Below, one piece after another: positions 1 through 64,000 of a stretch of DNA of 64,000 nucleotides. Both the position numbers and the translations under genes were made by a program. The DNA lies in contig NZ_CP040093.1 in assembly GCF_006016075.1 (NCBI RefSeq), positions 1,777,501 to 1,841,500 on the forward strand. The letters run 5' to 3'. Under the pieces are notes generated by a model. It did no database searches, had not been told where the DNA came from, and was given only the letters and a program-made list of their open reading frames with translations. Within the stretch, counting starts at the first letter, position 1; each line of letters begins with the position of its first letter. The DNA is from Caloramator sp. E03. GTDB taxonomy: Bacteria > Bacillota > Clostridia > Clostridiales > Caloramatoraceae.

Positions 1-1671
<1,671 letters not shown>

Positions 1672-1742
1672 ATAATTTGCTGTGCAGTTTTGAAAAAACT
1701 ACATTAAGTAGTTGAGATTTTTAATATTTTACGACGAAGCAT

Positions 1743-1877
1743 TATGATTTATTCGTATTAGTTCTTGCCGAGTCTGACGCAGAAAATTTTAGAACTTTTG
1801 CTTGTTTGAGAGAAGCGAGTTTTCAAAAGTTCTTAATTTTCAAGGAAGCGAGGCTTAGAACTAAAGAAGAAATCATA
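1743..1877 (+). other. 23S-5S spacer with three nested inverted repeats (probable rRNA processing stem)
   Basis: Three nested perfect arms are visible: TATGATTT 1743-1750 with AAATCATA 1870-1877, AGTTCT 1760-1765 with AGAACT 1857-1862, and AGAACTTTTG 1791-1800 with CAAAAGTTCT 1824-1833. Such long-range pairing in an rRNA spacer is normally a substrate for processing nucleases. This role is inferred; the pairing itself is read directly. No gene is seen in the 235-base spacer. Confidence 0.6.
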
Positions 1878-1906
1878 TAGCAAGGAGAAAAATATTAAAA
1901 ATAATA

Positions 1907-2023
1907 TCTGGTGGTTAGGCATCCGGGGTAACACCCGTTCCCATTCCGAACACGAAGGTTAAGCCCGGGTGCGCCGATGATACTAAGCTGGAGACGGCTT
2001 GGAAAAGTAGGTGTCTGCCAGAT
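1907..2023 (+). rRNA. rrf: 5S ribosomal RNA
   Basis: About 117 bases running from TCTGGTGGTTAGGC to GTGTCTGCCAGA. The conserved CCCGTTCCCATTCCGAACAC loop and the pairing of the two termini (TCTGG... with ...CCAGA) identify it. It lies between 23S rRNA and tRNA-Asn, in the expected order. End points are set by the terminal stem. Confidence 0.96.
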
Positions 2024-2032
2024 TGTTAATGT

Positions 2033-2107
2033 TCCATGGTAGCTCAATGGTGGAGCATCCGGCTGTTAACCGGAGGGTTGGAGGTTCGAGTCCTCTCCAT
2101 GGAGCCA
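2033..2107 (+). tRNA. tRNA-Asn (anticodon GTT), CCA encoded
   Basis: The seven-base acceptor stem TCCATGG (2033-2039) pairs with CCATGGA (2097-2103), followed by discriminator G and an encoded CCA at 2105-2107. The anticodon arm CCGGCTGTTAACCGG places GTT in the loop, and GGTTCGAGTCC is the T loop. It begins nine bases after the 5S gene, so it is co-transcribed with the rRNA operon. Confidence 0.97.
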
Positions 2108-2127
2108 TTTTTATTTTTTGATATTTT

Positions 2128-2155
2128 AAGCCTAAGACTAAGTCTTAGGCTTTTT
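2128..2155. terminator. Bidirectional rho-independent terminator
   Basis: The perfect 12-base arms AAGCCTAAGACT and AGTCTTAGGCTT are separated by one base and flanked by a T run on the plus strand and an A run on the other. It can end the rrn/tRNA-Asn transcript and the converging minus-strand alcohol dehydrogenase that stops at 2158. Confidence 0.85.
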
Positions 2156-2157
2156 AA

Positions 2158-3300
2158 CTATTCATATTTTTTGCCATAATAAATTGCATACAATATTTTT
2201 TTCATTTCATTCTCTGTTATTTCTATAGGATTTACTTTTGTAGAACCTTTCAAAGAATTTTCTAAAAGCTCACTAAAATTATTTGAAAAATCTTTTTCTG
2301 AAAGACCTATGTCTTTGAATGAGGATGGGATGTTAAGTTTTTTATTTAAAGTTATAACTGCTTCAATAAAATCTGTTGCATCAATAAGTTTTGATAAATA
2401 GTTTAGTCTTCTTTTTACTTCTTTATCCCTTGAATTATATCTTAGTACATAAGGAAGAGCTACTGCATTTAAAAGTCCGTGTGAAAAATCAAACTTACCA
2501 CCAAAAGCATGGGATATTCCATGGGCCATTCCAAGACCAACATTAGAAAAGGCGCTTCCAGCCATTGTGCTGTATATATGTACTTTTTCTCTGCTTTCCA
2601 AATCTCCTTTTTCGTAAGATGATGGAAGATAATTGAACAATCCTTTAATGGCTCCTTCTGCTAAAGCTTCAGAATAGGGGTTAATATTTTTGTTAATATA
2701 ACACTCAACAGCATGTGTTAGAGCATCCATTCCTGTTTCGGCAACTAAGTATTTTGGCATTGAAAGGGTTAAACTTGAATCAAGTATAGCAATGTCGGGG
2801 ATAAAGGCATCACATTTTAAACCGATTTTTAAATTTATATTATTATATGTTATTACCGAAGCCCTTGTAACCTCTGCAGCTGTTCCTGAAGTTGAGGGGA
2901 TTGCAATTAGCTTTATATTCTTTCTTTCTTTTGGCAAATTAAGCCTGTTAGGATTTTTAATATCTAATTCGTTATATTCGTAGAATACCGAGAGAGCCTT
3001 TGCAATATCTATGGAAGATCCTCCACCTATTCCTATCACAGTATCTGGTTTAAATTTCTTCATAATTTCTAATCCTTTTAATACATATTCAAAAGAGGGA
3101 TTTTTTTTAATATCGCTGAATATGTAAATTTCAGCTTTTTTTGTTTTTAATATGTTTGATAGTCTGTCTATTGCACCAATTTTAAACATGGAATTTCCGC
3201 CAGTTACAATAAATGCTTTTTTTATATCAATATTTTCTATATAGTTTAATGAGTCTTTTCCAATAATTATAGAATTTCCATGGAGTTTTAACTCTTTCAT
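2158..3300 (-). CDS. Iron-containing (group III) alcohol dehydrogenase
   Basis: This is a 380-residue NAD(P)-dependent Fe-alcohol dehydrogenase, the usual family length. The nucleotide-binding stretch GIGGGSSIDIAKAL lies at about 90-103. The four metal ligands fit the family spacing: Asp192 and His196 (in DALTHAVE), His260 and His274 (in DFSHGLLNA). The family reduces aldehydes or ketones, or oxidises alcohols, in the cytosol; the exact substrate cannot be read (butanol, 1,3-propanediol and lactaldehyde enzymes all look like this). The start is an ATG with a GGAGG-type site just upstream. It is monocistronic and convergent with the rrn operon, and divergent from the aminotransferase at 3526. 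A lone Rex half-site (TTGTTAA, 3356-3362) sits near its likely promoter, but no full operator was found. Confidence 0.9.
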   Translation of the reverse strand: MKELKLHGNSIIIGKDSLNYIENIDIKKAFIVTGGNSMFKIGAIDRLSNILKTKKAEIYIFSDIKKNPSFEYVLKGLEIMKKFKPDTVIGIGGGSSIDIAKALSVFYEYNELDIKNPNRLNLPKERKNIKLIAIPSTSGTAAEVTRASVITYNNINLKIGLKCDAFIPDIAILDSSLTLSMPKYLVAETGMDALTHAVECYINKNINPYSEALAEGAIKGLFNYLPSSYEKGDLESREKVHIYSTMAGSAFSNVGLGMAHGISHAFGGKFDFSHGLLNAVALPYVLRYNSRDKEVKRRLNYLSKLIDATDFIEAVITLNKKLNIPSSFKDIGLSEKDFSNNFSELLENSLKGSTKVNPIEITENEMKKILYAIYYGKKYE

Positions 3301-3412
3301 AACTTTAAGCCTCCTTTACAGTACTTTTTAATTTAATTATAACATAAAGAAATAATTGTTAAGAATTAGCATTTAATAAAAAGAAAAAAATCACAAATTA
3401 AATTACATATAA

Positions 3413-3441
3413 TTGAAAATATTAGAATATATTGGTATAAT
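3413..3441 (+). promoter_or_regulatory. SigA-type promoter of the aminotransferase gene
   Basis: A -35 TTGAAA (3413-3418), a 17-base spacer and a -10 TATAAT (3436-3441). It is the best match in the 225-base gap upstream of the gene, and the start would fall near 3448, inside the palindrome at 3446-3464. Confidence 0.6.
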
Positions 3442-3445
3442 ATAT

Positions 3446-3464
3446 TTGCACACAATGTGCACAA
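3446..3464. promoter_or_regulatory. Palindromic operator-like site over the transcription start
   Basis: TTGCACACAATGTGCACAA is a near-perfect dyad with TGCAC/GTGCA core arms around ACAAT. It lies five bases after the -10 box, the classic place for a repressor site. The cognate regulator is not recognised. Confidence 0.5.
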
Positions 3465-3525
3465 TAGGATTGATTTGTATTGTAATAGTTTTTAAATTAT
3501 AGTTGATTAAGTTAGGAGGATTGTT

Positions 3526-4929
3526 ATGGAAGTTAAGGAAAAGATTAATTACTTTGTAACGGTTGATGATGCATTGAATTTTAATCGTGAAAATGTAAGG
3601 GAAAATTATAGGGAATATATAAGTTCAAGTGTTGTTCAGCTTATGGGACTTTTAGATTTTGATAAACATTTTGTTAAGGCAGAGGGTACAAAAGTATATG
3701 ATGAGGATGGAAATGAATACATAGATCTTCTTGGAGGATATGGTGCGTTAAATGTTGGACATAATAATAAAGAGATTCTTGAAGAAATTAAAAAGGTAAT
3801 CGGTCTTCCAAATATTCTTCAAGCTTCTATATACAATTTTGCAGGAGCATTGGCAAAAGACCTGGCATTAATAACTCCAGGGAATCTTAAAAGAACATTT
3901 TACGGGAATAGCGGGGCTGAAGCAGTAGAAGGGGCATTAAAGCTTGCTAAGATTGCCAGTGGAAAAACCAAATTGATTTACTGTAGGAATTCTTTTCATG
4001 GTAAATCTATGGGAGCACTTTCTGTTACAGGAAGAGAAAAATATCAAAATCCGTTTAAGCCATTAGTTCCAGACTGCTACGAGGTACCTTATGGCGATGC
4101 AGATGCCCTTGAAGAAATGATTAAATCACTAAAAGATGTAGCAGCCTTTATAGTAGAACCTATTCAGGGGGAAGGAGGGATAAATGTTCCTCCAAAGGGT
4201 TATCTTAAAAGGGTAAGAGAAATATGTACAAAATATGGTGTGTATCTTATAGCAGATGAGATTCAAACAGGATTTGGAAGGACAGGCTATATGTTTGCTT
4301 GTGAGGCTGAGGATATTGTACCAGATATAATGTGTTTTGCTAAATCAATCGGTGGAGGAATAATACCTATTGGAGGATATATTACGACGGATGAAATATG
4401 GAAAAAAGCCTATGGAAAAATAGAAAAGGCATTTCTACATACATCAACCTTTGGAGGCAATACAATAGCTTGTGCTGCGGGAATAGCTTCAATTAAATAT
4501 ATAATAGAAAATGATCTTCCAGGTAAGGCAAAGGAAAAGGGAGAATATTTCTTGTTAAAGCTTATGAATTTAAAGGAAAAGTATCCTGTTATAAAGGATG
4601 TAAGAGGAAGGGGACTTATGATAGGAATTGAATTTGAGGAGCCAAAAGGAGTTTTAAATTCAATTACAGCAGGGAAGCTTTCCGAGCTTTCCAATGAATA
4701 TTTTGCATCTCTTGTTGCTGGAAAGCTTATGAATGAGCATAGAATAATTACAGCATATACTCTTAATAATCCAAACGTTATAAGGCTTGAACCACCTCTT
4801 ATTATTTCTTATGAGGAAATAGATAAAGTAATTTTTGCACTTGAAAGTATATTTGAAAAAAATAAGAGCTTTTTAGGTATAGGTTTAGATAGTGGGAAGC
4901 AGATTTTAAAATCTATGTTTAAAAAATAA
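3526..4929 (+). CDS. Class III aminotransferase, putrescine aminotransferase-like
   Basis: This 467-residue PLP enzyme has the length and layout of putrescine:2-oxoglutarate aminotransferase (PatA/YgjG), including an N-terminal extension before the LGGYGALNVGH block at about 69-79. PLP contacts are visible: GNSGAEAVEGALKLAK (128-142), SFHGKSMGALS (156-166), ADEIQTGFGRTG (243-254), and the Schiff-base lysine K273 in CFAKSIGGG. It would transfer the amino group of putrescine or a related omega-amine to 2-oxoglutarate in the cytosol. Acetylornithine or 4-aminobutyrate aminotransferase are alternatives, but the whole sequence reads closest to YgjG. It stands alone between its own promoter and a strong terminator. 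The start has the site TTAGGAGGATTGTT just before ATG. Confidence 0.82.
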   Translation: MEVKEKINYFVTVDDALNFNRENVRENYREYISSSVVQLMGLLDFDKHFVKAEGTKVYDEDGNEYIDLLGGYGALNVGHNNKEILEEIKKVIGLPNILQASIYNFAGALAKDLALITPGNLKRTFYGNSGAEAVEGALKLAKIASGKTKLIYCRNSFHGKSMGALSVTGREKYQNPFKPLVPDCYEVPYGDADALEEMIKSLKDVAAFIVEPIQGEGGINVPPKGYLKRVREICTKYGVYLIADEIQTGFGRTGYMFACEAEDIVPDIMCFAKSIGGGIIPIGGYITTDEIWKKAYGKIEKAFLHTSTFGGNTIACAAGIASIKYIIENDLPGKAKEKGEYFLLKLMNLKEKYPVIKDVRGRGLMIGIEFEEPKGVLNSITAGKLSELSNEYFASLVAGKLMNEHRIITAYTLNNPNVIRLEPPLIISYEEIDKVIFALESIFEKNKSFLGIGLDSGKQILKSMFKK

Positions 4930-4945
4930 AATAATATTTAAAGAT

Positions 4946-5001
4946 ATCATAATATAAAAAGCCCTCATGGTTTAATTCATAAGGGCTTTTTATATTATGA
5001 T
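4946..5001. terminator. Long bidirectional terminator between converging genes
   Basis: Twenty-base arms (4946-4965 and 4982-5001) around a 16-base loop, with AGCCCT/AGGGCT at the core and A/T runs on either side. It ends the aminotransferase transcript on the plus strand and the glycosylase transcript on the minus strand, whose stop codon is the last base of the repeat. Confidence 0.85.
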
Positions 5002-5615
5002 CATTTACTAGGTTTAGAAACAAATTTATTTCCAACTATATAAAATCTCCATAGAAAATCCTTAGCTTCCTCTGCATAATCAATATTTATTCGTTTTGCT
5101 TCTTTTATTTCAAAGTTGGTAATCCCTTCAGCAATATAAAAATTGTTGCTACAAATATCTTCACCATTGTTTGATTTATCAATTTTAAATGCACTACAAA
5201 GTTTTGAAGGACCGTTTGTAAGGTTAATAATTTCTTTTTTATTCAGCTCATTAAAGCTCTTGTTATATCTATTTTTTGCCATATCATCAAGCCCAGATAT
5301 TGGCTCTACTGCTCTAATTAAAACAGCACAGGGCTTCTCAACTTCTTCGGTTACTATATTTAAACAAAAATTTTTACCATATATCATATATACGTATGCA
5401 TAACCAGGAGGTCCATACATAGCCTCATTTCTTTCTGTTCTTCTATAGTTATATGAATGAGAAGCTTTGTCATGGGGACCTATATAGGCTTCTGTTTCAA
5501 CAATCATACCTATTAGCTTTTTACCATTTACGATTTTTACAATATATTTTCCAAGAAGTTCTTTAGCAACAGTCAATGTATCACGATTATAAAAACTTCT
5601 ATCAAGCATATTCAT
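5001..5615 (-). CDS. 3-methyladenine DNA glycosylase (AAG/MPG family)
   Basis: The 204-residue protein matches the AAG-type alkylpurine glycosylases, which remove 3-methyladenine, 7-methylguanine and hypoxanthine from DNA and leave an abasic site for base-excision repair. Family signatures are readable: VAKELLGKYIV (about 17-27), the catalytic-site block IVETEAYIGPHDKASHSY (38-55), RNEAMYGPPGYAYVYMIYG (62-80), and AVLIRAVEPI (97-106). Length is typical of bacterial members. The ATG at 5615 has GGAGG seven bases upstream. It is a single-gene unit ending in the shared terminator with the aminotransferase. Confidence 0.93.
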   Translation of the reverse strand: MNMLDRSFYNRDTLTVAKELLGKYIVKIVNGKKLIGMIVETEAYIGPHDKASHSYNYRRTERNEAMYGPPGYAYVYMIYGKNFCLNIVTEEVEKPCAVLIRAVEPISGLDDMAKNRYNKSFNELNKKEIINLTNGPSKLCSAFKIDKSNNGEDICSNNFYIAEGITNFEIKEAKRINIDYAEEAKDFLWRFYIVGNKFVSKPSK

Positions 5616-5893
5616 TATAAGACCTCCATAAATTACAAAATTGTGCCTTTAACATTTATAGTATAAACTAAAAAATTAATTAATTGCTATTTAATTTTTT
5701 ATATAAATAAATTGTAGTTAATAAATTTTTGTTAATTTAAATACTTTTTGATTTTTAAATATTTTATGAAAAATCAAGCTGTAATAACGAGATAAAGAGA
5801 ATTATTATAATTATTTAAGCTAAAATATCAATTATTCCTCATAATTGACAGTTGACGATTTATGAAATTATTGACAAAATATTAATAGATAGT

Positions 5894-5911
5894 TTGTTAA
5901 ATAACTATCAA
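5894..5911 (+). promoter_or_regulatory. Candidate Rex (redox-sensing repressor) operator
   Basis: TTGTTAAATAACTATCAA matches the Rex consensus TTGTTAAnnnnTTAACAA at 12 of 14 fixed positions (left half perfect, right half 5/7). It starts 18 bases after a TTGACA -35 box at 5871-5876, so binding would cover the -10/start region. Rex is known to repress NADH-consuming fermentation genes, including alcohol dehydrogenases, in clostridia. An overlapping dyad GATAGTT/AACTATC (5888-5909) shares the site. Confidence 0.6.
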
Positions 5912-5938
5912 ATATTATTGCCGTATAAGATACAAATC

Positions 5939-5967
5939 ATCCAATAATTATTGTTAAATTGTTGGAT
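5939..5967 (+). promoter_or_regulatory. Hairpin in the 5' untranslated region of the alcohol dehydrogenase
   Basis: Arms ATCCAATAATT (5939-5949) and AATTGTTGGAT (5957-5967) pair over 11 positions with one mismatch around a seven-base loop. It ends about 23 bases before the AAGGGGG ribosome binding site. There is no T run, so it is probably an mRNA-stabilising structure or a second operator rather than a terminator. Confidence 0.45.
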
Positions 5968-6000
5968 AATAAAAAATAAATAAAGACAAGGGGGATTTCT

Positions 6001-7200
6001 ATGTGGGAATCAAAAATGTTAATTAATGATGTAAGAGAGATAAGATGTAAGACAACAGTATATCTTGGAGTAGGGGCAATTAAGAAAATATTTGATATCT
6101 GTGAAGATTTGAAAAGTAGGGGTATCGACAAGGTAGTTGTAATTACAGGTAAAGGAGCTTATGAAAAGACAGGTGCATGGAAGTATGTTACAGATGCCTT
6201 TGAAAAAAATGGAATAAAGCATGTATTATATAATAAAGTTACTCCTAACCCAACTGCTGACCAAGTTGATGAAGCAACTAATATGGCAAGGGAATTAGGG
6301 GCAAAAGCTGTTATTGGTATCGGTGGAGGAAGTCCAATCGATGCTGCTAAAAGTGTTGCAATACTTTTGGAATATCCGGATAAAAATTGTAGAGATATTT
6401 ATGAATACAAGTTTGTTCCTTCCAAAGCTGCTCCAATAGTTGCAATTAATTTAACCCATGGAACTGGAACAGAAGCTGATAGATTTGCAGTTGTTAGCAT
6501 ACCAGAAAAGGAATATAAACCAGCAATTGCTTATGATTGTATTTATCCATTATACTCAATAGATGATCCTTCATTGATGACAATGCTCCCAGCTAACCAG
6601 ACTCTATATGTTTCAGTTGATGCAATAAATCATATAATTGAAGCTGCAACAACTAAAGTAGCAACTCCTTATTCTATATTACTTGCAAAAGAAACATTTA
6701 GACTTATTACAAAATATTTACCACAAGCTCTTATGCATCCACAGGATTTAACAGCAAGATATTACTTATTATATGCATCACTTATTGCTGGTATTTCCTT
6801 TGATAATGGATTGCTTCACTTTACTCATGCTCTTGAACATCCTTTAAGTGCAGTTAAACCTGAACTTGCTCATGGATTGGGGCTTGGAATGTTACTTCCT
6901 GCTGTAATAAAGCATATTTATCCTGCTTGTCCTGAAGTTTTAGCTGATATACTAAATCCAATTGCTCCAGATCTTGTAGGTGTACCAGGAGAAGCAGAAT
7001 ACGCAGCTGAATTAATGGAAACATGGTTAAGACAAGTTGGACTTATTGAAAAGTTACAAGATCTTGGATTTACAGAAAATGATGTTGAAAAATTAGCAAA
7101 TCTTGCATTAAGTACTCCAAGTCTTGACTTACTATTAAGTATGGCTCCAATTCCAGCAACAAAAGAAACAATAAAACAAATATATACTGATTCATTATAA
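6001..7200 (+). CDS. Iron-containing alcohol dehydrogenase, probable Rex-controlled fermentation enzyme
   Basis: This 399-residue Fe-dependent dehydrogenase shows the NAD(P) loop GIGGGSPIDAAK (106-117) and metal ligands Asp207, His211 (VDAINHIIE), His276 (FTHALEH) and His291 (ELAHGLG). It differs clearly from the enzyme at 2158, in both its N-terminal block and the one-residue longer spacing between the last two histidines, so the two are not recent duplicates. It probably reduces an aldehyde to an alcohol to reoxidise NAD(P)H; the substrate is not readable. The gene has its own leader, an AAGGGGG ribosome binding site and a terminator, so it is monocistronic. The upstream Rex-like site suggests induction at a high NADH/NAD+ ratio. 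Confidence 0.9.
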   Translation: MWESKMLINDVREIRCKTTVYLGVGAIKKIFDICEDLKSRGIDKVVVITGKGAYEKTGAWKYVTDAFEKNGIKHVLYNKVTPNPTADQVDEATNMARELGAKAVIGIGGGSPIDAAKSVAILLEYPDKNCRDIYEYKFVPSKAAPIVAINLTHGTGTEADRFAVVSIPEKEYKPAIAYDCIYPLYSIDDPSLMTMLPANQTLYVSVDAINHIIEAATTKVATPYSILLAKETFRLITKYLPQALMHPQDLTARYYLLYASLIAGISFDNGLLHFTHALEHPLSAVKPELAHGLGLGMLLPAVIKHIYPACPEVLADILNPIAPDLVGVPGEAEYAAELMETWLRQVGLIEKLQDLGFTENDVEKLANLALSTPSLDLLLSMAPIPATKETIKQIYTDSL

Positions 7201-7292
7201 TAAATATGTAGCGTATAATGTTTAAAAATAATGAATGTACATTGATGAGGAATTTGCAAAATATTAGAAAAATAGACTATATAAGGAAATTT

Positions 7293-7333
7293 AAAAATCC
7301 CATTATACTGAATAAGTATTATGGGATTTTTTG
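7293..7333 (+). terminator. Rho-independent terminator after the alcohol dehydrogenase
   Basis: Arms AAATCCCATTATACT and AGTATTATGGGATTT pair with one mismatch around GAATA and run into TTTTTT. It is about 95 bases after the stop codon. Confidence 0.8.
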
Positions 7334-7403
7334 TTTTCAATAATATAAACAAGAAATATTGAGCAAGAGAGAGAAATTATTCTCTAAGTATTATTTTTGT
7401 TGT

Positions 7404-7432
7404 TTGAAGTAATGAATCATGAATGATACAAT
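7404..7432 (+). promoter_or_regulatory. Candidate promoter of the ribonucleotide reductase gene
   Basis: TTGAAG (7404-7409), a 17-base spacer and TACAAT (7427-7432). The -10 box lies inside the first NrdR-like box. Further TATAAT strings follow at 7439-7450, so the exact start is uncertain. Confidence 0.45.
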
Positions 7433-7473
7433 ATGTTGTATAATATAATATATATACATACAAAATGTTGATA
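7426..7473 (+). promoter_or_regulatory. Pair of NrdR-like boxes
   Basis: Box 1, ATACAATATGTTGTAT (7426-7441), matches the 16-base NrdR consensus acaCwAtATaTwGtgt at 13 positions. Box 2, ATACAAAATGTTGATA (7458-7473), matches at about 10. They start 32 bases apart, the three-helical-turn spacing typical of NrdR box pairs. NrdR is the ATP/dATP-sensing repressor of ribonucleotide reductase genes in most bacteria, and the gene behind the pair is a ribonucleotide reductase. Confidence 0.65.
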
Positions 7474-7488
7474 GAGAGGAGCGAATAT

Positions 7489-10400
7489 ATGGAGCTTAGC
7501 GAAAATGCATTAAAAGTTTTAAATAAAAGGTACCTAGCAAAGGATGAAAAGGGAAATATAATAGAAACTCCTGAGGAGATGTTTAAAAGGGTTGCAAAAG
7601 CTGTTGCAAAGGCAGATGAAATATATGATAAAGATGCTGATGTTATTGCTACAGAAAAAAAGTTCTATGATTTAATGACTTCATTAAGGTTTATTCCTAA
7701 TTCCCCAACCCTTATGAATGCAGGGCGTCCTTTGGGGCAGCTCTCTGCCTGTTTTGTTCTTCCAATTGAGGATTCGATGGATGGTATATTTGATTCGGTT
7801 AAAAACGCAGCACTTATACATAAATCAGGAGGGGGAACGGGTTTTAGCTTTTCAAGGCTAAGGCCTAAAGGCTCAACTGTTAAAACAACAGGAGGAGTAG
7901 CTTCAGGTCCTGTTAGCTTTTTAAAGGTATTTAATTCTGCAACGGAGGCTGTAAAGCAGGGGGGCACAAGAAGAGGGGCAAATATGGCAATACTTCGTGT
8001 TGACCATCCAGATATTTTAGAGTTTATAAAATGCAAAGAGGATAATAGTGAGATAACAAATTTTAATATTAGCATTGGAATTACTGAAAAATTTATGGAA
8101 GCTGTTTTTAAAGGTGAGGATTATGAGCTTATAGATCCTCATACTAAAGCTATAGCAGGAAAGCTAAATGCAAAGGAAGTTTTTGATACAATAGTAAAAA
8201 TGGCTTGGAGAAATGGTGAACCTGGAATAGTTTTTTTAGACAGGATGAACAAAGATAATCCAACTCCAGCTTTAGGAGAAATTGAAAGCACTAATCCCTG
8301 TTTTCATCCTGATACTTTAATATCAACAGAGGAAGGGCTTGTAAGGATTGAAGACCTTTATAAAAAGTATGGCAACAATATGTTCAATATTATAACCGAC
8401 AATAGGGTTATAAAAGATAAAATAAGTCAAAATGTAAAAGATTATTATGAAAATGGTGTAACTTTAAGACCTGCAAAGGTTTACAAAACTGGAATAAAAA
8501 AGACTATAGAAATAATCCTTCATAGTGGTCAAACTTTAAAAGTAACGCCAGAACATAAAATTATGACATCTTTGGGCTGGAAAGAGGCATGTAAGCTCTC
8601 AATAGGTGATGAGGTTCTTATCCAATCTTCAAAGGGATTTTTTAAATATGATGATAAAATAGGAGAGGAGCTTGGGCTATTTTTAGGATGGCTCTCAGGA
8701 GATGGATGGCTTACATCTGATGAAAAAGTGCTTGGAATGGTTTTTGCTGAATATGAAGAATATATACTTAGAAAGATGCAAAGCATTGCATTAAAGTATG
8801 GTGCTGGTGAAGGAATAATAAATAAGCGTGAGAATGGAACATGGCAGATTTTATTTAAACGAAAGGAATTTGTAAATGCTATAAAAAGCTTAGGATTTGA
8901 AGCAAAAAAAGCCCATGAAAAGAGAGTACCAAAATCAATATTTACAGCTTCAAAAAATACTGTTGCAGCATACATAAATGGACTTTTCAGTTCCGATGGA
9001 ACGGTTAATTTTGTTGACGATAATCATAGAGATATAAGGCTTAGCTCTACTTCAATAGAGCTTTTAAGGGATGTACAGTTACTACTTTTAAATTTAGGTA
9101 TTTATTCAAATATATATAATAGAACAAAATCCCACCCATCAAATTTTGAATATATAACAAAGGATGGAGAAAAGAGAGTTTATGAAAGCAAGGAATATTA
9201 TGAGCTAATAATTACACGCAACAATATATGTTCCTTCTGTGAGGAAATGAAGGATTTAATACAGAAAGAAAAAAATGAGAAACTAATTAGTATAAATAGA
9301 CCTTCAAGAAAAAATACTTACTATACTACAAAAGTAGAAGAGATTAAAGAATCTGAAACTATTGAGGTTTATGATATAAATGAACCGGTTACGAATTCTC
9401 TTGTAGCAAATGGGGTTGTTGTTCATAATTGTGGTGAGCAGCCTCTGCTGCCCTATGAAAGCTGCAACCTTGGTTCTATAAACCTTGTTAAAATGCTTAA
9501 ACTAAAAGATGGAAAATATGAGGTTGATTATGAACTTCTTGAAAAAACTATTCATGATGCTGTTCATTTTCTTGATAATGTTATTGATATAAATAAATAT
9601 CCTCTACCTGAAATAGAAAAAAGAACAAAGCTTACAAGAAAGATTGGACTTGGGGTTATGGGATTTGCTGATATGCTTATAATGCTTAAAATACCTTATA
9701 ATTCTCAGGAGGCTGTAGATTTTGCAGATAAATTGATGGGTTTTATAGATGAAAAATCAAAAGATGCAAGCAGGCAGCTTGCAGAAAAAAGAGGTGCCTT
9801 TCCAGCCTTTTATGATAGCATATATAAAGATGAAAAGCCCATAAGAAATGCTACAACAACAACTATAGCACCAACAGGCACAATCAGCATAATAGCAGGG
9901 GTTTCATCGGGCATTGAGCCTTTATTTGCAGTTGCCTTTGTAAGAAATGTTATGGATAACGATAAACTAACTGAGGTTCATCCATATTTTGAAAAGATAA
10001 TAAAATATAGAGGCATTTACTCTAAGGAACTCATGCTAAAGGTTGCAGAGCATGGCACTCCATCTCATATTAAAGAAATACCTGAGGATATAAAAAGGAT
10101 ATTTGTAACTGCTCATGATGTAAGCCCTATATGGCATATAAGGATGCAGGCGGCCTTTCAAAAGCATACAGATAATGCAGTTTCAAAGACAGTAAACTTT
10201 AAAAATGAAGCAACAGTTGAAGATGTAAGGCAGGTCTATATACTTGCATACAAACTTGGATGCAAAGGGGTTACTATATATAGAGATGGAAGCAGGGAAG
10301 GCCAGGTTTTAAATGTTGGTACTAAGGATTTGAATAAAGATGCGGAAAAGGAAAAATCAGCTCCAAGACAAAGGCCTCAGATAACAAGAGGAATTACAGA

Positions 10401-10866
10401 AAAGGTTAGGGTAGGCTGTGGCAATCTTTATATAACTGTTAATTATGACGATAATGGAATTTGTGAGGTATTTACTAACGTTGGCAAAGCAGGAGGATGT
10501 CCTTCCCAATCGGAAGCTACGGCAAGGCTAATATCTATAGCCCTTAGAAGTGGTATGAGCCCATTGGAGATTATAGAGCAGCTAAAGGGAATAAGATGTC
10601 ATTCAACTTTAAGGCAAAGGGCTAATAATAGTGATATCAAGGTTTTATCCTGCCCTGATGCAATTGCAAGGACAATAGAGAAACTTATGAATTTAAATCA
10701 AACGGAAAAAGAAATAGATTTGGATGAGACAACAGATTTAGCTGAACTAATACCACGAATGGATACAAAAGTTGAAAAGATAAGCTGCCCTGAGTGTGGA
10801 AACAGCATTACCCATCAGGATGGGTGTGTAATATGCCCTAATTGCGGCTATTCAAAATGTGGTTAA
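7489..10866 (+). CDS. nrdJ: Adenosylcobalamin-dependent ribonucleotide reductase (class II), intein-containing precursor
   Basis: The precursor is 1125 residues; removing the 377-residue intein leaves a 748-residue class II enzyme that reduces ribonucleotides to deoxyribonucleotides with coenzyme B12. Visible blocks are [21 protein letters not shown] with the first redox cysteine (about 60-80), [15 protein letters not shown], the active-site [20 protein letters not shown] interrupted by the intein, [16 protein letters not shown], and a C-terminal cysteine-rich zinc-type tail (CPECG...CPNCG). An earlier ATG at 7465 lacks a ribosome binding site, whereas the ATG at 7489 follows GAGAGGAG, so 7489 is taken as the start. 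It is a single-gene unit with two NrdR-like boxes upstream and a terminator downstream. The enzyme works with or without oxygen and needs no activase. Confidence 0.93.
8299..9429 (+). mobile_element. Intein with LAGLIDADG homing endonuclease, inserted at the catalytic cysteine of NrdJ
   Basis: The in-frame 377-residue insert starts with Cys ([10 protein letters not shown], block A) and ends VVVHN followed by the extein Cys, the standard splice junctions. Block B is seen as TPEH (intein residues 83-86), and blocks F/G as EVYDINEP...NGVVVHN. Between them lies a DOD endonuclease with two LAGLIDADG motifs, [13 protein letters not shown] (125-137) and [10 protein letters not shown] (225-234). All splicing residues (Cys1, block B Thr/His, penultimate His376, Asn377, +1 Cys) are present, so it looks active. 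The insertion splits N-P-C of the NPCGE active site, so the unspliced precursor cannot be catalytic. Confidence 0.95.
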
Positions 10867-10879
10867 TATTTTAAAAGGA

Positions 10880-10913
10880 AAAGGTAAAGAGTTTTAATAT
10901 CTCTTTACCTTTT
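10880..10913 (+). terminator. Rho-independent terminator after nrdJ
   Basis: Arms AAAGGTAAAGAG and CTCTTTACCTTT pair perfectly around a nine-base loop and end in a short T-rich tract. Confidence 0.8.
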
Positions 10914-10979
10914 ATATTTGCAATTATAATATTTAGGAATTTTTTAAAATTATTAAAGGCAAAATAATATATATGAATG

Positions 10980-11007
10980 TTAAGTTACAATTAACATTGA
11001 CTTAACC
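10980..11007 (+). promoter_or_regulatory. PhoP-type box (three TTAAC-like direct repeats) upstream of pstS
   Basis: TTAAGT (10980-10985), TTAACA (10991-10996) and TTAACC (11002-11007) are spaced exactly five bases apart, giving an 11-base period as in Gram-positive PhoP boxes. A TATAAT lies at 11040-11045 with no recognisable -35, as expected for an activator-dependent promoter. The operon behind it is the phosphate transporter. Confidence 0.7.
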
Positions 11008-11078
11008 AAAACGTGCAGGAACATAACATTTATTGAAAATATAATTAAGATGTAAAGATAAATGAAAGGAGAAAAAAT

Positions 11079-11984
11079 ATGAATAAAATTAAAGGATTAA
11101 TTCTTGTGCTATTAGTATCTATTCTTACATTATCAACTGTATCCTGCAGTAAAAAAACAGCGTCTCTTTCAGGTACTATCAAGATTGATGGTTCAAGTAC
11201 AGTAGGGCCTATAACTCAGGCAGTTGCAGAGGAATTTAAAAAAGTTAATAAGGATGTTGAAATAGCGGTTGGAATATCAGGTACTGGCGGAGGATTTAAA
11301 AAGTTTGTAGTTGGAGAAACAGATATTAACGATGCCTCAAGACCAGTAAAAAGGGAAGAAATAGATAAAGCAAAAGAAAATAATATAGAGATGACGGAAT
11401 TTGAAGTTGCAAAGGACGGAATTGCAGTAGTTGTAAACAAGGAAAATACATGGGTTTCAGATATAACAGTTGAGCAGCTTAAAAAGATCTGGTCAAAGGA
11501 TTCAACAGTAAAGACTTGGAAGGATGTTGACCCATCATGGCCAGATATTCCAATAAAGCTCTATGGACCAGGAACAGATTCAGGTACTTTTGAATATTTT
11601 ACAGAAGCTATAAATGGTAAAGCCAAGGAGATAAGACCAGATTTTACAGCAAGCGAAGATGACAATGTTTTAGTTCAGGGGGTAGAAGGCGACAAGGGAG
11701 CTTTAGGTTACTTTGGACTTGCATACTATGAAGAAAACAAAGATAATCTTAAGATATTAAAGGTTAATGGAGTTGAGCCCAGCCTTGAAACAGTAATGAA
11801 TGGAACTTACAAACCTCTATCAAGACCACTATATATATATGTAAACAACAAATCCTTAGAAAGAGCAGAAGTTAAGGAATTTGTAAAGTTCTATCTAACA
11901 AAGGCAAAGGACCTTGTAAAGGAAGTTGGATACATTCCTCTTCAAGATTCAAAATATCAGGAGCAATTAAGCAAGATAAAGTAG
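11079..11984 (+). CDS. pstS: Phosphate-binding lipoprotein of the Pst transporter
   Basis: The 301-residue substrate-binding protein starts with a lipoprotein signal peptide: a charged start, the hydrophobic [12 protein letters not shown] and a lipobox ending at Cys23 (LSTVSC). After cleavage it is anchored to the outer face of the membrane and delivers phosphate to PstCAB. Phosphate-binding blocks are visible: [10 protein letters not shown] (about 37-46), [23 protein letters not shown] (66-88) and [12 protein letters not shown] (163-174). AGGAG precedes the ATG. First gene of pstSCAB-phoU, behind a PhoP-type box, so it should be induced by phosphate starvation. Confidence 0.96.
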
Positions 11985-11990
11985 CAATAG

Positions 11991-12007
11991 GGCACCATTA
12001 AGGTGCC
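11991..12007 (+). other. Hairpin between pstS and pstC
   Basis: GGCACC and GGTGCC pair perfectly around ATTAA a few bases after the pstS stop codon, with no T run. Such intercistronic hairpins usually protect the upstream part of the mRNA and let the binding protein be made in excess over the membrane subunits. That role is inferred from position. Confidence 0.6.
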
Positions 12008-12039
12008 TTGTGCACTTTAAAAGTTTAAGGGGGATTATA

Positions 12040-12945
12040 ATGAAGAAAATCCTATTTGAAAGCAAATCAAAGATGCAGAAAAATGAAAGAGTTATAAATA
12101 AGATTCTGATAATACTTGGTGTTATATCTATATTAACAACTATAGGCATAATTTTATCCTTAGCTGAAGAAACTATACAATTTTTCAGGAGCGTCTCTAT
12201 CGTTGAATTTTTTACAAGCACAAAATGGACTCCTATGTTTGAACCTGCAAACTATGGGGTGCTTCCTCTTGTTATGGGAACATTTTTAATAGTGATTTTT
12301 TCTTCTGTTATTTCAATACCTATTGGACTTGGAAGTGCTATTTATTTAAGCGAATATGCACCAAAAAAAGTCAGAAAAATATTAAAACCTGTACTTGAAA
12401 TACTTGCAGGAATACCTTCGATTGTTTATGGATATTTTGCATTAACATCAATAACTCCTCTTATAAGGAGCATATTCCCTAATGCAAGCGTATTTAATGC
12501 ATTAAGTGCAGGAATAGCTGTTGGCATAATGACTATACCTATGGTTTCATCATTGAGTGAGGATGCTATGATGGCTGTGCCAGATTCGTTAAGGCTTGGT
12601 GCCTATGCCTTAGGCTCTACTAAATTTGAAGTTGCTACTAAAATAGTGGTTCCTGCTGCCTTTTCAGGTATTGCTGCATCATTTATACTTGCAATTTCAA
12701 GAGCTATTGGGGAGACTATGATAGTTGCAATGGCTGCTGGTTCAACACCAAAGTTAACCTTAAATCCACTTGAAAGTATACAGACGATGACAGGGTATAT
12801 TGTTCAAATAAGTCTTGGAGATGTTCCAGCAGGTTCTATAGGTTATAAAACTATATTTGCAGTAGGTACATTGCTGTTTTTCATTACATTAATATTAAAT
12901 ATATTATCAAGAAATATAGTAAGAAAATACAGGAGGGCATATTGA
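12040..12945 (+). CDS. pstC: Phosphate ABC transporter permease PstC
   Basis: A 301-residue integral membrane protein with six predicted hydrophobic segments, the first at about 20-40 ([18 protein letters not shown]) and the rest from about 75 onward. The binding-protein-dependent permease loop is seen as [20 protein letters not shown] (about 187-206). With PstA it forms the phosphate channel. The reading frame is open from 12010, but the ATG at 12040 follows AAGGGGGATTATA, a proper ribosome binding site, and the residues before it are not PstC-like. Its stop overlaps the pstA start. Confidence 0.94.
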
Positions 12946-13844
12946 TGAGCGTGTTAAGGGAAGATTTAGTAAGGCTTATTGATAATCCTGTAAGCCTTCA
13001 AAGGAGAAAAATAAAAAATAAATTTTTTCATGTAGTGCTCTTTCTTTGTACAATATTTGGAGTTGTTGTACTTGCCTTCCTTTTATATGATATATTGAAA
13101 AAAGGATTGCCTTGGCTGTCAGTAGATTTTATTAAGAATTTCCCATCAAGATTTCCTAAAAAATCAGGAATTTATCCCGCGCTTTTAGGAAGCCTTATGC
13201 TGATACTTTTAACTACTGTTATAGCTTTCCCTATAGGAGTGGGGACTGCTATATATCTTGAAGAATACGCAGGAAATAATAGATTTACAGAGCTTATAAA
13301 GCTTAATATTGCCAATCTTGCAGGAGTTCCTTCCATTATTTATGGTATGCTTGGGCTGGCGGTATTTGTAAGGGCCCTTGGAATGGGAAGAAGCATTTTA
13401 GCCGGTTCTTTTACAATGGCACTTCTTATTCTTCCTATAATAATTATATCATCTCAGGAAGCTATAAGAAGTGTTCCGGGGATTTTAAAGCAGGCATCCT
13501 ATGCCCTTGGAACAACTAAATGGCAGACTGTAACTGGGGTTATTCTTCCTTATGCAATACCAGGAATTTTAACTGGAACTATACTTGCTGTATCAAGAGC
13601 CCTTGGGGAAGCTGCACCTTTAATAGTGGTTGGAGCATTATCCTATGTTTCCTTTGCTCCAAGTTCGGTAATGGATTCCTTCACGACGCTTCCAATACAG
13701 ATATTCAACTGGGCAAGCATGCCAAAAAAAGAGTTTCAAAATGTAGCTGCTGCAGGTATTATCGTGCTTCTTATAATTTTATTAGCTGTAAATGCTATTG
13801 CTATTATACTTAGAGATAAATATCAGATAAGAATGAAGGATTGA
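12945..13844 (+). CDS. pstA: Phosphate ABC transporter permease PstA
   Basis: Second channel subunit of the Pst transporter, about 299 residues with six hydrophobic segments (for example FLCTIFGVVVLAFLLYDIL near 33-51). The permease loop reads ASYALGTTKWQTVTGVILPY (about 184-203), followed by SRALGEAAPLIVVGA. The ATG overlaps the pstC stop (TGATG) and has AGGAGG eight bases upstream inside pstC, giving translational coupling. It is paired with PstC and energised by PstB. Confidence 0.95.
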   Translation: MSVLREDLVRLIDNPVSLQRRKIKNKFFHVVLFLCTIFGVVVLAFLLYDILKKGLPWLSVDFIKNFPSRFPKKSGIYPALLGSLMLILLTTVIAFPIGVGTAIYLEEYAGNNRFTELIKLNIANLAGVPSIIYGMLGLAVFVRALGMGRSILAGSFTMALLILPIIIISSQEAIRSVPGILKQASYALGTTKWQTVTGVILPYAIPGILTGTILAVSRALGEAAPLIVVGALSYVSFAPSSVMDSFTTLPIQIFNWASMPKKEFQNVAAAGIIVLLIILLAVNAIAIILRDKYQIRMKD

Positions 13845-13856
13845 GGGGGGAGCTTA

Positions 13857-14612
13857 ATGGAGACAAAAATTAAAGTAGAAAACTTGAATTTTTATTATGG
13901 TAATAACAGAGCACTTTCTAACATAAATATGGAGATATATAAAAATAAAATAACTGCGTTTATAGGGCCTTCTGGATGCGGTAAATCGACATTTTTAAGG
14001 ACTATAAATAGAATGAATGAGTTTATAGAAAATACGAGGGTTGAAGGCAAGATACTAATAGATGATGAAGATATATATTCAAAAAAAGTTGATCCTGTTG
14101 AGCTGAGAAGAAGAGTTGGTATGGTATTTCAAAGGCCTAACCCTTTTCCAAAGACAATATATGAAAACATAGTTTATGGACTAAAGAAAAATGGAGTTAA
14201 AAATAAAGAAATATTGGACGAAGTAGTATATGGTACTTTAAAGGCTGTTGCGCTTTATGATGAAGTAAAAGATAAAATATATAAGTCTGCTTTAGAGCTA
14301 TCGGGTGGTCAGCAGCAAAGGCTCTGTATTGCAAGGGCAATTGCAATGCAGCCAGACATTATACTATTTGATGAACCAACTTCAGCTCTTGATCCTATAT
14401 CTACAATGAAAATTGAAGAATTATTGTTAAATTTAAAAAATGATTATACCATAATTATAGTAACACACTCAATGCAGCAGGCAGCAAGGATATCAGATTA
14501 TACAGCCTTTTTCCTAAGTGGGGAGGTTGTTGAATTAGATGAAACTAATAAGATATTTTCAAATCCAAGAGACAAGAGAACTGAGGATTATATTACAGGG
14601 AGATTCGGATAA
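13857..14612 (+). CDS. pstB: Phosphate ABC transporter ATP-binding protein PstB
   Basis: The 251-residue ATPase is of normal PstB length. Walker [10 protein letters not shown] (about 37-45), Q-loop ([15 protein letters not shown], 90-104), ABC signature LSGGQQQR (148-155), Walker [13 protein letters not shown] (168-179) and the switch histidine in VTHSM (201-205) are all present. It powers phosphate uptake by PstSCA on the cytosolic side. GAGGGGGG precedes the start, and the 12-base gaps on both sides support one operon. Confidence 0.97.
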
Positions 14613-14624
14613 GGTGGTGTTATA

Positions 14625-15275
14625 ATGAGAGAACATTTTATACAAAAAATTGAAGATGTTAAACATGATATTTTAAGAATGGGTGGAATGGTAGAAAGTA
14701 TAATAAATGATTCTGTAAATGCACTAAAAGAACAAAATATTGATGCAGCTAAAAAGATATATTTAGATGATGATAAAATAGATGCCATTGAACTTGAAAT
14801 TGAAAACAAATGTATTAGCCTTCTTGCTCTTCAGCAGCCTATGGCAAAGGATTTAAGAACTATTACAACAGCTCTTAGAATAATAATAGATCTTGAAAGA
14901 ATGGGAGACCATGCAGTAAATATTGCAAAAATTACTATGGAGATAGGTAAAGAGCCTTTTATAAAGCCTCTTGTAGATATACCTAAGATGGCTGAAATTA
15001 CTCAAGAAATGGTAAAATTAAGCCTTGATTCATTTGTTAATGAAGATATAAATCTTGCTAAAAAGGTTGCACAGATGGACCAACAGGTAGATGATCTTTA
15101 TGAAATAGTAATTAGGGATTTGCTAAATATAATTTCATCTAACAATTCAGCAATAAATCAGGTAGCAAAGCTTATGTTTGTTGGAAGGTTTTTAGAAAGG
15201 ATAGCAGATCATACTACTAATATTTGTGAGAGAATTATATATATGGTGACAGGAGAACTTGAAGAGATAAATTAA
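14625..15275 (+). CDS. phoU: Phosphate signalling protein PhoU
   Basis: The 216-residue, all-helical protein has two PhoU repeats, each with a conserved block near ALRIIIDLERMGDHAVNIAK (about 83-102) and FVGRFLERIADHTTNICERI (about 184-203), whose E/D-rich motifs bind metal. It normally links Pst transporter activity to the PhoR kinase and lowers phosphate uptake when phosphate is plentiful. Last gene of the pst operon; an IS element begins 29 bases after its stop codon. Confidence 0.95.
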   Translation: MREHFIQKIEDVKHDILRMGGMVESIINDSVNALKEQNIDAAKKIYLDDDKIDAIELEIENKCISLLALQQPMAKDLRTITTALRIIIDLERMGDHAVNIAKITMEIGKEPFIKPLVDIPKMAEITQEMVKLSLDSFVNEDINLAKKVAQMDQQVDDLYEIVIRDLLNIISSNNSAINQVAKLMFVGRFLERIADHTTNICERIIYMVTGELEEIN

Positions 15276-15314
15276 GATGTTTTTAAGGCTATATGAAATT
15301 TAAGGTTCTATAAT

Positions 15315-15347
15315 ATATGTTGGGGCGTAGCCCCAGCATATTTTTTT
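15315..15347 (+). terminator. Terminator hairpin just inside the left end of the IS
   Basis: TGGGGC and GCCCCA pair around GTA, extended by ATATG/CATAT, then seven Ts. It overlaps the left inverted repeat and would stop phoU read-through transcription entering the element. Confidence 0.75.
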
Positions 15348-15430
15348 ACAAAAAAATATGCACCTGTTTTAGATGCCTGGTAAAATTAAATTAACTACAA
15401 AAATATTACCTGAAAGGAGGCATCCAACAA

Positions 15431-16609
15431 GTGCACAATAATTATTTTATCAAAAATTTACTGGGTTTTAAAGATGTTATTATAACAAAAGTACTTGATA
15501 ATGTTTGCTATGAAATTTATTTAGAAATGAAAAAGAAGCCTCATACTTGTCCTCGTTGTAATTCTGAAACTCGTAGAGTTCACGACTATAGAATTCAACG
15601 TGTTAAACATCTTCCTTTTTTCTTAAAACCTACGGTTCTTATTATTAAAAAACGTAGGTATCGTTGTAATGTTTGTGGTAAGAGATTCTATGAAAGTATT
15701 GAATTTCTTCCTCGATATCATAGAATCACCAATCTTCTATCTCTGTATGTAATTAATGAACTTGCTAATACTTGTAGTATGTCAAGTGTTGCTAAAAAAG
15801 TTAACTTATCTGTTGATACTATAAAACGCATTTTCAATAATGTGTCTTATTCTGCTGCTACTACTTTACCTAAAATTATTGCTATTGATGAATTTAAAGG
15901 TAATTCTGGTGGTGCTAAATATCATTGTTCTATCGTTGACCCTGTTAATAGAAAAATTATTGATATTATTAAAGATAGACAGTTTCACGTCCTATCGGAC
16001 TACTTTAAAAAAATTAAAAATCGCGATAGTGTTGAATATTTTATTTGTGATATGTGGCAACCTTATATTGATTTAGCTAAAACTTACTTTAAAAATGCTA
16101 TTATTGTTATTGATAAATTCCATTATATTAGGCACGCTATGTGGGCTGTAGAAGCAGTTAGAAAACGTGTTCAAAAAGAGCTATCTGTTAAATTAAGAAA
16201 ATACTTTAAAAGAAGCAAAAAACTTATTCTTAAAAGATTTGACTTACTTGATGAAGATTCAAAGTTCGCATTACAAGTTATGTTTTCTTACAATAGCGAT
16301 TTAGCTATTGCTCATACCTTAAAAGAAAAACTATTAAAAATAATTGATACTACCTCTTCTTCTAAAGAAGCTCGTACTTTATTAAAGGAATGGATTAAGT
16401 TTGCACAAAGTAGCGGCCTTAAAGAATTTGAAAGATGTGCTAATACTTATATCAGGTATTTTAATGAAATAGTGAATTCTTTTGATATACCATATACAAA
16501 TGCTTGCACTGAAGGCTTTAATAACAAAATTAAAGTTATTAAAAGAAATGCCTTCGGCTTCAAAAACTTTGATAGGTTTAGAAATAGAATTCTTCATTGC
16601 TGTAATTAA
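15431..16609 (+). CDS. Transposase of an ISL3-family element
   Basis: The 392-residue protein shows the ISL3 layout: an N-terminal zinc ribbon (CPRCNSETRRVHDY near 39-52 and RYRCNVCGKRF near 76-86), a helix-turn-helix region (about 105-135), and the DDE catalytic domain with IAIDEFK (about 150-156), CDMWQPYIDLA (about 205-215) and EGFNNKIKVIKR near the C terminus (about 366-377). The start is GTG with AAAGGAGG ten bases upstream. Codon use differs from the neighbours: many CGT arginine and third-position T codons, whereas flanking genes use AGA/AGG, which fits horizontal arrival. It appears intact. Confidence 0.9.
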   Translation: MHNNYFIKNLLGFKDVIITKVLDNVCYEIYLEMKKKPHTCPRCNSETRRVHDYRIQRVKHLPFFLKPTVLIIKKRRYRCNVCGKRFYESIEFLPRYHRITNLLSLYVINELANTCSMSSVAKKVNLSVDTIKRIFNNVSYSAATTLPKIIAIDEFKGNSGGAKYHCSIVDPVNRKIIDIIKDRQFHVLSDYFKKIKNRDSVEYFICDMWQPYIDLAKTYFKNAIIVIDKFHYIRHAMWAVEAVRKRVQKELSVKLRKYFKRSKKLILKRFDLLDEDSKFALQVMFSYNSDLAIAHTLKEKLLKIIDTTSSSKEARTLLKEWIKFAQSSGLKEFERCANTYIRYFNEIVNSFDIPYTNACTEGFNNKIKVIKRNAFGFKNFDRFRNRILHCCN

Positions 16610-16637
16610 AGTAAATTATAATACCAAATTTTAGAAA

Positions 16638-16659
16638 ACCAACTCACGTTGGTCTTTTT
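16638..16659 (+). terminator. Terminator after the transposase
   Basis: ACCAAC and GTTGGT pair around TCAC and are followed by CTTTTT. It lies about 30 bases after the stop codon, inside the IS. Confidence 0.65.
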
Positions 16660-16775
16660 GTCCTGCAATTTTTGTGGGATACTCTCCCCAATCTAACTTA
16701 TCTTTCTAAAATAACTCTCAAACAAGATAGGACAGGCATTCTAATCGAATACCCGCCCCAACAATTGACAAAGAG

Positions 16776-16801
16776 CCTATATTAAAAAATTATAGGTTTT
16801 T
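16776..16801. terminator. Weak terminator at the end of the beta-glucoside operon
   Basis: CCTATA (16776-16781) and TATAGG (16791-16796) pair around an A/T-rich loop, followed by TTTTT on the plus strand. It abuts the IS right end and the minus-strand stop codon at 16800, so the original terminator may have been altered by the insertion. Confidence 0.4.
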
Positions 16802-18188
16802 AAAATCCATTATTTTTTACAACTTCTTTCATCCAATATGCACTCTTTTTAAGTGTTCTTTTTTGAGTTTTTAAGTCAAGTTGAACAAGTCCGTATCTGT
16901 TTTTATATGCATTTGTCCATGACCAATTATCGATGAATGTCCATATATGATATCCTTTGACATTACATCCTTCTTGAATTGCTTTATGAAGCCATTTTAA
17001 ATGTTCTTTAATAAAATCAATTCTATAATCGTCTTCTATTATACCATCCTTTATAAATCTTTCTTCATTTTGCACACCCATACCGTTTTCTGAAATATAA
17101 GATTCTATGTTATCGTAATTTTCTTTTAAATTTATTGCAATATCATATATTCCTTTTTCGTATATTTCCCAGCCTCTGTATACATTCATCTTTCTTCCTG
17201 GCATTTCATAATTATCAAAGAAATTATCAGGCAGTATTGGTGCTTCTGGATTAGGCATACATGCTTTTGCCTTTACTCTTCTTGGTTGGTAATAATTGAT
17301 TCCAATGAAGTCTATTTTATTATTCTCAATAAGTTTTTTATCATCCTTTTGAACTTCTGGCAATAAGTTATTTTGCTTTAAAAGTTCAATCAGATCTTTG
17401 GGGTACTCTCCTTTAACAACAGGATCAAGAAAGCTTCTATTAAATAATAGATCTGCAATGTAAGCCGCTTTTAAATCTGCTGGATTATTGCTTCTTGAAT
17501 ATGATGGAGTTAAATTGAGAATTATTCCAATTTTACCATTTTTGATATTTAAATTTTTGAACTCTTTAACTGCTCTTTTATGTGCAATAACTGTGTTATA
17601 AGCAACTTGTACAGCTCTTTTAAAGTCTACAACATTTGGATAGTGGAAATCATATAAATAACCGCCTTCTACAGGTACAATTGGTTCATTAAATGTAAAC
17701 CATTTTTTAACTCTATCACCAAACAGTTCAAAGCAGATTTTAGCGTATTTTTCATAGGCATCAACTACTTCACGATTTTCCCATCCACCTATATTTTGAA
17801 GTATCATAGGCATATCAAAATGAAATAAATTTATAAAAGGTTCAATATTATTATCAATTAGCTCATTTACTACATTGTTGTAAAATTCTACAGCTTTTTT
17901 ATTAACTTCACCTATACCATTTGGAATTAATCTTGACCAGGAGATAGAAAATCTAAAAGAATTAAGTCCTATATCTTTCATTAATTTAATATCTTCTTTA
18001 TATCTATTATAGAAATCAGAGGTAACTTGAGGTCCTACTCCGTCAAAAAATCTGTTAGGTTCATTACTATACCAATAATCCCATATATTTTGTGATTTGC
18101 CATCTTTGTCTGATGAACCTTCGGTTTGGGTGGCAGAAGCTGCGCTTCCCCACCAGAACCCTTTTGGGAATTCATATTTTAAAATCAA
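16800..18188 (-). CDS. GH1 6-phospho-beta-glucosidase
   Basis: The 462-residue glycoside hydrolase family 1 enzyme has the N-terminal signature FPKGFWWGSAASATQTEG (about 7-24), acid/base Glu168 in TFNEP and nucleophile Glu367 in ISENG. The block NWSWTNAYKNRYG (421-433) has Ser, Lys and Tyr in the style of phospho-beta-glucosidases rather than the Glu found in enzymes for free glucosides. It would split the phosphorylated disaccharide delivered by the neighbouring PTS into glucose and glucose-6-phosphate. The start codon is TTG, supported by GGAGGAATTAAT just before it. It is last in the IIB-IIC-IIA-bgl operon, 11 bases after the IIA gene. Confidence 0.92.
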   Translation of the reverse strand: MILKYEFPKGFWWGSAASATQTEGSSDKDGKSQNIWDYWYSNEPNRFFDGVGPQVTSDFYNRYKEDIKLMKDIGLNSFRFSISWSRLIPNGIGEVNKKAVEFYNNVVNELIDNNIEPFINLFHFDMPMILQNIGGWENREVVDAYEKYAKICFELFGDRVKKWFTFNEPIVPVEGGYLYDFHYPNVVDFKRAVQVAYNTVIAHKRAVKEFKNLNIKNGKIGIILNLTPSYSRSNNPADLKAAYIADLLFNRSFLDPVVKGEYPKDLIELLKQNNLLPEVQKDDKKLIENNKIDFIGINYYQPRRVKAKACMPNPEAPILPDNFFDNYEMPGRKMNVYRGWEIYEKGIYDIAINLKENYDNIESYISENGMGVQNEERFIKDGIIEDDYRIDFIKEHLKWLHKAIQEGCNVKGYHIWTFIDNWSWTNAYKNRYGLVQLDLKTQKRTLKKSAYWMKEVVKNNGF

Positions 18189-18199
18189 ATTAATTCCTC

Positions 18200-18508
18200 C
18201 TATCTGTTTTTCTTATACAGTTCAACAATTTCTATTGCAAGATCTCTAACTGCCATTGCTGTCATTAAATGATCCTGGGCATGAACTAATAAAATATTTA
18301 AAGCTTTTGATTTACCAGAAGCTTCTTCTTGAATTAATTTTGTTTGAAACTCATGAGCCTTACCTAATTCTATAGAAGCTTCTTTAAGTAATTTTTCTGC
18401 CATTTCAAAGTTGCCTTTTTTTGCTTCTTGTATTGCTTCCATTGAATTTGATCGACCATTACCTGCGTATAGTATTAGTTCAAATGCTACATTTTCTTTA
18501 TCTTCCAT
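18200..18508 (-). CDS. PTS lactose/cellobiose-family IIA component
   Basis: The 102-residue protein matches the all-helical IIA-Lac/Cel family: NGRSNSMEAIQEAKKG (about 17-32), the phosphorylated histidine in LVHAQDHLMTA (His76), and a C-terminal helix. It accepts phosphate from HPr and passes it to the IIB cysteine. It lies between the IIC and 6-phospho-beta-glucosidase genes in a sigma-54-type PTS operon. Confidence 0.93.
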   Translation of the reverse strand: MEDKENVAFELILYAGNGRSNSMEAIQEAKKGNFEMAEKLLKEASIELGKAHEFQTKLIQEEASGKSKALNILLVHAQDHLMTAMAVRDLAIEIVELYKKNR

Positions 18509-18550
18509 TTATATTACCTCCATAAGAATTCATGTCAAAAGTATTGATTT

Positions 18551-19882
18551 TTATTTGCTTAATGAATTATTAGCTTTATTTCCTATTGCACCTTTTTCTG
18601 CACTGCTGTATTTTCTATCAAGCATGATTATAAATGGAGTCCATATAACTAAAACAATTAAAAGATTAACAAGTTGCAAAATACCACCAGCAATTGAATT
18701 GGTTGCTAAAATTCCACTAAAGAATATAGGTACAGTCCAAGGAACGTCAACTCCAACTGGTGCTGGAACAAGCCCTATTGACATAACAAAGTATGTAAAA
18801 GCTGTAACTACCATTGGAGCTAATATCCAAGGTATTAAAACCATAGGGTTTAAAACTATTGGTAAACCAAAGGTTACTGGTTCATTTACATTAAATATTC
18901 CGGGAGGGGTTGCAACTTTGCTTATTTCCCTCAACTGTTTGCTCCTTGCAAAAATGATTATTCCAATTAATACTGCAAGTGTCATTCCTGTTCCGCCCAT
19001 TCCAACTGTAAATGTATCAATAAACTGTTTGTTAACAATATGAGGAAGATGTTTTGCACCAGCTTGATAAGCTTGGAAATTTTCTAATGATAATGCTCTC
19101 CAAATTGGGTCCATTACAGAGTTAATGATTATTTGTCCATGTAATCCGAAGAACCAGAATAATTGAGTAAAGAAAATTGCAACAAGTGTTGCTCCTAAAC
19201 TTGAACCTAATGACATAAGAGGAGCTTGAATCATTTTATATATAAAGTCGTGTATATTTCCCCAAGGTGTAAAAATAAATATTATTCTAACAAGAAGGAA
19301 AACAGATAAAGTTATAAATGCTGGAATTAATGAAGAAAAAGAACGGGAAACTGCATCTGGAACTCCTGCAGGCATTTTGATTGTCCAATTTTTTTGAATT
19401 ACTTTTCTATAAATTTCTGATGCTATAAATGCTGTAATTATTCCAACAAACATTCCTTTAGCACCAAGTCTATCAAGAGGAATAACACCATCTACAACTT
19501 CCTTTGCAGTTTTACCATATTGAAGAAATGTTGGCGTTAGAATTATAAATGCTGCAACTGAAACAGCCGAACCATAAATTGGTTCTACTTTATAGTATTT
19601 GCACAAACTATAGCCAATTCCGAATACTACAAATAATGTCATTATAGACAAAGTAGAACTAGATGCTGCACCTAATAAGTTTTTAAATTGGTTTAAGCCA
19701 TTTTCTCCAAGAATTCTATCTAAATATGGTAAGTTTGATATAACAACGAAAATTGAACCAAATATTATCAATGGTAATGTTAGCATAAATCCTTCTCTTA
19801 ATGCAGTAAGATATTTATTATTGTTTAATTTATCTGCAATTGGCATCAAATGTTTATCTAAAAAGTTCATTATTTTATCCAT
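18551..19882 (-). CDS. PTS lactose/cellobiose-family IIC permease
   Basis: The 443-residue membrane protein starts with the family's amphipathic MDKIMNFLDKHLMPIADKLN and continues with about ten hydrophobic segments. The blocks FWFFGLHGQIIINSVMDPIW (about 224-243), GGTGMTLAVLIG (295-306) and PPGIFNVNEPVTFGLPIVLN (about 327-346) identify the IIC-Lac/Cel family, the last with the sugar-binding NEP motif. It carries a beta-linked disaccharide such as cellobiose across the membrane while it is phosphorylated; the exact sugar cannot be read. It is 17 bases after the IIB gene. Confidence 0.93.
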   Translation of the reverse strand: MDKIMNFLDKHLMPIADKLNNNKYLTALREGFMLTLPLIIFGSIFVVISNLPYLDRILGENGLNQFKNLLGAASSSTLSIMTLFVVFGIGYSLCKYYKVEPIYGSAVSVAAFIILTPTFLQYGKTAKEVVDGVIPLDRLGAKGMFVGIITAFIASEIYRKVIQKNWTIKMPAGVPDAVSRSFSSLIPAFITLSVFLLVRIIFIFTPWGNIHDFIYKMIQAPLMSLGSSLGATLVAIFFTQLFWFFGLHGQIIINSVMDPIWRALSLENFQAYQAGAKHLPHIVNKQFIDTFTVGMGGTGMTLAVLIGIIIFARSKQLREISKVATPPGIFNVNEPVTFGLPIVLNPMVLIPWILAPMVVTAFTYFVMSIGLVPAPVGVDVPWTVPIFFSGILATNSIAGGILQLVNLLIVLVIWTPFIIMLDRKYSSAEKGAIGNKANNSLSK

Positions 19883-19899
19883 AATTAACTCCCCTCTTC

Positions 19900-20205
19900 T
19901 TAATTATTAATCATTTCTAATGCCATATTTAAAATTGCTCGTCCGTCACATCTACCATAGTCCATAGGTTTTATTACATCAATTTTAATTCCTAATTCAT
20001 TAGCTTTAGATTCTAATTTTGATTTTAAAAATCTCATCTGAGGTCCTATCAATAATACATCTGCATTTTTCATTTCTTCTTCTACAACATCTTGAGATAC
20101 AGCCCATATCTTGCAATCTATTCCTTTTTCTTTTGCAGCCTCTTGCATTTTCTTAACTACTAGTCCTGTTGACATACCTGATGCACAGGCTAATAAAATA
20201 TTCAT
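19900..20205 (-). CDS. PTS lactose/cellobiose-family IIB component
   Basis: About 101 residues, starting MNILLACASGMSTGLVVKKM, with the phosphorylated Cys8 in the P-loop-like CASGMST. The frame is open to 20253, but AAAGGAGGAATTATA lies immediately before the ATG at 20205, and only this start gives the family's N terminus. It transfers phosphate from IIA to the sugar on IIC. It is the first gene of the operon, 35 bases downstream of the -12 element of a sigma-54 promoter. Confidence 0.93.
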   Translation of the reverse strand: MNILLACASGMSTGLVVKKMQEAAKEKGIDCKIWAVSQDVVEEEMKNADVLLIGPQMRFLKSKLESKANELGIKIDVIKPMDYGRCDGRAILNMALEMINN

Positions 20206-20240
20206 TATAATTCCTCCTTTTATTTTTTTATCTATTAATA

Positions 20241-20258
20241 AAGCAATATACATGCCAA
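20241..20258 (-). promoter_or_regulatory. Sigma-54 (-24/-12) promoter of the PTS operon
   Basis: On the minus strand the sequence reads TTGGCATGTATATTGCTT. The invariant GG and GC are separated by exactly ten bases and the flanks agree with TTGGCAc-n5-TTGCwt. It sits just ahead of the IIB gene and downstream of a LevR-type activator gene, the standard arrangement for sigma-54-dependent PTS operons in Firmicutes. Confidence 0.88.
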
Positions 20259-20328
20259 TTTTTTAACTTTTAATTTTATTATTTTAAAACAAGTATTTTA
20301 GCTATTTTTAATGTTATGAATAATAAAT

Positions 20329-20349
20329 GGGCAGCAATTCAATCTGCCC
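20329..20349. other. Inverted repeat upstream of the sigma-54 promoter
   Basis: GGGCAG and CTGCCC pair around a nine-base loop, about 84 bases upstream of the -24 box and about 87 bases after the activator stop codon. It may be a weak terminator for the activator gene or part of the activator-binding region; on the minus strand it is followed by ATTTATTATT, not a clean T run. Confidence 0.45.
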
Positions 20350-20355
20350 GTTTAT

Positions 20356-20443
20356 TATACACAATATAATTTCATTATACACATAAAAATATTTGGTAAT
20401 TATCTTTATACACATTAAAAAATTCATTGTTTATTTTATACAC
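20356..20443 (-). promoter_or_regulatory. Four GTGTATA repeats, candidate activator-binding sites
   Basis: GTGTATA on the minus strand (TATACAC on the plus) occurs at 20356-20362, 20376-20382, 20407-20413 and 20437-20443. Spacings of 20, 31 and 30 bases put them on one face of the helix, 100-190 bases upstream of the sigma-54 promoter where enhancer sites lie. The last copy overlaps the end of the activator gene. Two more copies precede the activator gene at 23242-23256. Confidence 0.6.
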
Positions 20444-23186
20444 TTATGCTTAGAATTATCATAAGTATATAACATATTTCATCCTCTGAAAAATTTATAT
20501 GATAAAAATGTTCAATTTGAGAGAGAGCATTTTTTACATAATCATATTCTTTTGAATAAACGTCTATAATTTCCTCTCTTTTTGGGCAATTTCTAACTTC
20601 TTCTTTATTATTTGCTCTTATTATTGCACAGGCTAAATGAAGAATTAATCCTGAAACTGTGTATATATCTATGTCTTTTGTTATGTTTTCTTTTATTTTA
20701 TCTATAAAATCTATACATAAAGGTTTAAAGTCAGCTATATTTAGTTCAACTTCGTTTTCAAGACCTTCAAAAATATCTTTATAAAAATCCTCAGGTGTCT
20801 TAATTCTGTTTACTATATTTTTGATTCTTATAAAATTACTGTCTGAAAATAATTCTGCTGCTGATATAAATGGTATGTCATAAATATTAGGGTTTACAGT
20901 TCCAACTATTGCAATTATCTTTTTATTTTTTGATAGAATATTTATTGTATTATACATTTCTTTTTTATCACTTGCGGATATTGGAACTACCTGTATATCT
21001 TTTTCATTTAGATTTATTCTTTCTTCTATCATGTTTTTTAATTTTACAGCACTTCCTTCACCTGTTAAACATGTAGTAATAATTATGTTATCTTTATTTG
21101 GTATATAAGTCTGGGTAAAACTTATATTATAATTATTTAGAAAACTTACTGTTGATTTAACTTCTTCACATATTTCATGAATATTGTTATTTGTTAATGC
21201 CTTCCTTGCACATTCTATAACTAATAATGTAGATACCATGTCTATTACTCTTATTTCTATACCTGTTTCTTCGCTTATAAGCTCCCCGAACATTCTAAGA
21301 GATCCCATGTCTACTAATAGAATTACGCCAGATCCTTGATGATTTGTAATTATTAAATCCTTTATTTCTTTATAGGCAATTTTGGGTTTTTTATCTAAAT
21401 TCATATCATAAGCAAAAACGTTGTTACTACCTACAAGTTTATTAGCAACTTCAGCCATAGAAGAGGCAGTACTCCTTCCGTGTGCTGCAACCACAATTAT
21501 TGGCTTAGAAGTTAAAATTTCTTCATTTTCATCAAAACAAAGAAACATTGCAATAAAACCAACTTCATCAGCTGGAATTTTAATATTGAATTTCTTTTCA
21601 AGTTTGCTTGCTAATGATAAAGCTAAACCATATTCTTTTCCATGCTTTTGAATTATCTCTGCAAGATTATGATTAATTATATTTTTCTGTTGATATATTC
21701 TTTCAATACTTGAACTTACATGAAGACAAAGCCCATAAAATACTTTAGATGGAAATATTCTTTTTAATTGCTCTGATGCAGTTTTTAAAAAGTCTTCTAT
21801 TATTGTTATAATACTATTATCTACTATTTTAGATAGTTCTTCTTTATTTACCTCATGTTCAAATTTCTTAATATATCTATTAAAGTAATTTTTAATATCT
21901 ATTGACATTGTAAAATTTATATCTTCTTCTTCAACACCACGTTCTTTAAGTTCTTGAATTCTTTTTTCAATACTTTCATAAAAATTATCTGGAAGATTGC
22001 TATCAGCAGATTTTAGCATAAGTTTTGTACCCTTTGGTTTGAAGCTTAAGCTTACATTATCTTTTATAATTTTGTCAATTTTATCAGAATATTGTTTGTA
22101 TAATACTAATCCTTGTCTTACATTATTTGAAAAATCAGTACTGTGAACCTCTATCTTTTTCTTACCTTGGGAAACATACTTTAAAAAGGAATTTGCACAT
22201 CCAAGTTGTATATCACTTTTTAATTGTCCTACGTTTCCAGGACAGCTATATAAAAGAAGGCTTCTTAATGTATTAGTGGATACAGTTATTTCTTTGCCAA
22301 TCCTTTTAGCTTCTGTTTTAAAAAATTCGCATATAAGCTCAAACCTTTCCTCTAAGGTCCTATCTTTTAAAGGGGGGATATTTATTGTCATTGGAATTCT
22401 TCTTGTAAAGGTTGTTAATAAAGAACTATCTACATCTTCAGTTGTTGCACAAATTATAAGTATTTTACCGATTTTCTTTTTTTCTATGTCGCCAAGAGGA
22501 GTATAAATCCCTTTATCAATTAATGTAAATAACATTTCCTGACCTTCAGGAGGAAGTCTGTGAACTTCATCTAAAAATAAAATTCCTCCGTTTGCTTTGT
22601 CAACAAGTCCTATTCTATCCCTATCAGCACCTGTATAAGATCCTTTTTTGCTGCCAAAAAGATGAGCTATTAAAAGCTGGGGATTATTTGCATAATCGGC
22701 ACAGTTAAATGAAATGAAAGGTGCATTGGGAGAAATTATTCCTTTTTCTATAGCAAATTTATACATTAGCTCTGCGAACATAGTTTTTCCTACACCTGTG
22801 GGGCCTAATAGCAAAGTATGAAGTCCATTTGGAGGATATAAAATAGCAGCCTTGGCTTGTTGAATGCTTTTTTTCAAACTTTTATTGCTGCCAATTATAT
22901 TATCAAAATTTATGGCAGGTAAAATTGCATTTTGCTTATTTTCTATAGATGTATCTGCTTCAGTAGACATGTTTACTGTATATATAATAGGTTTTCCTTT
23001 TAATTTAAATATTTTACCTTCTTTACACAATTTATTAAGAACTGCACTTACATTAGATCTTTGCAAATTAAGGGCATTAGCAATTTCCATAGTGCTACAT
23101 CCAATGCTTTTAATTTTGCCTTGTTCTTTTTGCTTTTTACATTCATTATATAGATATTCGAAAATTATACTTTCTGATTTGTTCAT
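20436..23186 (-). CDS. LevR/CelR-type sigma-54-dependent transcriptional activator
   Basis: About 916 residues with the full LevR layout. An N-terminal helix-turn-helix (1-70) precedes an AAA+ domain with Walker A GPTGVGKT (128-135), the sigma-54 contact loop GSYTGA (182-187, canonical GAFTGA) and Walker B GGILFLDEVHR (200-210). Then come a first PRD (about 455-560), a mannose-type EIIA-like domain (PIIVVAAHGRSTASSMAEV, about 560-690), an EIIB-like stretch (TTCLTGEGSAVKLKNMI) and a C-terminal PRD. Activity is set by phosphorylation from HPr and the PTS. The gene lies directly upstream of, and on the same strand as, the PTS operon it should control. The ATG at 23186 follows AGGTGAT; an upstream GTG at 23195 has no such site. 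Confidence 0.94.
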   Translation of the reverse strand: MNKSESIIFEYLYNECKKQKEQGKIKSIGCSTMEIANALNLQRSNVSAVLNKLCKEGKIFKLKGKPIIYTVNMSTEADTSIENKQNAILPAINFDNIIGSNKSLKKSIQQAKAAILYPPNGLHTLLLGPTGVGKTMFAELMYKFAIEKGIISPNAPFISFNCADYANNPQLLIAHLFGSKKGSYTGADRDRIGLVDKANGGILFLDEVHRLPPEGQEMLFTLIDKGIYTPLGDIEKKKIGKILIICATTEDVDSSLLTTFTRRIPMTINIPPLKDRTLEERFELICEFFKTEAKRIGKEITVSTNTLRSLLLYSCPGNVGQLKSDIQLGCANSFLKYVSQGKKKIEVHSTDFSNNVRQGLVLYKQYSDKIDKIIKDNVSLSFKPKGTKLMLKSADSNLPDNFYESIEKRIQELKERGVEEEDINFTMSIDIKNYFNRYIKKFEHEVNKEELSKIVDNSIITIIEDFLKTASEQLKRIFPSKVFYGLCLHVSSSIERIYQQKNIINHNLAEIIQKHGKEYGLALSLASKLEKKFNIKIPADEVGFIAMFLCFDENEEILTSKPIIVVAAHGRSTASSMAEVANKLVGSNNVFAYDMNLDKKPKIAYKEIKDLIITNHQGSGVILLVDMGSLRMFGELISEETGIEIRVIDMVSTLLVIECARKALTNNNIHEICEEVKSTVSFLNNYNISFTQTYIPNKDNIIITTCLTGEGSAVKLKNMIEERINLNEKDIQVVPISASDKKEMYNTINILSKNKKIIAIVGTVNPNIYDIPFISAAELFSDSNFIRIKNIVNRIKTPEDFYKDIFEGLENEVELNIADFKPLCIDFIDKIKENITKDIDIYTVSGLILHLACAIIRANNKEEVRNCPKREEIIDVYSKEYDYVKNALSQIEHFYHINFSEDEICYILMIILSISV

Positions 23187-23222
23187 ACATATCACCTGTT
23201 TTTAAATCTATTTCAATATCAT

Positions 23223-23256
23223 ATTATATCATATTAAAAATTATACACATATACAC
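23223..23256 (-). promoter_or_regulatory. Control region of the LevR-type activator gene
   Basis: On the minus strand two GTGTATA copies (23256-23250 and 23248-23242, eight bases apart) lie ahead of a TATAAT at 23228-23223. The repeats overlap where the -35 box should be, so the same factor that binds upstream of the PTS operon may regulate its own gene. Confidence 0.45.
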
Positions 23257-23376
23257 AAGGCAATATTGGTTTTAATTTTAATTAATTTTTGTTTTCTCAT
23301 AAAAATATATTATTTTGTGCCAAAATTTTAAAAAAAGAATAATATAAATTAGAGTATTGATAGAGGAGTAGGTAAT

Positions 23377-25449
23377 ATGTTTCCTGCAAACGATGGACTA
23401 TGGACAGTATATATTAAAACTGCTCTTATTAGAAATGTCACCCCCTGCTGGGTAGACATAGTGGGCGATAATTCAAATCCTGCCTGTTACTATTATTTAA
23501 ACGATGTAGCTGTTACTCCAAGGGAAATTGCCTTTAGGATGAGGCTAAACGGAAGTCCACTTAGCAATAATCCCCTAAAATATGAGCTAAAAGAGTTCGT
23601 ATGGGGAGTACAAATAGTTGACATGTATAACTCTGTTAAATTTTCTGTATATGTAAACGCAACAACTGACAACTATGCCCTTGAGGTTTGGGATTCAACG
23701 AATACTAAGATTTATAGTACACCAATTATATTAAACAGCCCTGAAACAGTAAATGATAATGTAAGAGTAAGAAGCGCAGGAACTGTTTTCCCATGCACAG
23801 GGCCTACTATTCCTGACGAGGATTTTTTCCTCGATTTTAGAGTACCAGTAAGTGCCTTTACAGGATTTGACTTTGATACTGATACCTATAAACTTTGCTA
23901 TTTTACTTCAACTCAGGAAAACGTAATAAATAAAGATTATGAGTGCGGTGGTTTAATAAACAAACCTGAAGGTGCAGTTTTATGCGTTAGCAAGCACATT
24001 GAAAGCGGTCCATCGATTATTTGTGCATGCAGCACAGCAATATGGGTACTACATGTTGTAATAGAAAACTGTGGTGATGTTGATTTAACTAATGTTGTAC
24101 TAACTGATACTATAAATTCTGAAATTGCATCCAATGCAGATATAGTTTTAATGCCTAATGTTGGCCCTGTATTGGTTGGAAATCAGATAACATGGAATAT
24201 AGGAACTTTAATGAAGGGAGAAAAGCAAACCCTTGGTATAGAGATAACAGGATACTTTGATACTCCTGGCCATAAGATTTTCGATGAAGGAGAGGTTGAC
24301 TGCGACGAGCTTGATCCTATACCATTCAAAGATGTTGGAATAGATGTAATAAAATCTACAGATAAACTTATAGTTGAAAAAAGCATAATAGAAGGTCCAC
24401 AAAAGGTAAGCCTTTGTGATATTGAAACATGGAAACTAAGAATATATTTAAAAAATACATGTGAGGCAGATTTAGCAGCACTTTCGGTTTTTGATGAAAT
24501 AAACTGCAGCTTTTCCCTTGAAGATTCTATTGTGCTTACTCCAAGCAAAGGTATAGCCTTTGCTGATGGTAAAAAAATTTATTGGGATATTGAACTTTTA
24601 AGAGCAGATGAGGAGGCAACCCTTTATATAACCTTAAAGGGCTTTTTCGCCAAGGAAGGGCTTAATATATTTAATAAGGGATATGTATATTCAGATTGTA
24701 TAGGAGAGTTTCCTTTTGAAGATGAGGGAATAGAGGTTTTTGCTCCAGAAATTACTGATATTATAGAGGTCTATGGAAAGATACAGGATTTAAAGACAGG
24801 GCAGCTTTTAGAGGATGTTTTGGCAACAATATACGATAATAGATGCAATATAATGAGGGTTGAAACCTTCGATAAAAGATATAATATAAGCCTTAAAGCA
24901 GGAACTTATATTATAAAATTTTCAAAGGAAGGATATGTAGATAAAATATTGATAGTTGTACTTCAGTCAGATATGGATATTTATTTTGACATTAAAATGC
25001 TTAAAAGATCAGCTGTAGTATGCAGTGCTGATATTGCAAATAAAGACCTTTATCTTAGCATAATAAAAGAAAGAGTTGATGCTGATGCTGTATTCAGCAA
25101 ATCCACCTGTATAAATACTAAAGCTAAAATTGAAAATCTTTGTGATGTTGTTGAAAATATTGAGGCTAATACTGCATGCAACTCTAAACTTTTAATTGAT
25201 TTTACTATTGAAAAGAATATAGTATATAAATTAAATAATGAGAAGAATTTAAAATATGATGATTATAATTTTAGTGTTTATATACCAATCTGCAGAAATA
25301 TAGATGGATGCAGCTTTGTATATAATTATAAGTATAGTGGGAACTATTACTGTAAGGATGATAATATAGTATATAATATAGCATACATTAAATTCAACGG
25401 ATACTTTGTTTGTGACAAAGATGTTTTAGTAAATGGAGCCGATGAATAG
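23377..25449 (+). CDS. Cysteine-rich protein with two DUF11-like repeats, function unknown
   Basis: The 690-residue protein has 23 cysteines, no signal peptide and no membrane segment. An N-terminal beta-rich region (1-190) precedes two related repeats at about 201-326 and 331-457; both carry the pattern V-x-K-x-I-x-x-GP...C and end near PF-x-D/E-x-GI-x-V. They resemble the DUF11/conserved-repeat fold of cell-surface proteins. A carboxypeptidase-regulatory-like (CnaB/PEGA-type) domain follows at about 465-542 (YGKIQDLKTGQLLEDVLATI), then a 150-residue unknown tail with seven cysteines. The start has GATAGAGGAG upstream. It is monocistronic with a strong terminator. A spore-coat or exosporium protein assembled from the mother cell would explain surface-type domains without a secretion signal, but that is a guess. 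Confidence 0.75.
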   Translation: MFPANDGLWTVYIKTALIRNVTPCWVDIVGDNSNPACYYYLNDVAVTPREIAFRMRLNGSPLSNNPLKYELKEFVWGVQIVDMYNSVKFSVYVNATTDNYALEVWDSTNTKIYSTPIILNSPETVNDNVRVRSAGTVFPCTGPTIPDEDFFLDFRVPVSAFTGFDFDTDTYKLCYFTSTQENVINKDYECGGLINKPEGAVLCVSKHIESGPSIICACSTAIWVLHVVIENCGDVDLTNVVLTDTINSEIASNADIVLMPNVGPVLVGNQITWNIGTLMKGEKQTLGIEITGYFDTPGHKIFDEGEVDCDELDPIPFKDVGIDVIKSTDKLIVEKSIIEGPQKVSLCDIETWKLRIYLKNTCEADLAALSVFDEINCSFSLEDSIVLTPSKGIAFADGKKIYWDIELLRADEEATLYITLKGFFAKEGLNIFNKGYVYSDCIGEFPFEDEGIEVFAPEITDIIEVYGKIQDLKTGQLLEDVLATIYDNRCNIMRVETFDKRYNISLKAGTYIIKFSKEGYVDKILIVVLQSDMDIYFDIKMLKRSAVVCSADIANKDLYLSIIKERVDADAVFSKSTCINTKAKIENLCDVVENIEANTACNSKLLIDFTIEKNIVYKLNNEKNLKYDDYNFSVYIPICRNIDGCSFVYNYKYSGNYYCKDDNIVYNIAYIKFNGYFVCDKDVLVNGADE

Positions 25450-25476
25450 CAGATAAGTTTAACTTATCTGCTTTTT
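25448..25476 (+). terminator. Terminator after the cysteine-rich repeat protein gene
   Basis: GCAGATAAGTT and AACTTATCTGC pair perfectly around a very short loop and run into TTTTT. The stem begins at the stop codon itself. Confidence 0.85.
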
Positions 25477-25629
25477 AAATTAAAATTATGAATAAAATAC
25501 CATTATTAGTATAAAATAATAAATGCGTCTATTCAAAAAATTTTTAAAATTTAAAGAGGAAAAATCATTTTTTTATAGAATAAATTAATTAAGCTTGCAA
25601 TTTAATTTGCACTAAAGGGGGAATTTCTT

Positions 25630-27717
25630 ATGAAAGAATACAAAGTTGAAAATGTCCGAAACGTAGGGATTATAGGACATGGTGGAACGGGCAAAACAAG
25701 TCTTGTTGAAGCAATTTTATATAATTGCAAGGAAACTGATAGGATAGGCAAAGTAGAAGATGGTACAACGGTTTGTGATTATGACCCTGAAGAGAAGAAA
25801 AGGAAAATATCTATTTCAACAGCTGTAGCACCCTGTGAATGGAATGGTAATAGGATTAATTTTGTAGATACTCCAGGATATTTTGATTTTGTTGGGGAAG
25901 TAATTGAAGGTTTAAGGGCTGTTGATACTGCACTTATTAACGTTTGTGCTGTATCTGGAGTGCAGGTCGGTACTGAAAAATGTTGGAGTTTTGTTAATAA
26001 ATTCAAGTTGCCGAGAGCATTTTTTATTAATAAACTCGATAGAGAAAATTCAAACTATGAAAAAACATTAAATGCATTAAAAGAAAAGTTCGGATTAGCT
26101 GTTGTTCCAATACATATTCCAATAGGTAAGGAAGCGGATTTTAAAGGTATAATAAATATAGTTGAAAAGAAAGCAAAGATATATGATATTAAAACAAAAG
26201 CTATGGTTGATGGAGAAATTCCAAAGGAGCTCTTACCGATAGTTGATGAATATAGAAATAAATTAATGGAATCAGTTGCTGAAAATGATGAAAACTTACT
26301 TGATAAATTTCTAAACGAAGGAGAATTATCCGATGAGGATATTATAAAAGGACTTAAACTTGGAATTGCATCGGGAGATATAGCACCTGTATTTTGTGGC
26401 TCTACGATAACTGGAGTTGGAGTAACAACTCTTTTGGATAGCATTGTAAAATATTTTCAATCACCAGCTGAAAAAGGAGAATATGAAGGGATTAATCCTA
26501 AAACTAAGCAAAAGGAAGTTAGAAAACCTGATATAAATGAGCCTTTCTCAGCCTTTGTATTCAAGACTATTGCAGACCCCTTTGTTGGAAGACTATCTTT
26601 ATTTAGAGTAGTATCAGGTTCAATAAGCTCGGACTGTTCAATATATAATTCAACTCAAGATAAAACTGAAAAGGTCGGTACATTATATATATTAAAGGGT
26701 AAAAACCAAATAAGCGTTACAAAGCTTCAGGCGGGAGATATTGGAGCAGTTGCAAAACTTCAGTTTACTGCAACTGGAGATACATTGTGTGACCCGTTAA
26801 AACCAATAATTTATAATGGATTTGAATTCCCAGAGCCTTGTATTTCAATGTCTGTAAAACCAAAATCAAAAGGGGATGAAGAAAAAATATCTTTAGGACT
26901 CCACAAGCTTTTAGAAGAAGATCCCACATTCAGCATATCAAGGGATGTTGAAAATGCAGAAACTCTAATTTCAGGGCTTGGAGAAATTCATCTTGAGGTT
27001 ATTGCAAGTAAGTTAAAGAATAAATTTGGTGCTGATGTAATTCTTGATCTGCCTAAAGTTCCATATAGAGAAACTATAAGAAAGACATCGGACGTACAGG
27101 GAAAATATAAAAAGCAATCAGGTGGGCATGGACAGTATGGAGATGTTGTTATAAAATTTGAACCACAGTATGAAACTGAAGATTTGGTATTTGTTGACCA
27201 AATAGTTGGTGGAGTAGTTCCAAGACAATACATCCCAGCTGTTGAAAAGGGACTTAGAGAAGCAATTAAAAAGGGTGTTCTTGCAGGATACCCAGTTATT
27301 AACCTTAAGGCAACCCTTCATTATGGTTCTTATCATCCCGTTGATTCATCAGAAATGGCTTTTAAGACTGCAGCATCTTTAGCATATAAAAAGGGCATGA
27401 AAGAAGCAGACCCAGTTCTTTTAGAGCCTATAATGCATATGGAGATAATAGTTCCTGATGAATATATGGGAGATATAATAGGAGATATTAATAAAAGGCG
27501 CGGTAGAGTTCTTGGCATGGAACCAAAGGATGGAATGCAGGTTGTAATTGCAGAAGTTCCAATGGCAGAAATCTTTAAGTATGCAACAGATTTACGCTCA
27601 ATGACTCAGGCAAGAGGTTCCTTTACAATGAGGTTTGAAAGATACGAAGAAGTTCCTGCAAATATTAGTCAAAAGATTATAGAAAATGCTCAAAAAGAAG
27701 AAGAAGAGGAAGAATGA
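25630..27717 (+). CDS. EF-G-like translational GTPase (FusA2-type paralogue)
   Basis: The 695-residue protein has the five-domain EF-G layout, but its P-loop reads GHGGTGKTSL (about 17-26) instead of the AHIDAGKTT of canonical EF-G, and switch II reads DTPGYFDFVGEV instead of DTPGHVDFT. The G4 motif NKLDREN (about 138-144) is present. Domains IV-V (PYRETIRK...GGHGQYGDVVIKFEP) are kept. This marks the EF-G-like family of Clostridia and other bacteria, whose role in translation is not settled. The canonical fusA would be expected beyond rpoC, outside this window. AAAGGGGG precedes the start, and a terminator follows. Confidence 0.9.
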   Translation: MKEYKVENVRNVGIIGHGGTGKTSLVEAILYNCKETDRIGKVEDGTTVCDYDPEEKKRKISISTAVAPCEWNGNRINFVDTPGYFDFVGEVIEGLRAVDTALINVCAVSGVQVGTEKCWSFVNKFKLPRAFFINKLDRENSNYEKTLNALKEKFGLAVVPIHIPIGKEADFKGIINIVEKKAKIYDIKTKAMVDGEIPKELLPIVDEYRNKLMESVAENDENLLDKFLNEGELSDEDIIKGLKLGIASGDIAPVFCGSTITGVGVTTLLDSIVKYFQSPAEKGEYEGINPKTKQKEVRKPDINEPFSAFVFKTIADPFVGRLSLFRVVSGSISSDCSIYNSTQDKTEKVGTLYILKGKNQISVTKLQAGDIGAVAKLQFTATGDTLCDPLKPIIYNGFEFPEPCISMSVKPKSKGDEEKISLGLHKLLEEDPTFSISRDVENAETLISGLGEIHLEVIASKLKNKFGADVILDLPKVPYRETIRKTSDVQGKYKKQSGGHGQYGDVVIKFEPQYETEDLVFVDQIVGGVVPRQYIPAVEKGLREAIKKGVLAGYPVINLKATLHYGSYHPVDSSEMAFKTAASLAYKKGMKEADPVLLEPIMHMEIIVPDEYMGDIIGDINKRRGRVLGMEPKDGMQVVIAEVPMAEIFKYATDLRSMTQARGSFTMRFERYEEVPANISQKIIENAQKEEEEEE

Positions 27718-27722
27718 TTTTT

Positions 27723-27747
27723 GCCCCTATTTGGGGCTTTTTTTTAT
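27723..27747 (+). terminator. Terminator after the EF-G-like gene
   Basis: GCCCC and GGGGC pair around TATTT, followed by eight Ts, just after the stop codon. Confidence 0.9.
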
Positions 27748-27842
27748 ATAAATTTACCGAACCTACATTAATTTAACTTTAATATTTAAATGATTATTTG
27801 CAGAAAATAATTATAGGCTCATCCATAAGGGAGGTAAAATTT

Positions 27843-28079
27843 ATGTCAGACTACAGAATAAATTTTGGTACAACAATAGGTCCTGCCGATATAAATAAAT
27901 TATATGGCATGCTTGAGATAATAGGAGATAATGATAGCCTTAATATAGTATTAGAGTCCGCTGATGCACATCAGACAGATAGAATAATGAAAATACTTGA
28001 TGATAATGATTTCTATGCAACAACTAAAGGCTCTAATGACGGATACCATTATAATATTACTGCAAGGAGGAGAACTTAA
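27843..28079 (+). CDS. Small conserved-looking protein of unknown function (78 aa)
   Basis: The ATG at 27843 has AAGGGAGG at the right distance; the frame is open upstream to a TTG at 27798 with no such site. The protein begins MSDYRINFGTTIGPADINKL and has a compact alpha/beta composition (DDNDFYATTKGSNDGYHYNI near the end) without signal peptide or membrane segment. Its stop overlaps the spacing of the next small gene, whose ribosome binding site AAGGAGG lies inside this gene, so the two are co-translated. I do not recognise the family. Confidence 0.7.
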   Translation: MSDYRINFGTTIGPADINKLYGMLEIIGDNDSLNIVLESADAHQTDRIMKILDDNDFYATTKGSNDGYHYNITARRRT

Positions 28080-28080
28080 A

Positions 28081-28224
28081 ATGAAAAGCAAAAATCATCG
28101 AAAGTTAAAAAGAGTTGATCATATTGATGTAGTTAAAGCAGATTTTTTGAATATTGATAATAAATATAAAGATAATAAAGCAAAGGATGTCGATGTAGGT
28201 ATCAATAATATGGGGCTTAGATAG
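28081..28224 (+). CDS. Small basic protein of unknown function (47 aa)
   Basis: It starts two bases after the previous stop codon at an ATG with AAGGAGG upstream. The 47 residues have a basic N terminus (MKSKNHRKLKRVDHIDVV) and an acidic, asparagine-rich remainder. A clean terminator follows at once. The good ribosome binding site and tight coupling to the 78-residue gene are the reasons for calling it. No function can be assigned. Confidence 0.55.
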   Translation: MKSKNHRKLKRVDHIDVVKADFLNIDNKYKDNKAKDVDVGINNMGLR

Positions 28225-28225
28225 G

Positions 28226-28256
28226 AGTCAGAAGTATAAACGCTTCTGACTTTTAT
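28226..28256 (+). terminator. Terminator after the two small genes
   Basis: GTCAGAAG and CTTCTGAC pair around an eight-base loop, followed by TTTTATT. Confidence 0.8.
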
Positions 28257-28338
28257 TATTGATATAATATATTATAATATGATATAATTATTAATAATTA
28301 TAACCAGGTATTAATATTAGGTTTTATTGGAGGATGCT

Positions 28339-28782
28339 ATGGAATTAAAAGATATAAAAGAAATTATAAGGGAAATTGATTCAAGTAGTATTTCAGAATT
28401 TGAATTTCAAAAAGATAATATAAGGATTGTTATTAAAAGGAATAATACAGTTAAATATGTTAATTATGATCTGCCCAAAGAGGAAAGTTTATTTTTAGTT
28501 GCAGAAGATAAGGATAATGACGAAAAAGACACACTTAATGATATTTATATAATTAAATCTCCAATTGTTGGTACTTTCTATTCAGCACCAAATCCTGAGG
28601 CAAAACCTTATGTTACTGTAGGAAGCAAGGTTAAAAAGGGAGATGTCCTTTGTATTGTAGAAGCAATGAAACTTATGAATGAAATAACTTCAGATGTTGA
28701 TGGAGAAATAGTAGAGATTATGGTTCAAAATGGCAGCTTTATAGAATACGGTCAGCCTCTATTTGGGGTAAGGAAGGTGTAG
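28339..28782 (+). CDS. accB: Biotin carboxyl carrier protein of acetyl-CoA carboxylase
   Basis: The 147-residue carrier has an N-terminal helical region, a linker, and a C-terminal biotinyl domain with the biotin-attachment lysine in CIVEAMKLMNEI (about 114-125). SPIVGTFYSAPNPEAKPYV is the typical start of that domain. It carries CO2 on biotin between AccC and AccAD for malonyl-CoA synthesis. The TTG at 28327 is in frame, but GGAGG sits five bases before the ATG at 28339. First gene of accBCDA. Confidence 0.94.
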   Translation: MELKDIKEIIREIDSSSISEFEFQKDNIRIVIKRNNTVKYVNYDLPKEESLFLVAEDKDNDEKDTLNDIYIIKSPIVGTFYSAPNPEAKPYVTVGSKVKKGDVLCIVEAMKLMNEITSDVDGEIVEIMVQNGSFIEYGQPLFGVRKV

Positions 28783-28784
28783 CT

Positions 28785-30137
28785 ATGTTTAAAAGAGTAT
28801 TGATTGCAAATAGAGGTGAAATTGCAGTAAGGATAATAAGAGCATGTAAAGAAATGGGGATAGAAACTGTTTCAGTATATTCAGAAGCCGATAAGGATGC
28901 TATGCATGTTTATCTTGCAGATAAGGCAGTTTGTGTTGGTCCAACGGAATCAAAAAAAAGTTATCTTAATATCCCGGCAATAATTACTGCTGCAAAACTT
29001 ACAGGGGCACAGGCGATACATCCGGGTTTTGGATTTTTGTCGGAAAATGCAAAGTTTGCATCTTTATGCAAAATGGCTGATATTAAATTTATAGGTCCCT
29101 GTAGTAAGGCAATAGAACTTATGGGTGATAAAGCAACAGCAAGAGAAACTATGAAAAAAGCAGGAGTTCCTGTTGTACCGGGTTCAGAAGGTAAATTATA
29201 CTCTGCAGAAGAGGCTAAAAAAATAGCAGATAGTATAGGTTATCCAGTTATGATAAAGGCATCAAGTGGCGGAGGAGGCAGAGGTATGAGAATCGTCAAT
29301 GATGAGAGCGAGTTTATTAAACTATTTAACCTTTGCCAGCAAGAATCTAAAATTGCTTTTAATGATGATGCCATGTATATAGAAAAGTATATTGTAAATC
29401 CAAGACATATTGAATTCCAAATACTTGCAGATAGCTTTGGTAAAATATTATATCTTGGTGAGAGGGATTGTACTCTACAAAGGAGGAATCAAAAGGTTAT
29501 TGAGGAAGCACCTTCTATAATACTTGATGATGACTTGAGAAAGAAAATGGGTGAGGCTGCAATTAAAGCTGCCAAAGCTTGTAACTATGAAAATGCAGGT
29601 ACAGTTGAGTTTTTACTTGATAAAAATAAAAATTTCTATTTTATGGAAATGAATACAAGAGTCCAAGTGGAACATCCTGTTACTGAAATGGTCACAGGAA
29701 TAGATATTATAAAGGAACAGATAAAAATAGCTTCAGGAAAGGCATTAGAATATTCTCAGGAGGATATAAAAATTAGTGGTCATGCTATAGAGTGCAGGAT
29801 AAATGCTGAAAATCCAAAGCTAAACTTTAGACCAAGTCCTGGTAAAGTTACAGCATTCCATACTCCTGGTGGCTTTGGAGTAAGAGTTGATAGTGCTGTA
29901 TATCAGGATTATGTAATACCTCCATTTTATGATTCTATGATTGCAAAGCTTATAGTACACGGTAAAGATAGAAATGAGGCAATAGAAAAGATGAAAGTTG
30001 CCCTATATCAGTTTATAATCGATGGGGTAGACAATAATATTGATTTTTTAATAAACCTTTTAAATAGTGATGATGTAAAAAACAATGAATATGATACGTC
30101 TTATATTGAAACGTGGTTAAAAAAGTTAGGTGAGTAA
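28785..30137 (+). CDS. accC: Biotin carboxylase subunit of acetyl-CoA carboxylase
   Basis: The 450-residue ATP-grasp enzyme starts MFKRVLIANRGEIAVRIIRA. Also visible are ASSGGGGRGMRIV (the glycine-rich ATP loop, about 159-171), the ERDCTLQRRNQKVIEEAPS block (about 226-244), EMNTRVQVEHPVTE (about 287-300) and the C-terminal FYDSMIAKLI. It carboxylates biotin on AccB using ATP and bicarbonate. It begins two bases after the accB stop codon and is followed at once by accD. Confidence 0.97.
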   Translation: MFKRVLIANRGEIAVRIIRACKEMGIETVSVYSEADKDAMHVYLADKAVCVGPTESKKSYLNIPAIITAAKLTGAQAIHPGFGFLSENAKFASLCKMADIKFIGPCSKAIELMGDKATARETMKKAGVPVVPGSEGKLYSAEEAKKIADSIGYPVMIKASSGGGGRGMRIVNDESEFIKLFNLCQQESKIAFNDDAMYIEKYIVNPRHIEFQILADSFGKILYLGERDCTLQRRNQKVIEEAPSIILDDDLRKKMGEAAIKAAKACNYENAGTVEFLLDKNKNFYFMEMNTRVQVEHPVTEMVTGIDIIKEQIKIASGKALEYSQEDIKISGHAIECRINAENPKLNFRPSPGKVTAFHTPGGFGVRVDSAVYQDYVIPPFYDSMIAKLIVHGKDRNEAIEKMKVALYQFIIDGVDNNIDFLINLLNSDDVKNNEYDTSYIETWLKKLGE

Positions 30138-30138
30138 A

Positions 30139-31017
30139 ATGTGGAAGGATTTGTTTGTAAAAAGAAAATATGCAACCTTAAAAATTACACAAAAGGATTC
30201 TGAAAGAATAGATAATATATCTTTGGATGATATAGATGTTAATATGTTTACAAAATGTCCATCCTGTGGAGAGATACTTATAAATATGGATCTTGAAAAC
30301 AATTTAAAGGTTTGTTATAAGTGTAATTATCATTTTAGGATAGGGAGTAAAGAGAGAATAAATATTACATTTGATAAGGGTTCAATTGAATATTTTGATA
30401 ATAATATGAAAAGCTTAAATCCTTTGGGTTTTATAGATTATAGCCAAAAGTTGAAATCCCTTAGTAAATCTCTTGGTATAAATGAGGCTGTTGTTACTGG
30501 AAAGGCTAAAATAAATGGGTATGATTTATGTTTTGGAGTTATGGAGCCTAATTTTATAATGGGTTCTATGGGAAGTGTTGTTGGAGAAAAGCTCTCAAGG
30601 ATGTTTGAAAAAGCAATAGAGCTTAACCTTCCAGTTGTTGTTTTTTGTGCTTCAGGTGGGGCAAGAATGCAAGAAGGAATGCTTTCATTGTGTCAAATGG
30701 CAAAGGTTAGTGCTGCTGTTAAAATGCATAGCAATAAAGGGCTTTTATACATTAGTGTAATTACTGACCCAACAACAGGTGGAGTTACTGCAAGCTTTGC
30801 TTCTCTTGGGGATATTATTATTGCAGAGCCTAAAGCTACCATAGGTTTTGCAGGAAGAAGAGTTATAGAGCAGACTATAAAGCAAAAACTTCCAGATGAA
30901 TTCCAAAGTGCTGAATTTATGCTTGAACATGGTTTTATTGATATAATTGTCGAAAGAAAAAAAATGAAGGAAACACTCTCAAACATACTTAAAATTCATT
31001 TGGGGGTGAAAAAATGA
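30139..31017 (+). CDS. accD: Acetyl-CoA carboxylase carboxyltransferase beta subunit
   Basis: About 292 residues with the N-terminal zinc ribbon CPSCG...CYKC (about 34-57) that marks bacterial AccD. The crotonase-like fold has GVMEPNFIMGSMGSVVGEK and FCASGGARMQEGMLSLCQMA. With AccA it transfers the carboxyl group from biotin to acetyl-CoA. The ATG at 30139 follows AGGTGAG one base after the accC stop; an in-frame GTG at 30130 is less likely. Its last bases overlap the accA start (ATGA type). Confidence 0.95.
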   Translation: MWKDLFVKRKYATLKITQKDSERIDNISLDDIDVNMFTKCPSCGEILINMDLENNLKVCYKCNYHFRIGSKERINITFDKGSIEYFDNNMKSLNPLGFIDYSQKLKSLSKSLGINEAVVTGKAKINGYDLCFGVMEPNFIMGSMGSVVGEKLSRMFEKAIELNLPVVVFCASGGARMQEGMLSLCQMAKVSAAVKMHSNKGLLYISVITDPTTGGVTASFASLGDIIIAEPKATIGFAGRRVIEQTIKQKLPDEFQSAEFMLEHGFIDIIVERKKMKETLSNILKIHLGVKK

Positions 31018-31955
31018 ATGATTTGCAAAAACAGATAAAAGAAATTGATGAAAAAATAAGTAAAATAAATAATTTTATAAAGATAAGCGGGGTAGATTTA
31101 TCGGGAGAGATTGAAGCATTAAAGTTAAAAAAAATAGAACTTATAAAGGCTTTAAATCCATTAAGCCCCTGGGAGATAGTACAGATTGCAAGGCATAAAA
31201 ACAGACCAAATTATAAAGATTATTTAGATGGAATGATAGATGATTTTTTAGAACTTCATGGTGATAGAAATTATAGGGACGATTGCGCTATTGTAGGAGG
31301 AATAGGGTTTCTTAAAGGTTTTCCAGTGACTTTTATAAGCCATGCAAAGGGAAAAAGTATAGAAGAAAATGTTAAAAGGAATTTTGGAAGTCCTCATCCG
31401 GAAGGATATAGGAAGGCATTGAGGTTAATGAAACAAGCAGAGAAGTTTAAAAGGCCTGTTATATGTTTAATCGATACTTCAGGGGCTTACTGTGGTGTAG
31501 GAGCCGAAGAGAGAGGACAGGGTGAAGCTATTGCAAGAAACCTTCTTGAGATGTCTGATTTAAAAACACCTATTATTTCAGTTGTTATAGGTGAAGGTGG
31601 AAGCGGTGGAGCTTTAGCTCTTGGAGTTGCTGATAGAGTGTTTATGCTTGAAAATTCTATATATTCAGTTATATCACCTGAAGGTTGTGCATCAATTCTC
31701 TTAAAGGATGCAACAAGGGCAAATGAAGCAGCAAATTATCTAAAACTTACATCAAAGGATCTTTTAGAGCTTGGAATTATAGATGGAATAATAAAAGAGC
31801 CTGCTGGTGGAGCTCATAACGATGTAAAAGAAACTGTAAAAAATGTAAAAGAAACTTTGATTGATTCTTTAAATGAACTTGTAAAATATGATATAGAAGA
31901 TTTGACTTTAAAAAGATATGAAAGAATAAGGAATATAGGAGTATATCTTGAATAG
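31014..31955 (+). CDS. accA: Acetyl-CoA carboxylase carboxyltransferase alpha subunit
   Basis: The 313-residue protein has an N-terminal coiled-coil stretch (about 3-45), then PWEIVQIARHKNRPNYKDYL, ELHGDRNYRDDCAIVGGIG and IDTSGAYCGVGAEERGQGEA, all typical of AccA. It pairs with AccD as the carboxyltransferase. The start overlaps the accD stop by four bases, which implies translational coupling and equal dosage. It ends the operon before a terminator. No fab genes lie nearby. Confidence 0.96.
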   Translation: MNDLQKQIKEIDEKISKINNFIKISGVDLSGEIEALKLKKIELIKALNPLSPWEIVQIARHKNRPNYKDYLDGMIDDFLELHGDRNYRDDCAIVGGIGFLKGFPVTFISHAKGKSIEENVKRNFGSPHPEGYRKALRLMKQAEKFKRPVICLIDTSGAYCGVGAEERGQGEAIARNLLEMSDLKTPIISVVIGEGGSGGALALGVADRVFMLENSIYSVISPEGCASILLKDATRANEAANYLKLTSKDLLELGIIDGIIKEPAGGAHNDVKETVKNVKETLIDSLNELVKYDIEDLTLKRYERIRNIGVYLE

Positions 31956-31964
31956 AATAAATGT

Positions 31965-31998
31965 AAAACCTCATATAATCTTATTATATGGGGTTTTA
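31965..31998 (+). terminator. Terminator of the accBCDA operon
   Basis: AAAACC-CATATAAT and ATTATATG-GGTTTT pair with one mismatch around CTT and end in T-rich sequence. Confidence 0.85.
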
Positions 31999-32125
31999 TA
32001 ATTATATTTGCTTTATAAATAACAAAAAATAATAAAAATACGAACAAAATTTAAGATATATATAGATAAATTCATATAATCGAATAAATTTAGAAATAAT
32101 ATGGGAGAATTGCAAAAATTATCAG

Positions 32126-32153
32126 TTGAACATGAAGATAATGGTATTATAAT
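32126..32153 (+). promoter_or_regulatory. SigA promoter of the ctsR operon
   Basis: TTGAAC (32126-32131), a 16-base spacer and TATAAT (32148-32153). The CtsR operator begins ten bases after the -10 box, over the transcription start. Confidence 0.65.
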
Positions 32154-32162
32154 AAAATTAAA

Positions 32163-32185
32163 GGTCAAAGATAGTCAAAGTCAAA
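32163..32185 (+). promoter_or_regulatory. CtsR operator
   Basis: GGTCAAA (32163-32169), a three-base spacer GAT, then AGTCAAA (32173-32179) reproduce the CtsR heptamer direct repeat. A third AGTCAAA overlaps at 32179-32185. CtsR binds this to repress clp genes at low temperature, and here it precedes ctsR itself. Confidence 0.92.
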
Positions 32186-32197
32186 AGAGGTGATGAG

Positions 32198-32656
32198 ATG
32201 GCAAGATTGTCTGATGTAATAGAGAATTTTATAAAAGAAATGCTTGAAAGAGCAGAAAATAATTATCTTGAAATTCAAAGAAATGAGCTTGCTAATCTTT
32301 TTAATTGTGCACCTTCACAAATAAATTATGTACTTACAACAAGGTTTACTGTAAATAGAGGGTATTATATTGAAAGTAAAAGAGGCGGCGGAGGATGTAT
32401 TAAGATTACCAAAATAAATATGGATAAGAATAATTATATAAAGGAGGTAATTTGGAATAATATAGGTGACGAAATAACTCAACAGGAAGGAGAAGGTTAT
32501 ATCAACTTATTTGAAGAAAGAGGCTTTATAACTTCGAGGGAATCAAAACTTATGAAAGCAGTTATAAACGATAAGACTTTAAATTTACCAATGGATATAA
32601 GGGATATAGTAAGGGCGCAGATTTTAAAGACTATGCTTATTACTGTTATTGAATAA
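32198..32656 (+). CDS. ctsR: Class III stress gene repressor CtsR
   Basis: The 152-residue dimeric repressor begins MARLSDVIENFIKEMLERAE and has the DNA-binding winged-helix block with RNELANLFNCAPSQINYVLT and the conserved glycine-rich wing SKRGGGGCIKI (about 60-70), which senses heat. It represses its own operon and other clp genes through the operator just upstream. AGAGGTGATGAG precedes the start. First gene of ctsR-mcsA-mcsB-clpC. Confidence 0.96.
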   Translation: MARLSDVIENFIKEMLERAENNYLEIQRNELANLFNCAPSQINYVLTTRFTVNRGYYIESKRGGGGCIKITKINMDKNNYIKEVIWNNIGDEITQQEGEGYINLFEERGFITSRESKLMKAVINDKTLNLPMDIRDIVRAQILKTMLITVIE

Positions 32657-32670
32657 TTGGAGGTGTTATT

Positions 32671-33207
32671 ATGTTATGTCAAAAATGCAATCAAAGAGAG
32701 GCTAATGTTCATATAACAAAGATAATTAATGGTGTAAAAACTGAAATGCATTTTTGTGAAGAATGTGCAAGGGAGAGCCAGGAAGCCAATATGTCTATAC
32801 CACTTACCTTTGGTATGCCAATGTCTTTCCAAAATATACTTGAAGGGTTTATGGAGATGATGGGTGGTATACCGCAACAATTAGTTGAAGAGATATCCTG
32901 TCCGGTATGCCATATAACTTTTGAATCTTTTAAGCAAACTGGAAGGCTTGGTTGTGGAAACTGCTATAGTGCATTTAGTGATAATATAATTCCACTTATA
33001 AAAAGAATACACGGAAGTATTCAGCATACTGGAAAAGTTCCAAAACGTTCTGGAGGCATATTAAAAATAAAAAGAGATATTGATAAACTTAAAAATGAAC
33101 TTAAAATTGCTGTTGCTAATGAAGAATATGAAAAGGCTGCAAAGTTAAGAGATGAAATAAAGCGATTAGAAGAGAGGCTAAATAATAATAAACAGGATAA
33201 GGAGTGA
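32671..33207 (+). CDS. mcsA: McsA, zinc-binding activator of the arginine kinase McsB
   Basis: The 178-residue protein has paired CxxC zinc motifs: CQKCNQREANVHI at the N terminus, CEECAR (about 29-34), CPVCHITF (about 76-83) and CGNC (about 94-97). A C-terminal UVR motif (EYEKAAKLRDEIKRLEERL, about 152-170) contacts ClpC. It activates McsB and helps deliver substrates. It lies 14 bases after ctsR and four bases before mcsB. Confidence 0.93.
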   Translation: MLCQKCNQREANVHITKIINGVKTEMHFCEECARESQEANMSIPLTFGMPMSFQNILEGFMEMMGGIPQQLVEEISCPVCHITFESFKQTGRLGCGNCYSAFSDNIIPLIKRIHGSIQHTGKVPKRSGGILKIKRDIDKLKNELKIAVANEEYEKAAKLRDEIKRLEERLNNNKQDKE

Positions 33208-33211
33208 TAAA

Positions 33212-34234
33212 ATGGGTTTTTTCTCTTCAAAATCAAAGGATTCAGGAATAGTGTTAACAAGTAGGATAAGACTTGCAAGAAATATAGATGGTATGCCTTT
33301 CCCACAGCTTCTTTCCGATGTAGAGGCAAAGAAGGTAATAGATAGTATATATTCTTCACTAAAAAATAGCAGCATTCCCGAAGTAAAAAATTTTAAGCTT
33401 GTTAATTTATCTGATATAGGAAAGCTTCAGATTTTTGCAATGGTAGAAAGACATGTAATAAGCAAAGATCTTATAAATAATTACCAAAAAGCTGCTGTTA
33501 TTTTAGATGAAGAGGAGAAAACATCTATAATGGTTAATGAAGAGGATCATATAAGGCTTCAAGTTATGTATCCAGGTCTCATGCTAAAGGAAGCTTATGA
33601 ATATGCAAATAAAATTGATGATGCTATAGAAGAGAATATAACTTATGCCTTTGATGCAAGGTATGGATACCTAACAAGCTGTCCAACAAATGTTGGCACC
33701 GGAATCAGAGCTTCTGTTATGCTTCATCTTCCAGCTTTAACTTACACTAAGAATATAAACAATATATTAAATACTGTTACTCAAGTTGGAATGACGATAA
33801 GAGGATTATATGGAGAAGGAAGCAATGCAATGGGTAATATGTATCAAGTATCAAATCAGGTAACTCTTGGACTTTCTGAGGAGGAAATTATAAATAGCCT
33901 TATTGCAGTAACTAAAAAGATAATAGATCAGGAAGAGAGGGCAAGGGAAATAATAGCTGAAAAGAGAAATATAGCCTTTGAAGATGATGTTTATAGATCC
34001 CTTGGAATTTTAAAATATGCAAAGACAATAGATACAAATGAATGCTTAAATCTTATCTCAAAGGTAAGATTAGGTGTTGAGATGGGAATAATTAAAGAAG
34101 TAGATATTAAAAAATTAAATGAACTTATAACAGTTGTTCAGCCTGCTACACTTCAACTTATAGATGGAAGAGAACTTGAAGGAAGAGATAGGGATGTTGT
34201 AAGGGCAAGAATAGTAAGGGAAACTTTAAAATAG
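33212..34234 (+). CDS. mcsB: Protein-arginine kinase McsB
   Basis: The 340-residue kinase is of the guanidino-phosphotransferase family. Nucleotide-binding arginines are in LTSRIRLARNIDGMPFPQ (about 15-32), and the catalytic block reads GYLTSCPTNVGTGIRASVML (about 151-170). It phosphorylates arginines, including those of CtsR, and marks proteins for ClpCP. Located between mcsA and clpC with short gaps, the standard gene order in Firmicutes. Confidence 0.96.
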   Translation: MGFFSSKSKDSGIVLTSRIRLARNIDGMPFPQLLSDVEAKKVIDSIYSSLKNSSIPEVKNFKLVNLSDIGKLQIFAMVERHVISKDLINNYQKAAVILDEEEKTSIMVNEEDHIRLQVMYPGLMLKEAYEYANKIDDAIEENITYAFDARYGYLTSCPTNVGTGIRASVMLHLPALTYTKNINNILNTVTQVGMTIRGLYGEGSNAMGNMYQVSNQVTLGLSEEEIINSLIAVTKKIIDQEERAREIIAEKRNIAFEDDVYRSLGILKYAKTIDTNECLNLISKVRLGVEMGIIKEVDIKKLNELITVVQPATLQLIDGRELEGRDRDVVRARIVRETLK

Positions 34235-34246
34235 GAGGGATAAGAT

Positions 34247-36670
34247 ATGTTTGGAGGTTTTACTGAAAGAAGCCAAAGAGCCTTTTATACTGCTGCAGAG
34301 GAAGCACAAAGGCTTGGACATAATTATATTGGAACTGAACATGTACTTTTAGGTATTGCGAAAGAAGGCGGTCAAGCATCAAAGATATTAAAAGAATTCG
34401 GAGTTACGGAGAATAAGATAAAGGATCTTATAATTGAAATAGAAGGCCAAGGGGACATTGAGTTAAGACTACAAGAAATTCCATTAACTCCGAGGACAAA
34501 AAGGCTTATTGAGATATCAAGAAATGAAGCAAGAAACCTTAACCAGAACTTTATAGCACCAGAGCATCTACTCCTTGCTTTAACAGTTGAAAATGAAGGT
34601 GTTGCTATTGCAATTCTTCAAAAATTAGGAGTAGATCTTTCAAAGCTAAGAAATGAAATAATAAATAATATTGCTACAGAATCTATTAACAAAAAGTCCC
34701 ATGGAGGAAGAGGAATGAATACTCCTAATCTTGACCAGTTTGGAAGAGATTTGACCAGTATGGCAAGAGAAGGCAAGCTCGATCCTGTCATAGGAAGAGA
34801 AACTGAAACTCAAAGGGTTATTGAAATTCTCTGCAGAAGAACAAAGAACAATCCTTGCCTTATTGGTGAGCCTGGAGTAGGTAAAACTGCTATAGCAGAA
34901 GGTCTAGCACAAAAAATAGTAGAGGGAAATGTACCAGAAATATTAAAAAATAAAAGGGTAGTTACCCTTGATTTATCTGGAATGGTTGCAGGTTCAAAAT
35001 ACAGGGGCGAATTTGAGGAAAGATTAAAGAAGGTAATGGATGAGATAAGAAACTCTAAAGATATAATACTGTTTATAGATGAGGTTCATACTATTATAGG
35101 TGCAGGTGCTGCAGAAGGAGCAATAGATGCTTCAAATATATTAAAACCAGCATTGGCAAGGGGAGAACTTCAGGCCATAGGAGCAACTACAATTGATGAA
35201 TACAGAAAATATATTGAAAAAGATCCAGCACTTGAAAGAAGATTTCAGCCTGTAATGGTTGGAGAACCTACCCTTGAAGAAACTCTATTAATATTAAAGG
35301 GGCTTAGGGATAAATATGAAGCTCACCATAAGGTAAAAATAACTGATGAGGCGCTAAATGCAGCTGTTAACCTTTCAGATAGATATATAACCGATAGATA
35401 TCTTCCGGATAAGGCAATAGATTTAATGGATGAGGCATCATCAAAAGTAAGGCTTAAAAATTTAACAGCACCTCCAGATATTAAAAAGCTTGAGGATGAA
35501 CTGGAGAAGATAAAGAAAGAAAAAGAAGAAGCTGTAAATATGCAGGAGTTCGAAAAAGCAGCAAAACTTAGGGATAGGGAACTTGAAATACAAGCTGAAT
35601 TAAATAAGGTTAAGGAAAATTGGAAAACTCAAAAGAACAATGATATGCCTGTTTTAACTGCTGAAGATATTGCAAATGTTGTATCAAGTTGGACTAATAT
35701 ACCTGTAGCAAAACTTACAGAGAGTGAATCACAGAGGCTCTTAAACCTTGAAAATATACTTCATAAGAGGGTTATAGGTCAGGATGAAGCTGTAAAAGCT
35801 GTTGCAAGAGCTGTAAGACGTGCAAGGGTTGGACTTAAAGATCCCAAAAGGCCAATAGGATCCTTTATATTCCTTGGCCCTACAGGAGTTGGTAAAACTG
35901 AGCTTTCTAAGGCTCTTGCTGAGGCTATGTTTGGAGATGAAAATGCTATAATAAGAATTGATATGTCAGAATATATGGAAAAGCATACAGTTTCAAGGCT
36001 TATAGGATCTCCTCCAGGATATGTTGGATATGAGGAGGGAGGACAGCTTACTGAGAAGGTAAGAAGGAATCCTTATTCAGTTGTATTGTTTGATGAAATA
36101 GAGAAAGCTCATCCAGATGTATTTAACATTCTCCTTCAGATTCTTGAGGATGGAAGGCTTACTGATGGTAAAGGCAAAACTGTAGATTTTAAGAATACTA
36201 TTGTAATTTTGACTTCTAACGTAGGTGCCCAAACTATTAAAAAACAGCTTACATTAGGATTTGCACAAAGCGTAAGGGAGAAGGAAGACTCTTATGAGAG
36301 GATGAAGGAAAATGTAATGGAAGAGCTTAAAAAGACATTTAGACCTGAATTTTTAAATAGAATAGATGATATAATAGTATTCCATCAATTGGAAGAGGAA
36401 CATGTACAAAAAATAGCTAAACTTATGCTTGATAATGTTATAAAAAGGCTTGCTGATTTAGATGTTACTATTGAATATAGTGATGACGTAGTAAAACATC
36501 TCTCAAAGGGAGGATTTGACCAAATGTATGGTGCAAGACCTTTGAGAAGAGCAATAACTAAGGCAGTTGAGGATAAACTTTCAGAGGAGATGTTAAAGGG
36601 AACTATTAAAAAAGGAGATAAAGTTTTCATGACAATTGAAAATGACGATATTATATTCAAAAAACAGTAA
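34247..36670 (+). CDS. clpC: ATP-dependent Clp protease ATPase subunit ClpC
   Basis: The 807-residue class I AAA+ unfoldase has an N-terminal double repeat (FTERSQRAFYTAAEEAQRLG onward, 1-150), a first ATPase domain with GEPGVGKTA (about 207-215), a middle coiled-coil/UVR region (NMQEFEKAAKLRDRELEI, about 431-448) and a second ATPase domain with GPTGVGKTE (about 544-552). It unfolds arginine-phosphorylated and other proteins for ClpP. It is the last stress gene of the operon; a hairpin separates it from radA. The ATG follows AGGAGGG. Confidence 0.97.
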   Translation: MFGGFTERSQRAFYTAAEEAQRLGHNYIGTEHVLLGIAKEGGQASKILKEFGVTENKIKDLIIEIEGQGDIELRLQEIPLTPRTKRLIEISRNEARNLNQNFIAPEHLLLALTVENEGVAIAILQKLGVDLSKLRNEIINNIATESINKKSHGGRGMNTPNLDQFGRDLTSMAREGKLDPVIGRETETQRVIEILCRRTKNNPCLIGEPGVGKTAIAEGLAQKIVEGNVPEILKNKRVVTLDLSGMVAGSKYRGEFEERLKKVMDEIRNSKDIILFIDEVHTIIGAGAAEGAIDASNILKPALARGELQAIGATTIDEYRKYIEKDPALERRFQPVMVGEPTLEETLLILKGLRDKYEAHHKVKITDEALNAAVNLSDRYITDRYLPDKAIDLMDEASSKVRLKNLTAPPDIKKLEDELEKIKKEKEEAVNMQEFEKAAKLRDRELEIQAELNKVKENWKTQKNNDMPVLTAEDIANVVSSWTNIPVAKLTESESQRLLNLENILHKRVIGQDEAVKAVARAVRRARVGLKDPKRPIGSFIFLGPTGVGKTELSKALAEAMFGDENAIIRIDMSEYMEKHTVSRLIGSPPGYVGYEEGGQLTEKVRRNPYSVVLFDEIEKAHPDVFNILLQILEDGRLTDGKGKTVDFKNTIVILTSNVGAQTIKKQLTLGFAQSVREKEDSYERMKENVMEELKKTFRPEFLNRIDDIIVFHQLEEEHVQKIAKLMLDNVIKRLADLDVTIEYSDDVVKHLSKGGFDQMYGARPLRRAITKAVEDKLSEEMLKGTIKKGDKVFMTIENDDIIFKKQ

Positions 36671-36704
36671 AAATTATGCCCTGTTATTAACAGGGCATAA
36701 TTTA
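36671..36704 (+). terminator. Hairpin after clpC, probable partial terminator
   Basis: AAATTATGCCCTGTTA and TAACAGGGCATAATTT pair almost without a loop. Only TTT follows, so read-through into radA is likely, as in other Firmicutes where radA-disA are partly co-transcribed with the clpC operon. Confidence 0.65.
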
Positions 36705-36778
36705 CTATAATTGGGTTGATAATATTTAAATAATAAAATATAATGAATTTGCAAAAGATTATCATGGATGTGATAAAA

Positions 36779-38134
36779 ATGGGTAAAATAAAAACAAACT
36801 TTGTATGCCAAGAATGTGGCTATGAGTCTTTGAAATGGATGGGAAAGTGTCCGGGATGTGGGAGCTGGAATACGATGGTTGAGGAATTACAACAAAAGGA
36901 TGTAACAAGTCCAATAGTAACTATCTCAAAACCTTTAACTATAAATGAAATAGAGATTGTTGAAGAGGAAAGATACACAACATACCTTGAAGAACTTGAT
37001 AGGGTTCTTGGAGGCGGAATTGTAAAGGGTTCCCTTATATTAGTTGGAGGAGATCCTGGGATTGGAAAATCAACTTTGCTTTTACAGGTTGCATCTAATA
37101 TATCATCAAAAGGAAAGATTGTGCTTTACGTTTCAGGAGAAGAATCGGCAAGGCAAATAAAGTTAAGGGCAAAAAGGATAGATATTAAAGAAGATAGGCT
37201 TTATATTCTTTCTGAAACAAATCTTGCTTCCATTGAAAAGTATATAATTGAGATTAAGCCTCATGTAGTTATTATAGATTCGATACAGACTATATATAGG
37301 GCTGAACTACAATCGGCTCCAGGCAGTGTAAGCCAAGTCAGGGAAGCAACTTCAGTTCTTATGAGGATAGCAAAGACTTTAAATATATCTATCTTTATAG
37401 TAGGGCATGTTACAAAAGAAGGATCTATTGCAGGGCCAAGGGTGCTTGAGCATATGGTTGATACAGTTTTGTATTTTGAAGGCAATAGATATCATACCTA
37501 TAGAATTTTAAGAGCAGTTAAGAATAGATTTGGTTCTACTAATGAGATAGGAGTTTTTGAAATGAGGGAGAAGGGACTTGTGGAAATAAAAAATCCTTCA
37601 GAGCTCTTGCTATCGGGAAGGCCAAGTAATGTCTCAGGGTCTTGTGTTGTGTGCAGTATGGAAGGAACAAGGCCTGTGCTTGTTGAAATTCAGGCATTAA
37701 CCTGTGCAACGAGTTTTGGAATGCCAAGGCGCATGGCAACAGGAGTTGATTATAATAGGGTAATACTTTTAATGGCAGTTCTTGAAAAAAGAGTTGGGAT
37801 GCAAGTTCAAACCTTTGATGCTTATGTAAATGTAGCAGGAGGGTTAAAACTTGACGAACCGGCTTGTGATCTTGGGATAATTTGTTCAATAGCATCAAGC
37901 TTTAGAAATATTCCAATTGATACGAAAACTATAGTAATAGGAGAGGTAGGATTAACTGGAGAGATAAGAGGGGTAAGCCTGATTGAAAAAAGGATATTAG
38001 AAGCAAAAAAGCTTGGATTTTCAAGGTGTGTAATCCCTAAGGAAAACGTTAGGGGTATTGATATACCTAATGGAATTAGTATAATACCAGCTAGCAATAT
38101 ATATGAAGCTTTAGAGGCTTTATTAGGGGGATAA
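36779..38134 (+). CDS. radA: DNA repair protein RadA (Sms)
   Basis: About 451 residues. An N-terminal zinc ribbon CQECG...CPGCGSW (about 10-30), RecA-type Walker [11 protein letters not shown] (about 94-103), the RadA-specific KNRFG motif (about 257-261) and a C-terminal Lon-like domain ([19 protein letters not shown]). It promotes branch migration during recombination. The frame is open from 36743, but [20 protein letters not shown] matches the family's start, so the ATG at 36779 is chosen; GGATGTGAT precedes it. Two bases separate it from disA. Confidence 0.95.
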
Positions 38135-38136
38135 AG

Positions 38137-39198
38137 ATGTTGGATAGTCGTGAAATTGAACTTATTAATGTACTAAAAATTGTTGCACCAGGTACTCCGC
38201 TTAGAGAAGGTCTTGAAAATGTTTTAAAAGCAAAGACTGGTGCACTTATAATGGTTGGTGACCAAAAAGAAGTTATGGGTATTATCGATGGAGGATTTTT
38301 TATTAACAGTGAATATAGCCCTTCTTATTTATATGAACTTGCAAAGATGGATGGGGCTATAGTTTTAAGCAGTGACCTTAAAAAAATACTCTATGCTAAT
38401 ACTCAGTTAATACCAGATTCTTCAATTGAAACCTTTGAAACAGGAACAAGGCATAGGACAGCTGATAGAGTAGCAAAACAGACTGGGAATCTTGTTATTG
38501 CAATATCACAAAGAAGGAATATTATAACGATTTACAAGGGTAATCTCAAATATATTTTAAAAGATACAAACATAATACTTACCAAAGCAAATCAAGCAAT
38601 TCAAACCCTTGAAAGATATAAAACTGTCCTTGATGAAGCCATGACCAATCTTTCTGTTCTTGAATTTGATGATTTAGTTACAGTTTATGATGTTGTGCTG
38701 ACAGTTCAAAGAAATGAAATGGTTATGAGAATAGTGAATGAAATACAAAAGTATATATATGAATTAGGAAATGAAGGAAGGCTTATCTCTATGCAGCTTG
38801 ACGACCTTGTTGATGAGGTTGAAAATGATGGAATTATGCTTATTAAAGATTATAGCTATCAGAAAGATTATAATGATATTTTAAAGGGAATAAGAAATCT
38901 TTCCTCTGATGAGCTTTTGGAATTATCATCTGTTTGTAAGATTTTTGGATATAATGCTGATCTTATGCTTGATACTATGATTTCACCAAAGGGTTACAGG
39001 TTAATTAGTAAAATTCCTAAGGTTCCTTCAGTAGTTATAGAAAACCTTGTAAAAACCTTTGGACAGCTAAAAAATGTTATGAAGGCTTCAATTGAAGAAC
39101 TTGATAATGTAGAAGGTATTGGAGAAGCAAGAGCACGAGCAATAAAGGAAGGCTTAAGAAAGCTTCAAGAAAAGGTTTTGTTAAATAGGCATATATAA
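38137..39198 (+). CDS. disA: DNA integrity scanning protein DisA (diadenylate cyclase)
   Basis: The 353-residue protein contains the DAC domain with [10 protein letters not shown] (about 71-80) and GTRHRTADR (about 107-115), whose DGA and RHR motifs make c-di-AMP from two ATP. A helical linker follows, then a C-terminal helix-hairpin-helix DNA-binding domain ([19 protein letters not shown]). It scans for branched DNA and lowers c-di-AMP synthesis on lesions. It is coupled to radA as in most Firmicutes and ends at a terminator. Confidence 0.97.
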
Positions 39199-39220
39199 AG
39201 GGCAGATGTCTGCCCTTTAT
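39195..39220. terminator. Bidirectional terminator between disA and the minus-strand gene
   Basis: ATAAAGGGCAGA and TCTGCCCTTTAT pair perfectly around TG. It overlaps the disA stop codon and abuts the stop codon of the converging gene at 39221. Confidence 0.85.
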
Positions 39221-39616
39221 TTATAACATAGAAAATTTACCCAAGGTTTGAACTTTATCGTTTTCTTTTATTATTATATCAAATAGATTTATTCCAAGTG
39301 CGTTGCATAAAGCTGAAAGATAATAAAGATTATTACCTATTTCTTCTTCAAGTACCTCTCTGCAATTGTTGCATAATGTACCTTCTATTTGATAACTTAA
39401 GTGGTTTGCAATATCTTCAAGGGAAGCATCATCAGGTATCCTTTGTTTATGAGCAGATACACTGATACAACCACAATTAGTTACTGATTTTGCAACGGCA
39501 CGGTTTATTCTTGAATTGGACTCTGAAAGTTTAGTCATTATATCTATTATACTTTTGTGTCTAATTAAAGATTCTGATACTGAATTCTGAAAATCATCTA
39601 CCAAAACATCTTTCAT
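39221..39616 (-). CDS. Conserved clostridial-type protein of unknown function, MazG-like C terminus
   Basis: About 131 residues from the ATG at 39616, which has AGGAGGAAGCAC before it; the frame is open further upstream without a site. It has five cysteines, including the pairs NCGC (about 47-50) and CNNC (about 82-85), suggesting a metal site. The C-terminal EEEIGNNLYYLSALCNALGI (about 90-109) resembles the EExxD...Y...LGI helix of MazG nucleotide pyrophosphohydrolases, although an Asp of the metal motif is replaced by Asn. It converges on disA and is divergent from the CarD-like gene. No function is assigned. Confidence 0.65.
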   Translation of the reverse strand: MKDVLVDDFQNSVSESLIRHKSIIDIMTKLSESNSRINRAVAKSVTNCGCISVSAHKQRIPDDASLEDIANHLSYQIEGTLCNNCREVLEEEIGNNLYYLSALCNALGINLFDIIIKENDKVQTLGKFSML

Positions 39617-39899
39617 GTGCTTCCTCCTCTTATTACAAATAATATTTATCCACACTACAAAGTTAAAGCACGGTTGAATTATAAATAGGCAACTAAAATG
39701 TTTTCTTAATCATATTATAGATATTAATTTTATATAATGTCAAATATATTAATTTTAAAATTAGGTTATGTAAACAAATTAAAAGTAATTTTAATATAAT
39801 ATAAGTAAAAGGGTCACTCATTCAAGAATATAAACGTACTTATTAAAAATATCTGCAAATTGTAAAATTCAATATATACTTAATTTGGGGGTGACCTTT

Positions 39900-40394
39900 A
39901 TGTTTTCAATAGGTGAATGGATTTTCTATCCTGTCTTTGGGGCAGGTTTAATTATAAATATAGAAGAGAAAAAAATATGTGGGGATGAAAAAAAATATTA
40001 TATTATAAAATTTATAAATGGTATTAATATGATGATACCTGTTTTCTCTAATGAGGCTTATAGATTGAGAAAAGCAATATCAAAGGATGAATGTGTAGGA
40101 ATATATAATATTTTAAAATCAGAACCTGAAGGATTACCATCAAGATGGGTAGATAGATATAAAAGCTATAAAAATTGCATATATGATGGAGATATTAAAA
40201 AGCTTGCAAAGATGTTAAGGGATATTGGAAACTTATCACAGAGTAAAAAACTATCAAAAAGTGAGATTAAAATTTTTTTTAGTATACTTGAACTTGTTTC
40301 TGGAGAAATTTGTGCAGTTTTAAATAAGGATATTGAGATGATAAAAAAGGAAATTATTAGAATTATAAAATTTGATGATAAAGTTAATTCATAA
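39900..40394 (+). CDS. CarD/CdnL-family transcription regulator
   Basis: About 164 residues. The N-terminal RNA-polymerase-interacting domain is readable as MFSIGEWIFYPVFGAGLIINIEE (1-23) followed by KYYIIKFINGINMMIPV, the usual CarD beta-fold. The C-terminal helical part carries the conserved SRWVDRYKSYKN block. CarD-like proteins bind the RNA polymerase beta subunit and stabilise open promoter complexes. The ATG at 39900 follows GGGGGTGA; an upstream GTG in frame is part of that site. It leads the cluster of yacL-, ispD- and ispF-like genes, as in many Clostridia. Confidence 0.88.
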   Translation: MFSIGEWIFYPVFGAGLIINIEEKKICGDEKKYYIIKFINGINMMIPVFSNEAYRLRKAISKDECVGIYNILKSEPEGLPSRWVDRYKSYKNCIYDGDIKKLAKMLRDIGNLSQSKKLSKSEIKIFFSILELVSGEICAVLNKDIEMIKKEIIRIIKFDDKVNS

Positions 40395-40535
40395 AAAAAT
40401 AACAGAATGTTATAATATAAATTATTGCTTTTTAAAAGGGGTTAAGGTATATTTAAATTAGTCAAAATGGAAATATCTGATATCTAAAGTTTATATTTTA
40501 TTTTTTTTGTTAATAATAAAAATGGAGGTGTATAA

Positions 40536-41675
40536 ATGTTAGATAAAATTTTTAGATGGCTTTTGACAGTAATAGGGCTTGTCTTGGGATATGCTTTGGC
40601 AGGTATATTTGTAAGGCTTGATTTTTTTCACCAATTTATTAATTTTAACCAAAGTTCTATATCATTAATAATATTTTATATTGTATGTATATTGTTGTTT
40701 GGACTTATGCTATATGTTATAGCTCCTTTTATAATTAAAATTTTATGGAATATTACAGGATTTCTTGAGGGAGCACTTCAAAAGATTCCTACAAATGATA
40801 TAATCCTATCTGTTGGTGGGCTTATAATTGGTCTTATAGTTGCAAATCTTTTTATAGGTGCTGTTACAAAGTTTATTTCAGTTGCAAGTTCAACCATTTT
40901 GGCTGTAATTGGAAGCATAATATCACTTCTTGTAAATATAATATTTGCAACTCTTGGAGTAAATATAGCTCTTAAAAAGAAGGAGGATCTGTATAATATT
41001 TTTACTTTTATGAAGAAGTTTGGAAAAGATAAGAAGAACAAGGGTGAAGCAAAGACCTTTAACAGCCAGCCCAAAATTTTAGATACAAGTGTAATAATTG
41101 ATGGTAGGATATTAGATATTTTGAAAACTGGTTTTATAGAAGGACCTATTGTAATTCCTTCATTTGTACTTGAGGAGCTTAGGCATATTGCAGATTCTTC
41201 TGATTCTTTGAAAAGAACAAGAGGCAGAAGAGGGCTTGATATTTTAAATCTTATTCAAAAAGAACTTGGAATTAGTGTTGAGATTTGTGAGAGAAATTTT
41301 GAAAACATACAAGAGGTTGACAGCAAATTATTAAAGCTTGCTCAGGCTTTAGGAGGCAAAGTAATAACAAATGATTTTAATTTGAATAAAGTTGCAGAAT
41401 TCCAGGGAGTATCTGTGCTTAACATTAATGAGCTTGCAAATGCAGTAAAACCTATTGTAATACCAGGAGAAGACATGCATATACAGATTATAAAGGATGG
41501 AAAAGAAACAGGACAGGGAGTTGCATATCTTGATGACGGTACTATGATAGTTGTTGAGGGTGGTAAAAAATATGTTGGAGATATCGTTGATGTTACTGTC
41601 ACAAGTGTTCTTCAAACTGCAGCAGGAAGGATGATTTTTGCAAAGATTAAGAATGCACAAGATAAAGCAGTATAA
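40536..41675 (+). CDS. Membrane PIN-TRAM domain protein (YacL-like)
   Basis: 379 residues. Four hydrophobic segments lie in the first 150 (for example WLLTVIGLVLGYALAGIFV, 8-26). A PIN nuclease domain starts at KILDTSVIIDGRILDI (about 181-196) with later acidic residues in ITNDFNLNKVAEFQ. A C-terminal TRAM domain follows (EDMHIQIIKDGKETGQGVAYLDDGTMIVVEGG), likely binding RNA. It is the Firmicutes YacL family, thought to be a membrane-bound RNase or RNA-binding protein. AATGGAGGTG precedes the start. Confidence 0.92.
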   Translation: MLDKIFRWLLTVIGLVLGYALAGIFVRLDFFHQFINFNQSSISLIIFYIVCILLFGLMLYVIAPFIIKILWNITGFLEGALQKIPTNDIILSVGGLIIGLIVANLFIGAVTKFISVASSTILAVIGSIISLLVNIIFATLGVNIALKKKEDLYNIFTFMKKFGKDKKNKGEAKTFNSQPKILDTSVIIDGRILDILKTGFIEGPIVIPSFVLEELRHIADSSDSLKRTRGRRGLDILNLIQKELGISVEICERNFENIQEVDSKLLKLAQALGGKVITNDFNLNKVAEFQGVSVLNINELANAVKPIVIPGEDMHIQIIKDGKETGQGVAYLDDGTMIVVEGGKKYVGDIVDVTVTSVLQTAAGRMIFAKIKNAQDKAV

Positions 41676-41738
41676 TACTTGGTAAGGGATTGTAAATATT
41701 ATACAATCCCTTAAAACACTATCTAAAAGGAGAATAGT

Positions 41739-42428
41739 ATGGTTTCAGCAGTTATTGTAGCAGGTGGAAAAGGAGAAAGAATGGTATATGATATTCCAAA
41801 ACAATATATAGATATTGGAGGTAGGCAAATTCTTTCAATTACTTTAGAGGCTTTTGAAAATTGTGATTTTGTTGATGAGATTGTACTTGTTGTTCCAGAA
41901 AATGATATAGATTTTTGCTTAAAAAATATAGTAGAACGCTATTCTTTTAGAAAAGTTAAAAAAATAGTTAAAGGGGGCAGCAGTAGGCAAAAGTCAGTAT
42001 ATAATGGGCTTTTGGAGTGCAATCCTTTGACTGATATAGTAATTATACATGATGGGGTTAGACCTTTTATTAGTAGTGAGCTTATTAAAAAAAGTGTTGA
42101 AGGTGCTAAAGCTTATGGTGCTTGTGCTGTAGGAGTTTATGTAAAGGATACAATTAAAATTGTTGATGAAGAAAAGTTTATCCTTTCAACTCCTAATAGG
42201 GACAACCTTATTGCAATTCAAACTCCTCAAACTTTTAAATATGATTTGATATTAAAAGCCCATGAAATTGCAAAAAAGGAGAATATAGTATCAACTGATG
42301 ATACGGCTCTTGTTGAAAGGATGGGATATAAAGTAAAAATAGCTGAAGGTAGCTATTATAACCTTAAAATAACAACTATAGAGGATATAGTTATTGCAAG
42401 GGTAATTTATGAATCCTTAAAAGCTTAG
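41739..42428 (+). CDS. ispD: 2-C-methyl-D-erythritol 4-phosphate cytidylyltransferase
   Basis: The 229-residue enzyme of the MEP isoprenoid pathway joins CTP and methylerythritol phosphate. The nucleotide-binding start [12 protein letters not shown] (about 4-15) with [19 protein letters not shown] (about 102-111) and the [12 protein letters not shown] block near the C terminus are typical. It is ten bases ahead of ispF, the next-but-one pathway step, and the pair forms an operon. Confidence 0.95.
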
Positions 42429-42438
42429 GAGGAATAGT

Positions 42439-42912
42439 ATGAGGATTGGTCATGGCTACGATGTACACAGATTAGTTAAAGGTAGAGAACTTATATTAGG
42501 AGGAGTTAAAATAGAATATGAAAAAGGGCTTTTAGGGCATTCTGATGCTGATGTGTTGCTCCATGCTATAATGGATGCACTTTTAGGGGCAGCGGCCTTT
42601 GGTGATATAGGAAGACACTTCCCTGATAATGATGAAAGATATAAAGGAGTAAATAGTTTAAAACTTCTTGAATATGCAGGTAATTTGATTAGAGAAAAAG
42701 GGTATGAAATATCTAATATAGATTCTACAATTATTGCACAAAGGCCTAAGATTATGCCTTATATTGAAAATATGAGAGAGAATATTTCTAGAACATTAAA
42801 CTTAGAAAAGGATTGCATAAATGTTAAAGCTACCACAGAGGAAGGGCTTGGATTTACTGGAAATGGTGATGGAATAGCTGCTCATGCTGTATGTATTATT
42901 AAAAAGAAATGA
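42439..42912 (+). CDS. ispF: 2-C-methyl-D-erythritol 2,4-cyclodiphosphate synthase
   Basis: 157 residues, the normal length. Zinc ligands are seen in GYDVHRL (Asp8, His10) and [20 protein letters not shown] (first His about 34, with the metal-binding His42). The C-terminal [22 protein letters not shown] matches the family. It cyclises the product made from the IspD/IspE steps. AGGAGG precedes the ATG. Confidence 0.97.
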
Positions 42913-43124
42913 ATGCATGATTAGAAAGTAAAAGGTTTAGTAATAATTTAAAAATATTAAGGTTGTAGATACATTAACTTAACTATAAGTTAATGTAAAT
43001 TTGCAGGACTTTGGTATAAAATGGTTTATGCAAAATTATAACCTTAAGAATCAATATTTAAGACAACTATTGGTACGTCTATAACATAGACTGCTTTTAT
43101 ACATTGAGGAAGCAGTTTATAATG

Positions 43125-43153
43125 TTGACATATATAAACATAAAATATATAAT
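43125..43153 (+). promoter_or_regulatory. Consensus SigA promoter upstream of proS
   Basis: TTGACA (43125-43130), a 17-base spacer and TATAAT (43148-43153), a perfect match. Transcription would start near 43160, immediately before a stable hairpin. Confidence 0.8.
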
Positions 43154-43172
43154 TTCTATAAGAAAAGCCTTA

Positions 43173-43198
43173 GCCTTCGCCATTAGGTGAAGGCTTTT
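43173..43198 (+). terminator. Terminator-like hairpin in the proS leader
   Basis: GCCTTCGCC (43173-43181) pairs with GGTGAAGGC (43186-43194) through one wobble, around ATTA, followed by TTTT. The flanking AAAAGCC/GGCTTTT extends an alternative stem. It sits between the consensus promoter and the proS ribosome binding site, so it may act as an attenuator or as an mRNA 5' stabiliser. Confidence 0.55.
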
Positions 43199-43219
43199 AG
43201 CTTAAGTAGGAGGGATTAT

Positions 43220-44893
43220 ATGAAATATAGTGAGTTTTTCATATCTACATTAAAGGAAGCACCTGGAGAGGAAGAAAATGAAAGTTTAAAGCTCATGTTA
43301 AGGTCTGGGCTATTAAGAAAAGTTGCGGCTGGAGTATACTGCTATCTTCCAGTAGGATATAAGGTATTAAATAAAATAGAAAATATTCTAAGGCAGGAGA
43401 TTAAAAGTTTAAAAGCTAATGAGATTTTGTGCCCTAATCTTGTTCCTTTAGAACTTTCTCTAAAAGAGGATGATAAAGAGGAAAATTTTTGCTTTAAAGA
43501 CAGAAGTGGAAGAGGATTTGCTCTTGGAACAAGCTATGAAAGGATGATATTTGATATATTAAAAGGGGAGATAAAATCCTATAAAACTTTGCCTGTTATG
43601 TTTTATTGTATAGAAAACGAGTTTAGGGATGAAAGAAGACCCAAAGCTGGACTTTTAAGATCAAGAGAATTTAGAACATTGAATCTATTTAGTTTTAATA
43701 AGTCCAAAGAAGAAGTATTACTATCAATAGATAAGATACATAAAGCTCTTGAAAAATTTTTTAAGAAGCTTGATATTAGTGTAGTAAAGGCACGAAATGA
43801 TTTTAGCATAAAAGGAGATGTTTCCTACTGTGATTTTATAATTGACTTTGAAAATGGAGAATATAATTATATAACTTGTAAGGAATGTGGATACATATCA
43901 GGTAAAGATTATACGCCTACAAAGATTGACTATATGAAGGAAGATAAGGAATTAAATGTCATAGAAAAAATTTCAACCCCAAATATTAGAACCATAGAGG
44001 AGCTTGTATCATTTCTACAAACTTCACCATCAAAGTTTGCAAAAACTTTGATATATAAAGTTGAAGGAAAAAGTGTTGCTGTTATGGTAAGAGGGGATAG
44101 GGAAGTTAATGAAAATAAAGTTAAGGAATATCTTAAGGCTTCTTGTATTGAACTTGCTGATGATAAGACAATACTTGAGGTTACAGGTGCACAGGTTGGG
44201 TTTGCAGGTCCTGTTGGTTTAAAAACCGATTTGCTTCTTGTTGATAATGAAATACCTAACATGAGAAATATAATAGTTGGGGCTAATGATACAGGGTATC
44301 ATCTTGTTAATGTAAATTATGGAAGGGATTTTGATGGAGAGGTTGGAGATTTTAGGAATATTACAGATAAGGATACTTGCCCTGTGTGTGGTTCCCAGAT
44401 AGAAATTAAAAGAGGAATTAAAATTGCAAGTATATATAAAAGCAACGATGAAATAAAAATAAAATATAGGGATGAAAAAGGAGAAGAAACTAATGTTTTA
44501 GCTGTGCTTTTAAGTGTAGGAATAAGCAGAATGATATGGGCAGTTTCGGAAAATAAATACGATGATAAAGGTATTATATGGCCTTTTGAAATTGCTCCCT
44601 TTGAAGTTGTGATTGTACCAGTTTCAGTTAAAGATGAACTTCAAGTTAAAGTTGCGCATGAAATATACAACAAGTTAAAGGAAAAAGGCATGGATGTTTT
44701 ATTAGACGATAGGGATGAGAGAGCAGGAGTTAAATTTAATGATGCCGACCTTTTGGGAATACCAGTAAGAATAACAATAGGCAAGAAGATAAATGACGGA
44801 TTTGTTGAACTAAAATTTAGAAATGAGAATGCATCAAAGGATGTAAAAATTGAAGACTTTTATGGCGAAATTGAAGCCTTTTTGTTGAAATAG
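43220..44893 (+). CDS. proS: Prolyl-tRNA synthetase
   Basis: The 557-residue class II synthetase is of the bacterial type with an editing-domain insertion (about 225-390). Motif 1 is near GLLRKVAAGVYCYLPVGYKV, motif 2 at FRDERRPKAGLLRSREF (about 140-156), motif 3 near the AVLLSVGISRMIWAV block (about 427-441), and the anticodon-binding domain at the C terminus (DVLLDDRDERAGVKFNDADL). It charges tRNA-Pro. The frame is open from 43187, but TAGGAGGG lies just before the ATG at 43220. It is shorter and more divergent than many ProS but keeps all core motifs. Confidence 0.93.
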   Translation: MKYSEFFISTLKEAPGEEENESLKLMLRSGLLRKVAAGVYCYLPVGYKVLNKIENILRQEIKSLKANEILCPNLVPLELSLKEDDKEENFCFKDRSGRGFALGTSYERMIFDILKGEIKSYKTLPVMFYCIENEFRDERRPKAGLLRSREFRTLNLFSFNKSKEEVLLSIDKIHKALEKFFKKLDISVVKARNDFSIKGDVSYCDFIIDFENGEYNYITCKECGYISGKDYTPTKIDYMKEDKELNVIEKISTPNIRTIEELVSFLQTSPSKFAKTLIYKVEGKSVAVMVRGDREVNENKVKEYLKASCIELADDKTILEVTGAQVGFAGPVGLKTDLLLVDNEIPNMRNIIVGANDTGYHLVNVNYGRDFDGEVGDFRNITDKDTCPVCGSQIEIKRGIKIASIYKSNDEIKIKYRDEKGEETNVLAVLLSVGISRMIWAVSENKYDDKGIIWPFEIAPFEVVIVPVSVKDELQVKVAHEIYNKLKEKGMDVLLDDRDERAGVKFNDADLLGIPVRITIGKKINDGFVELKFRNENASKDVKIEDFYGEIEAFLLK

Positions 44894-44943
44894 AATTTTT
44901 TTCATTATACAATTTAAAAGGAATAATATTTAGGAGGTGCAAG

Positions 44944-46398
44944 ATGGAGAGAGTAAGATTTGCTCCAAGTCCAACAGGGCATTTACATATAGGTGGAGCT
45001 AGAACGGCTCTTTTTAACTACCTTTATGCAAAACACTCAGGAGGAAAATTTATACTCAGAATTGAGGATACTGATTTAAATCGTTCAACTGCAGAATCAG
45101 AAAAGGCTATTATAGAAGGCTTGAAATGGTTTGGAATAAATTGGGATGAAGGAATTGAAGTTGGAGGTCCTCATGGTCCCTATCGCTCAACAGAAAGAAA
45201 TTTTATCTATGAACCATTTGTAAAAAAACTTATTGAAGAAGGAAAGGCTTATTATTGTTATTGTAGTGAGGAAGAAATTGAAGCTGAAAGGCAAGAGGCT
45301 CTCAAAAAAGGTGAAACGCCAAAGTACTCAGGAAGATGCAGAAATTTAACTGATGAAGAGAGAAAAAAGCTTGAAGCTAAAGGTATAAAACCTGTAGTAA
45401 GGTTTAGGGTTCCAGATAATGAACCTATTATCATAGATGATATAGTAAGAGGCAGAGTAGAGTTTAATACTAATGATATAGGGGATTTTATAATAGTTAA
45501 ATCTGATGGAATTCCTGTATATAATTTTGCTGTTGTTATAGACGACCACCTTATGGAAATTACTACTGTAATAAGGGGAGAAGAACATCTTTCTAATACA
45601 CCAAGGCAGATACTTATATATAAGGCTTTAGGTTTTGATATGCCAAAGTTTGCACATGTATCCTTGATACTTGGTAAGGATAGGACAAAAATGAGTAAAA
45701 GGCATGGTTCTACATGGGTTGAACAGTATAGGGATGCAGGTTATCTTCCAGAAGCACTTATAAATTTTCTTGTGCTTTTAGGTTGGTCTCCTGAAGGCGA
45801 TGAAGAGATTTTTAGCTTGGAGGAGCTTTGTGAAAAGTTCTCCTTGGATAGGGTTGTTAAGAATCCTGCGGTATTTGATATAGATAAGCTAAATCATATT
45901 AATGGTATATATATAAGAAAAAGTCCTATTGATAGGATAGTAGATCTTTCTATTCCATATCTTGTGAATGCGGGATATATAACTGATGAATTTGCTAAAA
46001 GAAATAGAGATTGGATTACACTACTTGTACTAACATTTAGAGAAAGAATTTCATATTTGTCCGAAATAGTAGAGCATGCTTCAATTTTATTTAATGATGA
46101 AGTAAAATTTGAAGATGAAGAAGCAGCGACAGTTTTAAAGCAGGACCATGTTGGAAGACTTTTAGATGAACTTTATGATATAGTAAAGACATCAGATAAG
46201 TTTGATAATGAATTTATACAAAATATTTTTAAGGAACTAAAAAACCGTACAGGTGCAAAGGGTAAATCTCTTTTTATGCCTGTTAGAGTTGCTCTTACAG
46301 GTCAGATTCATGGTGCTGAGCTTGTTAATATAATAGAACTCCTTGGGAAAGATAAAGTATTAAAAAGGATTGAATATACAAAGAAAAATTTGTTATAA
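44944..46398 (+). CDS. gltX: Glutamyl-tRNA synthetase
   Basis: The 484-residue class I synthetase has the HIGH-type motif PSPTGHLHIGGARTALFN (about 8-25), KMSKRHG (about 250-256) and a helical anticodon-binding C-terminal domain. It charges tRNA-Glu; in Clostridia it may also misacylate tRNA-Gln for later amidation. TAGGAGGTG precedes the ATG. It is followed by a T-box-controlled cysS. Confidence 0.97.
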   Translation: MERVRFAPSPTGHLHIGGARTALFNYLYAKHSGGKFILRIEDTDLNRSTAESEKAIIEGLKWFGINWDEGIEVGGPHGPYRSTERNFIYEPFVKKLIEEGKAYYCYCSEEEIEAERQEALKKGETPKYSGRCRNLTDEERKKLEAKGIKPVVRFRVPDNEPIIIDDIVRGRVEFNTNDIGDFIIVKSDGIPVYNFAVVIDDHLMEITTVIRGEEHLSNTPRQILIYKALGFDMPKFAHVSLILGKDRTKMSKRHGSTWVEQYRDAGYLPEALINFLVLLGWSPEGDEEIFSLEELCEKFSLDRVVKNPAVFDIDKLNHINGIYIRKSPIDRIVDLSIPYLVNAGYITDEFAKRNRDWITLLVLTFRERISYLSEIVEHASILFNDEVKFEDEEAATVLKQDHVGRLLDELYDIVKTSDKFDNEFIQNIFKELKNRTGAKGKSLFMPVRVALTGQIHGAELVNIIELLGKDKVLKRIEYTKKNLL

Positions 46399-46404
46399 TA
46401 ATTT

Positions 46405-46630
46405 AAAAAAGATGCAATGAAGGAAAGAAGTAGAGGGGATTTTATTTTAGAGAGAAGCTGCCATGGGCTGAAAGCAGCTTTAATAAATACCCTTGAAGAT
46501 GCGTTCTGGAGCATTTCCATGGGTTACTGTGGAAACGGATTACCGTTATATCTTAAAGAGAGGTCTTAGCCTAATTAGGGTGGAACCGCGGAATAACCTT
46601 TCGTCCCTTACGGATGAAGGGTTTTTGTTT
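46405..46630 (+). promoter_or_regulatory. T-box leader controlling cysS
   Basis: The T-box sequence AGGGTGGAACCGCGG is at 46577-46591. Upstream, the stem I features AAGTAGAGGGG, AGAGAG and GCTGAAAGC are readable, with GATGCG (TGC at 46500-46502) as the probable cysteine specifier codon. Downstream the terminator ACCTTTCGTCC/GGATGAAGGGT (46597-46623) ends in TTTTTGTTTT. Uncharged tRNA-Cys would stabilise the antiterminator and switch on cysS. Confidence 0.93.
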
Positions 46631-46670
46631 TATGAATATTGTATAGATAAAATAAGAAAGGAGAATTATA

Positions 46671-48071
46671 ATGATAAAAATTTTTAATTCCCTTAAAAGG
46701 CAAAAGGAAGAGTTTGTACCTATTACTCCAAATGAAGTTAAAATGTATGTTTGTGGACCAACAGTATATAACTTTTTTCATATTGGAAATGCAAGAACCT
46801 TTATTGTGTTCGATACAATAAGAAGATATTTTGAATATAGGGGTTATAATGTTAAATTTGTTCAAAACTTTACAGACATTGATGATAAGATGATTAAAAG
46901 AGCAAATGAAGAAGGGACTACAGTAAAGGATATAGCAGAAAAATATATTAATGAATATTATAAAGATGCTGATGATTTAAACATTAAAAGAGCTACAGTA
47001 AATCCAAGGGCAACTGAATTTATTGATGAAATAATAAAATTTATAAAGGATTTAGTAGATAAAGGATTTGCTTATGTAGTTGATGGAGATGTTTATTTTG
47101 AAACTAAAAAGTTTAAAGAATATGGAAAACTCTCACATCAAAACCTTGAGGATCTTGAAGCAGGAGCAAGGATAGATGTGGATGAAAGAAAAAAGGATCC
47201 AATGGATTTTGCACTTTGGAAAGCTCAAAAGCCTGGGGAACCAGCTTGGGAAAGTCCATGGGGATTAGGACGCCCAGGATGGCATATAGAGTGTTCAACT
47301 ATGGCATCAACACTTCTTGGAGAAACAATAGATATACATGGAGGAGGGGTTGACCTGACATTCCCTCATCATGAAAATGAAATAGCACAAAGTGAAGCAA
47401 GAAATGGTAAACCATTTGCAAGGTATTGGATGCATTGTGCATTTTTAAATGTAAACAATCAAAAGATGTCTAAATCTCTAAATAACTTTTTTACAGCAAG
47501 AGAAATCCTTGAAAAATATGATAGTGAAGTTGTAAGGTTGTTTATGCTTTCAGGGCATTATAGAAATCCAATTAATTTTAGTATTGACCTACTTGATCAA
47601 GCAAAGGCTGCTTTGGATAGGCTATATAATACAATTGGAAATCTTGAACATATAATTGAAACTGCAGAGGAAAGAGAATTAAATGATGAAGAAAAAGCAT
47701 TTTTAAATAAACTATATGGATATAAAGATAGATATATTGAGGTTATGGATGATGATTTTAATACTGCTGACGGAATATCTGTTATATTTGATATGGTGAG
47801 AGATATAAATAGTAATATTAATGAAAAGAGTTCAAAAGAAGTTGCAAAAGATTCATTAAGCCTTATAAGGGAGCTTGGAGGTCCTCTTGGAATACTTCAA
47901 AGGGATGTTAGAGGAAACCTTGAAAATGAAATCCAAAGGTTAATAGAAGAGAGACAGGCAGCAAGGAAGGCTAAAAATTATGCTTTAGCAGATAAAATAA
48001 GAGATGATCTTAAGGCTATGGGAATTATATTGGAAGATACACCGTCAGGAGTTAGATGGAAGAAGATATAG
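46671..48071 (+). CDS. cysS: Cysteinyl-tRNA synthetase
   Basis: The 466-residue class I synthetase has [17 protein letters not shown] (about 24-40) with the zinc cysteine and HIGN motif, the Cys/His zinc ligands in [10 protein letters not shown] and [13 protein letters not shown], and KMSKSLNNF (about 268-276). It charges tRNA-Cys with no editing domain. It is preceded by the T-box leader and followed 14 bases later by mrnC. Confidence 0.97.
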
Positions 48072-48085
48072 AAAGAGGTTATTAA

Positions 48086-48496
48086 ATGTTTGATTACATT
48101 AAAAAACTATCCTTTAATGAAAAAGATGTTAGAATGATGAATCCTCTTGTTTGGGCTTATATAGGTGATTCTGTATATGAAGTTTATGTAAGAAGCTATA
48201 TAATAAGTAAAGGCGGTAAAACATCTTTTGCTCTTCATAGGGAGTCTATAAAATACGTTAAAGCTTCTTCACAGTCAGATATACTTGAAACAATCTATGA
48301 TAAATTAACTGAAGAGGAAAAAAATATAATAAGACGAGGAAGGAATACTAAGACATATCATGTGCCTAAAAATGCTAGTATAATAGACTATAAAAGGGCA
48401 ACGGCTCTTGAGGCTTTGATAGGGTATTTATATCTTTTGAAAAGATATGATAGGATAGATGAAATAATGAATATGATTTTAGAAGGGGCTAAGTGA
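48086..48496 (+). CDS. mrnC: Mini-ribonuclease III
   Basis: The 136-residue protein is an RNase III catalytic domain without the double-stranded RNA-binding domain, the defining feature of MrnC. The catalytic signature reads NPLVWAYIGDSVYEVYVRSY (about 19-38), and a second acidic site lies in ATALEALIGYLYL (about 108-120). It matures 23S rRNA in Firmicutes. It is translated right after cysS, a common arrangement. Confidence 0.94.
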   Translation: MFDYIKKLSFNEKDVRMMNPLVWAYIGDSVYEVYVRSYIISKGGKTSFALHRESIKYVKASSQSDILETIYDKLTEEEKNIIRRGRNTKTYHVPKNASIIDYKRATALEALIGYLYLLKRYDRIDEIMNMILEGAK

Positions 48497-48552
48497 TTTA
48501 GTTACTTAATATATTTTTTATCTTAAAAAGTATCACTAACATTATAGAGCAT

Positions 48553-48632
48553 TAACCCCCATAAATCTCTTAAAGCAAGTACAGGTCTTTTGTGAGTGAA
48601 GCCTTACTTGTTACTAAGATTTATGGGGGTTA
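48553..48632. repeat. Long inverted repeat with structured 48-base loop
   Basis: Perfect 16-base arms TAACCCCCATAAATCT (48553-48568) and AGATTTATGGGGGTTA (48617-48632) enclose 48 bases, themselves containing CAAGTA/TACTTG. It lies between mrnC and thyX in the same direction and is followed by TATTT. It is longer and more elaborate than the other terminators in the window, so it could be a terminator, a small RNA or a remnant of a miniature mobile element. Confidence 0.55.
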
Positions 48633-48748
48633 TATTTAAGTGAAAATCTATTTTTTAAATTTTATAATATGTTTATAAAGAATTTGAGGCTAAATTACTT
48701 AACACTTTTTATGTTATAATATTTTTATTGATGAAAAGGAGTGATTTA

Positions 48749-49519
48749 ATGGAAACTAAATTAAAGGTTAAAATAATTGCACATACGCCACAGCCAGAAA
48801 AAATTGTTGCCTCTGCTGCAAAGCTCTGCTACAGCCCTGTTGGAATTGATGATATAATGGATAACTTAAATGAAAATAATATAAATAGTTTTTTAAATAT
48901 GCTTATGAATTTAGGACATGAATCTCCAATTGAGCATATAAGTTTTACCTTTGCAGCTGAGGGAGTATCAAGGACTCTTTCTCATCAGCTTGTAAGGCAT
49001 AGAATAGCATCCTATTCACAACAAAGTCAAAGATATGTTAAACTTGAGCAGTTTGAATATATAATACCTCCTTCAATTGAAGAGATACCAGAGGCTAAAA
49101 AATTATTTATTGAAGCTATGGAGAGAGATCAAAAAATTTATAATGAACTTTCACATATTCTTTATAATAAACATTATGAAAAGTTTTTAAAGCTTGGATA
49201 TGATGATAAGAAGGCTAAAAAAGCTGCAGAAAAGATGGCTATTGAGGATGCAAGATATGTTTTCCCTAATTCTTGTGAAACTAAGATAGTATTTACAATG
49301 AACGCGAGGTCTCTTTTGAATTTCTTTAAGCATAGATGCTGCCAAAGAGCTCAATGGGAGATTAGAGCTTTGGCAGAGGAGATGTTAAAAGAGGTTAAGA
49401 AAATTGCTCCTACAATTTTTAAAAACGCAGGGCCATCTTGCCTTAATGGCTTATGCCCTGAAGGAGCAATGTCCTGTGGAAAAATGATTGAAGTTAGAGA
49501 AAGATACAATAAATTATAA
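48749..49519 (+). CDS. thyX: Flavin-dependent thymidylate synthase ThyX
   Basis: About 256 residues from the ATG at 48749, which follows AAGGAGTG. The ThyX motif (RHR-x7-S) is [14 protein letters not shown] at about 83-96. It makes dTMP from dUMP using FAD, NADPH and methylenetetrahydrofolate, replacing ThyA. Together with the B12-dependent ribonucleotide reductase in this window it fits an anaerobic nucleotide metabolism. A TATAAT lies about 34 bases upstream (48715-48720). Confidence 0.95.
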
Positions 49520-49535
49520 GAAAAGAGGTTGAAAA

Positions 49536-50327
49536 ATGAAGGACATAAAACAGCAAAGGAAAAAAAACATTATAAAACAAAATGAAAATAATGAAAACAT
49601 AATATTTGGCAGAAATCCTGTAATTGAAGCTATAAAATCAGGGAGAAACATAGAAAAACTATTTGTATTAAAAGATCCTGAAGGCTCTTTAAAAATGATA
49701 ATATCGATGGCAAAAGGAAAAGGTTTTGTAGTTAGTGAAGTGGACAGAAAAAAACTTGATGAGCTATCAGGTATGCAAAATCATCAAGGAGTAGTTGCCT
49801 TAGTATCCTCTTATGAATATTCTACTATAGATGATATTTTAAGCTTTGCAAAAATTAAAAATGAAGACCCTTTTATTATAATACTTGATGAAATAGAAGA
49901 TCCATATAATATGGGATCAATAATTAGAAGTGCAAATGCCTGTGGCGTGCATGGAGTTATAGTACCTAAAAGAAGATCTGCACTTATCACTGCAAGTGTA
50001 GCAAAGGCTTCAGCAGGTGCAATTGAATATACAAAAATTGCAAAGGTTACAAATATAAATCAGACTTTAAGAGAGCTTAAGGATAAAGGATTATGGATAA
50101 TAGGAACAGATGTAAATGGTCAAGTATGTTATAAAACAGACCTTAAAGGTCCTGTTGCAATAGTGATAGGGAGTGAAGGCAAAGGTATATCGAGGCTTGT
50201 TAGAGAGAATTGTGATATTATAGTAAGTATTCCTATTAAAGGACAGATAAATTCTTTCAATGCCTCTGTTGCTGCAGGAATAATAATGTATGAGGTATTA
50301 AGGCAAAGGGGCATAAAAAGTGAATAA
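49536..50327 (+). CDS. rlmB: 23S rRNA (guanosine-2'-O)-methyltransferase, RlmB/TrmH family
   Basis: The 263-residue SPOUT methyltransferase has an N-terminal RNA-binding L30e-like domain starting at IIFGRNPVIEAIKSGRNIEKLFV (about 22-44) and the knotted SAM-binding motifs ILDEIEDPYNMGSIIRSANA (about 111-130), VIGSEGKGISRLV (about 210-222) and IPIKGQINSFNASVAAGI (about 231-248). It probably methylates a conserved G in the 23S peptidyl-transferase region. Its stop overlaps the start of yacP. Confidence 0.93.
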   Translation: MKDIKQQRKKNIIKQNENNENIIFGRNPVIEAIKSGRNIEKLFVLKDPEGSLKMIISMAKGKGFVVSEVDRKKLDELSGMQNHQGVVALVSSYEYSTIDDILSFAKIKNEDPFIIILDEIEDPYNMGSIIRSANACGVHGVIVPKRRSALITASVAKASAGAIEYTKIAKVTNINQTLRELKDKGLWIIGTDVNGQVCYKTDLKGPVAIVIGSEGKGISRLVRENCDIIVSIPIKGQINSFNASVAAGIIMYEVLRQRGIKSE

Positions 50328-50832
50328 ATATGTGCTTGTTGATGGATATAATGTTATAAATTCATGGAAAGAGCTTAAGGATTTAAAGGACGAAAGCCTC
50401 GAGGAAGCAAGAATAAAGCTAATTGAAATGCTTCATGATTATGCAGCTTTTAAAGGGGTTAATATTATAGTTGTTTTTGATGCTCATTTTGTTAAAGGTA
50501 GTTTTGAAAAGCACGAAGTGCATAAGAACGTTGAAGTAGTATATACAAAGGAATTAGAATCTGCAGATTGTTATATAGAAAGAAATGTTTCTATTTTAGC
50601 AAAAAAAGGAGAAGTTGCCGTGGTATCATCTGATTATCTTGAACAGAGAATTGTACTTCAAATGGGAGGCATTAGAATAACCCCTAATGAATTTCTATCG
50701 GAGATACAAAATATAAATAGACGAATAAAAGAAAGAATAGAGATATCTTATGTTGAGAAAATAAATAAACTGGAAAATAACATAAATAAAGATGTATTGG
50801 AAAAACTTGAAAAAATGCGGAGAAACCTTTAA
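50320..50832 (+). CDS. NYN-domain ribonuclease YacP (Rae1-like)
   Basis: The 170-residue PIN-like/NYN nuclease starts KYVLVDGYNVINSW, whose Asp is a catalytic residue, with further acidic residues in VFDAHFVKGSFE and SADCYIERNV and the SSDYLEQRIVLQMGG block. In Bacillus the relative Rae1 cleaves mRNA at the ribosome. The start is GTG at 50320, overlapping the rlmB stop by eight bases, which indicates translational coupling. Confidence 0.88.
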   Translation: MNKYVLVDGYNVINSWKELKDLKDESLEEARIKLIEMLHDYAAFKGVNIIVVFDAHFVKGSFEKHEVHKNVEVVYTKELESADCYIERNVSILAKKGEVAVVSSDYLEQRIVLQMGGIRITPNEFLSEIQNINRRIKERIEISYVEKINKLENNINKDVLEKLEKMRRNL

Positions 50833-50902
50833 AATACTTGACTTTAGAAGGGCTAAAATATATAATTACAAATGCGGGGTTAAATCTGTTGGGGGGGATT
50901 AT

Positions 50903-51547
50903 ATGAAAGCCGACTCTGATGTTGATAGAGCTAATTGGGAGTATTCTTCTATGCTTGATGAAGAAATTGTAATTCATGCAAGGAATGGTGATTCTAAAGC
51001 AGAAGAATATTTAATAAATAAATATAAGAATTATGTTAAGGCTAAAGCAAAGTCCTATTTTTTGATAGGAGCAGATAAGGATGACATATATCAAGAAGGA
51101 ATGATAGGTTTATATAAAGCAATCAGAGATTTTAAACCTGATAAGCTTACATCCTTCAGGGCTTTTGCTGAACTTTGTATAACAAGACAGATAATTACAG
51201 CAATAAAGACAGCTACGCGTCAAAAACATATTCCTTTAAATAGCTACATATCTTTGAATAAACCTATATATGATGAAGAGTCAGATAGAACTTTAATGGA
51301 TGTTTTATCAACTGTTGGTGTTTCAGATCCTGAGGAGCTTATTATAAGCCGTGAAGAGAGAATAAAGATAGAAAAAAAGATAACAGAGATATTAAGCGAC
51401 TTAGAAATGGAAGTATTATTTTATTACTTGGAAGGAAAATCCTATCAAGAGATTGCTTGTGGTCTTGATAGGCATGCAAAGTCCATCGATAATGCACTTC
51501 AAAGAGTTAAAAGAAAACTTGAGAAATACTTAAAAGAAAATGAATAG
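50903..51547 (+). CDS. sigH: RNA polymerase sporulation sigma factor SigH
   Basis: About 214 residues. Region 2 with the -10 recognition helix reads DIYQEGMIGLYKAIRDFKP (about 62-80) and SFRAFAELCITRQIITAIKTA; region 4 ends in a helix-turn-helix (YLEGKSYQEIACGLDRHAKSIDNALQR). It directs the start of sporulation and stationary-phase genes in endospore formers. The frame is open from 50792, but TTGGGGGGG precedes the ATG at 50903, which gives the family's N terminus. This position between yacP and tuf/rpmG/secE is conserved in Firmicutes. Confidence 0.95.
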   Translation: MKADSDVDRANWEYSSMLDEEIVIHARNGDSKAEEYLINKYKNYVKAKAKSYFLIGADKDDIYQEGMIGLYKAIRDFKPDKLTSFRAFAELCITRQIITAIKTATRQKHIPLNSYISLNKPIYDEESDRTLMDVLSTVGVSDPEELIISREERIKIEKKITEILSDLEMEVLFYYLEGKSYQEIACGLDRHAKSIDNALQRVKRKLEKYLKENE

Positions 51548-51565
51548 ATTGCAATTAATTGGATA

Positions 51566-51594
51566 TTGACATATTGCTTTAAGCAGTGTAGAAT
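51566..51594 (+). promoter_or_regulatory. SigA promoter of tRNA-Thr and tuf
   Basis: TTGACA (51566-51571), a 17-base spacer and TAGAAT (51589-51594). It starts a transcript about 30 bases before the tRNA. Confidence 0.8.
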
Positions 51595-51624
51595 AAATAA
51601 TCGATGGTACTTAAATATTTTTTT

Positions 51625-51700
51625 GCCCACGTAGCTCAGTAGGCAGAGCGTCACCTTGGTAAGGTGGAGGTCACCGGTTCAATCCCGGTCATGGGCTCCA
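51625..51700 (+). tRNA. tRNA-Thr (anticodon GGT), CCA encoded
   Basis: Acceptor GCCCACG (51625-51631) faces CATGGGC, which leaves one C-A mismatch at the sixth pair. The D arm, the anticodon arm TCACC-TTGGTAA-GGTGG with GGT, the T arm ACCGG-TTCAATC-CCGGT, discriminator T and an encoded CCA are all present. Placing a tRNA just before tuf is common in bacteria. Confidence 0.93.
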
Positions 51701-51803
51701 TTATTTTATATGAAACGCCGGGATAAGTTTATTAAGTGGTGTAATACCGCTTAAATAATATCAAGTACTTTAAGGTAAAGATAAGATAAGGAGGAATATA
51801 AAA

Positions 51804-53006
51804 ATGGCAAAGGAGCATTTTACCAGGACGAAGCCACACGTAAACATAGGGACAATAGGACACGTAGACCATGGTAAGACAACATTAACAGCAGCAATAA
51901 CATTAGTATTATCAACTTATGGAAAAGCAAAAGTAATGAAATATGACGAAATAGATAAGGCACCAGAAGAAAGAGAAAGAGGAATAACAATAAACACAGC
52001 ACACGTAGAATACGAAACAGATACAAGACACTATGCACACGTTGACTGTCCAGGACACGCAGACTACGTAAAGAACATGATAACAGGGGCAGCACAGATG
52101 GACGGAGCAATACTTGTAGTTAGTGCAGCAGATGGTCCAATGCCACAGACAAGAGAGCACATACTACTTGCAAGACAGGTAGGGGTACCATATATAGTAG
52201 TATTCATGAACAAGGCAGATATGGTAGATGACCCAGAACTTATAGAACTTGTTGAAATGGAATTAAGAGATCTTCTTAATGAATATGAATTTCCAGGAGA
52301 TGATACTCCAATAGTAGTAGGATCAGCATTAAAGGCACTTGAATGTGGATGTGGAAAGAGAGAATGTGAATGGTGTGGAAAGATATTACAGCTTATGGAC
52401 ACAGTAGATAGCTACATTCCAACACCAGAAAGACAAAAGGATAAGCCATTCTTAATGCCAGTAGAAGATGTATTCACAATAACAGGAAGAGGAACAGTTG
52501 CAACAGGAAGAGTAGAAAGCGGAGTATTAAAGGTAGGAGACGAAGTAGAAATAGTAGGACTTACAGAAGAGAAGAAGAAGACAGTAGTAACAGGAGTAGA
52601 AATGTTCAGAAAGATACTTGACCAAGCAGAAGCAGGAGACAACATAGGAGCACTCTTAAGAGGAGTAACAAGGGATGAAATAGAAAGAGGACAGGTTTTA
52701 GCAAAACCAGGTTCAATACATCCACATAAGAAATTCGAAGGACAGGTATACGTATTAAAGAAAGAAGAAGGTGGAAGACATACACCATTCTTCAATGGAT
52801 ACAGACCACAGTTCTACTTCAGAACAACAGACGTTACAGGATCAATAAAGCTTCCAGAAGGAACAGAGATGGTAATGCCTGGAGACCACATAACAATGGA
52901 AGTTGAACTTATAACACCAGTTGCTATGATGGAAGGTTTAAGATTCGCTATAAGAGAAGGCGGAAGAACAGTAGGTTCTGGCGTTGTTTCTAAGATTCTT
53001 GAGTAG
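51804..53006 (+). CDS. tuf: Elongation factor Tu
   Basis: The 400-residue GTPase brings aminoacyl-tRNA to the ribosome. G motifs: [10 protein letters not shown] (about 19-28), [12 protein letters not shown] (81-92) and NKAD (136-139). A cysteine-rich insertion, [11 protein letters not shown] (181-191), sits in the GTPase domain before the [14 protein letters not shown] block and gives four cysteines able to hold a metal; Bacillus EF-Tu lacks it. Codon use is strongly biased (ATA, GGA, ACA), unlike the neighbours, as expected for very high expression. Promoter, tRNA-Thr and terminator mark a separate unit. AAGGAGG precedes the ATG. Confidence 0.98.
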
Positions 53007-53018
53007 AAATAATTGTTA

Positions 53019-53045
53019 GGACTGGGTGTAAACCCGGTCCTTTTT
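53019..53045 (+). terminator. Terminator after tuf
   Basis: GGACTGGGT and ACCCGGTCC pair through one wobble around GTAA, followed by TTTTT. Confidence 0.88.
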
Positions 53046-53118
53046 AAAGTAAGATAAATCTGGATATAACAAGAAATTAATTGTATATTTTTCGCTTATT
53101 ATACAAAATAATTTAGTG

Positions 53119-53147
53119 TTGACAATAAGCTATACTTGTGATAGATT
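53119..53147 (+). promoter_or_regulatory. SigA promoter of rpmG-secE-nusG
   Basis: TTGACA (53119-53124), a 17-base spacer and TAGATT (53142-53147), about 55 bases before the rpmG start. Confidence 0.7.
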
Positions 53148-53201
53148 GAATTGAGTTCATATTTGCAGATTCTATTACTGCAATATTAGGAGGTGTTAAA
53201 C

Positions 53202-53351
53202 ATGAGAGTAAAGATAACACTTGCTTGTACAGAATGCAAACAAAGAAATTACAACACAACTAAGAATAAAAAGAATGATCCAGACAGAATAGAACTTCAA
53301 AAGTATTGTAAATTCTGCAAAAAGCACACATTGCATAAAGAAACAAAATAA
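53202..53351 (+). CDS. rpmG: 50S ribosomal protein L33 (zinc-binding form)
   Basis: A 49-residue gene starting [20 protein letters not shown] and ending KHTLHKETK. The two CxxC pairs (CTEC at 9-12, CKFC at 36-39) show the zinc-binding, C+ form of L33. TAGGAGGTG precedes the ATG. Position between tuf and secE is the conserved one. C+ forms are replaced by C- paralogues in some bacteria under zinc limitation, so a zinc-independent copy elsewhere is possible. Confidence 0.96.
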
Positions 53352-53373
53352 ATTTAATTAAGGATGTGAAAGT

Positions 53374-53604
53374 ATGTCCGCTAATACTAATGTTAGCAAT
53401 GTGAACAAAAATGTTAGTTCAGTTGTTAAATTTTATAGAGATGTTAAAGCAGAATTTAAGAAGATTACATGGCCAACTAAGGATGAAGTAAAAAAGACAA
53501 CAGAGGTTGTTTTTGTTACTCTTGCTATATTTATCCTTATAATTTGGCTTTATGATTCAGTTTTTGGGCTTGCTTTAAAAACTATATTGAATTACCTTAA
53601 ATAA
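53374..53604 (+). CDS. secE: Preprotein translocase subunit SecE
   Basis: 76 residues with an N-terminal amphipathic region (VVKFYRDVKAEFKKITWPTKDEV, about 17-39) and one membrane segment (VVFVTLAIFILIIWLYDSVF, about 47-66), the short Gram-positive SecE. It clamps SecY in the protein export channel. It lies 22 bases after rpmG and 33 before nusG. Confidence 0.96.
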   Translation: MSANTNVSNVNKNVSSVVKFYRDVKAEFKKITWPTKDEVKKTTEVVFVTLAIFILIIWLYDSVFGLALKTILNYLK

Positions 53605-53637
53605 AAGGAGGGAGGGACAATATCTGTCCCTTGGATT

Positions 53638-54156
53638 ATGGCAGAAAAAGCAAGATGGTATGTAGTTCATACCTATTCAGGTTATGAGAATAAAGTAAAA
53701 GCTAATTTAGAAAAAACTATAGAAAATAGAAACTTGCAGAACCTTATATTTGATGTGCAAGTTCCTATGGAAGAAGTCGTTGAAACTAAAAACGATAAAA
53801 CAAAGATAGTACAAAGAAAGAAATTTCCAGGATATGTTCTTGTTAAAATGATAATGACTGATGATTCATGGTATGTTGTAAGAAACACAAGGGGTGTAAC
53901 GGGATTTGTAGGGCCTGGTTCAAAACCTGTTCCATTAACTGACGAAGAAGTTGAGTTTATGGGTATAAAAGAGCCTCTTGTAAATATTGATGTTGAAGTT
54001 GGAGAAAATGTAAAAATTACTTCAGGTCCACTTGAAAACTTTGTAGGACAAATCTTGGAAATTAACTATGAAAAAAGAAAGATTAAGGCTCTGGTTAATA
54101 TGTTTGGCAGGGAAACTCCTGCAGAACTTGATTTTAACCAGATTGAAAAAATATAA
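53638..54156 (+). CDS. nusG: Transcription termination/antitermination factor NusG
   Basis: 172 residues. The NGN domain starts ARWYVVHTYSGYENKVKANL, with FPGYVLVKMIM and WYVVRNTRGVTGFVG typical of NusG; a C-terminal KOW domain reads VTSGPLENFVGQILEINYEKR. It binds RNA polymerase and couples transcription to translation or Rho. The start codon follows GGAGGGAGGG at some distance. Part of the secE-nusG-rplK-rplA block. Confidence 0.97.
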   Translation: MAEKARWYVVHTYSGYENKVKANLEKTIENRNLQNLIFDVQVPMEEVVETKNDKTKIVQRKKFPGYVLVKMIMTDDSWYVVRNTRGVTGFVGPGSKPVPLTDEEVEFMGIKEPLVNIDVEVGENVKITSGPLENFVGQILEINYEKRKIKALVNMFGRETPAELDFNQIEKI

Positions 54157-54186
54157 GCCTTAATTTAGTAAAAGGAGGTGCAAAAT

Positions 54187-54612
54187 ATGGCTAAGAAAGT
54201 AGTAGGTATGGTTAAGTTACAGTTACCTGCAGGAAAAGCAACACCAGCACCACCAGTAGGTCCAGCACTTGGTCAGCATGGTGTTAACATTATGGGATTC
54301 TGTAAAGAGTTCAATGCTAAAACAGCTAATCAAGCAGGGCTTATAATTCCTGTAGTGATTACTGTTTATCAGGACAGATCTTTTAGTTTTATACTAAAAA
54401 CACCTCCAGCTGCTGTATTGTTAAAGAAGGCTGCTGGGATTGAAAGCGGATCAGCTGTACCTAATAAGCAAAAAGTTGCTAAAGTTCCACTTTCAAAGGT
54501 TAAAGAAATAGCTGAACTTAAAATGCCAGATCTTAATGCAGGTTCACTTGATGCTGCGATAAGCATGATAAAGGGAACTGCAAGGAGTATGGGTATTGAA
54601 GTTACTGAATAA
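54187..54612 (+). CDS. rplK: 50S ribosomal protein L11
   Basis: 141 residues starting [20 protein letters not shown], with the N-terminal thiostrepton-site region ([20 protein letters not shown]) and the C-terminal rRNA-binding domain ([11 protein letters not shown]). The ATG at 54187 has AAAGGAGGTG upstream; the frame opens nine bases earlier. It forms the GTPase-associated centre with L10 and L7/L12. Confidence 0.98.
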
Positions 54613-54669
54613 TTTACCCTTAGATAGTGGGAGGTAAAAAAACCGTTAATACCACAAGGAGGTTTTAAA

Positions 54670-55365
54670 ATGAAAAGAGGAAAGAATTATATTGAAAGTG
54701 CAAAGCTAATTGACAAAAACACATTATATTCTCCAAAAGAAGCATTAGAACTTGCAATTCAGACATCAAAGGCAAAATTTGATGAAACTATTGAATTAGC
54801 TGTAAGGCTTGGTGTTGATCCAAGACATGCTGATCAACAAGTTAGAGGTGCGGTAGTACTTCCGCATGGAACAGGTAAAAAGGTAAGAGTACTTGTATTT
54901 GCAAAAGGAGATAAGGCAAAGGAAGCAGAAGCTGCAGGAGCAGATTTTGTTGGTGCAGAAGAACTTGTTGCAAAAATACAAAATGAGAATTGGTTTGGTT
55001 TTGATGCAGTAGTTGCAACTCCAGACATGATGGGTGTAGTAGGTAGACTTGGTAAGATACTTGGACCTAAAGGCTTAATGCCAAACCCAAAATCTGGTAC
55101 AGTAACATTTGATATTGCAAAAGCAATATCAGATATAAAGGCTGGTAAAGTTGAATACAGAGTTGATAAAACAGCTATAATTCACGTTCCAATTGGCAAA
55201 AGATCCTTTGGAGTTGATAAGCTTGCAGAAAACTTCCATACTTTAATGGAAGCAGTAGTTAAGGCTAAACCAGCTGCTGCAAAAGGTCAGTATATAAAGA
55301 GTGTAGTATTGTCAAGTACAATGGGACCAGGGATAAAGATTAACCCAGCTAAGGTTCTTGAATAA
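54670..55365 (+). CDS. rplA: 50S ribosomal protein L1
   Basis: 231 residues with the two-domain L1 fold. The signature [21 protein letters not shown] and the N-terminal [20 protein letters not shown] are clear. It binds the L1 stalk of 23S rRNA and, in many bacteria, its own mRNA. It follows rplK by 57 bases, with AAGGAGG before the ATG. A new promoter starts right after its stop codon. Confidence 0.98.
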
Positions 55366-55367
55366 TA

Positions 55368-55396
55368 TTGACATATTGACCTAGCATTGATATAAT
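55368..55396 (+). promoter_or_regulatory. SigA promoter of rplJ-rplL
   Basis: TTGACA (55368-55373), a 17-base spacer and TATAAT (55391-55396), a perfect consensus just after rplA. Confidence 0.88.
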
Positions 55397-55401
55397 TAAC
55401 A

Positions 55402-55560
55402 AGACAACTATATAATCGAAAGCATACTGTAGACAGTAGGTGCCTCAAGGCGTAACGGGATTCCAACCTACCGAGGTTTTAGATAGTTTTATCGAAAAGA
55501 CCTTTCTGTGTCTACAGGAGGTCTTTTGTTATGCGTTGAGCCCGGCAAATATTGGTGAGG
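55402..55560 (+). promoter_or_regulatory. L10 leader RNA (autoregulatory region of rplJL)
   Basis: The leader contains the kink-turn-type blocks of the Gram-positive L10 leader: AGACAGTAGGTGCCTC, then ATTCCAACCTACCGAGG and CTGTGTCTACAGG, which pair AGGT/ACCT and GTAGACA/TGTCTAC across the leader. AAAAGACCT (55495-55503) and AGGTCTTTT (55519-55527) form a terminator hairpin. The L10-L12 complex is known to bind this leader and reduce expression of its own genes. Confidence 0.85.
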
Positions 55561-55571
55561 AGGTGCATAAG

Positions 55572-56066
55572 GTGCGCAACTTACAGATAAAAGAGCAGAA
55601 GGTTAAGGAACTTACAGAGAAGTTTCAAAAAGCCCAAGCAGCGATTTTGACATCATACATCGGCATCACAGTTGAGGAAGATACTGAGTTAAGAAAGAAA
55701 ATGAGAGAAGCTGGTGTTGAGTACAAAGTTGTAAAGAACACATTGACTTTAAGAGCTGCAAAGGAAGCAGGCTATTCAGAAATTGAAAAGTATCTAGTAG
55801 GTCCTGTAGCAATAGCTTTTAGCTATGATGATCCAACAGCACCTGCGAGAGTTCTTGCAAACTTTGCTGAAAATCACAAAGTTATAGAGCTTAAAGCAGG
55901 AATTGTTCAAGGACAGATATTTGATACACAACAGGTTAAAGAACTTGCAAAGATTCCACCAAGAGAAGTTCTTATTGCCAAAATACTTGGAAGCTTCAAA
56001 GCTCCATTATCAAATCTTGTTTATGTGCTTAATGCAATTAAAGAAAAGAAAGAAGCAAATGCATAA
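55572..56066 (+). CDS. rplJ: 50S ribosomal protein L10
   Basis: About 164 residues from a GTG at 55572 with GAGGAGGTG upstream. An in-frame reading back to 55440 runs through the L10 leader and is not coding. It begins VRNLQIKEQKVKELTEKFQK and contains the conserved YKVVKNTLTLRAAKEAG block. L10 anchors the L7/L12 stalk and, with L12, binds the leader. It precedes rplL by 25 bases. Confidence 0.97.
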   Translation: MRNLQIKEQKVKELTEKFQKAQAAILTSYIGITVEEDTELRKKMREAGVEYKVVKNTLTLRAAKEAGYSEIEKYLVGPVAIAFSYDDPTAPARVLANFAENHKVIELKAGIVQGQIFDTQQVKELAKIPPREVLIAKILGSFKAPLSNLVYVLNAIKEKKEANA

Positions 56067-56091
56067 TTAAAAAATTTTGGAGGTGCTAATT

Positions 56092-56463
56092 ATGACAATA
56101 GATGAAATTTTAAAAGCCATAGAAGGTATGACTGTTTTAGAATTAAATGAACTTGTTAAAGCATGTGAAGAAAAGTTTGGAGTTAGCGCAGCAGCTCCTG
56201 TAGCAGTTGTTGGTGCAGCAGGTGCAGCAGCAGCTCCAGCAGCAGAAGAAAAGACAGAATTTGATGTAGTACTTGCATCAGCTGGTAGCGACAAGATAAA
56301 GGTTATTAAGGTAGTTAGAGAAATAACTGGACTTGGACTCAAGGAAGCTAAGGACTTAGTTGAAGGAGCTCCAAAGACACTTAAGGAAGCTGTAAGCAAG
56401 GAAGATGCTGAAGCTATAAAAGCTAAGCTTACTGAAGTAGGAGCAACAGTAGAAATAAAGTAA
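56092..56463 (+). CDS. rplL: 50S ribosomal protein L7/L12
   Basis: 123 residues: an N-terminal dimerisation domain ([20 protein letters not shown]), an alanine-rich hinge ([18 protein letters not shown]) and the C-terminal factor-binding domain with [18 protein letters not shown]. The ATG at 56092 has TTGGAGGTG upstream. It forms the flexible stalk that recruits translation factors. A terminator follows. Confidence 0.98.
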
Positions 56464-56470
56464 TTCAAAT

Positions 56471-56509
56471 AAAAACAAGTGTCCATTGAGGCACTTGTTT
56501 TTATTTTTT
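56471..56509 (+). terminator. Terminator after rplL
   Basis: AAAAACAAGTG and CACTTGTTTTT pair around a short loop and are followed by ATTTTTT, about ten bases after the stop. Confidence 0.88.
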
Positions 56510-56912
56510 GAACTAAGTTTTAATTTGTATGAGAAAAAATAAACAAAATTTCAATAACAAAAGAATATTGACGATAATATAAAATAATTACTTGACACAG
56601 GATTTGCATTGTGATAACATATTAAAATGCATGAATTATGGGGTTTTATAAAAATATTTTGCCAATGAAAATTGTATATATTGATATGTTTATGTAAAGA
56701 ATATAAAGATAGGTGACAGTAATTTTTAACAATAAATTATACTTTTTATTACATTGATACTAATTAACTGCTATGTAATTAGTATATAATCGGGGAAGGA
56801 ACAGCCCTTTGAGCGTGGGGACACTGGCAGTTTAATTGCCTTGACCACGAAACCACACTTTAAAGGTGGGGTAGTTCACGCCATTTAACATTGCATGAGG
56901 GGTGAGTATTTA
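56510..56912 (+). promoter_or_regulatory. rpoB upstream region: promoter and structured leader
   Basis: No gene is seen in these 400 bases. A promoter TTGACA (56592-56597), 17-base spacer, TAACAT (56615-56620) is present, and a second TATAAT lies at 56785-56790 without a good -35. From about 56797 to 56880 the RNA can fold: GGCA/TGCC hairpin inside CGTGG (56814) / CCACG, then ACCAC/GTGGG, with GCGTG/CACGC as a closing alternative. It ends about 20 bases before the ribosome binding site of rpoB. Confidence 0.6.
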
Positions 56913-59900
56913 ATGGTACATCCTGTTAAGGTCGGCAGGAGAGAACGAATGAGTTTCTCCAAAATCAAAGAAGTAATCGACATGCCAAATCTTATTGAGG
57001 TCCAACTTGATTCCTACAAATGGTTCTTAGAAGAAGGTCTTAAAGAAGTTTTTGATGACGTTAATCCAATTACAGATTATACAGGGAACCTCATTCTCGA
57101 GTTTATTGACTACAAGCTTGATTATGATAATATAAAATATTCAGTAGAAGAATGTAAAGAAAGAGATGCAACTTATGCTGCACCTCTTAAAGTTAAAGTA
57201 AGACTTGTAAATAAGGAAACAGGAGAGGTTAAGGAACAAGAAGTTTTCATGGGTGACTTCCCTCTTATGACAGAGCAGGGTACATTTATAATAAATGGAG
57301 CAGAGAGAGTAATAGTTAGCCAGCTTGTTAGATCTCCTGGAGCATATTATGCAGAGGCAATTGATAAATCAGGAAAGAAGCTTTATTCATCAACTTTAAT
57401 TCCTAATAGAGGGGCTTGGATTGAATATGAAACGGATTCAAATGATGTAATCTATGTTAGAATTGATAGAACAAGAAAATTGCCTCTTACTGTTTTTATA
57501 AGGGCATTAGGCTTTGGTGTTGATTATGAAATCCTTCAGTTTTTTGGTGAAGAGGATCATTTAAAGGCTACTTTAGAGAGAGATAATACAAAAACCGTCG
57601 AGGAAGGTCTTTTAGAAATATATAAAAGATTAAGACCGGGTGAGCCGCCAACGGTTGAAAGTGCTACAACCCTTATTGAAGGTCTGTTTTTTGATCCTAA
57701 AAGATACGATTTGTCAAGAGTTGGAAGATATAAATTCAATAAAAAATTAGCATTAGCTAATAGAATTGCAGGACAGATTGCAGCAGATACTATTGCTAAT
57801 CCCATTACAGGGGAAATATTTGTTGAAGCAGGACAAAAAATTGATAGAGATACTGCAGTAAAGATCCAAAATGCCGGTATAAACATTGTTGATGTTATTG
57901 TTGAAGGCAAAAATATAAGGGTAATAGGTAACAACTTTGTTGATATACATAAGCTTGGTTTACCTTATGATTTATCTGATCTTAATATAAAAGAAATGGT
58001 ACATTATCCCACATTGAAAGCTATTCTTGATGAATTTTCAAATGAAGATGATATTAAAGATGCAATAAGACAAAGAATAAATCAGCTTATACCAAAACAT
58101 ATTATAAAAGACGATATATATGCATCTATAAGTTATTGTATGGGCTTGTTTTATGGAATTGGCTATGTAGACGATATTGATCATCTTGGAAATAGAAGAT
58201 TAAGGTCTGTTGGTGAGCTCTTACAAAATCAATTTAGAATAGGTCTTTCAAGAATGGAGAGAGTTGTTAAAGAGAGAATGACCATACAGGATCTCGATGT
58301 TGCTACTCCACAAGCACTTATTAATATAAGACCAGTTGCGGCTGCAATTAAAGAGTTTTTTGGAAGTTCGCAGCTCTCCCAGTTTATGGACCAGACTAAT
58401 CCACTATCAGAGCTTACACATAAGAGAAGATTGTCTGCTCTTGGACCTGGAGGACTTTCAAGAGAAAGAGCAGGTTTCGAAGTTAGAGACGTTCATATAT
58501 CCCATTATGGTAGAATGTGTCCAATAGAAACTCCAGAAGGACCAAATATAGGTCTTATAAACTCCCTTGCAACTTATGCAAAGGTAAATGAATACGGATT
58601 TATTGAGGCACCTTACAGAGTAGTTGATAAGAAAAATGGAATTGTTACAGATAAAGTATTATATCTTACTGCAGATGAAGAAGATCAATATATTATTGCA
58701 CAGGCAAATGAACCTGTTGATGAAAACGGAAAGTTTATTGATAAAAGAGTTACAGCAAGAGCAAAGGAAGAAATAGTTGTTGTTTCACCAGAAGAAGTTG
58801 ACCTTATGGATGTATCATCAAAACAAATAGTTTCTGTTGCAACTGCTATGATTCCATTCCTTGAAAATGATGATGCTAACCGTGCTTTAATGGGTTCAAA
58901 CATGCAGCGTCAGGCTGTTCCTCTTATAAAACCTGAAGCTCCAATAGTTGGAACAGGTATAGAGCATAAGGCTGCAAAGGATTCAGGTATAATTCCAATT
59001 GCAAAAAATGATGGTACAGTTGTAAAAGTTGCTGGAGATATAATACAGATAAGACGAGATGAAGATGGTAGAATAGATACTTATAAACTTTTAAAGTTTA
59101 AACGTTCAAACCAAGGAACTTGTATTAATCAAAGACCTATTGTAAATGAAGGAGATAGAGTTAAAAAGGGAGACATAATAGCTGATGGTCCATCAATTGA
59201 CCAAGGAGAAATTGCACTTGGTAGAAACATATTAATAGGTTTTATGACTTGGGAAGGTTATAATTACGAGGATGCTATTTTAATATCAGAGCAGCTTGTG
59301 ATGGACGATGTGTTTACATCTATTCATATAGAAGAATATGAATGTGAAGCAAGAGACACAAAGCTTGGTCCAGAAGAGATAACGAGAGATATTCCTAATG
59401 TTGGTGAAGATGCACTTAGAGATCTTGATGAAAGAGGTATTATAAGGATAGGTGCAGAAGTTAGGGCAGGAGATATACTTGTCGGTAAGGTTACTCCTAA
59501 AGGAGAAACTGAGCTTACTGCTGAAGAAAGGCTTTTAAGAGCGATATTTGGAGAAAAAGCAAGGGAAGTTAGAGATACATCTCTTAGAGTTCCTCATGGA
59601 GAAGCAGGAATAATAGTTGATGTTAAGATATTTACAAGAGAAAATGGCGATGAATTGCCTCCAGGGGTTAATGAACTTGTAAGAGTTTATATTGCTCAAA
59701 AAAGAAAAATATCTGTAGGAGATAAGATGGCAGGTCGTCATGGAAATAAGGGTGTTATCTCAAGAGTGCTTCCAGTTGAAGATATGCCTTTCATGCCAGA
59801 TGGAAGACCTCTTCAGATAGTTTTAAATCCTCTTGGTGTTCCGTCACGTATGAATATAGGTCAGGTTTTAGAGGTACATCTTGGTCTTGCTGCAAGCAGG

Positions 59901-60641
59901 CTTGGATGGCATGTTGCAACACCTGTATTTGATGGCGCAACAGAGGATGATATACAAGAATGTTTAAAGATGGCAGGAGTAGAACCAGATGGTAAGATGC
60001 TTCTCTTTGATGGAAGAACTGGTGAAGCTTTTGATAATAGAGTTACTGTTGGATATATGTATATATTAAAACTTGCACATCTTGTTGACGATAAGATACA
60101 TGCAAGATCTACAGGTCCATACTCCCTTGTAACCCAGCAGCCTCTTGGTGGTAAAGCACAATTTGGAGGTCAAAGGTTTGGAGAAATGGAAGTTTGGGCA
60201 ATTGAAGCTTATGGTGCAGCTTATACTCTTCAAGAGATATTAACAGTTAAGTCTGATGATGTTGTAGGACGTGTTAAAACTTATGAGGCTATTGTTAAAG
60301 GTGAAAATATTCCAGAGCCTGGAGTTCCAGAATCCTTTAAGGTGCTTATTAAAGAGCTTCAGTCCCTCTGCCTTGATGTAAAAGTTTTAACTGATGATAA
60401 GAAGGAAATAATGATTAAAGAAGATATTGAGGATGATCTTGATGATATAGAGGCAACTATGGAAGGAAGGGATATGTTACCACTTCCAACTGTTCCTGAA
60501 GCAGAAGAAATTGAACAGTATGACGATATATTAGAGGATGAGGAAGAAGAAATTAATATCGAAGACCTCGCTGATATGGATGTAGAACCGGATTTTGAAG
60601 AGGGATTGGAAGAGTTTGATGATTTTGATGATAAAGAATAA
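56913..60641 (+). CDS. rpoB: DNA-directed RNA polymerase subunit beta
   Basis: About 1242 residues. It starts [20 protein letters not shown]; the rifampicin-region block [20 protein letters not shown] followed by [20 protein letters not shown] is readable (about 475-515), and the C-terminal [20 protein letters not shown] is conserved. A highly acidic tail (about the last 40 residues, rich in D and E) follows, as in many Clostridia. The frame opens at 56895, but GAGGGGTGAG lies before the ATG at 56913. It forms the RNA polymerase catalytic core with rpoC, 22 bases downstream. Confidence 0.97.
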
Positions 60642-60648
60642 ATTATGA

Positions 60649-64000
<3,352 letters not shown>

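Follow-up and report, generated by a model that had tools for sequence, protein, structure and literature searches.

The locus and its domain plan

The window—the whole stretch of 64,000 nucleotides analysed here, from the single-contig genome (2.98 Mb) of a heat-loving, spore-forming Caloramator—carries a forward-strand gene for a protein of 690 residues. Its ATG is preceded by gaggag as the ribosome-binding site, and a terminator-like hairpin begins at its stop codon; hence, the gene is probably transcribed alone. The features of the locus are, in window coordinates:

23338–23346, + strand: −10-like element AATAATATA, its first 8 bases identical in four upstream regions
23377–25449, + strand: whole gene, 690 residues with 23 cysteines, ATG start, no signal peptide or LPXTG
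23377–23976, + strand: N-terminal domain (N-domain), residues ~1–200, no credible Pfam match, common to Clostridia and Priestia
23977–24354, + strand: DUF11 repeat 1, residues ~201–326
24355–24741, + strand: DUF11 repeat 2, residues ~327–455, 34% identical to repeat 1
24760–25011, + strand: carboxypeptidase-regulatory/CnaB-like domain, residues ~462–545
25030–25446, + strand: cysteine-bearing C-terminal domain (tail), residues ~552–690, with a suggestive CsxC/SPOCS-like core at KLLIDFTIEKNIVY
25448–25472, + strand: terminator-like hairpin at the stop codon, 11-bp stem and T run

The nearest named relative is that of Caloramator quimbayensis (92% protein identity), followed by those of a Caloramator MAG (85%) and Fervidicella metallireducens (47%). 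The Caloramator copies adjoin a PTS operon, phosphate-transport-like genes and an EF-G-like gene (names from translations), and these neighbours carry no indication of spores. Within the window, PTS-type sugar transport genes and a large regulator-like open reading frame, also named from translations, lie at 18200–23195.

An earlier note on this DNA had described 690 residues comprising an unnamed N-terminal domain, two DUF11 repeats, a CnaB-like domain and a cysteine-bearing tail, and this plan is confirmed. The two tandem repeats of ~125–130 residues align with each other at E 1e-23 (BLASTP). Pfam DUF11 (PF01345) matches repeat 1 only (residues 226–291, E 2.5e-6), at 28.2 bits against a curated cut-off of 24.6. 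The CnaB/PEGA-like domain of the window protein is missed by Pfam; CarboxypepD_reg appears sub-threshold in three of four clostridial relatives (E 3e-4 to 9e-4) and was not seen in the fourth (L010). From these matches and from the AlphaFold model, in which residues 461–540 are a fairly confident part (pLDDT ~65–87), this region is assigned as carboxypeptidase-regulatory/CnaB-like. Neither the N-domain across 11 members (best E 0.042, one member) nor the tail across nine (best P35 at E 0.0036 and SipL, PF12673, at E 0.048, one member each) has a credible Pfam match.

The full-length AlphaFold model, built on only four sequences, is weak (mean pLDDT 56.6, with low confidence over large parts of the N-domain and tail), and its PDB matches are generic Ig/pilin-type stalks. 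Modelled alone, the N-domain reaches a pLDDT of 65.5 and a pTM of 0.72. Foldseek returned no match to this model with E under 0.001, and the best VIA-align hits, with a top Z of 5.0, are antibodies, level with ethylbenzene dehydrogenase chain C (Z 4.8 over 131 aligned residues, rmsd 4.1); we assign no fold from these matches. PDB sequence searches with the protein, the tail, and the whole-protein and N-domain profiles gave nothing credible.

Export signal and upstream region

The open frame of the 690-residue protein spans 698 codons (697 in two Caloramator orthologues) and opens only eight codons before the ATG; thus, no signal peptide can be encoded. With a top 15-residue hydropathy of 0.97 near the N-terminus and no LPxTG motif as well, the claim that the protein lacks a secretion signal and an anchor is upheld. 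The same holds for most relatives, as judged by crude hydropathy and not by a trained predictor. Of 17 family proteins, 16—the window protein and 15 others including one fragment (L005)—have neither a hydrophobic N-terminal stretch (maximum 1.21) nor LPxTG. The sole exception is a remote N-domain homologue in genome G122 (L154 277–5460), a protein of 1,727 residues with a signal-like, hydrophobic N-terminus (hydropathy 2.49), cadherin/Big repeats and an LPXTG anchor. It shares only the N-domain with the window protein and is not an orthologue; because of it, the N-domain family is also found in an ordinary secreted setting.

Upstream of the gene, AATAATAT is identical in four regions (the window, C. 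quimbayensis, the MAG and Fervidicella), and CATAATATG stands at a similar distance in two relatives of another genus. The conserved element resembles a −10 and is a candidate promoter part. Ad hoc scans, run with no background control, gave sigma-K-type pairs close to the start in L027, L009, L010 and one of the G011 paralogues (L092); in G193, G108 and G168, complete CATAnnnTA cores accompanied by AC lie between −83 and −141. For the window gene, the same kind of scan gave no sigma-K-type pair; weak sigma-E-like pairs (5/8), again with no background control, occur at several places including −34 to −36. Sigma-70-type sites are at shuffle level.

These observations bear on the possibility that the protein belongs to the surface of vegetative cells, where it would bind the wall or the S-layer after non-classical export, for example by release on lysis. 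DUF11 and CnaB-like domains are usually extracellular, the G122 homologue combines the N-domain with adhesin-like repeats, and the upstream −10-like element could also be read as sigma-A type. We nevertheless consider this unlikely, given that the 16 closer family proteins are all devoid of signal or LPxTG and that the neighbours of the relatives look like spore-surface genes, as described below.

Spread of the N-domain and length of the stalk

In the GTDB family of the host, a match to the protein is present in 10 of 17 genomes and four of eight genera. The seven remaining genomes have no match yet encode SpoIVA; the protein is therefore no core component of the spore. The end domains stay the same while the stalk joining them changes in length: Pfam detects a single DUF11 stretch in G013, two in G011—where tandem paralogues occur—and four in G014, as expected of a spacer. 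Downstream of the family genes in genus g7 lies a conserved protein of ~358 residues with 10 cysteines (L092 12449–13525, also L009 and L012), whose L092 copy has no Pfam or NCBIfam match.

The whole-protein profile reached N-domains in G010 (E 1e-37), G108 (1e-30), G193 (3e-23) and G168 (9e-12) of the order, and a DUF11 protein of 1,086 residues in G529 (E 6e-15); all five were found before being added to any profile. Compared with each other, the two N-domain sets give hhalign 100%. The N-domain profile matches 18 of 225 genomes of the order, a count that takes in G123, G124 and G158, whose hits were not read, and two of 391 genomes of the class, own genome included. SpoIVA is encoded in all 18 N-domain genomes of the order but also in 213 of 225 overall, so that a restriction to spore formers has no power as a test (chance of 18/18 ~0.36).

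Outside the clostridia, a protein search of 72,556 plasmids matched six records, all of Priestia megaterium. No relative was found in viral contigs. The Priestia gene is a giant of 22 kb (L157 7995–17194; 13898–35998 of the plasmid pBMG2 record). Its product WP_180896462.1 resembles the window protein in starting with a homologous N-domain (hhalign 99.5%), followed by DUF11 (E 8e-8), and in having no hydrophobic N-terminus. It differs in its 7,366 residues, its four cysteines and its long arrays of carboxypeptidase-regulatory-like repeats, which recur about every 87 residues in a crude count of motifs. Two other records encode 7,159 and 7,457 residues, as worked out from annotated gene length. 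On pBMG2, polysaccharide and glycosyltransferase genes lie downstream of the giant gene, and three 'spore coat protein' genes follow ~19–25 kb downstream. Of three other records, viewed on the upstream side only, one has a spore coat gene, one has two YjcZ sporulation genes and one has neither. According to PMC4674009, the exosporium of B. megaterium QM B1551 needs plasmids. In the literature matches listed (titles and abstract openings), no description of the N-domain or of the giant Priestia protein was found.

Cysteines and the tail

The count of 23 cysteines is correct and corresponds to 3.3% of the residues—about three times the 1.1% (156 of 13,980 residues) of 30 other open reading frames of the window, which were picked by the analyst (binomial P ~5e-6). 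Among these 30, the frame starting at 15431 comes close, with 12 cysteines in 392 residues. By region, five cysteines fall in the N-domain, five and four in the repeats, one in the CnaB-like domain and eight in the tail, the latter within residues 549–679. The cysteine pattern is conserved only in part: seven of the 23 positions (24, 174, 190, 347, 490, 578 and 659) hold cysteine in all seven aligned sequences, and Fervidicella keeps 14. Across the family, cysteine content spans 0.1% (Priestia) to 3.3%; hence, disulfide locking cannot be a family-wide mechanism.

In the window protein itself, neither SPOCS/SipL (PF12673) nor the CsxC family (NF045794) matches at E up to 1, and a search of three Caloramator genomes gave no CsxC. 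Compared as profiles, the tail and CsxC give hhalign 2.2% (E 0.021 over 18 columns), with two of 200 shuffles as good—a chance level to be read as that of the best of five target sets. The tail may have a short core motif in common with the CsxC family, which takes its name from a C. sporogenes exosporium protein; the match is suggestive, and it would fit a docking role of the tail without proving it. As controls, the SPOCS set finds SipL at 97.7%, whereas CsxC reaches only 21% against the SPOCS set and 9% against SipL, so hhalign is weak at this distance. Three further assignments were tried and rejected: the tail as a SipL-type SPOCS domain (0.1–0.2%, 78 of 200 shuffles as good), the tail compared with exosporium-type SPOCS proteins of G013 (1.0%, register judged wrong, five of 200 shuffles as good) and the tail against the N-domain (0.1%).

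Neighbours of the clostridial relatives

Beyond Caloramator, the genes around the N-domain relatives look like spore-surface genes. In G193, G168 and G173, a protein of ~200 residues with 20, 7 and 20 cysteines, respectively, is encoded beside the N-domain gene; the three form one family (31–44% identity). A C11 peptidase lies near the N-domain gene in G193 and G173 (47% identical to each other) and is also present in G207, a genome in which the search gave a DUF11 homologue only. The C11 (clostripain-family) peptidases at L088 4179–5300, L155 6702–7940 and L090 6638–7963 have, by eye, no signal peptide. They sit near cysteine-rich, N-domain or DUF11 genes and are possible candidates for processing enzymes of the spore surface. 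A neighbour in G010 is weakly SipL/CsxC-like (E 0.004 and 0.016, both below cut-offs). Fervidicella and G529 have a GT2 glycosyltransferase gene next to the N-domain gene or not far from it (42% identity between the two), and dTDP-sugar genes, named from translations, are also part of the Fervidicella locus.

In G013, which also has a relative of the window gene, a protein of 1,808 residues joins nine DUF11 stretches to a C-terminal SPOCS domain, both over their Pfam cut-offs. With an open frame of 1,814 residues, it cannot carry a signal, so this bacterial family does contain a DUF11 stalk that lacks a signal and ends in a spore-coat domain. Small SPOCS-type proteins surround it (L086 6685–17566).

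With these neighbourhoods in hand, a cytoplasmic structural or scaffold protein without a spore link becomes highly improbable: it would be in keeping with the missing signal and with an apparently single gene adjoining housekeeping genes, but not with Ig-like stalk domains, the high cysteine content and the spore-type neighbours of the relatives.

An F-Anchor-3-type gene with three DUF4183 and two DUF11 stretches lies ~6 kb from the N-domain gene of G529. This proximity, together with the DUF11 stalk in common, raises the question whether the window protein anchors F-ENA-type spore fibres in the manner of F-Anchor-3 of C. aceticum. DUF4183 is, however, absent from the window protein and was found in none of 17 family genomes, the window's included, which makes this role unlikely. 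The tail, compared with a CsxA-like domain, stays within the column-shuffled null (hhalign 0.4%, score 15.4, exceeded by at least 10 of 100 shuffles), the target set being only four sequences assigned as CsxA-like by resemblance to the published architecture. Overall, we give the fibre-anchor role very little credence. F-Anchor-3-type proteins, with three DUF4183 each and DUF11, are encoded at L112 12369–15392 and L113 7493–10606 in two genomes of other clostridial families.

A probable stalk protein of the outer spore surface

Taken together, we think it likely that the mother cell makes this protein as a structural component of the exosporium or outer coat, at the outer surface of the spore. 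The reading is the best supported of those weighed, though indirectly. The analysis shows the domain plan, the missing signal, the homologues with stalks of differing length and the genes around them; we infer where the protein sits, when it is made, which way the stalk points, that it docks and that disulfides form. A spore coat or exosporium protein had already been suggested in the earlier note, and the suggestion gains from the absent signal, from the SpoIVA and three-domain SipL encoded in the host genome, from the neighbours of the relatives and from the DUF11 precedents in spores. Counting against it are promoter scans that established neither a sigma-E nor a sigma-K site, the non-spore genes around the Caloramator copies, the negative searches for CsxC and DUF4183, the family genomes that have SpoIVA but no match, the only partly conserved cysteines, the secreted G122 homologue and a tail to which no domain can be firmly assigned.

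The protein would require no export signal if made in the mother cell, as we propose. Hereby, the N-domain might act as the common assembly or binding module of the family, and the two DUF11 repeats with the carboxypeptidase-regulatory-like domain might form a rigid Ig-like stalk or spacer. The cysteine-bearing tail would dock into a basal layer, and disulfides might lock the assembly after lysis of the mother cell, in the cysteine-rich branch.

A broader idea, which we put forward tentatively and with more doubt than confidence, is that the N-domain is a mother-cell module, so far unrecognised, by which stalk proteins are directed to the spore surface in Clostridia and Bacilli alike, whether the stalk is a single DUF11 unit or a plasmid-borne array of ~7,000 residues. 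If true, this would explain Ig-like 'extracellular' domains in proteins without export signals, and the N-domain would serve as a single sequence marker for spore-surface stalk proteins that are now scattered as DUF11 or carboxypeptidase-like. Apart from a handful of species, little is known of clostridial spore surfaces. In Priestia, such a gene sits on plasmids, and this is a species where an exosporium is known to depend on some plasmids.

Comparison with known systems

DUF11 in spore proteins has been published before; what is probably new here is the unnamed N-terminal domain on a DUF11 protein of spore-surface type. In the appendage cluster of C. taeniosporum, four of nine proteins have DUF11 within their repeats, the longest of which (CRD1) measure 127 residues (PMC5749712). 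CRD1, CRD2 and P29a/b of this cluster, compared by their description in that paper only, resemble the window protein in their DUF11 repeats and are encoded with known spore appendage proteins. The paper also cites CrdA–C as spore proteins from the B. cereus group, and its abstract states that other clostridia lack significant orthologues.

F-Anchor-3 of C. aceticum offers a second likeness, as a predicted spore-surface tether with a variable number of DUF11 domains—zero to four across homologues, as given in PMC11952670. It bears DUF4183 and CsxA-like domains, whereas the window protein has no DUF4183 and its tail gave no CsxA-like match above the shuffled null.

The third comparison is with the cysteine-rich exosporium proteins CsxA–C described in PMC4942563. 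CsxC/SPOCS proteins (NF045794, PF12673) are cysteine-bearing and located in the exosporium according to that source, and the tail of the window protein may share its short core motif with CsxC, a likeness that is only suggestive. Whereas the window protein has no PF12673 match, the G013 protein combines its DUF11 repeats with a true SPOCS domain in one chain.
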